Assembly: GCF_028389875.1 (NCBI RefSeq) | Contig: NC_084702.1 | Span: forward strand, 70,467,582 to 70,531,581 | Origin: Rhea pennata | Lineage: Eukaryota > Chordata > Aves > Rheiformes > Rheidae | Direction of reading: 5' to 3' | DNA: 64,000 nt | Shown: positions 1 to 64,000 of the stretch, piece after piece | Layout of the letters: the number at the start of each line of letters is the position of its first letter | Position numbering within the stretch: position 1 is the stretch's first letter | The notes under the pieces: generated by a model | Database searches by the model: none | What the model was told of the DNA's origin: nothing | The model's input: only the letters and a program-made list of their open reading frames with translations | Translations under genes and position numbers: made by a program

Positions 1-889
1 GAAAGGACGCTTCTCTGGAAGCACCTGATCTCTCTGAAAAAGCCTCAGGGTATGTGGGGAGTGCCACATTTGTACCAAGGGGCACCTCTTCCTAGAGCTA
101 CTGTTTTTTCTCAGGACTGATGCAATCTATCTAGTGTGTTCTCTAGCTCTGTAGCTCCTGAGGCATGCTCCAAGGGCAGGTCCTGGGGTGAAGGAAACTT
201 GGCTGGTTTTCAGCCCCATGGCTAATGGCTGGGACAGGGAAGGCAGTGTTAAGACTGCAACAAAGGCTTAATGAATTCCAAAATCATGTGCTCCACGTGA
301 TAGCACTAATGCTGCCTTTCAGCGGCTAGCCTGGAATTCTGCTAAAAACACATTTGTCTGGTGAGTTCCCAGAGCTCGTTACTGCTCTTTTGATTCTGTT
401 ATCCCCTATTGCTTCTGCTGCGGCAAGAGCGGCGCCCAGGGACAGGGGACTGCAGGGCTGAGTGCTGCCTAGGCACAACAGCTGTCCCATGGCATTAGCC
501 TGACAACCGGCAGCAGAGCAGAGTACAGTGCCACCGAGGCTGCTGTGCTAACAGGCACCTCACATAGGACGCCTGCTCTGTGTGTGTGGTTTTTTTTTTC
601 TTTTTTCTTTTTTTTTTTTACTCATTATTTTGCTGGTGTTTGCTGACTTCATTTTTTCTTTGAGAGATTTTTATCCTCTGTGGAGGCTACAGCTTCAGAA
701 AGAAGCTGCTCTGCAGTTTAGCAATAAAGACCCGAGGTTTCTCTGCTGTCCTGCTTGAGAAAAAGCAACACGTGTCCATGATTCTGTGGCTGTCCATGGT
801 TTGTGTTTAATACCTGGTGCATTCTGCCCCTGTTGGCTGAGTTCAGTGTGATGTGTTTTCCAGGTCTTTTCTCCTTCCAATTCTACTTA

Positions 890-928
890 TGTATATATGT
901 GTGTGTGTATATACATATATATATATGT
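890..928. repeat. Alternating TA/TG simple repeat
   Basis: An alternating pyrimidine-purine tract of about 40 bp changes from TA to TG and back to TA. It is a plain microsatellite. Confidence 0.85.
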
Positions 929-1745
929 TATAGTAATGTAGTTCTATGTTCTTTCTAAGCCTCAGTGACTAAAATCTTTGATCAATTTTATCTTCTCAGT
1001 GTGTTCATACTGATTTGTTAAGCTGTACACAAAAACAGTTAGTACTTGAATTAGTCCCTCCCCTGCCTGTTTCCAGGTCAGCACAGACACAGCCTGGTTG
1101 CTCTTCCTTTAGGTCCTTCTGAAAACGTACCCCTTTTTGTCAGGACTGCTGCCGAAGGAGGTAGTTGATCTCGTTGGATCTGTATAGCGGCAGAGAGTCT
1201 GCTAGTTGCGAAGGGCTGCTGGGGGCTGTCTTTCGATTTGAATTTGTAGCATGATTCACTAGAGCTTTGGATTGGCAAAGTCCTTTCTCTCTGCCTCCTG
1301 ATAGGAGCTGAAAGGGCTGAAGCTTCTTGCTAGGGACAACGCCAGGCCTGATAAAATGCTGAGAACCTCTGCTGCATTTTAATGTCAGATGCCTGTAATG
1401 TCACGCAAGGACAACAATTGTACATAGCGGCAAGGAGCTCTTCTGCTGGAAGAGCTGGATAAATAAGGGCATTAAGTCTCAGGTCTCTAGTTGCCTGACT
1501 TGATGACACTTAATTTGTTGTTGCTTAGTGTTTCACAAACTCTTTTCCCCTCTAAGCAAATGGGATCTGATGTGTCAGACAAATAAAATGCTGGAAGCCC
1601 AATTGTGGGAGCAGTTAACTACCAGTATCTGATGTAACTGAAACCATCCTCTCTGCACTGCTGCTGTAATAATATCTGCTAGAGAAGAGTCTTTGCCTAG
1701 CAAGTAGGTATATTTAGATGGCCACCAGAAAAATCATTGTTGCCA

Positions 1746-1800
1746 ATTCATAGATTCTTAAGCCCAGAAGAGACTGTGAGATTGCTCCTATGTGCATGGT
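1746..1800. repeat. Possible old CR1 fragment
   Basis: The stretch around CATAGATTCTTAAGCCCAGA resembles the common sauropsid CR1 tail motif (CATAGATTCTAAGGCCAGAAGGGACC-like), as I remember it. It is short and diverged, and no LINE coding sequence is attached. Confidence 0.4.
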
Positions 1801-4654
1801 GCAGAGCATCTGCCCTACTTCTGCTGCTGTGAATAGCTGTGTTTCCCACCAGGCCCCTGCAGATACCTGCTGCTATCACCCATGCAGTCTCTCTCGGCTG
1901 TGAGCCCATTGGTATGATGCATGGACTTGCACACTTGCTGCTTTGGGCTCTTCCCTTCCTTGGCAGGTCAGGGCAAGGGGACGCTGTGCATGGCTGTAGG
2001 TTTTTTCATGCTGCTCCCGATTCTTTCTGTCTTGCGTTCCTGCCTAGGGCAGCTACATTTATTGCAGTATGTCCCAGCCTGCTCTGAGCTCCAGTGCAGG
2101 TCACACCCACAGGAGCTACTGTTTTCCTTGCCTGTGTAGAGGCACATCCTCTCTAGTAGGGACAAGACATCTCCGGGAAGCCTGGCACCTGCTGTTAGCA
2201 TTTGGAGCAAGGGATGCCTGTTCTGGAGTAGGTCAGCAACCAGCACCAAGCCTTGTGGCTGTTCTCTGATGAAACTGAAGGTTTTATGAAGAGGTTTAAG
2301 TAAGAAAGTACTGGGAAAATACTGCTTGGAGAGCTGCATGGAGACATCAACTCCTATATGAGTGTTCTAGAAGCTCTCCCAAGGGCACTCTGCTGGCAGT
2401 ATCAGCTTCCTGCTGCACCACGTGTGCTGGCACTAACATGCTTGGGTCACTGGCTATGCAATGCCTTCTCTGGCCACCACCTGCCTTAGCTACTCGGGGA
2501 GGTTGCAGAGGGCTCAAGTACAGAACATGACAACTATTGCAGAAGCTTGGGCTGCCCCTCAAAAAAGACCTGAGGTCAAGCTTTAGGCAGTACTGGCTGG
2601 TCTCTAGTGTGATGGTGGCGAGTCCCCCAGGCTGAGTTCTGTGGAGGCCCTCTGCATCCACCAGGGAGTCCCAAGCTGAGTTCCAAGGCCCTAGGACACC
2701 TCAAATCCCTCGTGCCTGGGGAGTGCTCCCTACAGCTCAGGGTCAGTGCTGCTGAGTTATGTCCCTTCTGCCTTGCGCTGCCGCCAGCCAAAAGGCATGG
2801 ATTAAGGCAGTGAAGGGACCTGGTGCATGTGATGTCAAGGCGCTGCCAAGAAACCTGGGAAACAAAATCATTTTGCTACAGCAGCTTGGCTGAGCAATGC
2901 TTCCCTGTATGCCAGCACTGAATGCAGCTCTTAACTCCCAGGAAAAACAGGGGGAGGGCAGGGAGGAACAGAACCAACTTGGGGAAAACAGTAATTAACT
3001 AATAGATGCTGTGGCCAAGTGAGACATCCCCACCTCCACTTCCGAGTGTCCTGGTAGGAGTCATCAGTGCCGTCATGGTTGCATGGCAGCGAGTAGGCGC
3101 GAGACAGCATATCAGGTTCACATGCTTCCCTAGCTCCCTGCACCCCATGTCCTGCTCTGGTTGCTGACCCCATTCTGGGCAGGCCTCTCCATCATCCCCT
3201 TTGAGGAAGGTGCTGTTAAGAAGTTGCCCAAGGGCCTCTCCAGGAGCTTCAGCCCTTACTGCTGTCTTTGCTGTCAGCACTACACTTCTGCGAGGCTTTT
3301 CTCCCCACTGTCACCATCTCAGCTCGTACTGTGTTGTTGATCACGTCCACCCCAACGCCCTGCTGGCACAGTTATCTGTGGGTTTTATTGACTAACAATG
3401 CGTGCAATGTTATTGCACTGAAAAGAAAACAAGGCTTAATCCATTTTAAATTAAAACAGTGCCCCAGTGTCATGCAACTGATGCAAATACAGTCTGGCTC
3501 TGCGGTCCTGCTGCTCTCCAAGAGGTTTGCCCCAGAGGCGCTGGGCTGCCTGCTCTGCTCCCAGCAGAAATCAGCTGCAGAAATCAGGTCGGTTTGCACA
3601 GGTCCCTCTTCCTCAAAGCCTCTGGACTCTCCTGTCTCTTAAAGGGCTGTGTCACTCTGAGTAACAGGCAAAGTACTGCCACATACCACAAACCAGCAAA
3701 AGAGAGAAAACGGAGAAGGTTGAAATGTCTAGCATCTTTTCATTGTGGTATAAGGCTGTCAGAGAGCCTTGTCTGGGTCTGTCCTGGGTGTCACAAAGTT
3801 TCTAGTGGTCTGAAAAGGAGGTCAGCTTGGGTACAGCATTTGCGAAGCAGAGGACTGATCTTTTTGGCTCAAGAGATCTTTTTTGGGTTATGCTCTTAGA
3901 GCTAAGAAATTAGTTTATGTAACAGCCTCTTCCAGCAGCATTTGACAACTAGTAAAATTACAGAGCTCACTCAGCAGCCAAGGCTGATGCTGGCGTGGTG
4001 CTGTCTTGCAGGAGCTCTTTCCCAGGCCTTCTCTGGAATGATTTTGATTCCTGCTGATTGGAGCATGCACATCTCTCTCTGGCATTGCAGGCAGGCTAGA
4101 TGTCTGGTGCTCCTCACGGGGAAGCGTGGCAGGTGGGTAATGCTTCTGGGGTTGTGATCAGCAGGGTCCGTTACCATCCCACTTGGAGTACGGCAAAATG
4201 AGAGAAGTTTCATCCCATTGTGCAGGGAGACACTCCAGCGACTTCACTGGGCTGGGCAGAGCTGTTTGACTTGTTTGATTTATAGCTCTTTTATGTTTGC
4301 ACTATTGTGCAGCAGTCATGGGTGTGGGCTTTACCAGGCAACAGCCTCTTTGCAGCAAGCCTTGCCAGTGGCAGCTTTGGCTGTAAATCCCTCCGAGATC
4401 TCTGCCTGTCTGCTCTTTTGCTACTTGCCACTGCACGCAGGAGGGCCTGACACCCCAGGCGCTGGCTGGGGAAGATCAAGGCTAACATGTGCTGGCGGGA
4501 CTTGAGACCCTTTACCTTTATAGTCCTGATTCAGACAATTAAACCAGGTAGCAACAAGTAAAAGCTCTTTTGTTTGCTCCATCTCTCTACATTTGATCAG
4601 CGCCTTTCAGGGAGAGCTACAGCTTCCATCCTGTGACTGCAGCTGGTACTAATG

Positions 4655-5405
4655 CATCCTGGATGGACGCACTCTGAGGGAAGTACACCAATACTGCACC
4701 AGTACAGGCTGGGGGCTGACATGCTGGCAAGCAGCTCTGCAGAGAAGGACCTGCGAGTGCTGGTGGATGACAAGTTGACCATGAGCCAGCAATGTGCCCT
4801 TGTGGCCAGGAAGGCCAATGGTCTCCTGGGGTGCATTAGGAAGAGTGTTGCCAGCAGGTCGAGGGAGGTGATCCTGCCCCTCTACTCAGCCCTGGGGAGG
4901 CCTTGAGTACTGTGTCCAGTTCTGGGCTCCCCAGCCCAAGAGAGACATGCAGCTACTGGAGAGAGTGCAGCATAGGGCTATGAAGATGGTCAGAGGGCTG
5001 GAGCACCTGCCCTAGGAGGAACAGCTGCGAGACCTGGGCCTGTGGAAGAGAAGACTGAGGGGGGATCTGATCAACGTGTATAAGTACCTGAAGGGAGGGT
5101 GTCAAGGGGATGGGGACAAACTCTTTTCAGTTGTCCCATGTGACAGGACAAGAGGCAATGGGCAAAAATTCAACCAAAGGAAGTTCTATCTGAATATGAA
5201 GAGGAATTTCTTCACAGTGAGAGTGACAGAGCCCTGGAACAGGTTGCACAGAGAGGCTGTGGAGTCTCCTTCTCTGGAGATATTCAAACCTGCCTGGATG
5301 CAACGCTGTCTAACATGCTCTAGGTGACCCTGCTTGAGCAGGGAGGTTGGCTCTCCAGAGGTCCCTTCCAACCTTACCCATTCTGTGATTCTATGATTCT
5401 GTGAA
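4655..5405 (+). mobile_element. CR1 LINE, 5'-truncated 3' end
   Basis: This is the 3' part of a chicken-repeat-1 LINE. The plus strand encodes the end of the ORF2 reverse transcriptase region, with the CR1 strings [20 protein letters not shown] and [15 protein letters not shown], then VYKYLKGGC, FFTVRVTEPWNRL and SPSLEIF in another frame. The element ends at about 5380-5405 in the CR1-type octamer tail, CATTCTGTGATTCTATGATTCTGTG. The frames are interrupted by indels and stops (for example a shift near 4905 and a stop near 5015), so it is a dead copy. The 5' truncation is normal for CR1. Confidence 0.93.
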
Positions 5406-6964
5406 GGGGCTGCGGGGAGGATGGCACTGGGTGGCAGGCTGGAGCTGAGCACTCCATGGGGCCTAGGCTGGACCAGAGTAGCATGCTGTCTGGGGAAACC
5501 AGTCTGCGTACAGCCTGGAGCTCCATCATGTCTCTGCTTCTGACTGTGCACTTGGCTCTTCTCCCTGGTGTCACAATTCTGCATGCGTCATTTGTGCATT
5601 TGACTTCCTTTTGCTTAGCCTGTTGCCCAGCTCATCACTGAAGGTGATGATTAAGAGCAGAGATGAAGCAGCACTGGATCTCCTGCAGTGCTGTGGTACC
5701 CTGACTTGCTATGTGTTAAAGAAACCTCCTCTTTTCCATGTGTTGGCTTGCACACATGCTGCACTGCAGCTGGCTTCATTTCCTCCGGGGAGTTTTGACT
5801 ACAGGAAGACTGAACATTTATCTCCCCTTGTGAAATGGCCTGCCTGGTGACTGTCAGAAGCCACTGGTGAGAATGGGAACTCTGCAGGTGGAGATAATCT
5901 GTTTTTTGGAGGTTAATACAAGAGCCCTTTGGCAAAACTCCAGCTGTGTTTAGAGCTGGCAAAGTGATACCTAACTGTGAGGCCTGAGTGGCCCAGATCT
6001 CTTTGAAAACATGGCCCATGAAAGCTAAACACATGCATGCAGACATAGGGCTGGTCAGGCTTAGGGAACAACAGACTCTTTTCCTGGAAATCCACGTGCT
6101 GGAAAATAAACTTGGGTCCTAAAAGCTGAATGGTGTGAATTCCTACCAGGATGCTGTGCCAGGAGCAGTTAATGCTTTTCCAGCCAAGAATCCTGGTAAG
6201 AAGGAAGAGGGAAGGGATTCTGCCTCCACATGCAGTTTTGGTAAGCTTGAGACTGCCATAAAGAGTTCTATTGTGGTGCCACATTTTTAAAATAACTTTA
6301 ATGGAAAATTGGAGAGGACACAGGAAAAAACTTACAGATTCCTCTAAGGCTGGGAAAATGCCCAAAAGTGAGCAAATGAAGATTTGATTAGTCTGTTGAG
6401 GTGACTATTGAGAGGTGCTTTGGTTAGGATATGGGAAAACATACTGCTACCATGCAGGGTCTGAAACTAACAGCAAGATAGAATGAAGACCAATGGCTCG
6501 TTCTTACGATTGGACAAATTAAAAACAGATATGGAGCATATCATTTTAAAACTGAGGGAGACTACTCTCTAGAGTAAATTGCTAAAGGAAATCCTAAATC
6601 CCCCCTAACTTTTGAGGACTCTGTCATTTGAGGGTTTCCTACCAAACTGTGTATTTCACGGAAGAGATGATTTAATCACACACAAACTTCTGGGCTCAGT
6701 ACCAGGAAGGACTGAGTAAAAGTGATGCATAGCCCAGCAGAGTACTCTAGGGAGTCTTTTTGCAGCTCTAAGTCTACAGCCCCAAACAGCTCTGCTTATT
6801 CTGCCACAGGAAGACCCCTACCCCTCAGCCCCCAGACCTCCTAATTCCTTTAGACTGATGTCAGGAAACTTTCACTTTGTCACTTTCACAAGCATTTAGG
6901 GTTGGTATTTTTAACTTGCTGTCCCATTAATTCCATTTCCTTTAGATATCCGACTTGTGATCTT
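5406..6964. other. Intergenic DNA, nothing recognised
   Basis: Unique-looking sequence between two CR1 tails. Open frames are short and have no domain signature. Confidence 0.5.
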
Positions 6965-7265
6965 ATGGCCCTAAGAGGATGAGACTAGACTCTTTCCAGG
7001 GGTGCCCAGTGATAGGACAAGAGGCAATGGCACAAACTGAAACACAGGTAATTCTGTCTGAACATGAGGAAAACAGTTCTTTACAGTGAGGGTGACTGAG
7101 CACTGGACAGGTTGCCAGCGAGATTAAGGAGCCTCCTTCCTTGGAGATATTCAAAGGCTTCTGGACACAACCCTGGGCAATGTGCTCTAGGTATTTGAGC
7201 AGGAGGGGTGGACTAGACGATTTCCAGAGGTCCCTTCCTACTTCAACCATTCTGTGATTCTGTGA
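6965..7265 (+). mobile_element. CR1 LINE, short 3' end
   Basis: A second, shorter CR1 3' end in the same orientation as the copy at 4655-5405. It reads through the regions equal to ACAAGAGGCAATGG, ACAGTGAGGGTGACTGAGC and TCCTTGGAGATATTCAAA. It ends at about 7244-7265 with CCATTCTGTGATTCTGTGA. It is diverged and carries no intact coding frame. Confidence 0.9.
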
Positions 7266-10200
7266 ACAGAGGCTTCGTTGGCCAATTTCCCTTCTTGAAA
7301 AAGCTCTTTAAAAGTAAAAGCCACCATGTAGGACAAAGAATCCAGATGCTGGTGATTTGACTAAGTAGCTCTAACCAGTACTGCTCATCTTCTTTGAGGT
7401 AATGAATCATACTTGGTTTCTAGGGGTACGGAGTTTACAGTTCTGGGGAAATGTGTACCAGGAAGCATTTCACAACTTTCTGTAAATTACAGGCAAGATC
7501 TTCTGGTCTGTTCATTTCTTATTCACCGAGATACCATTTCTCTTTCCCTAGAGCCAGCTCACATTGGGGCAATAGAAGCGGGAGTAGTGTTTTAGTTTCC
7601 TGTGACTATAAACACACTCCAAGGTTTGCTAATGGCTTCTCACAAAAGTCACTTGCACCATCCCTCTTCATAGCTGTTCACTCAGTTGAGACATCCAGAG
7701 AACATCCAGCAAGTCATTAACATTGCTTCTCAGGTGTGGGAAATTATTGTACAAAAGCTGGTTACACCTTATACTGAGCAATGAAAATTTAATTCAATTA
7801 AGCATAAAGTTAAAAAAGATAGTGTTTGCAACCAAGATTATTAATTGTAAAGACAGCAGTTAGAGAATTAGATTAAGGAAACTAGTTAATGAAGCCACCT
7901 GAATTGAGAAGCATCAGGACATGGATATAGACTGGCATAGATTTTCTCTAGTTCACTTGGCACAAAAGCTGTCTGAAGCTTGTGTTTTGAACAACACATA
8001 AACTGCAGTCCTCAGTGGTTGTATAACTGTACTGAATGACACTGAAAAAGAGCAAAGAATCTGCTGGCAGTAGAAAAACAGGGCGGATCAGGAAAGGACG
8101 CTGTGGCTCAGAGGTGAGGATGTGCACGGAAAACCTGGGAACTGTTCAAAGTCAAAATCCTACAGAGGAAACTATAATATACCACAAAAGAATCTGCAGT
8201 GATAGCTGAAATCGGGGGGGGGGGGGGGGGCAACAGAGAGGAGTTAGCTACTGTGTAAAAAGATTAAGAATTAAATTTTTGACATGACTCCACAATGAAG
8301 GAATATTTGCTTCATTTTGCTAAATGTAGGAACAGAGGCAGAGAGCCCAACAAAAAGCAAGAGTAAGAACAGAGCACCCCAGCTAGAATAAGGCTCAGAG
8401 ACTAATGCATTCAAATTGCTCGGAGTTCATAATCTCTTCCCTGGCGAGCTGAAAGAATCAACAACCAACTTGCAGGGCTAGTTGGGAGTAGTACCACACA
8501 ACTAGAGGACAACAAATGTACCTCACTTTCAGTGGAGAAAAGAGATATGGGTATCCTTAGTCCATTAAACTGATCTCAAAATTAGGCAAGTTTTTAGAAC
8601 AGATTCTGAAGGAAAGTTATAGCATGAATAGGAAGAAGGATAAAATGGAATACATGTTTGCTAAAACAATATTGTATCAAGCTAATCTAATGTCTTTCTG
8701 GAGGAAATGAGTGTTCTGGGTTAATTTATCTGGATTTCAATGAGTTATTCGATATAATTTCAAGTATGAATATTTATTAAAGTGAAGAGAATAAGGACTG
8801 TGAAGTAAAGAAGAGATCTAATAAAACGGGGAAAAATAACAAAAAAAAGTTACTAGGCAGTAAAGAAGGTATTACTGAAGTTCCTCAAAGACTGGTTTTA
8901 GGATCAAACTGCATAATTGGTGTCATTCAGGGACTGTCACATAGTGCAAGAAATGTGCCAACTCCATGAAGCAGGGAGACACTGTCTTTACAAATGAAAA
9001 TCAAGCCATGCACAGGAATGCTGCAGGATTGCAAAGACTGTCAGCAATAGGCTGAAACCTCCTATTTCCAAGTGCTGATGAGCTGCTAATGAGAACTGCC
9101 TGTATAAACGGCTATAAGAAAATGAAAAAGAGCAGACAAAACACTTGACTGTGTGCTTACTATGAGCAATTTCGTATGTAGCAGTATTTTTCACATGGAT
9201 TAAATGTATAATTTACGTTGCATATGGTCAGAAAAGATTAACTAAAACTGGAAGAGGTGCAGAGAGTTAATGTGATCAGGGAAAGAACGGTGCTTTAATT
9301 TTCTGGTAAGCTTGGCTCTTTTGGACTTCTCTTTAACCTTTCAAAACACAGTTTGAGACAGGATAGAGTTGCTGTCTATAAATACATCTGGGAATAAATG
9401 TTACCAAAAGGGCAGCCTCACATACAAACAAGTAAGTACACTTTGATGGAAAAAAATCAAAGATAGTTCCTAAACACTGAGGTTATAGAATACACTCAGG
9501 GGAATACAGGGCAGGTGGAGGACCCCCTGCTTTTCATATATGACTCGATCGAATTATGAGGGAGGCTATGTAGTTGCTTCTTAACAGCGGGGGATAAGAC
9601 TCAATGCCCAGACAGGTATTGTCAGTCCTAATTTGCACATTTCTATAGGTGAAATCTTCTCTTTGCTGCAACTTATGAGACTGATTTATGCGCTGCTTGA
9701 GAGAGATCGTTGTGCAGCTCAGTGCTCTTGGAAGTGTTTGCCAGCTCCGAGTCTCCACATTGTTTTTCCACCCCCCTAGGCTATTCTGCTGTAGCTGGGG
9801 TTTGCCAGCAGCTGTTGGGGAAGTTGCTGACTTACTGGGAACAAACTGACACAGGAGTCCACAGGCTTTTATGTAGATCTTGCTTGAAGTCAGACTTTCT
9901 AGTTTCCAGAAGATTTGATGTTTTGAAACACAAATTTGGAGGTTAATCTCTTTAAAATAAAATAAAACAAAATTCAGTTGCTCATTACTCAAAATCTTAA
10001 GTTTTCATTGAGAAGTGACAATGAAAGTGTATATATTATACATTAAAATTGTATATGCATATATACATTTCCCCAGGAAATCAGGGGACATCAACAAGCT
10101 AATTAACACTCTCTCTCATCAAAATATTCCTCACCATGTTACCTGTAGGTGCTGCGTGTTGATTATTTGCTGGGGAGAAGCAAGGCAGCATGGCAGCAGC

Positions 10201-13200
10201 ACGCTCGGGGGCATGGGCAAGTGTTTTGTATGAGCACATGCTGGGTTTTCCATGCAACACTTGTCAGGGTGGCCCCACTTTTTTAACGAATGCTAGCAAG
10301 GTGTGTGCTTTTTGCCAGCTCCTGTTAGCCTTCCTGGCTCTGCGATTGAAAATATGTTTATTACAGCACTCATTCGTCGCAGATCCTTAGAAGCATCTCT
10401 GCAGGTAGCGTAGCTGCTGTCAATCATTGTTTTAACAACACACGTAACAACAGTGGTCACCAGGCTATTCCTGTTATGATAGCAGGTCTGTGTGTTTCCA
10501 TTTTCAAATAGCTGACCTCTGTACTGGCTTGCTCAAGCTGAATTTCTGCATAAAAGTAAGCTGCTTTTTAAAGCTTGAGCAAAATCTCTTGGGACTGCTT
10601 GTCTTTTGGATGGTTAAGAAAAAAAAAAGAAACTATCAGATGAAAGCAAAAACAACTGGAGGAAGATTTTTTACGTAACTTCTGCATGTGCAAAGCAGAA
10701 TCTCGTACCACCTTGAAAGAAATATTATTTTCTAGGCAATTACAACCAACTCTCAAATAATAACTAATTACGAACTGTAGATGTTGGTGTCTGGGATTCA
10801 CCTTAGTGAATGGCGTGGACCAGTCAGGTTTCATTTGGAAATCATCCAGTGAACTTGTGAACAGGCCCAACAACAGCACTGATGAACTACTGCCCACTGC
10901 TGTTACGCTAAAAGTAACAGACAATAAGCTTCAGAGCTCAGGAATTCATCAACTATATCCCGTGGGAAAGGATTACTAATAAATTTGAATCAGGCCAAGT
11001 CCCATGGTTCTTCTAGACATCCAAGCCTTTCCTTAGCATGATTTCATTTTCCTGGGAATAGTCTTTTTTCCTCAGAATAAATCCTTTTACAAGGATTTAG
11101 AGGTCATCCTTCACCACTGCAGTGGATCACCCTTTGCAGAAAGCCAAAACAAGATCAGTGAGCGTTTCTAAAAGCACGTTCAGTATGGCATGGCCCAGGG
11201 CATGTTATGCTGCTGGAGACAGCTCATGTTACTCTGCCACCCGGCAGAGTAGGCAGCAGCTCGGCACTGCTGTGGAGAAGAGCATCACACTGTCACTGCC
11301 CCTAGGTTTTGCTATTGCAAGGAAGGGGTTCTTGATAACTATCCCCCTCTAAAACACACCAGACAAAAGTCTGAACAAAGAGACAGAGGGACATTTTCCT
11401 CATGGGTCATGACACCTGCTCTGCTGGCCTCCAGAAGAGACATTAAGTTCCTGCTTTGGGGGGGGTCAGACAAGCTCCTGGTACATGGGTGCTTTGTGCC
11501 TCAGACTGGACCTGGGCTGAGAAGTTTGATGCTGTGCATCTCAAGATGCCTCCTAGCAGGGAATGGCACAGATCTTGGAGAAGCCTGAACCCAGATGCCC
11601 AGATAGCTAATAAGAGAAGCCCAGCAAAGACCTTTTGGTAAGGACACTGCATTGCTGTGAACTTGCAAAGGAGGGCAGATGCTATGCTCTTCCCCTTGGC
11701 CTGCAAGCTAGTGTCACGAGGCTGTGATCCAGACTCCCAGCATTCTCCAAAGACATATGCAGACAAAGTGACCAGATCATGGAGTTACCTTTTACTCCAA
11801 CAATGCCTTCAGCTGCCAAATATCATCCCCACAAAAAGTTGTCAGTGTCAGGTCACAACTGGAAGTAAGACACACAAGCAATTACAGCTTCTGTGATACG
11901 ACACATGCAGCCTCAGGAAGAGTAATGAAGAGGGGGACAATGAAACCTAAGAAAGATGAGGCAGTAAAGACGATAACTCCATTATTATTCCATTTGCATG
12001 GAGTCAAAGCAGGGAACACAGGGTAGCCTGTCTAGGTAAACCAACAGAAGAGATACAGCGAGGCACAAGGTGGGAATTGCATGGGGCTCATCCTGAAAAA
12101 GGAATAGACTGAGTTTGCCCTTCTTCCACCACATCCAGCCTTCTCCTCCCCTTCATTCAGACTGACACATACTACAATGATCATTAATAAGATAAACTAC
12201 AGGAGTGTGAGATGAAAGGAAGTTTGAATTTTATGGTTTGTTTTTCCTTGCAGCCTCATTTCCTTGAGCCTTGATAAATGAATGTCTTCCCATTTGATGA
12301 TTACGCTTATCTGCTGTTGGGAGAAACAAGGTGAATCAGGATAAAATCTGTAATTTGGGACTGCAATGATCTGAGCTACAGGTCATCCCAGGTGATAGGG
12401 CTGGCTGGAGAGATTAGATGCTAGTGAATGCACCATGGAGGGCATGAACCCATGGTGCCAGCTTGCAAAGGATCAGTGCAGCGGTTTGTGTTCCTGGCTG
12501 TCAGCTTTTCAGGAGGAGGTTCCCTCTGCTAGGCACAAAATATAGACCCAGGCCAAGCAAGAGCTCCTCTATACCCTGAACAGGTCTTGAGCTCTGCAGC
12601 AACGATGGTAGTGACAAGGCTGTGGACTGGGACTACCCTCACAAGGGCTACTCTGATTATGTTCATAAAGGAAGGTGCTAGCACGGGAGACAGTCGGGCA
12701 AACTGTGCTGGAGGCAGATGTCGGGGTTAGCAGAGGTGCAGGGCCCATGGGATCATGGCACAGAGCTGGAAGGTGAGGAGCAAGACTAGTAACTTGTCTG
12801 ATCTCTTTTTGAAGGTGTTCTTGCGGACATGCGTAAATTTGCTCTCCAGGAATCATGACATCCTGCGGCAAGGATTTCCCCCGCTGTCTTCAGCAGAGCA
12901 TGAAAAGCTTCTTTCTCTGGTTAGTGTCAAAGCTCCTGCTTGGTGTTTTCAGTTGACCGTGCTGTTAATTCTGCTATCCTGAGAGAGGGTGGATGCTCAT
13001 TCCTTGTCCACCTTTGTCCTTTGTCCACAATGATACTATAGCGACAGGCATCATTTACCAAGCTGGGCAGCCATACGTGCCTTACCCTTGCCTTGCAGGG
13101 AAACTGTTTTTGCCCCTGAATGCCTGTTACCCCTATGTGGACTGTTTCTAATTCTGTCCCTTTTGTGATGGGAGAAACAGAACTGCAGGTAAAATCTGAG

Positions 13201-13800
13201 AAGAGGGTTCACCAACAGCAGGATGGGTTTTTGTTTTGTTCTCTGTTCCTTTATTGATAATCCCTGACGTTCACTTCACTTTTTCTTTAGTTGACATCTC
13301 CACAGTGACTCTCTGATCTCTTTTGTGAGTGGTAAAAGCTAATTTAAAATCCATCCTTGTGCAGTGCATCCTTACATCCACCACCTGTGTGTTACTTTGC
13401 ATTTACCAACATGGATCACAGTCTGCTGTTGACCTGCCCAGTCCTACAGCACCATTATTGCCCCCTTGAACCTCTTAAGGCAGCTTTAATTTGTTATTAC
13501 CCTAAATTAGAACTTCAGCAACTTCTGTCCTGTCCCTGCTCACATGCTTTTCCAGACCATTTATAAAAACGCTAAAAATAAAAGCTGTAGCCCAGACCTC
13601 ATTGGTGCCTTCCTCCACCTTAGAAACTGACCATTAATCCTACCTTTAACTTCCTATCCTCTTATCTATCAACCAGACAAAGACAAAGCGAAGTGTTAAA
13701 GGATGAGATAGATTAAAGAAAAAAAAGAAAGTCCTGGCATCTCGCCTCCTTCTGCCCCTGAGGCCCAGGCTGAGTTTAAGCACTAGGTTCCACAGCAGGG
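7266..13800. other. Intergenic DNA, AT-richer, no gene recognised
   Basis: Long non-coding stretch, locally AT-rich (7,740-9,480). Apart from a 17-base G run at 8214-8230 I see no repeat family, RNA gene or conserved coding exon that I can name. Confidence 0.55.
8214..8230. repeat. Poly-G homopolymer (17 G)
   Basis: An uninterrupted run of 17 G on the plus strand, flanked by ordinary AT-rich DNA. Confidence 0.9.
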
Positions 13801-14084
13801 AGATCTTGCTGGCTCAGCGGTGAAGCGTTGAGCTGGGCGCTGCGGCAGCTCACCAGTTTGAGCTGGGTGCTGCAGCTCAGCTCGCCAGTTTGTCCTCCAG
13901 CTCCCGACCCCAGCACTCAGCCAGTGCCAGCGCTGGTGGCTTCTGCTTCAGCTTTTACTCCATGAGGATCTGCAGGGGAGGCAGCAGAGCCCTGAACTTT
14001 CTGTCAAGGGGGAAAGGAAGCTTGAAAGGAGGTTTCCTGGGGGTCACAGACCCACACCCTCAGGGAGAAGACAAAACCCTTATA

Positions 14085-14725
14085 GGCAATCCCCAGGGAA
14101 CTGTCTCCGGCCCCACAGCCGAGAGGACACACGGCACCAAGATGGTCCCTCACCCTATGGCAAAAGGGATGCTAGGCGCCAAGGGGGTCCCTCACCCCAC
14201 AGCTGGGGGGGGGGCGGGGGGCTCCTCACCCCATGGCCAAGGGGACACCTGGCACCGTGTCCCTCAACCCACAGCCGAGGGGGTCATTCAGCCCCTAGCC
14301 AAGCAGGCACCCAGCACCAAGCGGGTCTCTCCATGGCCGAGGGTCCCTTGCCCCACGGCCGGGGAGGGAACGGGAGGCACCGGGGGGGGGGGAGCCCTCG
14401 CCCCACAGCTGCGCAGGGAACGGGAGGCACGAGGGGGCCCCATGGCCGCGCAAGGAACGGGAGGCACCAGGGGGCCCCTTGCCCCACGGCCGGGGAGGGA
14501 ACGGGAGGCACCGGGGGGGACCCCTCGCCCCACAGCCGGGGAGGGAACGGGAGGCACGGGGGGGGGGCCCATGGCCGCGGAGGGAACGGGAGGCACGGGG
14601 GGGGGGGGGGGGGGGCCCTCGCCCCACGGCCGCGCAGGGAACGGGAGGCACGGGGGGGGGGGGGCCTCGCCCCACGGCCGCGCAGGGAACGGGAGGCAGC
14701 GCCGCCCCCTCGCCTCACGGCCGGG
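14085..14725. repeat. GC-rich minisatellite upstream of CA9
   Basis: Tandem array with a period of roughly 35-55 bp. The clearest unit carries GGGAACGGGAGGCAC followed by a G run and CCCTCGCCCCACGGCCG. About eight clear copies lie between 14,365 and 14,700, with older degenerate copies back to about 14,085. Unit length varies mainly through the G runs. The frames across it are artefacts of the repeat and are not genes. Confidence 0.88.
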
Positions 14726-14978
14726 ACGGCGCCAAGGCGGCCCCTGGCCGACGGGGTCTCCCGCCCCCTGCCCGGGCCCCGGCCGACGGGGTCTCCCGCC
14801 CCCCGCGCAGGGGCTGCGCCGCGCGCCCCGCGCAGGTGCGGGCAGTGGCCGCCGCGGGCCCCCGCCGTGCCGCCCCCCAGGGGGTCGCGGGTTCGAGTCC
14901 CCAGGCGGCCGGAGCGGCGGCGGCGGCGGCGGCTCACCTGGCCGGGCGAACCGGCGGGCAGACTTTGCCTCCAGCCTC

Positions 14979-14986
14979 TATAAAAG
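14979..14986 (+). promoter_or_regulatory. CA9: TATA box of CA9
   Basis: TATAAAAG on the plus strand inside a CpG island, upstream of CA9 exon 1. A start about 30 bp downstream would give a 5' UTR of about 130 bases. From memory, the human CA9 promoter is TATA-less, so this element may be specific to this lineage. Confidence 0.65.
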
Positions 14987-14998
14987 GTAACGGCGGCG

Positions 14999-15005
14999 TG
15001 AGTCA
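14999..15005 (+). promoter_or_regulatory. CA9: AP-1 (TRE) motif
   Basis: Perfect TGAGTCA consensus 12 bases after the TATA box. AP-1 takes part in human CA9 promoter activity, which makes the site plausible. A single 7-mer can occur by chance. Confidence 0.45.
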
Positions 15006-15032
15006 GAGCCCCCGCCTCCCGCCGCCCGCTCT

Positions 15033-15038
15033 CACGTA
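15033..15038 (-). promoter_or_regulatory. CA9: Candidate hypoxia response element core
   Basis: CACGTA on plus, that is TACGTG on minus, contains the HIF core RCGTG. It lies about 25 bases past the expected start site. Human CA9 is controlled by a HIF-1 site (core TACGTG) right next to its start site, so core and placement agree. Occupancy cannot be judged from sequence. Confidence 0.5.
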
Positions 15039-15136
15039 CACACGGCCCGCGCGGGCAGGCAGCCGGGCACACCGAGCCGGCGGCCGCCCCGTCCGTCCGT
15101 CCGTCCGTCCCGCAGCCGGGCGCTCGCTCGCCGGAG

Positions 15137-15239
15137 ATGAGCCGCGCCGCGCTGCCCGCCGCCCTGCTGCTGCTGGCCGGGGCCGCCGCCGCCGCCGCCT
15201 CGCACGGCGCCGAGGACGCGCCGCACTCCCACGAGAGAG
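15137..15239 (+). CDS. CA9: CA9 exon 1 (signal peptide)
   Basis: Starts [20 protein letters not shown], a clear signal peptide, then [13 protein letters not shown]. It ends in phase 1 at a GTGAGC donor. This is the only ATG in frame with the downstream exons here. There is no acidic repeat block as in mammalian CA9. Confidence 0.9.
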
Positions 15240-18200
15240 GTGAGCGGGGCTGCGTGGATGGGTGGGAGGGGGGAAAAGTGCACATCCCGCAGGGCTTGGG
15301 TGCCCCGAAGTGCCCGGGGGCTCCCCCGGGCCGGGTTCGCCCCCTCCGCGCCGCCGCCTTTGTCCCCGCTCCCGCCGGCGGGGGCCCGGCGCCCCCCGCC
15401 CGCCCGTGCGCCGGGGCGGCCGTGCCGCAGCCTCGCCGGTGCACGCGTGTGTGTGCGCGCGCGTGTGTATTTGTGTATGCATGCACCATTCTCTCTCTTC
15501 TTTATTTTTTTTCTTTTTTTTTTTGTCCTGCTAACTCGTTCTTCTCCCCAGCAGATCGGGGGCTTGCAGCCGGAGCGGCGCACCGGCGGGTTCCCGGGGC
15601 CGCCCCGTGGGGCGCAGCGGGACCCGCGGCGAGGTCCCCCCGTGACGGGGCCCCCGTGGCAGGATGCCGCCGGCCTCGCCTCGTCCCCCCACCCCGTGTG
15701 GAGCTGGGCACCGGGGTGACCGTTGTGCTTCCCCCCATCCCCCTGGGGAGCCCCCCTGCCGCTGCTGCTGCTGGGGGTGGCTTTGGGGGGAAGCCCTCCG
15801 TCCTTGGTCTCGGTCCCTTTCCTGACCCATGGGCCGTGGTGCTGCCAGCGTTTGGCCAGGATTTGGGGGCAGTGCCACGCGTTTGCGTTGCATCTGGGGC
15901 TGCGCATGGGGCTGGGACGTTTCTGCCCCTGGCCGCGCTCCTGATGTGGTTGCTGTTACCAGCTTTGCTGGCGGTTTTGTGTTTCCCGGGCAGAGCGCGT
16001 CCTCGGCTCTGGCGCTGGTTAAGGAGTTGCCTTGACCCATGCCAGGACAGGCGCTGCGTGGTCCCAACCCGGCAACTGTTGGGTGCCGGGAGCTGCTTTT
16101 GTTATTGCAATGAATCACGCCTCTTCCCAGAGCCGCTCGAGCTGGGCCGAGCGCTGAGCAGAGGCAGGGACGCACGTGGTCCTTGCACAGAGATGCCGTA
16201 ACCCAGGGCACGGTGCAGCGGGGCTGGTGGGCTGTGCCGGCAGCAGGCGGCCAGGCACCGCGTGGGGCTCGCTGCGCTGGAGCAGGGCTGGCTGTGTAGT
16301 AAGGAGCGGACGGCCTGGCCCGTGGAAGTCCAGGCTGTGCCCCTCTTCGAGGAGCGGGTTTTGGCTAGGACCCGCGAAGGCAGCTGCGTGTCTCGGCATC
16401 GCTGTGAGGCGAGGTGCTGGCACCCTCCCTGCCCCTCCGGAGGCTCGTGGGGGAGGTAGGACTGGTGGCCACTGAGCCCTAGGCACCCTGCCTGAGCCAG
16501 GATTGCCACGGAGGCCTTCCCAGGTTGCCCAGCCCTAGGAGATGTGGAAGGGAGTCCTATAAACCTCTGGCTTGGCCAGGGTCACGTGATACGGATATCT
16601 TTGGGAAACAGTAGCTCCCTTGCTTCCTGCGGCATATTTCCTCTCTCCCAGCCTATCCTGTTCTCCTTTTCCTCCACCTGAGCCCGTTCCTCTTGCTATA
16701 CCCTCCTACTTTAGTCATTCCCTGTCCCCAGGCCCAGGACCAAGGATATCCCTTAGGCTTTCCCCATTTTTTTTCTCCCTTGTGCTCAGACGCCCTATGC
16801 ACAGCAATGTGCTGCTGCCATTTTCTCTTTTCCCTGGCACCCGCGGGCGCAGGAGTGCTTGGTTTTGCAGGGCGCAGGAGCGCGCCACGGTGCAATACCT
16901 GCCCTATGCCTTCCTCCATCCGAGCAGGTCTCCGTGGGGAGCTGGCCCAAGTCCCAGGTGCCGTGGCCCCGTCGGTCCTCCCCTGGGAGCGCAAAGAACA
17001 GTCCCTGCAGCGACCTGTGCTCCTGGTGGCAGATTAAAGGCTGATCCCAAAGGCTTGCAGTGGGTCAGAGTTTATAAACACAAAAGGGCTTTAATGCAGC
17101 CTGGGAGGGATCAGTGCCCCCGTGGCCAGCGCATGGAGCTGTGCCCTGGGAGGGAAGGGCATGTGCAGGGCGGGCGTCTGCGTGGGGAAAGCCGGGCTGC
17201 ACCTGCGGAGGGAGCCTGGCAGCTCGGAGCTGCGTCGCCAGGGCAGAGGTCCCTCGTGGCGGTCCCCAAAAGGGGCACCCGGTTATCTGCCCCACCCCAC
17301 CCCGCTCTGCAGTGCCCAGGTGTGCTGAGGGACCCCCTGCCCGGTCCATCCCCGCGTCCCCGGGGGCCTCGGCTGCTTTCCCGCACGCGATTACACCGCC
17401 GTTGTGCCGGCCCCTCGCCGTTCCACCTGGGCGGCAGGACCTGGCGAGCAGCGCGCTGCCCGACCTCCACGGGACGCTTTGGGGGGTGGCGTGGGGTGTC
17501 ACGGAGGGAAGGGAGCCGCTCGCTGCCGCGCGAGCATCCCAGGAATGGGAGGGTGGAGGGGAAAGGAGCCAGAGGTGGCGAAGTCCTCTCCTTGCATGGT
17601 GCCTCCCAGCACCTGGATTTTTCCCCAGGATTTTGGGAGTGCTCTCCAGCTCCTGCCTGGGCTGCCAGCGCTGGCAGGTAGGGCAGGACGTGCCGAGCTG
17701 CATCACCCGCTGCGGAGACGCAGCCGCCTCTGTTGTGGTGAATGGCAGCGGTTCAGTAGCAAGGAGAACCGGTGTCTGGCAGCTTTCGGAGGGGGAAGAC
17801 CGTGCTCAGCTGGCGAGCGTGGGAGGTAGGCTGCAATTATGCAAATAGAGGTTTGGGCAGGGCGGTGGGTTAACGTTCACCGCTGCAGGATTGCGAATGC
17901 CACCGCGCGGGAGGGACTGGAGTAATGCAGCGCGTCGGGCCGGGGAGATGCCGAGAGGGCATCGGCCACGATGCCTCCTGGCAGCACTCGGCACGTGTGC
18001 CGGGGGGCTCAGGCTCACGCATCTGGGGCTGCGAGATGCTCGCTGGCATGGGTGGCCTGGCTGCTGCTGTAGCTGTGCCCAAATCTGCAGGATTGGGGCA
18101 AACAATTTGGCTGGCTCCAGTGCGTGGATGAGTACTGACAGGTGCTTTTAGCCCTGGATGCTGGGAGACCCCCCAGGGGAATCCGTTGTAGCCGAATTGG

Positions 18201-21200
18201 GATCGATCAGAGTCCTCGGTGCAGCTGCAGCCTTGAGTTTGTCCGCGGGGGCCGGGGCGAGTGGTGCGAGGCTGACGGAGCAGGGAGGCGCCGTGCTATC
18301 GCCCCATCTGCGATCCGGGCTTTGAGGCGGAGTGCGTGGAGCCGAGCAGAAGCGGGGTGCTGGGGCAGGATGTGCCAGTCCAGGCACGCGCCGCGAGCCG
18401 GGACGGCGTGCCCGGCTGCCGTGATGCCGTTCCCAGGCCTGCCCTGAGCTCGGGTGCCCCTCTGGGATGCCGTGTGCCCGTGCTGCAGGAGGGGAGAGCC
18501 GCCAGGGCGTCTCTTGAAGATCCTCATCCCGTCCGTGACTGCTGCCAGTGGAGGATCCTTGCATCCATTTTCTTTCCTCCTTTACCCTCCCGCCAACAGC
18601 GAGCAGTGCAGGCGCCTCTGCAGGGCCTGGCAGAGCTGCCGCCCTCCTCCCCAGCCGCTCCGAGAGGCGGCCTGGGAAATCGCAGCCTGTTCTGACCTTT
18701 CCTGTCATCCTGGCCTTGGTGGTGTCCGTCGTGCCGCAGCTTCTTGCCTGGCGCTTCGTGCTGGGATGGGAGCTGGCACTGCCCGCTCTGCGGTCCGCGC
18801 TGCTCACGTGGAGCCCGTGCACCTGGAGCGCGGGCGTCTTCCAAAGTTTGCACGCATCTTCCTTGCGTTTTTGCTGGGTACCCTGGCTTCGCGGGGAAGG
18901 TCTGGGAAGACTTGGCTGTGACGAGTGGTTCTTTCTCCTGAAGTCGGAGCGAGCGCCCGGCAGAGCGGGGACGCTGGGCTCCCGCGCGTGGGCTGCGCTC
19001 GCCTCGCGCGGGCGGTGCCCGGTGGGACGGGAGCGCGAGGAGCGGGTGGCGAAGCCTGCCTCGGCTCGCCGTGCCCTTCGCTTGCCGCCCCTCCGCGCGC
19101 GCGTGCGGCTGCACCCGGCGCCGGGCCGAGGAGCCCCCCCGGCGGCGCTCCCGAGCGGCAGAAGTGCTGCGGAGACGAGTCCGGAGCTGGCTGTTCCCGT
19201 CTCCGCAGCTCCCGGTGCCCCGAAGCGCCCTCCAAGCCCGCTCCGCCGTGGCCGTGCCCTCCGGCGCGGGGCCTCGTCCTGGTCCATCCTGGCGGGAGCC
19301 AGACCTCAGGCTCACCCGGAGGGACGGAGGCAGCGTCTTTGGTGCGTGCCCCGATCCTCGCTGGGGAGGGGGCGGCAGGGTCCCGCTGCCCGGGACGTCG
19401 GAGAGGGGATCAATCCGGCAGCCTGCCGCGACGGCTCGTGGCGTTTGCCGTGAGGCAGGATGTGGTTTTGGTGCTCGCCTTCCCGGTGAGGAAGGCTGCG
19501 GAGCTGCCTCCGTACGTGCTCGCTCTCGGCACCGCGGGAGGTTGCGGCCGCTCTGGAGTAGCTGGAAGAGAGCGTGTGCGGCTGCGCCGTGACGGGCGAC
19601 TTTTTTCCACTGCTGTAATGATGCTAGCGAACGGCCGAGCCCCGGGTTTCCCCGACGCCTGCGGGTCGCCTGGCCTTGTGCCGGGGCCCCCGAGCCTTTC
19701 GGCGGGAGGCAGAGTCTCCGAGGAGCGGGGCTGCCGGGTGCGCGGGGGCCCGGCGACCCGGGGGCGCTTCCCGCGGGGGAGCGCGGGCTGCCGGCCTTCC
19801 CCTTCCGCTCACGCTGCCTTTTCTCTTCTCTTTTCCTTTCCAAGGTCCCGGCCAGGATCACTGGAGCTACAAAGGTAAATACCCTGCCGTTCCTCCTGCT
19901 TTTTCCTACCCCCTGGGCCCGAGCCAGCCGTGGTTAATGATTGCCGGGCTCCGCGGCTCGCCTTTCCCCGCTGCCCGGGCACCCCGCGGCCGGCGTGACG
20001 GGTTTCCCCGGCCCCCCAGCGCTGCAGGGACGCCCCTCGCCGCCCGGCTCTCCCGGCCCGGTCCCGCGGGCTCTGCTCTCCGGGCTGCGCCCGCAGCCTC
20101 CGCGGGGAGCTTCGCCCTGCCCGGGGGCGAGCTCGCGTCCTCCGCCTGCCGGGCGCCCTCGCTGCGCCGTCTTCTCGCGCTCTTCCCCCCCGGCAGGTCC
20201 CCGCGCGCCGAGGCCCCGTCCGCGGGGGACGCGGAGCCGCTCCCGAGCTCGTTCCCTTCCCCGGCGGTCTCACGGGCGCTCCCTCCCGTCCCCAGACCGG
20301 CCGGAGTGGGCTTCGCGCTACCCGGACTGCGGGGGCGCCGTGCAGTCGCCCATCAACGTCGACACCGCCAGGGCCGGCTTCAGCCCCCAGCTGCGGCCGA
20401 TCCAGCTCTCCGGCTACAGCCTGCCCTCCAAGGAGAGACTCAAGCTGAAAAACAACGGACACACAGGTGGGCGGCCGAGGGGACGCGGCTCCCGGCACCG
20501 CGGGGCTCCTCTGAAGCTCTTCCTCTCCGGTGAGGACAGAGTCTTGCAGGCTTCGTTCACGTCACCTTCAAATCCAGAGGAGCAACGTTAGGCTCTCTGG
20601 CTGTAAGGCCCAAGTGATTTCCCAGGTGGAGTGGAGAAACCAAGAGATGGAGAGGTCACCACTGCCTTTGGGAGCTTGCTCCAGGAATTTGTTGTAATCC
20701 ACACTTAAAAAAAAAAAAATTGACCCTAGTACTCCTGATATGAGTTTGCAGCCATTAGTTCCTCTCCTGCCTTTCACTGTTAAAGGACTATTTGGTCTCT
20801 GATACGGCTCTGCCGTTAAGGTATTTACCTCTTGGCCTTTTAGCCACCATATTGGTTAAATTCCTTAAGCTGTGTTTCAGGATCCTAGTTAACTCAGGAT
20901 CTTTAGGCATTTTTATGGGGTCTTTTAGTTTGCTTCTCCAATTTTAAGACTTTTTTTGGAATGTGCCGACACAACTTACAGTATTTTAGTATCAGGCTCG
21001 CCCTGCCAGATGAGGAGAGAAACCCGCCTCGCTCCTGCTCGCCGCCCCGCAAGTGGGACCGGTGGGTCCCGCTCGCTGCCCTGCCCGCGCGGGAGCGCGT
21101 CGAACGTCTTGCGCGTGCCCACGCCTGCCAGACCCCGAGCTAGGGAAGGGTAGCAGAGACCGTGGCTCGGAAGTTCACCGAAGGGCTGATAAGACGACTC

Positions 21201-24200
21201 CTCGCCGTGGCGGCTAGCGGGACGGATTGAGCTGGTCTGCGAGCACAGCAGGTCCGAGAAGTTGGTCTCGCTGTGCGTGGTCAGAGCAGCTGCGCATTGC
21301 GCGTGCGGAGCTCTGCAATGCCTCCTGCCCTAGCGTGCCTGCATACTTAAACTGTTTGAACTCGGCGGTTGCTATTTTAAACACCCTGGCATCTGGAGTT
21401 GCTTGGTGTTCGGAAAAGCAGTCATGGCGTTTTCAGAGAGGGAAGAAATCATTTCCCGCGTGCTTGTAAGATTTCTTTATTATGGCAACTGCGAGACTTT
21501 TGTCATCATTACGAAAAGCCCAAAGTAACTAAAACGTTGCACATCTACTAAGATATTTGTATAGTTAATCCTTCTTGTACTATACAATGTATAAAGTTCG
21601 GAAATGAGAGTGACTCATATAAATAATAGAAGGAATGCCCCAATTAAGAGAGAAAAAAGAAATGTAAAAGCAGATGAACTTCCAGACAAGGAGTGATTTC
21701 TCACTTCCTGTATTTGAGTTTTGTATCTTTGAGCCCAGTGGCAGGGAACAGGGGAGGAGACGAATGATTCATCATGGCCATATTATGCTCTTAATTCTGA
21801 ATCTCTGCTCCAGCTCAGTGATGTGACCAAGAGCCATTTCACCTATAAATATGGAGGAAGGAAAAGAGTTGATTTAAAAGGAGAAAGAGAAGCTTAGAAA
21901 GCTAGGACAGCCTTTCGCGGGGTTTGGAGATGCTCCTAATATTTTGTGGCACGTCCCAATAACCCAGCTTCAAGGTTTGCCACGTTGCTGCATGAGGACT
22001 GACTTGCTAGCCAGGACTCAGACATGGCTCAAATCAGATTAAAGTAGAAGGCAAATAGAAGTATATATTGGTAGTATCTGTACAGGCAAAATCTTAACTC
22101 TGAATGATTGCAGCAGAGTAATGCTTCCATGACACCAGTTTTAGTGCTCGTCGTAGGCACATAGGTCACTTCATTTTAATGCTCCCAGCTTGTAAAGATT
22201 GTAAAGCCACTTGGCAACTACGCTGCTCTCATAGGTGTTTAACACTCCACCAATATCTTTCTCCATGAATTTTGCCCACAGTCTCTTTATCTTTGCTTGC
22301 TAAATAAATTGTTGGGTAACACCTGGCTTAGATCCTTAGATCCGGCCCCAGAGAGATCCTGCAGAGGAGCTGTTCTGCTTTTCAGCATTTTCACAGAAGC
22401 TACAAAGCTTTTTTTTTTTTTTTTTTTTCCCCCCCACAACCTGAAGCAGAAGGCTGAAGCCTGCTGCTCTGGCAGAGCTCTGTTCACTGTAGCCTCATTA
22501 AGGATTGAAAGTTTGTTTGTTTGTTGTGACCAGTTTCCACAAACCCAAGGTGACTCTTTCCCATGAGAAGTCTCCCCTGCACACCTGGGTGAAGGATCGA
22601 GCTTTGCATTTTACTGACCAGCCTCTTCCGTCTGCCCCTGCAGTTGTCCTTGAGCTGCCCGAGTCGCTGGCCATCACCGGTGGCTATGCCCAGCAGTACA
22701 GAGCTGTGCAGCTGCACCTGCACTGGGGCTCCCCGGCAGAGCCCGGCTCGGAGCACACCGTCGATGATCGCCGCTTCCCCGCGGAGGTAAGGAGCTCCTG
22801 TTCCTCCCTGCCGGCCCTCCGCAGCGCTGCCCCGGGGGCATCCTCGCGGCGCCTGCGCGGGGAAGGCGCTGGAGTGCCGTCCCACGGCCCTGCCTGAGCG
22901 CCGTAGCCATTTGGCAAGGATCTCTGCTCCCGATCGCCTCCGCAGAGCCCGAGTTTAGCGCAGGGCAGCGGCAGCACCTCAAGTAAGAGCCAGCTCCGTG
23001 ATGCAGCCTGCAGCGCCAAAGCAGCCCTCGGGGACGCTCTGCCCGTCGCTGGGCTGGGGTAGAGCTGGTCTGCAGCAGGCACGAGGTGGCCCTGCAGGAG
23101 AGGAAACAAACCTCCCCCGGCATGCCCTGAAATGAGGCCGACTCTCCCTCGGGGGCTGAGCCTGCTCCCCCGCGCTGCAGCCTGTCCGGGGCTGATGGAG
23201 CAGGAGCCGCAGCCGCCCCCGGGCGGGGGGAGCCGGCCCCTGGGCAGCCCGCTGCGGGGGCTGTTTACTGTGTACACACACTGTTTTCCTACTCCGCCGG
23301 TTCCCATCTGGTTTTATCCCTCCTTCTCTAGCACTTGTCCTCAAACCAAACCCAGCTCTGCAGTAGGTCCCTCCCCACCGCCCAGCATGGGTTTGCTGGC
23401 TGCAACTGGGGAAGTTAAGGTGGGGATCCCTTCATGCTCACCATCCTGCAGCAGCACGTTTTCTTGGCCCCACCAGTATATTTGTTCCCTACGATGGGCG
23501 CTTGGCCTGGGTATGTGTCTCTCCCAGGCCTTGCTGTGGCAGACTGGCCCTGTGGAGGCATGCCACCACCTCCTGGAGGTGCCCATGCTGCATCAGGGCT
23601 TGCACCTTTCCCTTCCAGATCCACGTGGTCCACTACAACACCAAGTATGACAACTTTGAGGCCGCCATGGTCCACCCAGATGGCCTGGCAGTGCTGGGAG
23701 CCTTCCTGCAGGTGAGACCAGTAGCTCAGCCTAGGGCAAGAGAGGTAGAAGAGTGGTGGGGAGCAGGACCGAGGTGGGCAGTCAGCCACAGCTGCAGGAC
23801 AGGCAAAGTGCCTGGTGAGAAGGATGTTGAGGGCAGGGCAGCACCGAAGGGCAGGGTGGCCCCAATGGGAAGAAGGGGGCTGACTGGTGCAGGTGCCCCA
23901 TGTTGGGAGCAATTCCTCCCTGCTGTCGCTGCCAACAGCTGCTTGTTCTGCTTTGGTCTTCATGCACTTCATCTCTGGGGGGGGTTTTGCGTTGCAGGTT
24001 GGGCCAAGGGAGAATCCATACTATCGGCAAATACTTGAGCACCTGTACGAAATCCAAGGAGAAGGTAAGGCACTGTCCCACCTCATACTTGTCTTAGGGT
24101 GCAGCAGCCAGGCAGGGAAACCCAGCAGAGGTGCACAGCAGAGAAGGGGAGCAGCATCCAGGGAAGGAGAAAGTTGCACAGCCTGTGCAGAAACAGCTTT

Positions 24201-27200
24201 CCAAGGTGCCCTCTGCAATACTTGCACGTGCTTTCTCCCAACTCTGGTGCGAACCTGCTGCTCCTGGCTTGACCGTGTTACAGCCAGGGAGCAGGTTCCC
24301 TGGGAAAATGTGGTGCAATGCTGGGCTTGGGGGTTCCCCCGGGTCAGGTCTGCTCGTGCTGTGGTGCTGTTTCTGTCTGAGGTTTTGGGCTCCAGATAGC
24401 ATTGCCCCGTGGTGGGACGGTGCTCTTTGGGTAGCCCAGCCTCCCTGCCAGGTAGCACGCTCTGCCCCAGTCCGAGGGGTTGCACTGCTCTGACTGTGGT
24501 GGTCCTTCTCCCAGGTGAAGAAGTCTTTGTGCCTGGCTTCAACGTCGCAGGGCTGCTGCCTGCCAACCTGAACCTCTACTTCCGCTACAACGGCTCTCTG
24601 ACCACCCCTCCCTGCTACCAGACAGTGACGTGGACAGTCTTCAACCAGACCGTGCAGCTGTCTCAAGACCAGGTCTGTCAGGGCACTGAGCTCATGCCAG
24701 CTCCTGCCCAGGCTCTCCCCGTAGCGGGCAGCACCCACGCTCCTGAGCCAGGCCCCAGCGGGTCTCACCTCGCTCCCGAGGCATTCCCTGCGGGCAGGGG
24801 CTCTGCTCCCCAAGGCAGGGCACCTTCTGCTCTGCTCAGGCCGCTCTCCTGCAGATCTCCGTGCTGGTGACGGCCCTGAGAGGGGACGACGACAGCCCTT
24901 TGCAGAACAATTTCCGGGAGTTGCAGAAGCTGCATGGGCGACACGTGCTGGCGAGTTTCCAGACCACCCTCACGTCAGTGAAGCAGATGCCTCCAGGTAA
25001 GGAGAACACGAATGAGCTCAGCTTACACCCAACTGTGAGGTGCAGGTTCTCCTATGGAAGTGCACTGTTTGCATGGGTTACCCTGCCTGGCAGAAGACTT
25101 GAAGCAGCCCTGGCCTCGAGGTCCCATCATCCTGCATTTTGCACACTTGTCTTGTCCTGCACGGGGAAGATGAGTTTCTAGGAGTGATTTCATCCTTGGT
25201 CATGCAGAAGCAATAGAAATGTGGGCTGAAGGATGCATGAGGTGGGCTTAAGGGCAAACAGCTAACTCATAGCAACCAGGTGCTTGAGGGCTTTTTCATC
25301 CCCAAATCTAGTAGCTAAACTTAGTTCAGCATTTATCTGCAAAGGCCTTTCTTGTGCTGGTGGTTTACAGCGATGTGTTTGTGGCTCTGTAGAAATTTCT
25401 GTTTGTCCTCAGGTGTGACTGTCGCTTTGCATCACACTCTTGCCCGTTTCTGAACTTTGAGGTCATTCGGGCTTTTCTATCCAACATCCTGTTCCTTTCT
25501 TCTTTTTGGCGTTTCATAGTTAACATCATCGTTCCCACACATTGCGTGAAGGTGACTAATAAAAATAGTTCACAAGATTGGTCCCAGGCCTTCGGGGAAA
25601 ACCTCAAGTAACCACATGCTGGCAGGCCACTTCCCCTCTGCGTTCACCTCCCGGCTCCCTGCGGCCGCCTCTCTACTGGCTGTGCGCTTTTAATCACTGT
25701 GTTCTTCAGCCTCACGAGCAGTTTCCCATGTGGCGCTGCATCAAATGCTCCACTGAAGTCTGGCGAGATAAAATCTCCTGCATTTCCTTTGTCTAGAATA
25801 TCGGTTATCAAAGAAGGATATCGGGTTAGGCTGGCATGCTCTATCTCTGGTAAACCTGCTAGACATTTTATCACATTTTCCATTTACCTCCAGGCCTTTT
25901 ATGACTTTCTTGTAGTAGCTGTTCTAAAGCCTTTAGTTGCTGAAGCTTATATGAAGGGGTGGAGTTGTCCAGCTCAACTTTTTTTCCTTATTTGCTATTT
26001 AAATCAAGCAACCTCAACTCTCACAAATCCATGAAGTCCTTGTTCCTGGAGTTGCAGTTGTGAGTGCCAGGACACTGTCCCGGTTGTCCTGGCTGAGATT
26101 TTGTGGTCCCCTGCCTTGTGTGCATTGGGTTGTTTGAGATTTGTTCCCGCTTCTGCTCTGATAACTGGCTGTCGTGTGCCTTTGCCCCGTGCACTGGACT
26201 TACTGAATGCGGAGACGAAGTGCTTGTTCAGCCTCGGGGTCGTGTCTCGCTTAGCTTTCACCTGGACCCCCTTTGCCCATGCTCGCTGATCTTTCCCGAG
26301 TCGGCAGCAGTTCAGGAGGGCGGCACTGGCCCGCTCCACGCCGGGCTGCGGGCGAACGAGGCGAGTCTGCAGCGGCGGCCGAGCCGCGGGGTCTTGCCGG
26401 ACGCTGCCCGCAGATAGTGCCACTCCGCGCGCGATGCGGGTGATGCGAACGGGCCATTATGCAGCCTTTCAACGGCAGCGATACGGCGCCGGGTAAATAT
26501 TTGCCTGGCACAGCCCCCACCCAGCATTTAGGGCCCTGCCCCGACGCTGGCCGCCGGGCCGTCCCGGCGCGGGACGCGGGGGCGGCAGCGAAGAGGCGAG
26601 CCTGCGTCGCCGTCCCGTCGTCCTCCGCGGGGCGGCCGCCCCTCGGGGGTGCTGCGGGGACGAGGACCAGCCCGGCCCTTCGCCCGGCCGGGGTCTCGCC
26701 GTGGGCCGCTGCGGTGCTGCCCTGCCCGCTCAGCTCTGCGGCCGGCCGCTTTCCGGGCACGGAGCGGCGGGGGGCTGCGCGGTGGAGGAGATGGATTTTT
26801 GGCTGGGCTCGGTGGGTCTCCACATAGGTAGTGGTTCAGCAACTTACTCCTGTTCGCTTCCTCGAGGCTTCTGGCTGTGTTTTGGGGCCGGGCAGGATGC
26901 TGTGAGCCGCTCGGGGTGCGAAGGGGGCAGCTCTTCTCCGCTCAAGGAGGGCAGGGGATTTTGCGGACCGCCCTGCTTTGCCCGCGCTACCTTTAGCCCT
27001 GCAGACTTAATGCGCCCCCAACCAAACACCTTGGGCAACCTCTTGATCGTGCTGTATCTCTTTCAGGTGGTGGCAGCTCCTCAGAGGCAGGTAGGTGAGG
27101 GCCCTGGGGCTGCTGGCCCGAAGGGGAGGGAGGAGGCAGTGTGTCCTTGGAGTGGTGCCTGCCGGGGAAAGGGGAAGTGTGGGAGCTGTTCACTGAGCTG

Positions 27201-27880
27201 GGAGGGGGCAGGCAACCATAGCGTGGGGTGCTGCGCTGTGCTGGGCCTCCCGGAGCACCTGTGCAGTGGGGTCTCACAGTTGTCCTCTCACATCTATATT
27301 TAGGTGCAGAGAAACACAGCAGTTCATTTCAGGCAGGTAAGCACGCTCTGCCACGGAGGCTGGCTTCCCGTCCTGTTTGCCTCCCGCCTTCCCCAGCCTC
27401 GCCCCGTGTCCCGCAGTCCGCAGCTGCGGGGGGACCGGCCCCCGCTGTAACGCACCTGCGCTCGGCTCGCTTGCAGGGGACGTGCTGGCCGTGCTCTTCG
27501 GGGTGCTCTTCGCTGTCACGGCGCTGGCGTTCCTGCTGTACATCCACAAGCACCGCAGCCAGACCGCACGGTGAGCGATGGGATGTGGGGGGCCTGGCTG
27601 TGGACAGGGGCAGCCATGGGCTGGGGGTGAGCGTGGGGCAGTGGTCCTCGCCTGTGTGCTGGAAATGCACGTGCGTGTATGCGAAGGGGGGGATTAAGGG
27701 TTGTCTCTAGGACAGCGAGTGCTAGTCTCGGAGGGAGTTAGGGCTTTTTTGGAGGCCTTCTTCACTGTCTGCTGTAACATGCCTCTCCACTCTTCCTCCT
27801 TCTCCTCCTCCAGGCTGGACTCGCCGACCAAATCCAAGGTCATCTACACGGCAGCCACCACAGAGGAGAACACGGCGTGA
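15137..27880 (+). CDS. CA9: Carbonic anhydrase 9 (whole coding span, 12 exons)
   Basis: Zinc enzyme of the plasma membrane that hydrates CO2 to bicarbonate and a proton outside the cell; a classic hypoxia-induced pH regulator. Twelve exons (15137-15239, 19845-19874, 20296-20466, 22644-22786, 23619-23711, 23998-24064, 24515-24672, 24855-24996, 27067-27090, 27304-27336, 27477-27570, 27814-27880) sum to 1125 bp, giving 374 aa. Order: signal peptide (about 1-22), short linker, alpha-CA domain (about 40-300), stalk, one membrane helix (about 323-345), short tail. Zinc ligands are H126, H128 and H151; proton shuttle H100; gatekeepers E138 and TT of GSLTTPPC; cysteines of DCGG and PPCY can pair. The helix [19 protein letters not shown] matches CA9, not CA12 or CA14. 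The proteoglycan-like domain of mammalian CA9 is missing. Confidence 0.95.
15440..15485. repeat. Alternating TG/CG tract after CA9 exon 1
   Basis: Purine-pyrimidine alternation (GTGTGTGCGCGCGCGTGTGT) about 200 bases after the exon 1 donor. The composition favours Z-DNA. Confidence 0.75.
19845..19874 (+). CDS. CA9: CA9 exon 2 (30 bp)
   Basis: Microexon encoding [11 protein letters not shown] across its borders, the family equivalent of DQSHWRYGG in human CA9. Preceded by a pyrimidine tract (TTTTCCTTTCCAAG) and followed by GTAAAT. Confidence 0.88.
20296..20466 (+). CDS. CA9: CA9 exon 3
   Basis: Encodes [20 protein letters not shown] and onward to LKLKNNGHT. It supplies the N-terminal disulfide cysteine and the proton-shuttle histidine of NNGH. 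Phase 1 at both ends. Confidence 0.95.
20590..20900. repeat. Possible ancient interspersed repeat in CA9 intron 3
   Basis: AT-rich insert within otherwise GC-rich intron DNA. The stretch TTGCTCCAGGAATTTGTTGT ... CAGCCATTAGTTCCT resembles old sauropsid LINE/SINE tails (TTCCTAATATCTAACCTAAA ... CCATTACTTC class), with an internal poly-A run at 20707-20719. Too diverged to name a family. Confidence 0.3.
22644..22786 (+). CDS. CA9: CA9 exon 4 (zinc ligands 1 and 2)
   Basis: Encodes [14 protein letters not shown] and [20 protein letters not shown], with zinc ligands H126 and H128 and the gatekeeper glutamate E138. Its length, 143 bp, is the standard one for this CA exon. Confidence 0.96.
23619..23711 (+). 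CDS. CA9: CA9 exon 5 (zinc ligand 3)
   Basis: Encodes [20 protein letters not shown] and LAVLGAFLQ. The first histidine is the third zinc ligand. 93 bp, phase 0 at both ends. Confidence 0.96.
23998..24064 (+). CDS. CA9: CA9 exon 6
   Basis: Encodes [20 protein letters not shown], equal to the GPEENSAYEQLLSRLEEI segment of human CA9. 67 bp. Confidence 0.94.
24515..24672 (+). CDS. CA9: CA9 exon 7 (substrate pocket)
   Basis: Encodes [20 protein letters not shown] and [20 protein letters not shown]. It carries the gatekeeper threonine, the second disulfide cysteine and two N-glycosylation sequons (NGS, NQT). Confidence 0.96.
24855..24996 (+). CDS. CA9: CA9 exon 8 (end of catalytic domain)
   Basis: Encodes [20 protein letters not shown], then [15 protein letters not shown] and TSVKQMPP. 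It closes the alpha-CA domain, and [12 protein letters not shown] matches the family NFRATQPLNGR end. Confidence 0.94.
25630..25890 (-). mobile_element. LINE reverse-transcriptase relic (CR1-like) in CA9 intron 8
   Basis: The minus strand reads [20 protein letters not shown] followed by [13 protein letters not shown]. This is motif A of a LINE reverse transcriptase, compare CR1 DKGRAVDVIYLDFSKAFDTVPH from memory. Open for about 80 codons but diverged and without the rest of ORF2. It is antisense to CA9. Confidence 0.65.
26290..26790. other. CpG-rich island inside CA9 intron 8
   Basis: A dense CpG block, bounded by AT-richer intron, lies between the catalytic and stalk exons. No conserved exon was recognised in it. 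Confidence 0.5.
27067..27090 (+). CDS. CA9: CA9 exon 9 (24-bp stalk exon)
   Basis: Microexon encoding GGGSSSEAG across its borders, between a CTCTTTCAG acceptor and a GTAGGT donor. Phase 1 on both sides, so skipping it would keep the frame. Called from splice sites and frame, not from homology. Confidence 0.7.
27304..27336 (+). CDS. CA9: CA9 exon 10 (33-bp stalk exon)
   Basis: Microexon encoding [12 protein letters not shown] across its borders, preceded by ATATTTAG and followed by GTAAGC. Also phase 1/1 and skippable without a frameshift. Homology to the short stalk exons of other CA9 genes is weak. Confidence 0.7.
27477..27570 (+). CDS. CA9: CA9 exon 11 (transmembrane helix)
   Basis: Encodes [20 protein letters not shown] followed by [12 protein letters not shown], a single membrane helix with a basic stop-transfer. 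It aligns with GDILALVFGLLFAVTSVAFL of human CA9 and is the best evidence that this is CA9 and not CA12 or CA14. Confidence 0.95.
27814..27880 (+). CDS. CA9: CA9 exon 12 (cytoplasmic tail, stop)
   Basis: Encodes [20 protein letters not shown] and A, then TGA. Serine, threonine and tyrosine in the tail are potential phosphorylation sites, as in the CA9 tail. Confidence 0.92.
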
Positions 27881-28075
27881 GTCCCACGCTACCGCGGCAG
27901 TCCTGGCACTGCCGGCTCAGCCTGCCACCCCGCCACCCATCTCTCCTGCCCTGGCTAGCAGGAGGGCTGTCACTCCAGCGTCCCTCTGCTGCATGGGCTG
28001 CCACACAGAGACTGTTCACCTGGGGCAGCATCTGGCCTCAGTAGTTATTTTTGTTATAAAAAAAGATAAAAATGT

Positions 28076-28081
28076 ATTAAA
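28076..28081 (+). terminator. CA9: CA9 poly(A) signal (ATTAAA)
   Basis: ATTAAA about 195 bases after the CA9 stop codon, in an A-rich stretch. No AATAAA is nearer. It predicts a 3' UTR of about 210-220 bases. Confidence 0.6.
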
Positions 28082-28099
28082 AAAATTAGAAAGCCCTGC

Positions 28100-29090
28100 C
28101 TCTGCTCTTCTAGTGCCAGGCTCTGGGGGAGGAAAGGGATCAAGCAACCTTGGATTCACAGATCTGTTAAAGTTAGGGTTGCTTCATCCCTACAGCGCAG
28201 GGATGCCACGGGTCTTTCCAGACCAGCAGAGAAAGTGTCAGCCTCTGTGCCCCCAGGCAAAGCTCCAGAGCAAGCAGTGCTGGGCTCCTTGCACAGCCTG
28301 GCCCTGCCCTTCATCACTCTGGGACTTCTTCCTCCTTTTATTTGTGTAGTGTTGGAAAAATATAGCCAGGGTTGGTAGGCTCAAAGAAATGCAGAGTTGA
28401 AGGTGGCAGGCTCAGTGCTTCCTCCTTGGCCAGCCCCAGCCCTGCTGCCCCCACCTCGCTCCCCTCTGGGTGTGCTGTAGGCTCTTGTAGAGCTTTTCCT
28501 CAAGGGGCTAGTGCCTCCCTCCTTTCCTACTGCCCTGAAGGCCAAACCTTGGAGCGGTCCAGCTTGCTCCACAGCCAAGAGAAATGTATTGGGCTGAGGC
28601 GAGGGAAGGAACGTGCTGGTCTCCAACTCCAAGCAGGCTCCCTGCCAAAGGCAGCTGCTGCCCCCTGTGAAAGCATGGCTGGGAAAAGGGCTGAGGAGTG
28701 GAAAAGCTCAGGGCCTAGCCCATGTTAGGAGGGACAGAGCAGGAGCAAGGCTTCAAGGCAGTTGTGGGAGCACTATAGAGCAGAACCAGGTCTGCCTTCC
28801 ACAAAAAAACCCAAAGCTCCTCCAGTTCCTTGGCCGTTGGAAGGACAAAACTGTATCACATAGCTAAAGCCACCCTTGGGTCCTCTGCCATGAGCACAGC
28901 TGCCTAGCAGGTAGCACCTGGCACTGGCATGCAGGAGACACTGGCTCTGCAGGCGAGTCCACAGCTGCAACTCTGCTGTGCTAGCTCCCCGTCCAGTCAC
29001 ACCCGGGGGAGCTGCTGCTACCGCGTGCTTGCACCCTGCCCACGGAAGGTACCACTGGCAGCCACACGCAACTCCAGTCACGTATGGTAC
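28100..29090. other. Spacer between convergent CA9 and APH1 3' ends
   Basis: About 1 kb between the two poly(A) signals. Open frames are short and unlike any known family. I see no gene here. Confidence 0.6.
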
Positions 29091-29095
29091 TTTTC

Positions 29096-29101
29096 TTTAT
29101 T
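29096..29101 (-). terminator. APH1 poly(A) signal (AATAAA on minus)
   Basis: TTTATT on plus, that is AATAAA on minus, about 0.92 kb past the APH1 stop codon. It makes 29,075-30,021 the likely 3' UTR. Confidence 0.65.
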
Positions 29102-30021
29102 GGTATAAAAGCCCACTGTGGACAAAACCACATTCTCAGCCCTGAGCCTGATGGCAATTTCTACCTCCCAGTCCTGTAGCACATCCTCAGGGCTGATGCC
29201 CATCTGAAAAAAATCCCCCTCCAACCCTAGGAGAGGGCAATGATCCCACTGGAATGGTCCCCTGACCTCCCCTTCCCACCCCAACCCCAAGCTGTGCTAG
29301 CACCTGAGCCTGAGCCCTCAGCCACTCTGCAGCCAGGTCCACGTTTGCCAGACATTGCAGGAACCATCTGCCCAAACCCTCCTCCTGCCCCAGGTAGCTT
29401 CAGCTCCCTCCTACCCCCTACGCCAGCGGTGCCCTGCACCTTACCACCATCCTCCCCTGCCCTTTTGCTACCCATGCTGGGATGTCAGCTCACTGCAGCT
29501 ACCGCAGTCCAGCACCAGGGCCACATCTCCCAGCGCAGCAAGCCTGGGCAAAGAGGTGGGGAAAGTAGCACCACAGCATTTGGCCCCAGCCCAGGGCATG
29601 ACAGTGTTCTGCAAGGCTGCTTCCTCCACCCCAGGGGAGGAGGAGGAGCGTTTTCCTCCAGCACTGGGGACAGCACATCTTCTGTGGAGGGGGCAGAAGC
29701 AATGGGTTTCTTGGCCTCAGGCAGTCCAAGGTAACATCTTTCCCAGGGCCTTCAGTTGCAGCATGACAGGGCCAGCAAAGCCGAGTCCCCCAAAGAGGGT
29801 TGTTCCGTGGGGGGCTCCCAAAGGGGCAGAGGAGCGAACCAGCCCCGGCGATGACGATCTGCTGGCTGCTGCAGCGGGACCGGAGCGCCTGCCCTGCAGG
29901 GCCTGGCCGGTGTCCGCCATTCCAGGAGAAAATATATTGCAGAGAAGGTGACGGCCACTCTCGCCGACAGAACGGAGGGGAGGGCAAGGGGCAGCTGGGG
30001 ACAGGAACATCCTACAGGGCC

Positions 30022-30059
30022 TCAGGATCCTGGCTGGGGGCTGCCTCCACTCTGTAAAC
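30022..30059 (-). CDS. APH1 exon 7 (C-terminal tail)
   Basis: Encodes CLQSGGSPQPGS and a stop after the CCTGTAG acceptor. Homology to known APH1 tails is poor, so it rests on splice site and frame. A second acceptor 8 bases further (TTTACAG) would give an immediate TAG. Confidence 0.65.
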
Positions 30060-33000
30060 CTACAGGAACAAAGAGAGGGGTCAGTTTTCACCCAATTTCT
30101 TACCCCATCCATTTCTCGTAGGAAAGGCAACAACTCAGCTAAGGCCCCAAACTGCAGAGTTCCCTAACCCATCTGTGGTAGTGAAGAGGATCACATCCTC
30201 GCTCCAGCCTCTGACTAAGACAACCCCAACTCCCAGCACTGGCCCAGTTCCTCCCAGTAGCCCAGAAGGGACCAGCCCAGCCAGCTACCAAGTCCCCGTT
30301 ACAGAGCAGGACTTACAGAGCAGGAAACGACGCACGTTCTGGGCAGATCCCCCTGAGAGCAGGTAAGCCCAGGTGGCGGCGATAGCCATCAGCACATAGG
30401 AGGGCACCAGGCTGCCCACGTACAAGGGGTTGCAAAACGTCTGAGGAAGAGAGGCAGGATAGGGAAGGGGTGAGCAGGCGGGAGGGGGATCTCCCAAGCC
30501 CTGGCCTTTGGACACAGCCATCATCATGTCTTGCTCCTCTCTCTTCCCCTTCGCGCAGCAGTTCTGGTGGGGCGTTGCGATGGGGTGGGCACACATGGCA
30601 GCATCTCAGCTCCACAAGCCGGTGGAGTACCAGGGCAGGGAAAACCAGCTGCAGCCATTTGCCTTTGTCAAGGGCCCATCCCATGTGGGGCTGGATGCAA
30701 GTACCCAAACACCAGCAGCTTTGCTGGTGTCAAAGGCTGTTCCTCCTTGGGCATGGGGACCAACACACACCAAAGCCATCTCTGAATACAGGCCCCTGGC
30801 ACAAGCCTTTGCTCCGATACTCACTGATCCCGAAACAGCAAGGTGCATGACAACGACAGCCGCAATCTCCCACCAGCGCCGGTTCTCACAGCCGTGGAAA
30901 AAGAGGATTCCCCAGAAGGTGTGAAGGAAAATCAGCACCATGGTCATAAAGGCTGCAGGGAGCAGCAGAGAGGGCAGTCACAGGAGAGTCACCCGCCCCA
31001 ACCTGCCAGCTTAGGCTGGGTGGAGAAGAGCCAGGCCAGGAAAGAGGAGTGGTGGCTGAACTAGCAAGCACATGGGCACACCCTGAGTGTGGGATTGGGG
31101 ACAGGAGCAAGGAGGGTAGCAGAGCACAGAGAAAAGGGTTTTGCACAGACTGATGTTGCAGGTGGGAGCTCTAAGGGGCTAAAAGGGGGGTATGGAGAAT
31201 GGTAACAAAGTGCAGGATGAAGGGGAGAGGACTGAGGGCTAAGCCTATCACTCATGGGGCTGCACACCTCCATGACGGGGTGCAGTGGAGGTGGTGGACA
31301 CATGGGAGAAGGGTCAGGCCTGCCACTCACCTGAGGTCAGGAAGTAGAGCTGTGAGTCCCCATAGATCCCCACAGTGCCAGGCCCTAGTGCGTCTGCCAG
31401 GAGATTGATCATGGAGAAGGCACCGCTCATGAGCCCAAAGCCCACACCAGCCACTGCCAGGACAGAGACACTATAAGGCCTTGAGCTCATGGCTCCTGCA
31501 GCCTCCCAGGGCCACCCACGCCCAGACATCCCCCAGTCCCTCTAGACACCAGCCTGCTTCAGCATGAGAAACCTCCCTTTCCTCTTGGCAAGAGGCCCAG
31601 CGCTGCCCTATGGCCCAGGTTCACCCTGTGGGGCCACCTCTGGCTCCACATTTAGGGTGTCCCGCTCTACCTGCCACTCACCATATGCCATTTGCTGGAT
31701 GGAAATCGGGGAGCAGCCATCTTCGCTGAGGGCCACCAGCCCTTCAATAGCCTTCCTGCGGAGGGAAGAGCATGTTGGCGCACAGCACAGAACAGCACGG
31801 CACGGCTGTAGCACCAAGGACTAACTGGGCAGCGAGCCAAGATTTTATCCTGCACCAACCCACCCTCTTCATAATCTTGCAGAAGGAAGGGTGCAGGTCT
31901 CTGTCAGACACCTGACTTCATGCTCAGTGACACTAAGACTGATTGATTGATTGACTGGCAATTTGCCTATCACCAGAACACAGCAATAAACATTTATGAC
32001 TTGGCTGATGAATCTCAGCAAGGAGTGCCGACTGAGGGCATTGGGATCAGCACTCCCGTGTGTTCCCATTACTGAACTGGCAGCAGCTGTGAAAACCACC
32101 ATGGAGAGTATCTGTGGGACCTCCCTAATTGCCTGACAAACCATGCACAAAAAGCCATACATTAGCGAAGCCAAACACAAATATTTTCCACATAGGAAGA
32201 TGAATGAAAACCAACCCTACAGACCAAGTGTAGGGGAAAGCAGAGTGCTGTGGGCAAAATGGGCAGCATCCCTGCACGAGGCTGCAGAGGACAGTACTGA
32301 TACAGAGACAGGAGGTACACACCCACGAAACCGCACCCGGTCTTTGCATTTGTATTTTTAGAAGATGTCAAAAAAATAGGGAGGGTGCAGAGAAGAGCTC
32401 AAAGAGATAGAAAAACTGCTTTGGAGGAGCGACTGGGAGCCTGGCTTGACAAATTTTATCAGCTCTGGTGGGTAAGAAGAAATACCAAAAGCCTCTTCAG
32501 CCTGGAGGAAGAAAGCAGCACTAGCAACACTAGAATTTGCTGGACTTCTGCAGAATAAACACAATGCTATATATACACGTTGCAGAGAGTAATCCATGGA
32601 TCTCTGCTACCCTCTGCCTTCCTGGCGACAGCAATGCCTTGCTGTAGTGAATGGTGTGAACTCACATACCAACCACTGGCTGAACAACTGGCGCTGCTCC
32701 TACAGACACCCCTACCAGAGCCCAGACCTCTCCCAAGCCCCTTGTCCCAAGGCTATCACTCTCTCCCTGCCCTTCTCTTGTTCCCAGCTCTTCCTGTATG
32801 CTTACTCCCTGCACGGCACTATGACTAGGGAATGGTTGTGCGCAGCCAGCCGGCAAGGCAAGGATCGCAGGGATCCCGGCGCCGCCTCCCTCTGTCCAGC
32901 TCCACAGGCTGCCCTGGGCAGTGTCTGCCTGTCCCAAAGCACCGGCGCAGCACACAGCCTGCAACGCGCGCTCAGCCCCGCAGGCAGCAGGGATCCCTGC

Positions 33001-36000
33001 ACTCCCGCCCGGCAGCACCCAGGAAGGCAGAGATTTTCTGAGGCTGGGCCTAGACTTTGTCCTGGGCTGGACAGGATGCCGGGCATGGGGCAGAGGCAGT
33101 TACCGATAGCGATGCACCACCCAAGCAACAACGCCGCCGCACTGCCAGACTGACTGTCCTAGGCTCCAGCGGGCTCTCCTGCCGCAGGAGGGAGGCTGAG
33201 GTCACACCGGAGGCTCGTCACTGGGGGGCTGAGCCCAGGTGTGGCCTCTGTAATGGGGCACGGAGGATGCAGCATCAGGAGTCAGGGCTTGCTTTGGTGA
33301 GATGCTGTGCTCCAGCACGCCTTGCTGGCAGTCCTGCTCCCCCACCTCCGGCAGATTCACTGGCTGCCACTACCACCCTGGGGCTCTTTATCTCAGTCCT
33401 GGAGCTGGGCACAGAGCAGCTGGCAGGGCAGCCCTGGCTCAGGATCCAACCCAAAGGGGACGTGCCTGCAGGAGAAGCTAGGCCCTGAGGGCTGGCCTTC
33501 CCGTCACAGACATACAGGGCAGAGCCAGGAGGCTCTGGGGAAGACTCTAGGCTATTTAACACCCAAGTGCAGGTTGCTGGAACAGCTCCTGCTGGCCTTG
33601 ACACCTGCAAAGAAGCTTTCCTACTTAAGGAAGGGGCAAAGCAATTCCTAGCAGAACAGCTCATATCTCTGAGCCAGATGGGGCAGAAACTCCCATGAAA
33701 ACCCAGTCCTAAGGCTCCTCTCCCTGCCCCAGGGACACACGGCGTTGCAGGCATGGTCCTCCAACGGTGCTGCCCTGACTCCCAGCTACACAGAGCTGAC
33801 CCTGACCAGGAAGCCTGGCCTCTGACCTGATGGTGAGGGACAATCCCCAAGTCCCCTCAGAACATCCAGAATTAATGTTTCTCAGTCAAGGCTCAGGGGA
33901 AACAAACCACTCCAGCCATGTTATCACTATCCCTCAGGATAGTGATATCCCCTCAGGAGGGGAGTCATCAAAGCATCTTGAACCTGACACCCAAACCTGA
34001 AGGTGACAGAGCTGTAGGCACTGCTGTGGGTCTCTCTCCCACAGGCAACACTATTACACAATTCACTGCCACTTCCCTAGGCCTGAGCCATTTAGCTCTG
34101 ATGATAACACAGGGTGTAACACTGGCTTGCAAACAATGTAACATTGTACCAGCCAAGACACGCTCCTCGGAAGAGGCAGAGCCCTGAAATCACCTTCAGG
34201 CTGTTCCTGCTGAAGCAAGGAAAAAGACATCTCTAAGAAAAGAACAAGACTTGCTGGAACGTGGGGGTAGATCCACATCCCTTCTTCATCCACACAGCAC
34301 AGCAGTTTTCCTGTCTGGCAACCCACAGGCATTTGTCCAAGCTATGGGAGCACTCTTGAATCTAGTCAAAACAGCCTGCTGGGAAGGCAGGACAGAAAAG
34401 ATACTACACATCCTGTAACAGCTTAAAGTCACAGACTCCCTGCCCTGAATTAAAGGAGACAATGTCAGACAGTTCAGGCATCAGTTCTCCAGACCTCAGA
34501 GTGACTTTTCTCCTCTACCAGAGCTACACTCGATGTTAATGGACTGACCTAGCTTTGACACAGAGATTTTAGCTATAAGAGTCTTAGTCTCCTAAAAAAA
34601 TGCTGTCTGAGAACCTGAGCAGAGCACAGGCGCAGGATGCAGAGAGAAGCAGCAGAGGAAGGGCAATACCACCCCATCCCCAGATTCCAGGACCAGCCCA
34701 GGACTCACTGAGGCCCAGGGTAAATTCAAGCTGCCTCTCCGGGTATGGCCATGGGGCTCCAAAGGACATCCGAGCAGACAGGAAGCACTGACATCCTCTG
34801 GCCAAGCCACAGTGAGATGGCAAACCCAGAACCAGCTGGGTCACAGGAGACCCTCCCACTCATGCCAGGCTAATGCTATGTCCCTTACCTGAGCAGTTTG
34901 TAGTACAGAAACCGGAAGGCCTCCTGCAGCAGCACAGAAAACATCACCCCAAATATCAAGAGCCCCTTCTGCAATGGTTCATCATTGGGGTCACTGGCTT
35001 TTACAGCGATAAACCAGATCAGGGAGGAGAGCAGCAGTGAGACCAGCCAGAAAAAAGCCCTGAAAGAGAGAGAGAGAGGCTGCTAAACAAAGAGCATTTG
35101 CTCTGGACTTCAAGGAGGTAATTTCTGCCTCAGGCAAAAGATCTTCTTTATGTGTCCAAGCAGTGCAGACAGTGCCTGGTGGTGGGCAGACACAGCTGGT
35201 GTACATCTGCGGAGATCCCTGGCTTTGCACCATGTGAGAAGGTGTCTGGGCTGGGGATAACCACTGTCCTGTGCCACGAGGCTCCTGTCAGGTCCAATAC
35301 ATACTTTCTGCTGCAGGCCTAAGTTGAGTGGAGACTATATTCCCTGCGTGCTCCAGGCAGGACTGCTAGAAAACAGCAAGTGTCTTCCTCCACAAGGCTA
35401 GGTTTGTCCTTCCAGGAGGCCAGTCCTGCGCTGTAAGGCATGCTTTACACCAGGCAAGTACACAAAAAATTCTCGAACACAGTGCTTTGCACACAGGCCC
35501 CAGGGGCCGGACAGGTTGTACCTCGGCCTGGACAAAGACCTGGGCCGAGAGCCTGCTCCTCGCTGCCCCGACCCGGTTGTCCTGCCTCCGCGGTGCTCAG
35601 CTGTAACGCTGCCAGGCCACACAGACGCACTGACCTGGTTCCCTGCTGCCCTCTGTCCTCCCAGGGACTGCCCCGTGGCCAAGCACGGACACGAAGGACT
35701 CCCAGCATGACTGTGCTTGGCAGCACAGGCCCCAGGGAAGCAGAGGCACATGGCATGGCACCCCGCCACCTCCCCGCCTGGGTCACCAGTGAGGTCCTCA
35801 GGTGTCACCCAAACCTCAGGAACGGGCCGTGCCTCTCCTGTGCTCATGGCACAGCAGAGCCCCCACTGCAAGAGATGATGTCCCCATGGCAGGGATCATG
35901 GGCAGGAGATTCCCAGGGCCAATCCCAGCTCAGGAAGGGACACCCCAACCTAAGGGTCTTGCCCACCCGCCCAGCAGCAGGGCGTGCACCGACCTCGCGT

Positions 36001-36998
36001 CCACCACCGCACCCAGCAGCGGCACCAGCCACACGCGCAGTCGGGCTCAGAGCCATCTAGCACAGCGTGCCCACGGCCTGCGATGCACCGGTGCCCACCT
36101 GCAGCCAGCCTGCATGCCCGGTGGCTGTGCCAGCACTGGTGCCATGCCTGTGCTACCGCCACGCCAGCACCGGCACCGTCCCCACAAGGTACCAGTACCG
36201 GTGTTTTGCTTGTGCCTTTGCCGAGGTGTCTCACCTGTGTCAGTGCTGGTACCAGGCTGTGCCTGTGCCCTCTGTGACTGCCGGTACTGGTGCCACACCA
36301 GTACTGCTGCCCCTCCTGTGCTGCTACCAATGCTGACAGCAATACTAGTACTTTGCCTGCACCCAGTAGGTGCCTCCAGCACCAGCACCTCTGTCGTGCT
36401 TATACTGGCACCAGTGCTGTCCTGGTGCTCGTGCCAGCACCGTGCCCATTCTGCTAGTGGTACTAGGGCTGGGCTTGCACCCCTTGTGCTCCTGTTCTAC
36501 CTGCACCAAGACAGGCACCAGCACCACACTGATACCGGCACCAGCGCCATGCCTGTGCTGACAGTGGCACCAGTGCTGTGCCGGCCCCCTTCTGTGTTGG
36601 TACCGATACTGGCAGCAGCCCCCTGCCACGCGCAGTGGTATCGGCACCACTGCTGTGCCGGTGCTGCCAGTACCGGCACCAGCACCCCCAGCGTGGGCGC
36701 TGCCATGCCATGCCCCGGCTGGTTACCAGTACTGGCACCGGTGCCCGAGCCGCCGCCACGCCCGGGCTGGTCCCGGCCCGGGTGCCGGCGCCCCTGCGGT
36801 GGCTGTGGCCGGGGCCGGGCGGGCGGCGGCAGCGCGGCGCCGGGCCGCGGGGGCCCCGGGCGGGGCGCGGCGGGGCGGGACTGACCCGGCGATGAGGATG
36901 ATGATGCGCAGCGGGTCGCGGGCGATGGTGAAGAGGAAGAGGCCGAGCGCCGGCCCGAAGGCGATGAAGGTGCACCCGAAGAAGACGGCGAGCGTCAT
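30022..36998 (-). CDS. APH1 family gamma-secretase subunit (whole coding span, 7 exons)
   Basis: APH-1 is the seven-helix scaffold of gamma-secretase (with presenilin, nicastrin and PEN-2), which cleaves Notch and APP stubs in membranes. Exons in transcript order: 36886-36998, 34889-35059, 31682-31755, 31331-31453, 30825-30952, 30317-30440, 30022-30059. They sum to 771 bp, or 256 aa, against 247-265 in human APH1s. It starts MTLAVFFGCTFIAFGPALGL. The helix-packing GxxxG residues G122, G126 and G130 and the polar membrane histidines H171 and H197 fall at the exact human positions. The sequence mixes APH1A-like (LSEDGCSPISIQQMAY) and APH1B-like (FMTMVLIFLHTFWGILFF) stretches, and its neighbours are CA9 and TPM2. 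I therefore assign it to the family without choosing APH1A or APH1B; a third ohnolog is my preferred reading. Confidence 0.95.
30317..30440 (-). CDS. APH1 exon 6 (last helix)
   Basis: Encodes TFCNPLYVGSLVPSYVLMAI and AATWAYLLSGGSAQNVRRFL with a final L. It ends at a GTAAGT donor. Reading on past the donor gives CKSCSVTGTW and a stop at 30285-30287, an alternative 254-aa protein. Confidence 0.94.
30825..30952 (-). CDS. APH1 exon 5 (conserved histidines)
   Basis: Encodes AFMTMVLIFLHTFWGILFFH and WWEIAAVVVMHLAVSGS, with H171 and H197. 128 bp, ending in phase 0. Confidence 0.96.
31331..31453 (-). CDS. APH1 exon 4 (GxxxG helix)
   Basis: Encodes VAGVGFGLMSGAFSMINLLA and DALGPGTVGIYGDSQLYFLT. It contains the tandem GxxxGxxxG of helix 4 needed for complex assembly. 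Confidence 0.96.
31682..31755 (-). CDS. APH1 exon 3
   Basis: Encodes KAIEGLVALSEDGCSPISIQ and QMAY, the loop before helix 4. The SEDGxSPIS string is shared with APH1A and absent from human APH1B. Confidence 0.95.
34889..35059 (-). CDS. APH1 exon 2
   Basis: Encodes AFFWLVSLLLSSLIWFIAVK and KGLLIFGVMFSVLLQEAFRF with YYKLLR, membrane helices 2 and 3. 171 bp. Confidence 0.96.
36080..36720. repeat. Irregular low-complexity array in APH1 intron 1
   Basis: Built from repeated GGTACCAGTGCC / CAGCACCGGCACC-type dodecamers in mixed spacing, including short inverted copies. About 640 bp, bounded by the CpG island at the promoter side. Confidence 0.7.
36886..36998 (-). CDS. APH1 exon 1
   Basis: Encodes MTLAVFFGCTFIAFGPALGL and FTIARDPLRIIILIAG, the first membrane helix. 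It ends two bases into a codon before a GTCAGT donor. Confidence 0.95.
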
Positions 36999-37119
36999 GG
37001 CGCCGCCGCGGCCCGGAGCGGCCCGGACGGGACGGGACGGGACGGGACCGCTCCGCTCCGCTCGGCCCGGCCCGGCCCGGCCCGGCCCCGCCGCGCCCGC
37101 CGCCCTTCCGGGACCGCCG

Positions 37120-37127
37120 TGACGTCA
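37120..37127. promoter_or_regulatory. Palindromic CRE (TGACGTCA)
   Basis: Full 8-bp cAMP-response element, 122 bases upstream of the APH1 start codon, in a CpG island where such sites are usually functional for CREB/ATF. Confidence 0.6.
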
Positions 37128-37173
37128 GCCCGCCGCCGCATGCGCGCTGCGCCGCCGCCGGAAGCGCAGCGCC

Positions 37174-37249
37174 GGGGGCGTGGCCAGGCGGCGGGGGCGT
37201 GGCCAGGCGGCGGGGGCGTGGCCAGGCGGCGGGGGCGTGGCCAGGCGGC
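37174..37249. promoter_or_regulatory. Four exact tandem 19-bp GC/KLF boxes
   Basis: GGGGGCGTGGCCAGGCGGC is repeated four times head to tail with no mismatch (37174, 37193, 37212, 37231). Each unit holds GGGGCGTGG, a good Sp/KLF site. The 19-bp period puts sites nearly two helical turns apart. Confidence 0.8.
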
Positions 37250-37299
37250 CGCATCGCCGGGGCGGGCGGGGAGCGCCGCCGGGGAAGCGCCGCCGGGGC

Positions 37300-38500
37300 C
37301 GCGGCGGGGCGGGAGCGCGGGCGGTCGGGCTTTCCGCGGCCCGGAAGGAGGCAGCGCCCTGTAAAACCGCCGCGGGGCAGCGAGCGGCTCCAAACCCCCC
37401 CGGGCTGCCCGGGGCCCCGGGAGGGGAGACGTGCCGTGGGGTGGCCGAGCACCCTGCGCGCCGCGGGAGCGCCGGGATGCGGTGTGCAGAGCCGCGGAGC
37501 AGAGCCGGGCCTGGGCGGGGAGCGGAGTGCGGCCGCACCTGGGCAGGAAGGAGGTGGGAAGGTCTCACCCCGCGCCTTTCCTGAGCTGCGAGCGGTGCAG
37601 CGAGTGAAGGAAAGCGGATGGCCGGAGCGATCGCTGCCAGCCGCCCGGCTCGCCCGGGGGTCGGCGTGACTCCTGCCGGTGTTTCCCGGCGGCTGGAGGC
37701 TCTGCTTGTAGAGGGACATCCGCCTGCTGGCCCGGGACACCGGCGCTCGGCGCTGGTCGTGGAGGGGCCCCAACCAGAGGGCAGAACGGGATCGGGTCTC
37801 CCGGGCATCTCCAGGGGAGCCGCCTCCCTTTCTCGGTGTCAGCGAGGAGACACATCCTGTCACTCTTTATCTAAGGGAAAAAGGAACAGACCGGGAGGAA
37901 ACTCCCTGAGCGCTTCAGGGACGCCTGCTGTACTACCGTCTGCTAGTTTAGATTAGGCAGCTGTCCCCGAGGGGGGGTTCAGTGCCTGGCAATGGGAAAT
38001 ACAACCAGTTTGCAGGGTAAGCAGCTAACTGCAGACCTGAAGACACTGACAAGCAATAGCACGCGCACGTGTGTGGACGCACACCGGTTTACGTGCTTAG
38101 ACTGTGACTTCAGCCTGAACCGTGCAGCAGGCTCCACAGAGAGGTCAGTGCCTGCATGGCTTCCCAAGTGCCAGGCAGGTAACGTGGCGGTTGTGGTAGG
38201 GGACACACTAGTGAGGTATCAGTGTGCACCTGGTCGAAGGGTGGTCAGTTTGGACTTTGAGTTTCCTTTCTTAAGGCTGTGCATCACGCATGTGCCAAGG
38301 AAGAGCTGGAAATGTGGGAACGCAGCCCAAACTACGCACATCATCACTCCCAGCCCTCCAAGGCCGAGGTGGGCATCCAACTGCACTACCCACCCCATAG
38401 CAAGGTCCAGAGCCTCCGTGAGATCAAGGCAGGGAGATTCCCCCCCTCCCCAAACCCACATCTCCTAGTGTCCATACACACCCACAAGGACTAAGCATAC
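37300..38500. other. Spacer between APH1 promoter and TPM2 3' end
   Basis: The GC-rich half (to about 37,860) is the outer part of the CpG island; the remainder is ordinary sequence. No coding exon recognised. Confidence 0.55.
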
Positions 38501-38521
38501 TCATCCATCTTGTCAAACTGC

Positions 38522-38527
38522 TTTAAT
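38522..38527 (-). terminator. TPM2: TPM2 distal poly(A) signal (ATTAAA on minus)
   Basis: TTTAAT on plus, that is ATTAAA on minus, 202 bases past the stop of last exon 9d. It would serve transcripts ending in 9d. Confidence 0.6.
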
Positions 38528-38728
38528 ATTTGAACATGAAGACAGGACAGAGCCATTCTGGCTGTGCACAGACAAGACACCCTTGAGCCACGGTGTAAGG
38601 CTGCAGGGTTTCCCTTCTCAATGGATGCGTGGATTTGGCCAAGATGCAGTTCAGCTGATGACGTCCAGAGCATGCCAGTGGGGTGCAAGTGTGGGGTAGG
38701 GAAGAGGGACGGGAGCTCCCCAGGCAGC

Positions 38729-51692
<12,964 letters not shown>

Positions 51693-51834
51693 CTAAGAGC
51701 CGGGGAGGGGCCGCGCCGGCGGGGCCGCCCCCGCGCCGCCCCCGCCGCCCGCCAGCACCTTGTAGGGACAGGCCCGGGCCAGGGCGGCCAGCGGCCGGGG
51801 AGCAGCGCCCGGGGGGGCGGCCCCGCGCCGCCGC

Positions 51835-52665
51835 CCCCCGGCCCCCGGCCCCAGCGGGCTGCGCTGGGGACACCTCGGGGGCGCTGCGCTGGGGGCGCCT
51901 CGGTGACATGGTGCTGGGGTCTCCTCGGGGGCGCTGCGCTGAGGACACCTCGGTGACATGGTGCTGGGGTCTCCTCGGGGGCGCTGTGCTGAGGTCTCCT
52001 CTGGGGCGCTGTGCTGGGGACACCTCGGTGACATGGTGCTGGGGTCTCCTCGGGGGCGCTGTGCTGGGGACACCTCGGGGGCGCTGTGCTGGGGACACCT
52101 CGGTGACATGATGCTGGGGTCTCCTCGGGGGCGCTGCGCTGGGGACACCTCGGTGACATGGTGCTGGGGACACCTCGGGGGCGCTGCGCTGGGGAAACCT
52201 TGGTGACATGGTGCTGGGGACCCGTCAGTGGGGCTGTGCTGGGGACATCTCGGGGGTGCTGCGCTAGGGACACCTTGGTTACATGGTCCTGGGGACCCCT
52301 CAGTGGGGCTGCACTGGGGACACCTTGGTGGCATGGTGCTGGGGACACCTTGGTGGCACTCTCCTGGGGACACTTTGGGGGCGCTGCGCTGCAGACACCT
52401 CGGGGGCATGGCACTGCAGACACCTCGGAGGGGCTGCTCTGGGGACACCTTGGTGGTATGGTGCTGCGGACACCCCGCCGGCTCTGAGTGAAGGGCATTC
52501 CCGTGGCACTGTGCTGGGGACAGCTCGGTGGCACCGCACTAGGGCCACCCTAGTGACACTGGGTTAAGGGCACGGTGGTGGCACTGCACTAGGGCTTACC
52601 CCGGTGACACCACCTCGGTGGCACCGCACTAGGGGCACCCCGGTGACCGTGGGCTAGGGGCAGCT
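51835..52665. repeat. Minisatellite upstream of TPM2 exon 1a
   Basis: Unit of about 25 bp, GCGCTGGGGACACCTCGGGG plus GCGCT, alternating with a variant GGTGACATGGTGCTGGGGTC. About 30 copies in 0.8 kb. Diverged copies continue toward 52,665. Confidence 0.9.
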
Positions 52666-52998
52666 TTGTGGCCCTGTGCTGGGGCACATCCGAGGCCTGC
52701 GGCTGACATGGGGACACCCACATTGCTGCATCGGGGACACCGGAGACCCCGCTCCATCTGAGCATCCCACCTCTGCAGGGCTGCTGGCGCCTCCGGCACC
52801 GCCGCGGCCCCACCGGCCGCTTCCCGGCCCGGTTTGGGTGCCGCTTCGCAAAAACCTCCGCAGGGCTTCGCCCGCGTGCCGTGGGCGCTCGCCCCCCGCC
52901 GCCCCACGCAGCCCCCGGCCGCTTTCTGCATTAAAAAACTACGTCCAGCGAGCAAAAAAAGAAAAAAAAAAATGCAATCCCTTCGGATCCAGGATCCT

Positions 52999-53008
52999 CT
53001 AAAAATAA
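52999..53008. promoter_or_regulatory. TPM2: MEF2-type site (CTAAAAATAA)
   Basis: A perfect match to YTAWWWWTAR, standing out in very GC-rich DNA, about 1.4 kb upstream of the TPM2 muscle start codon. E-boxes CAGGTG (near 53,505) and CAGCTG (near 53,527) lie about 0.5 kb further out. Functional role is inferred. Confidence 0.45.
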
Positions 53009-54315
53009 CCCGTGCTTTAATAACTCGCGGGGCTCCTGGCGCGTTCCCAGCTGCCGGCCGGGGGGGGGGGGCCGGGGGCCGGGGGCGGCCACGGGCCCGC
53101 GGGGCGCCCTGCGGAGGCGCCGCGGAAGCGGGGGAAGGGGCGCGCGGGAGCCGCGCAGCGGGCTCGGCGGCGCGGCGCGGTGCGGCGCGGGGGCGGCGGG
53201 GCGTCGTGCCCGGCGGCCGCCAGCCTCTCGCCAGGGCCGAGCGGCCGCTGGAGCTGCCCGGGGGGGGGGGGGGGGGGGACCAGAAGAGGAGCCGCGGGCG
53301 GCCTCGCAGCGCGGCTCCCCCGGCAGCCGCCCGGGCGAGGCGTCCGCGGCCGCAGGAGCCTCCGCCTCCGGCCGTCGAGGGCGGGCGGCTCTCCGAAACG
53401 GGCCGTGGCCCAGGCCGTGCCGGGCGATGCCCCCCGGGGGGGGGGACACACACACACACGCCCGCGCGTCCCGTCCGAGTCCCGCTGAGTGACGGGGCGG
53501 GAACAGGTGGGGAAGGGGCCGGCGGCAGCTGCCGCCCGCCGGGGCCGGCCCCGGGGGGCTATTTCGGGGCCTGAGCTCAGCGCCGGCAGCCCGCGGCGCC
53601 CGGCGCCGCTCGTGGGGACGCGGCCGGCTGCCCCTGGACCGCCGGGGAGCCGGAGGCGTCCGGGTGCTCCTCGACGAGCTGGGAACGTCCCCAGGTGCCA
53701 GTGCCCCCACCTCCCCCACCACCATCGGTGGGGCATCGGCCCTGCGGATATTTTCGGCTCGCGGGAGGCCAGCCGGGAGCGCAGACCCCGCAGGAGCCCC
53801 CTCCCACACCGCCCCCCCACAGCAGCACCTGTGGGGCCGGCCACATGGCTGGCAGCAGGGGTCCGGCCCGCGGGTGCCTGGCGCTGGACGTGCTTCGAAT
53901 ATTTTCCGTGCTGTCTAAGCACCCGTGCAGCTCCCCCCTGCCCCCCCGGAGCGCCGGTGCCGGCGAACCCAGTCAGCGCTCGGGCTTAACCTGCTGCGCA
54001 GCACAAGCGAAGGGCCCTGGCGGCAAACGTCCCCTTGGGGGCAGCTGCCATCCCCCCCTGCCCTGGCCGGCGTGCCAAACCCGCAGCCAAACGAGGCCCG
54101 CAGCCCCCGCTAGGAAGCTGCTCCGAGCCGCTGCTCCCCTGTGATTTGTACGCACGACTTGCCCCCCACCGGAGCTACCCGCTCGTCCCTGAAGCAGCCC
54201 AGCTCCAGGCTCGTGGCTCCCTGCCTGGGTTCTGCGGCGCGCGCAGGGGGGCATTGCCCGTCTCTGCCCCGGCGTGGGACAGCCACACACGCACCCCAAA
54301 AGCAGGAAAACCAGT

Positions 54316-54321
54316 TTTATT
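54316..54321 (-). terminator. TLN1: TLN1 poly(A) signal (AATAAA on minus)
   Basis: TTTATT on plus, that is AATAAA on minus, 1.25 kb past the TLN1 stop. It makes about 54,300-55,570 the 3' UTR. Confidence 0.65.
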
Positions 54322-55570
54322 GATCATCGCGTCTTTCCAAGACAACATCTCCCTTCCCCCCTCCCCCCGGAGCACTGGGGGAAGCTGGTTTCCTTTAACC
54401 TTTAATATGGGAAGCTTAAAGTATCAAAATAGTGAGAGAAGCCTCAGCAAGTGCAAGGGAAAGGGGGCGGCGGGGGCAGGGAACCGGGTGTCCCGGAGCC
54501 AAGGAGGGGTGGGGAGCCGGGCTCCGGGACCGGGCGCCCCGGTGCAAGCCTGCGGCACCCCCGGGGCTCCGAGGCACAGGCTGGGGCTGCTCGGGCTGGC
54601 GGTTAGTGGGGAGGATACGAGCAGGGCAATAAATGAACTTTGAAAGCTGCAGATTCCTTACTACAGAAATTTGACGTTACAAAAATACCAAAGATCTTGG
54701 GAAATGATGCAGGCACTTGGGAACGAGGAAGAGGGCAGAGCTGGCCGGGGACTGCGGGGGAGGTAAGGCCCCGCAGGAAGGTGGCGACGTGGCGGAGAGC
54801 GGCTCTAGGGGCCAAGCCGTCGCGCCCCAGAGCGGAGGCACGGCAGCCCGGCGCTTGGCCCCTCTGCTGAGAGGCTCGGGCTGAAGACGACGCTCTCGGA
54901 GGGGGCTCGGTGCCTCCGGGGGAAGCCGCGGCGGGCAGGGAGACGCAGCCAGCAGTAAGGCATCGAAGGTGAAAGGCGGTTCTGTGCGAGAAGTCAGCAA
55001 GGGAAGGTGCAGAGCTGCTCCCTACCCCCCAAGGGCAGGAGAGGGGGCAAGACACCAGTCTCTCCCCCTCCCACGCAGGGGAGAGGGAGAAGAGAAGAGC
55101 TGGAAAGAGAACGACAAAGGCACACGGGAAATCCCCAAAGGTCTGGAGGGCCGGGAGAGGCCGGGCTGGGCGCGCCGCAGCCCGAGGCCCGCCGCAGCCC
55201 GAGGCCCGCAGCGGGCTCTCCGGCCCCAGGCACCCTGCAGCCCCGGCTGCGCAGCGCAGGCCCGAGGAAAGCCCTGAGCCGGTCCAGAAGAGGCTCCCAC
55301 TCCAGCCGTGCCCCTGCCGTGGTGCGGACACACGTGCGCGTGGGAAGGTGGGCTGGGCGGCGAAGCAGAGTTGCTGGTGCAGCGCCTGCTTGGGGCAGTG
55401 GTGAGCAGTGTCTCAGTTAGTCCTGGTGCTCTGGGTGCAGGCAGAGCTCTAGTCTATCCAAGGCAGCCCTTTGCTCGAGGTGGGTTTTCTTTAAATAGGA
55501 GCCGGCGGCAGCAGTCTGTGCAGTGAGTGGCGAGAGGGCTCTGCCCAGGAGCAGCTCAGTCGCACACGGC

Positions 55571-55702
55571 TCAGTTCTGCTCCTCGTCCCGCAGCTCCGA
55601 CGGCAGGAACTTGTACTGCTGTTGCCGGATCATGGCCAACTTTTTCCGGGCCTCTTCCAGCTCCCGTTCCTTGCGCAGCATCTCCTCCTGGGCGGCGATG
55701 AT
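55571..55702 (-). CDS. TLN1: TLN1 last exon (dimerisation helix)
   Basis: Encodes IIAAQEEMLRKERELEEARK, KLAMIRQQQYKFLPSELRDE and EQN, then TGA. Forms the C-terminal antiparallel dimer helix. Confidence 0.96.
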   Translation of the reverse strand: MIAAQEEMLRKERELEEARKKLAMIRQQQYKFLPSELRDEEQN

Positions 55703-58700
55703 CTGCCGGCAAGAACACAGTAAGAGCCCGTGGGATCGTAGCTCCCTCCACCTACTGACTAGGGACAGAGCCTCTGCTGGAGCAATGTGCTATGGGGGCA
55801 CGGGCAGGTTCCTGGGGCATCAACATACTGCGCTGCTGTTTGCTAGGCTCCCTTACTGCTGCACAGTCCTCTGCTTCCTCACATCGCAGCCACAGCTTCC
55901 CTGAGCTGGCGTCTTGGGCAGGAGAGCTGCTGTTTCTCCAAGCTGTGGCAGAACCACCACGGTAGGACTGTGGTGCTTGGGGGATAAGGGAGAGTAGCCC
56001 AACACCCGCGGCATGTGCAGGTCTCAGCTGTACGCTCACGGCTTGAGCCCGATCACATCTAGGAGACAGAGCTGGGACCTGTGTCACCCTATGCTGGGCA
56101 GTTCTCAGCTCTTGCCCTGTGCTCTGTCCCACACACGTCCTGGCTGCAGGGATGGTGCTGATATGATCAGCATTACAAGCCTGGGACTGTGGTACAAGCG
56201 TGTTCACTAGTGGTGCCTGCTACTACAAGCAGTAGGAGGACTGTAAATCCTCGCCACTTAACTGGTGGTGGGTAGGATGGGTGCAATTTCCCTGCCTGCA
56301 GCATTTTTTGAGGCTCTCTGGAGAGGTGCCCTGTGTTGCTGGATCATAGGACATATTCTGGCTGTGCTGGAAGCCAAAGCTGACTCCGTCCCACACAGAA
56401 CAGCCCCGCTCCTCACCTGTGCAATTCCCCCGACCATCTTCTCCTTCACAACCACAGTCTCATCGTGGTCCTGGAAGGCAGCCGCTTTCTGGGCTGCCTT
56501 CACCAGATTGTCTGACGCCCTCTTCACAGCATTGCCAGCAGCCTGGAGCGGGCAAGAGGGAGAAGCAGCAGTGTAAGTCCCAGCCCGCTGAGCACAGCCT
56601 CACTCCGGGGCAAGACGCTCTCTTAGCGGCCATCCTCTCCTGTCGCTTCCAGGCACGATGAAGCCAGGGACACCGCAGGGGCACCCCAGGGTGCAGACCT
56701 GCTGAGGAGGCATCAGGGCCAGAGGAAAGATCCGGCCGTGGAGCACAAAGGAAAGAGGGGAGGGAGCAGGACGGAGACGAGGCTCCGGTACGTGGGGTAG
56801 CAAGGCATCAGCGGGCCTCCGGGAGCGCAGGCGAGAAGGGAGGCTGCGGGCAGGGGGAAGGCACTGGGAACAGCGCTGTGGGTTGCCACGTGCTCAGGGA
56901 GGCTTGGGGCCCGCCACTGCACAAGGACTGGATGCGGACTGAGTCAGAAAGCACGAGCGTGCCCAAGCTCGGGGAGCCCTGCCTGGGATGGGGGCCAGGT
57001 GGCGTGGGAGCCCTGTCCCCCGACTGGGATGGGCGCCAGGTGGAGCAGGAGCCCAGGAACTCCGCTTTCCTCCAGGCCAGGACGGGCCAGACCCGTGGGC
57101 GGGCCGAGCTGCCAGGCAGGAGCGGCGGCCGGCGCGCCAGGAGCTGCACGCAGATTCCTTTACATGGTTAGCTGCGCGTCGCCTCAGCAACCCGCTCATG
57201 ACCATTTCAGGCACTGCTGCTCCCAGCTGGGCTCCCGGGCCAGGGGGAGTCCTGTCCCAGGCCGGGCAGACACGGAGTCCCTTGCTCCAGTCCCATCTGA
57301 ACAGCGGGGCAGGGACTTTGGAGGGGTCTGGCTGACCCTCCCCAATCTTTGGCCCCAAGGAGCCACCCGTGCAGGCATTAACCCCTTGTGTGACATGGCC
57401 CTTGAGGGTTAACCCCCGAATGTCAGAGCAAGGCACTACAAAACATGGCCCAAACATTACCCTCCCGAATGCTAGGGATCTAGTGCACACATTTCAATCA
57501 TTCCCACGCCAGGCGATTAGGTCTGAATGCCTCCAGGCTCAGTAACCCAGCCCCGGAGTACAGCAGCCCAGGATTACATGTGTGCCGAGCACACAGCACA
57601 CAGTTAACCAGTGAAATCCAAGCCAGCTGGAGCTTATGCCCCAGTAACCACCACTGTCCTGTGCTAGGCGCCAGCCTCCAAGGACTTTACGGTTACCCTA
57701 CTTTCCCCTGTCCCTCCCGTGACAGGCCCAGTCACCAAGCCGGGGAGGTGGGGGCCCACAGTGCCCAAACATGCCCTTGATTTGGTGCACAGGAGCACTG
57801 ACGTGGCTAGTAGCAGTCATTTGTGGCAAGATACACAGGCCTGGCTGGGGCAGCACGCCAGGCCTGGCACGCTGCACCCACCTCAGGGCAGGAGTAGGCT
57901 CACAGCAGGCCACGGGCATTCCCTTAGAGCGCAGGGAGCAGCGGCGGCTGACGCACACTCACCTGAGCTGCCCGAGCCAGCTCTGCTCAACCTCTGCTTC
58001 CAGCAGGGAGCCCTCACGGTGCAGGCCCTGAGAAAGCCTCCAACGATGGCACGCAGGCAGGGAGCGGGAGCCTTGGGGAGACGCCTCTGCTCAAATACCC
58101 TTTTGCTGTGCTGCTGTCCTGTGCTAAGCTCCCTGCATGCTCTGATTTCACTTCTACCCACCCCCTGAGCACTCAGTTCGATGTTCAGGAGCTGGAAGGA
58201 GCCAATTAGTGCAGGAGGTGCACAGAGGCAGACTGGGACTCACCTGGAGCCTCTTCATGGCCTCTGAATCATGGTCAGCCTTCACCTTGCAGGCCACCAG
58301 GAGCTGCGCTGTGGAGGCAGCCACCTGCTTAGCTGACGAGATGAGTTTCTCTTCACTAGCATGGCCTTGCACTGCTGCATTGGCGGCTTCACACAGATTG
58401 TTGGTGGCAGCAGCCACCATGCGTGCCTGGAGGTAGAGAGGGTGTTAGAGAGGATGTGGGAGCCTCCTTGGGAGAGCATTTGCCCAGGGAGGTAGGGGAG
58501 CATGGGATGGAGACCAGCAGCTCCCACACTGCGATGCAGCTGGTGGAAGCAGAAGCAGGAAATGGGCTGCTTATTCCACAGAGGAGAAGCACAAGGGCAC
58601 AGCGTCCCCATGGTTGCAGCAGGACCTGCGAGAAGGATCTTCCCCAGCTCACAGACACTACATGCGTCCTTAATACTCACGGCTGAAATGAGTCCCTGGG

Positions 58701-60614
58701 ACCACTGTCCATCGTCCACTGCATTGGCTGGGATGGCGCCCACCTGTGAGCCAGGAGAAGAGGAGTGAGTCTCGCTGCCCCCTCGCTGCATCTCTTGCTG
58801 CGGGACACGAGAGCAGTGAGCAGAGCACACCGCAGTGTCCCCAGCCTGCCCTGCTGCCCACTCCCAGGATATCCCCTTTGCCGCAGGTAGTGCTGCCTGG
58901 TGGCACCTGCCTTTGCTGCTCCCTGTGCAGCCACCAAGTCCTGCAGCAGGTCAGGCCTCAGGTTCCCAGGCTTTGAGGACCCATGCCCCTGGGCCTGGCG
59001 CAGCACAGGTACCTCGGCTGCATGTCAGCGCTGCTGGGGCAGCCATCCTCTCCTGGAGCTGTCTTGCCAAAAGGGCAGGGAGGCACAGCCACAGACCCTG
59101 AGGCCATAAGGGATTAAACTAATGCTCCGCTTTACACAGGCCTTCAGCTCTTCCCTGGACCAGCTCTTGCATCAAAGCCCAGCAGCAGGAACAGGAACAG
59201 TTCTTCTAGAAACACACCCCGTCTCAAGCAAAAGATGACTGTAATGGAGAACCCACCACAGCCTTAGATCTATCTGCCCTTTCTGTTAAATCTCTGCACC
59301 TTATCTCTTAAAATCAGCTTCATGCCTGCAGCCACCGGACTAGTTTTACCTGTCTGCCTGACACAGGGCCCCTGGGATCACATTTGTGGTGAGCCCCTAT
59401 CAGCTGGGCTCTCTGACTGTGTTAATTAGACTAACTGCTGTGCATCTCCATGAGGAGGCTGATTTGTTGCCTGCTGGTTTTCCTCACACATCTCTGAACT
59501 ATCTCTCATGCTCCTATTTCCTCCTCCAGTATAATCCTTACTACATTTGGCTTTCCTCGGGGTGGTGTGCAGAGGGAAAATGCTGTTCACCAGCCACACT
59601 TGCCACAGCGTCTCTGAGCTGTTCTCTGTGTGAGCTCACCTACCATGGGCTGTGGAAGGCCCAAGACCCAAAGCACAGCTCAGGACTCCATAACTGCACA
59701 TACAGTGCTTCACTACAGACTTGCATGCTGCCTATTTCTATCCCCTTTCCAGCCTTACCTTCCCTTGGGCCACCAATTCTCGCTGGGCTGCTGAGGCTGC
59801 CTTCACCAGGGCACTTGTGGCTGCAGCAATGGATTTGGCAGCTTCTAGAATTTGTTCCTCAAAGTTCAGACTCTCATCTGCTTGCTGAAGATGAAAATAG
59901 GGGGTATGAGTCCTAGAGAGGGGTGCTGGGAAACAGGGTAGGGCAGGAAGCTACAGAAGTTGGCATTGGGGCAGAGGGGTGCACGTATATGGAGATGGAG
60001 AGAGGAACTATGGCTGTGGGACACAGAGCGGAAGACGCTGCCAGAGAAAGGTCCAGCTGGGGATGTGGCGAGGCAGTAGGAGTGCAGGAAGAGGAAGGAG
60101 ATGGATACACAGATAGGAGAGCCCTCAGCTTGCTCGAAGCTCAGCACAGGGCATCAGGCAAGGCTCAGCACCACTACCTTGGGCTTGGCCCTCGGTTTCA
60201 GCTGCTCCAGTTTCTTGGCTGCAGCCTCAATGGCAGCCGCTGCCCCCAGTAGCTCATTCTCAGCAATGACAGTGGGATCTTCTGGGTCAACCCACTCAGT
60301 CCCTACAGGAGACAGGAATCAAGACAGACATAGGGTAAACCTGCACATGGCCTCATTCCCGTTCGTAATCCCTAGCCCCACTCACTCCCACCTGTGGGGA
60401 TGGGGCAGGCTCTCACCTTACCTACTCCTATTAGCTACTCAGACCCAGACCGTAATTGTGGCCCTAGATTCTGTCCCTAAGATGGAACTAGCCCTAATAT
60501 GGGCTTACCTTTCATGGCCTCAGCAGCCTGGATGAGTTCAGTGACGGAGCTGGCCACGCGTTTAGAGAATCCAGCCAGCTGCTGCTTCAGCTCATGAGTC
60601 GGCTTCTGCAGGAT
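55571..60614 (-). CDS. TLN1: Talin-1, last seven exons (partial gene)
   Basis: Talin links integrin tails to actin at focal adhesions. The seven exons (60509-60614, 60178-60302, 59759-59884, 58681-58743, 58244-58426, 56417-56542, 55571-55702) sum to 861 bp, or 286 aa to the stop. They cover the end of rod bundle R12, the C-terminal actin-binding R13 (I/LWEQ) domain and the dimerisation helix. The actin-contact string ACKVKAD is intact. The end IRQQQYKFLPSELRDE points to TLN1 (TLN2 ends FLPTELREDEG-like). The last residues are EEQN instead of H. The upstream exons, which in human end before LQKPSPELKQQL, were not found in 60,615-64,000 and should lie beyond the window. Confidence 0.95.
56417..56542 (-). 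CDS. TLN1: TLN1 exon, second from the end
   Basis: Encodes AAGNAVKRASDNLVKAAQKA and AAFQDHDETVVVKEKMVGGI with AQ. The QDHDE stretch differs from the EEQENE of human talin-1 and is one residue shorter. Confidence 0.96.
58244..58426 (-). CDS. TLN1: TLN1 exon, third from the end
   Basis: Encodes ARMVAAATNNLCEAANAAVQ, GHASEEKLISSAKQVAASTA and QLLVACKVKADHDSEAMKRL with Q. It holds the KVK actin-contact residues of R13. Confidence 0.96.
58681..58743 (-). CDS. TLN1: TLN1 exon, fourth from the end
   Basis: Encodes VGAIPANAVDDGQWSQGLIS and A. 63 bp, almost identical to human talin-1 (V for L). Confidence 0.96.
59759..59884 (-). CDS. TLN1: TLN1 exon, fifth from the end
   Basis: Encodes QADESLNFEEQILEAAKSIA and ATSALVKAASAAQRELVAQG with K. 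42 codons, phase 0 at both ends. Confidence 0.95.
60178..60302 (-). CDS. TLN1: TLN1 exon, sixth from the end
   Basis: Encodes GTEWVDPEDPTVIAENELLG, AAAAIEAAAKKLEQLKPRAK and PK. It begins the R13 actin-binding bundle. Confidence 0.96.
60509..60614 (-). CDS. TLN1: TLN1 exon, seventh from the end
   Basis: Encodes ILQKPTHELKQQLAGFSKRV and ASSVTELIQAAEAMK. 106 bp, begins in phase 0. Confidence 0.95.
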
Positions 60615-63600
60615 CTGCGGGAAAGCAGCAGATATGAGCGACGTAGGCACAGCATGAAGCAGGTGATGGGTCCATAACCTCTCCTCCCCTGTGTGACCCT
60701 ACTTGCAGGCTCTCAACAACCCTGTATTTGCCCCTCACTCCCAAAATACATCTGCCTGGCACAGAGTCTGAAAGTCCTGCCTGGGGCCCAACCATCTTAG
60801 TTTCGCGCTGCTGTTAGTGCCACCCACCAGCCACGGCACTGCAAGGAGTCCCTCCTAGTCTATTCGAGGTGTTCTCCCCAGGGGAGGATGGTGGGTTCCC
60901 CAGTCCCCCCTGCCAGGTGCTGCCCCTTCCCTGTGTACGTATCAGTCGTTTGCAGCTTTCTAAAGTGACACTGGCCAGTCTCATTCTGCACAGGAAAAAG
61001 ATGATCTTTTCCTTAGCCCAGTGGAGTTCATCGCCTCTGGGACATCTTGCAGCAATGAGTTTTGCAGGTTTAAGTTACAGTCTCTTCCTGTATCCATCCC
61101 CTCCCCCAGGATTTCCCTCTTCTTCCAAAGCATTTCAAGGCCCAGAATCATTTTCTCCTCCCTTTCCCCATTTTTGGAAGTCTGGCTGCAAAATGTGGGA
61201 TATGAAGGGGAGGACAGTGGTGCCACATCCCAGTCTCTCACAACAGTCCTATACGGGCAGCCGGAGGAGCCCTGAGGAGAAGCACATTCCCCCGGAGCCC
61301 AGACATGCACACACCACAGCACACTCGAGGCCTCCCAGCCCACCACGCGCACGTGCACGTGCGCACAGAGTCCTGCTTCGCCGCGTATGCATGAACGGCA
61401 GAGCTCCCTGTCACCTGTCACACAGGCGGGGCGGAGAGCAGGCTCCAGACTCGGCACGGCACGGCCCGCGCGCACCCCGACCCGGCTCACGCGACACGCA
61501 CGGCGAGCGTCAGCCAGAGCAGGTGTGAGTACACACGCAGACAGAGACTGCAGGGTCCTTCCAAAAGTCCACGTGCATGCACAAAAACACACACGCACGC
61601 ACACACAGTGCCACCCCAGCATCAGGCTGGGCACACAAACACGCTGTGACCAAGGCTCGTGCAGAAGTTAGATACCGGGAATCACACCAGGTTTCACCTT
61701 ACCGGCTGAAAGGAAAGGACAGAGAAGAGAGAGAAGACGACAGTGAACGCCCTGACACGGACAAGAACGCGCTGGAGAAGAGGGTGCGCTCGGGGCAAGG
61801 CTCCTGCAGGCTCCGACAGCCATGCTGGGCACTAGGAGGGTGGGCTCAAACCCTGCGGGAGCCACAAGCGGAGGGGAAGCGGAGGGGAGAGAGTGGCAAG
61901 GAAAGGTGTGGTAGGGAGCACGGAAAGGCGGCTGTTCCCCAGAGAAGGGGCAAGGAGAGGCCAAAAAAAAAAAAAAAGAACTCGGAACAAAAGATCAGAG
62001 GTACCGGGTCAGGAGCAGTGCTACGATCATTCGCACATTCGTACTTCTGCCCGGTTCCCCAGGCATGCGGCCGGGCGTGCAGAGCCAGGGTCACCCCAGG
62101 ACGAGGCACGCCGTCTAGACTGAGAGCCTCCGAGGGCTGGAAACCCACCTACACCCAGAGCAGCTAAGGAGCGGCTGTCCTCCTCTTCCCCTTCTGCACC
62201 TTATTTCTACCCACTCTAGACTGTCAGACTACAGTTTTCAGCTATTAAATTTTTCTTTCTTTCTTTCTTTTTTTTTTTTTTGTGACAGAGGCCTATTGTT
62301 ACCAAATACCAATTCCCCATGGAGGTTCAAATTCCTTCCCCTCCCCAATGAAATATGTTAACTTTCTTACTCTTTTGCTAGGAGACATGTTTTCCATCCA
62401 GAACCAAATAACTCTTGCAGCTCTTAACTGAACTCTCATCAACCTCTTGTTCACACTCCGAATGAGGTGTCAGTTCCCAAAGGGATGGGAACATATCGAT
62501 GGATGTATCCCACTGATACAGCAACGGTCTTGCTGCTGCTGGGGTAGAGTCACATCCGTAATCTAACTTGAGATCTCCTATAGACAGGACAGGAACCAGC
62601 TCTGCTCCCTGAGCTACAGCAGCCCATGAGAGCCCACAGCTAGCTGCCCCAGCAGCACCTCCGTGTCCTTTTTACTCACTGCTCTCCAGAAACCTGCTGC
62701 CCTCTCATAAATGTGACCAGTGTTTTTGGTTCCTGCCTTCACAGACCAGTATGCTGTGACGGGTGTGGGACTCCAGAGTTGATTCTTACAGGAATTTCAT
62801 TCTGGACTTGTGTGGTGCCATCCCAGTAAATGTGCAGGATTTGCCTGTGGTCAAAAATCCCCAAACTGACAGCATACAGTGACAGCCAGTTTGCTATCAT
62901 AAGCACAACCAGCCAAAGTGCCATATTCTTAACTCTGTTGTCTGCTCTAACAATGTATTTAAAATTGCTAAATAGTCTCTGTCTAGAGCTAAATGTACCC
63001 TAGAGGCTATAAGCTTACTAAAACGCACCCCTAATGAACACTGTACGAGATGTACCATGTGATTGCTATTAAAGAGACATCACATGTCATTTGGACAATT
63101 ACACCCCAAATACAGCCAAATAGTACACTTCTGCAACTAGACCGACCTTGAGAATTGCTACACTAAGTTATCAGCCCAATCATCCGTTAACAACAGGTCA
63201 GCCAGAGAATTTCACCTAGTACCTCAGTCTTGGCTGTGATGATTTATGTGTGGCTAAAGCATTTTCCAGAAAGATGCTTGATCTAGATTCAGAGCACAGA
63301 AAACCCACTGCTTCCCTTGGGGTTGTATCCCAGCGGTCATCTCCTTCAGGTAAAACTTTGATTTCACCTGTGTCTGGTTTCAGTCTCCAGCCATCAGCTC
63401 CTGCCCACCTTATCTTGTTCTGCCAGCGTTAGTTACGCTCTCCTTAAAGGAACTCAGCCTTCTTTGCAGGAAACTAAATGACATAAGCTCTCTGGCCTTA
63501 CTTTTAGTGAACCTGAACAACTTGCGTTTAAACAATCCCATTTAACCAAATTAGTCAAGTCCTTGCTATTTTTCATTATTGTAATCCACGGTTATTGAAA

Positions 63601-64000
63601 ACTCCACAGGTTTTGTGCAACTTTCCAGTAAACTCAGCTTTATCTTTACTATCTTGCCAAAAATGCAAACTACTGGAACTACTTCATTGGATCCCTTCTT
63701 CCAATCCCTTGGCTAATCCATTCTTAATTTGCTTCATGTAAACCACACTGATCTTGTAGAGAGCTAATTAAAGCAGTCAACTGAATTACTCTGGAGGAGT
63801 AAGCTATAGGGAGAGTGGATCCAAAAGGTGCAGCTGGCCTTTGCAGTCAACAGCTCTGCCTCTGCAGGCACAGCTCATCTAACACTCTCTTTTACAAGCT
63901 TAACAAGCTCTGCTTTCACACTAGCTGATGTTTCTTACTCCCACCACCCTTAGTGGAAGCTGTTTCAGGATTTTGTTCCCGTGTTGTCGAATTTCCTGCC
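60615..64000. other. TLN1: Presumed TLN1 intron (at least 3.4 kb) running off the window
   Basis: No talin exon was recognised here. The first 1.6 kb is GC-rich with CA-rich low complexity (61,575-61,610). From 62,220 on it turns AT-rich and has no repeat family I can name; a 61-codon minus frame at 62,739-62,924 has no recognised relative. Confidence 0.5.
62245..62281. repeat. (TTTC)n / poly-T simple repeat
   Basis: A short TTTC run merging into 15 or more T, inside the presumed TLN1 intron. Confidence 0.85.

Follow-up and report, generated by a model that had tools for sequence, protein, structure and literature searches.

Results

A complete APH1 gene between CA9 and a tropomyosin gene

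The window analysed here, a stretch of 64,000 nucleotides from Rhea pennata, corresponds to C61:70467582-70531581 in the contig numbering of the genome. Its minus strand carries, from 36998 (ATG) to 30022 (TGA), a frame-consistent APH1 gene of seven exons, as the preliminary description had proposed; the interval 30022-36998 matches the coding ends to the base. The coding exons measure, from first to last, 113, 171, 74, 123, 128, 124 and 38 nt. Each of the six introns is of the GT-AG type, and the coding sequence of 771 nt, TGA included, gives a protein of 256 amino acids with no internal stop. Exon 1 (36886..36998) begins with the ATG at 36998 in the Kozak context gcggcgccATGa, and a CpG-island promoter region spans 36750..37499 (G+C 0.80-0.88, CpG observed/expected 1.04-1.10). 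Exon 2 (34889..35059) matches PF06105. Exon 3 (31682..31755) contains an A-like TM3-TM4 loop, exon 4 (31331..31453) retains G122, G126 and G130, and exon 5 (30825..30952) retains H171 and H197. Exon 6 (30317..30440) has the lowest identity to APH1A and APH1B, and exon 7 (30022..30059) encodes a short C-terminus of its own and ends with the TGA at 30022-30024. A candidate poly(A) signal, AATAAA, is found on the same strand at 29096..29101, about 0.9 kb past the stop.

The predicted protein was compared with 177,635 distinct PDB sequences using phmmer. Only two matched at E ≤0.001, human APH-1A (E 5.8e-102, 343.6 bits) and human APH-1B (E 8.8e-88, 297.1 bits). Pfam family PF06105 matched at the locus with E values down to 6.3e-14, above its curated cut-off. 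The family signature and the full-length similarity to solved APH-1 proteins thus both place the protein in the APH1 family.

Comparison with the APH1A gene found elsewhere in this genome, on contig C41 (see below), gave dN 0.30 and dS 1.18 (NG86), hence a dN/dS of about 0.26 which, with dS near saturation, indicates purifying selection over the joint history of the two genes only. Identity was 0.49 at third codon positions, and 0.71 and 0.79 at the others. A retrocopy is ruled out by the presence of introns. A recent or non-expressed pseudogene might be suspected from the divergence of exon 6, but we consider it highly improbable in view of the intact seven-exon frame, the six GT-AG introns, the CpG-island promoter, the Kozak start, the poly(A) signal, and this dN/dS ratio, dS being near saturation.

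The flanking genes announced in the preliminary description were recovered. Catalytic-domain exons of CA9 lie on the plus strand at 20268..24693 and read toward the APH1 gene; in PDB they scored 179.8 bits with human CA9, their best match, 147.5 bits with CA12 and 145.7 bits with CA14. On the other side, exons at 41578..51608 on the minus strand matched tropomyosin in PDB, where the top matches were alpha-1 chains, beta chains are present as fragments only, and TPM2 and TPM1 are indistinguishable; the name TPM2 comes from its place. Further along, a talin-type I/LWEQ exon (58244..58429, minus strand), which we named TLN1 from its place, was located by a Pfam search, after a talin N-terminal query had found no match within the window. 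RMRP, a neighbour of CA9 in human, was not seen: at gathering scores, no Rfam family matched anywhere in the window. The human CA9-TPM2 interval is not known to contain an APH1.

Two other APH1 loci in the genome

The 1.27 Gb genome was searched with three queries, PF06105, the protein of the window gene and human APH1B, only the best candidates being scored. All three pointed to the same places: the window, C41 and C10. The human APH1B search gave one additional match, on C2, at chance level (E 0.99).

C41 carries an intact APH1A gene of seven exons (plus strand, 2199740-2204370), whose exons 1-6 have the same lengths as those of the window gene. A CA14-like gene is found next to it on the minus strand (2206308-2205965), convergent with APH1A; the margin for its identity is narrow (CA14 39.0 bits, CA12 38.7 bits). 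The separate APH1A that the preliminary description had suggested looking for beside CA14 is therefore present, next to this CA14-like gene.

An APH1B beside CA12 had likewise been suggested, and here the outcome was mixed: APH1B-like sequence is present, but it is decayed and not intact. Between RAB8B and CA12 on C10, an interval that we take to be the position of human APH1B, a single clear APH1 exon was found, exon 4 (plus strand, 19960304). Out of 41 residues, 30 are identical to human APH1B, 24 to human APH1A, 24 to the C41 protein and 22 to the window protein. Its splice acceptor reads CG instead of AG. In the whole-genome search with human APH1B, C10 yielded exon 4 alone; aligning the same query with 80 kb of C10 also gave exon 4, the rest being at chance level (the strongest of these, at E 0.064, fell within a RAB8B exon). 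In a per-exon shuffle control over the RAB8B-CA12 interval, exon 4 scored better than all 100 shuffles, and exons 1, 2, 3, 5 and 6 did no better than shuffles (31-64 out of 100 reached their score). A stretch of 159 nt bounded by AG and GT (C10:19958822-19958980), 1.3 kb upstream of exon 4, gave a weak match with three queries (E 1.1-5.8). It shares 94 and 98 identical bases with exon 2 of the C41 and window genes respectively, in each case aligning better than all 500 shuffles, and is probably a much diverged APH1B exon 2. As the stretch was chosen by eye and after the fact, we grade it as probable and build no conclusion on it. We read the APH1 sequence of C10 as a decayed APH1B.

Concerning the chromosomal context, a DM-domain cluster is found on the contig of the window (C61, 82.5 Mb) at 8.25-8.35 Mb, with three of the five DM-domain matches. 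This cluster fits the avian Z, and we take the window gene to be probably Z-linked. Beta-keratin arrays, which point to a bird, were detected on C2, C10, C26 and C41, with 150 matches in the 150 candidates scored out of 178.

The TLN-TPM-APH1-CA block

Gene order was then compared between the three loci. On C10, TLN2 (plus strand, 19786244), TPM1 (plus, 19872782-19880235), RAB8B (plus), the APH1B exon (plus) and CA12 (minus, 19986887-19980130) follow one another. Read on its minus strand, the window displays TLN1, TPM2 and APH1 in the same direction, and CA9 opposed to them. The TLN-TPM-APH1-CA order and orientation are therefore the same in the window and on C10, which bears out the duplicated APH1-CA-TPM-TLN block put forward at the outset. 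On C41, TPM3 (plus) is followed by ANP32E (minus), APH1A (plus), the CA14-like gene (minus) and MRPS21 (plus). This copy of the block is loose, since TPM3 is 1.67 Mb away from APH1A and the Pfam search found no talin match on C41. Shared neighbours are thus TLN, TPM and CA for the window and C10, and CA and the distant TPM for the window and C41. The names TPM1 to TPM3, TLN1 and TLN2 were given from place, and ANP32E, MRPS21 and RAB8B were located with queries for these genes.

At all three loci the APH1 and carbonic anhydrase genes are convergent (in the window, APH1 on the minus and CA9 on the plus strand), as are presumably the human APH1A/CA14 and APH1B/CA12 pairs. Since the APH1A and APH1B positions are occupied separately, and since gene order is shared, we concluded that the block around the window gene is an additional, third copy of an old one.

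Phylogenetic position

Trees were built with the window protein, C41 APH1A, human APH1A and human APH1B, the only outgroup being a provisional fly sequence. The four-protein tree grouped human APH1A and the C41 protein at 97/97, and joining the window protein to either APH1A was rejected (AU p 0.0085 for the clade with C41, and 0.011). When the tree, which contains a single B sequence, was rooted with fly, grouping the window protein with human APH1B had a p of 0.39, and grouping it with both APH1A a p of 0.24; in the best tree the window branch fell outside A and B, with a support of 57/55. The tree does not order the A, B and window branches, so that calling the window gene a third ohnolog rests on gene order. 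Neither of the outcomes named at the outset as refuting was obtained. Of the third branch initially claimed, the part that places the gene outside APH1A therefore stood, and its separation from APH1B leans on gene order.

Over 242 aligned columns, the window protein shares 155 residues with human APH1A, 148 with C41 APH1A and 138 with human APH1B. For the other pairs, the values are 143 (human A and B), 140 (C41 and human B) and 196 (human A and C41). These distances agree with three branches of a like age. Pattern searches for relatives in public collections retained 108 stretches in genome_contigs and 61 in viral_contigs, none of which was confirmed.

The best PDB match of the window protein being human APH1A, the gene could be an APH1A duplicate confined to birds or sauropsids that came to lie beside CA9 by chance. 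This is very unlikely, as the clade with C41 APH1A is rejected and the identity of the window protein to C41 APH1A (148/242) is below that between human and C41 APH1A (196/242), which suggests a divergence earlier than that of birds and mammals. In addition, a chance insertion reproducing the TLN2-TPM1-APH1B-CA12 order and orientation is unlikely. Nor does the locus have the surroundings of an APH1A orthologue: the flank is CA9 and not CA14, and APH1A is found on C41. The RAB8B-CA12 place of an APH1B orthologue holds another APH1 exon, nearest to human APH1B. A third branch, distinct from both, is the reading that we retained.

Conserved and variable residues of the window protein

APH1 is a scaffold of gamma-secretase, a membrane protease. 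The window protein retains 109 of the 129 positions that are identical in human APH1A, C41 APH1A and human APH1B. Among the positions retained are G122, G126 and G130 (the TM4 GxxxG) as well as H171 and H197, all of which presumably have roles in APH1 proteins. At the 66 sites where both APH1A proteins agree and differ from human APH1B, the window protein has the A state 30 times, the B state 14 times and a state of its own 22 times. The cytosolic TM3-TM4 loop is A-like. Exon 6, which by the presumed TM placement spans the TM6-TM7 end, is the most diverged: it is 43% identical to either APH1A and 33% to APH1B, the human A-B value being 45%. Positions 222, 224, 225, 229, 232 and 237, invariant in the other three proteins, are changed in it. 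PMC11130327 links the TM6-TM7 end to presenilin contacts, and lists differences between A and B at the presenilin-1 contact.

We transferred the contact positions of that source to APH1A numbering by residue letters. The four transmembrane PSEN1-contact positions given there are all B-like in the window protein (I32, I36, L51 and M128). The eight pocket positions are divided into A-like (156, 159 and 207), B-like (69, 163 and 200) and neither (62 and 137). The contact positions thus mix both states, in line with the blend of A-like and B-like stretches described earlier. L51 is also found in C41 APH1A. The provisional fly sequence carries I32, I36, L51, K69 and V200, so that several B-like states of the window protein may be ancestral.

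These four B-like positions, together with the p of 0.39 for the grouping with human APH1B, would be accounted for if the window gene were the true APH1B orthologue, relocated beside CA9, the C10 remains then being those of another lost APH1. We regard this as unlikely: the C10 exon sits at the presumed place of human APH1B, it is closer to human APH1B than to the window protein (30 against 22 of 41 residues), the 66 diagnostic sites favour the A state over the B state, and the B-like states at 32, 36 and 51 may be ancestral, being shared with fly and, for L51, with C41 APH1A. The third-branch reading is therefore kept. Judging from its residues, the window product is most likely an ordinary working APH1 scaffold with a tuning of its own: a multi-pass membrane protein that would be expressed, would assemble with nicastrin, presenilin and PEN-2, and would tune cleavage through its presenilin contacts.

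Discussion

We propose, with good confidence, that the window contains an intact third APH1, an ohnolog from the early vertebrate genome duplications (2R) located on the bird Z, in a genome where APH1B has decayed, and that it has an ordinary scaffold function. An ancestral TLN-TPM-APH1-CA block would have been duplicated during 2R, and one of the copies would have become TLN1-TPM2-APH1-CA9, the source of the window gene. The latter would be an ohnolog of APH1A, in the CA14 block, and of APH1B, in the CA12 block. The present genome would have retained this third copy and APH1A and lost APH1B, and humans would have retained APH1A and APH1B. From a comparison that comprises the loci of one species and two human proteins, we infer the 2R age, the loss in mammals and the distribution of the gene.

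The window gene resembles APH1A by its family, its exon lengths (exons 1-6, compared to C41), its convergent carbonic anhydrase neighbour and a nearly identical TM3-TM4 loop; it differs from it by an identity of 61-64%, a position outside the APH1A clade, another paralogous block and a different short C-terminus. With human APH1B, of the same family, it shares the B-like states at the four transmembrane PSEN1-contact positions that PMC11130327 describes, and with the C10 relic the TLN-TPM-APH1-CA order and orientation. It is nevertheless only 57% identical to human APH1B (138/242), has an A-like TM3-TM4 loop, and is next to CA9, separate remains occupying the CA12-side position of APH1B. Rodent Aph1c is likewise a third APH1; PMC5783875 describes it as a rodent duplicate of Aph1b, and the window gene appears to be a separate and older branch.

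Among the matches listed in a search of open-access titles and abstract beginnings, none mentions an APH1 next to CA9 or a loss of APH1B in birds. By a term count, aph1b occurs 0 times in PMC4290089 and PMC12954441, which survey genes that birds lack. In passages of PMC6438477 a quail APH1A is named but its locus is not given, and passages of PMC11594159, PMC2770060 and PMC5526973 do not treat the APH1 copy number of birds. We regard the window gene as a further member of an established family, for which automatic gene-database models may exist.

We are inclined to think that, as a second APH1 after the vertebrate genome duplications, mammals kept APH1B and birds the Z-linked third ohnolog. 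If this is true, birds would have two kinds of gamma-secretase, one with APH1A and one with the third scaffold, the latter having a presenilin-contact surface of its own and a gene dose that depends on sex. A- and B-type gamma-secretases differ in the length of their amyloid-beta products, and a few presenilin-contact regions are suspected (PMC11130327). A natural third scaffold mixing A-like and B-like contact states would help to dissect which position does what. Our results also suggest that conclusions drawn from APH1B may not transfer to bird models, and that the human pair of APH1 genes is what a single lineage retained from a larger set.

Repeats in the window and in the assembly

Just upstream of the start of the window APH1 gene, a tandem array of a G+C-rich 19-base unit (window 37169-37249, 4.3 copies, 98% matches) lies within the CpG island of the promoter region. 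Two minisatellites are located at TPM2, one within the gene (window 46909-47214) and one just upstream of it (window 51858-52549). Large beta-keratin arrays, in which many copies have equal scores, are present on contigs C26, C2, C41 and C10 of the assembly containing the window (G000).

APH1A and APH1B loci

On C41, the intact APH1A and the convergent CA14-like gene are found with ANP32E and MRPS21 (G000:C41:2188520-2215054). Relative to the latter two, they seem to be inverted as a pair, compared to the human order of the four genes. In the CA14-like gene adjoining APH1A, only pieces of the catalytic domain were matched (G000:C41:2205965-2206308), and neither the exons that encode the zinc-binding histidines nor the SLTTPP stretch fell within any match, so that the Rhea pennata CA14 may have decayed or become highly divergent.

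Remains of APH1B are flanked by RAB8B and CA12 exons on C10 (G000:C10:19958822-19960426). Exon 4 has an open reading frame and no splice acceptor, a probable exon 2, much diverged, lies upstream, and no other APH1B exon was found between the flanking exons. In this bird, APH1B looks like a unitary pseudogene.
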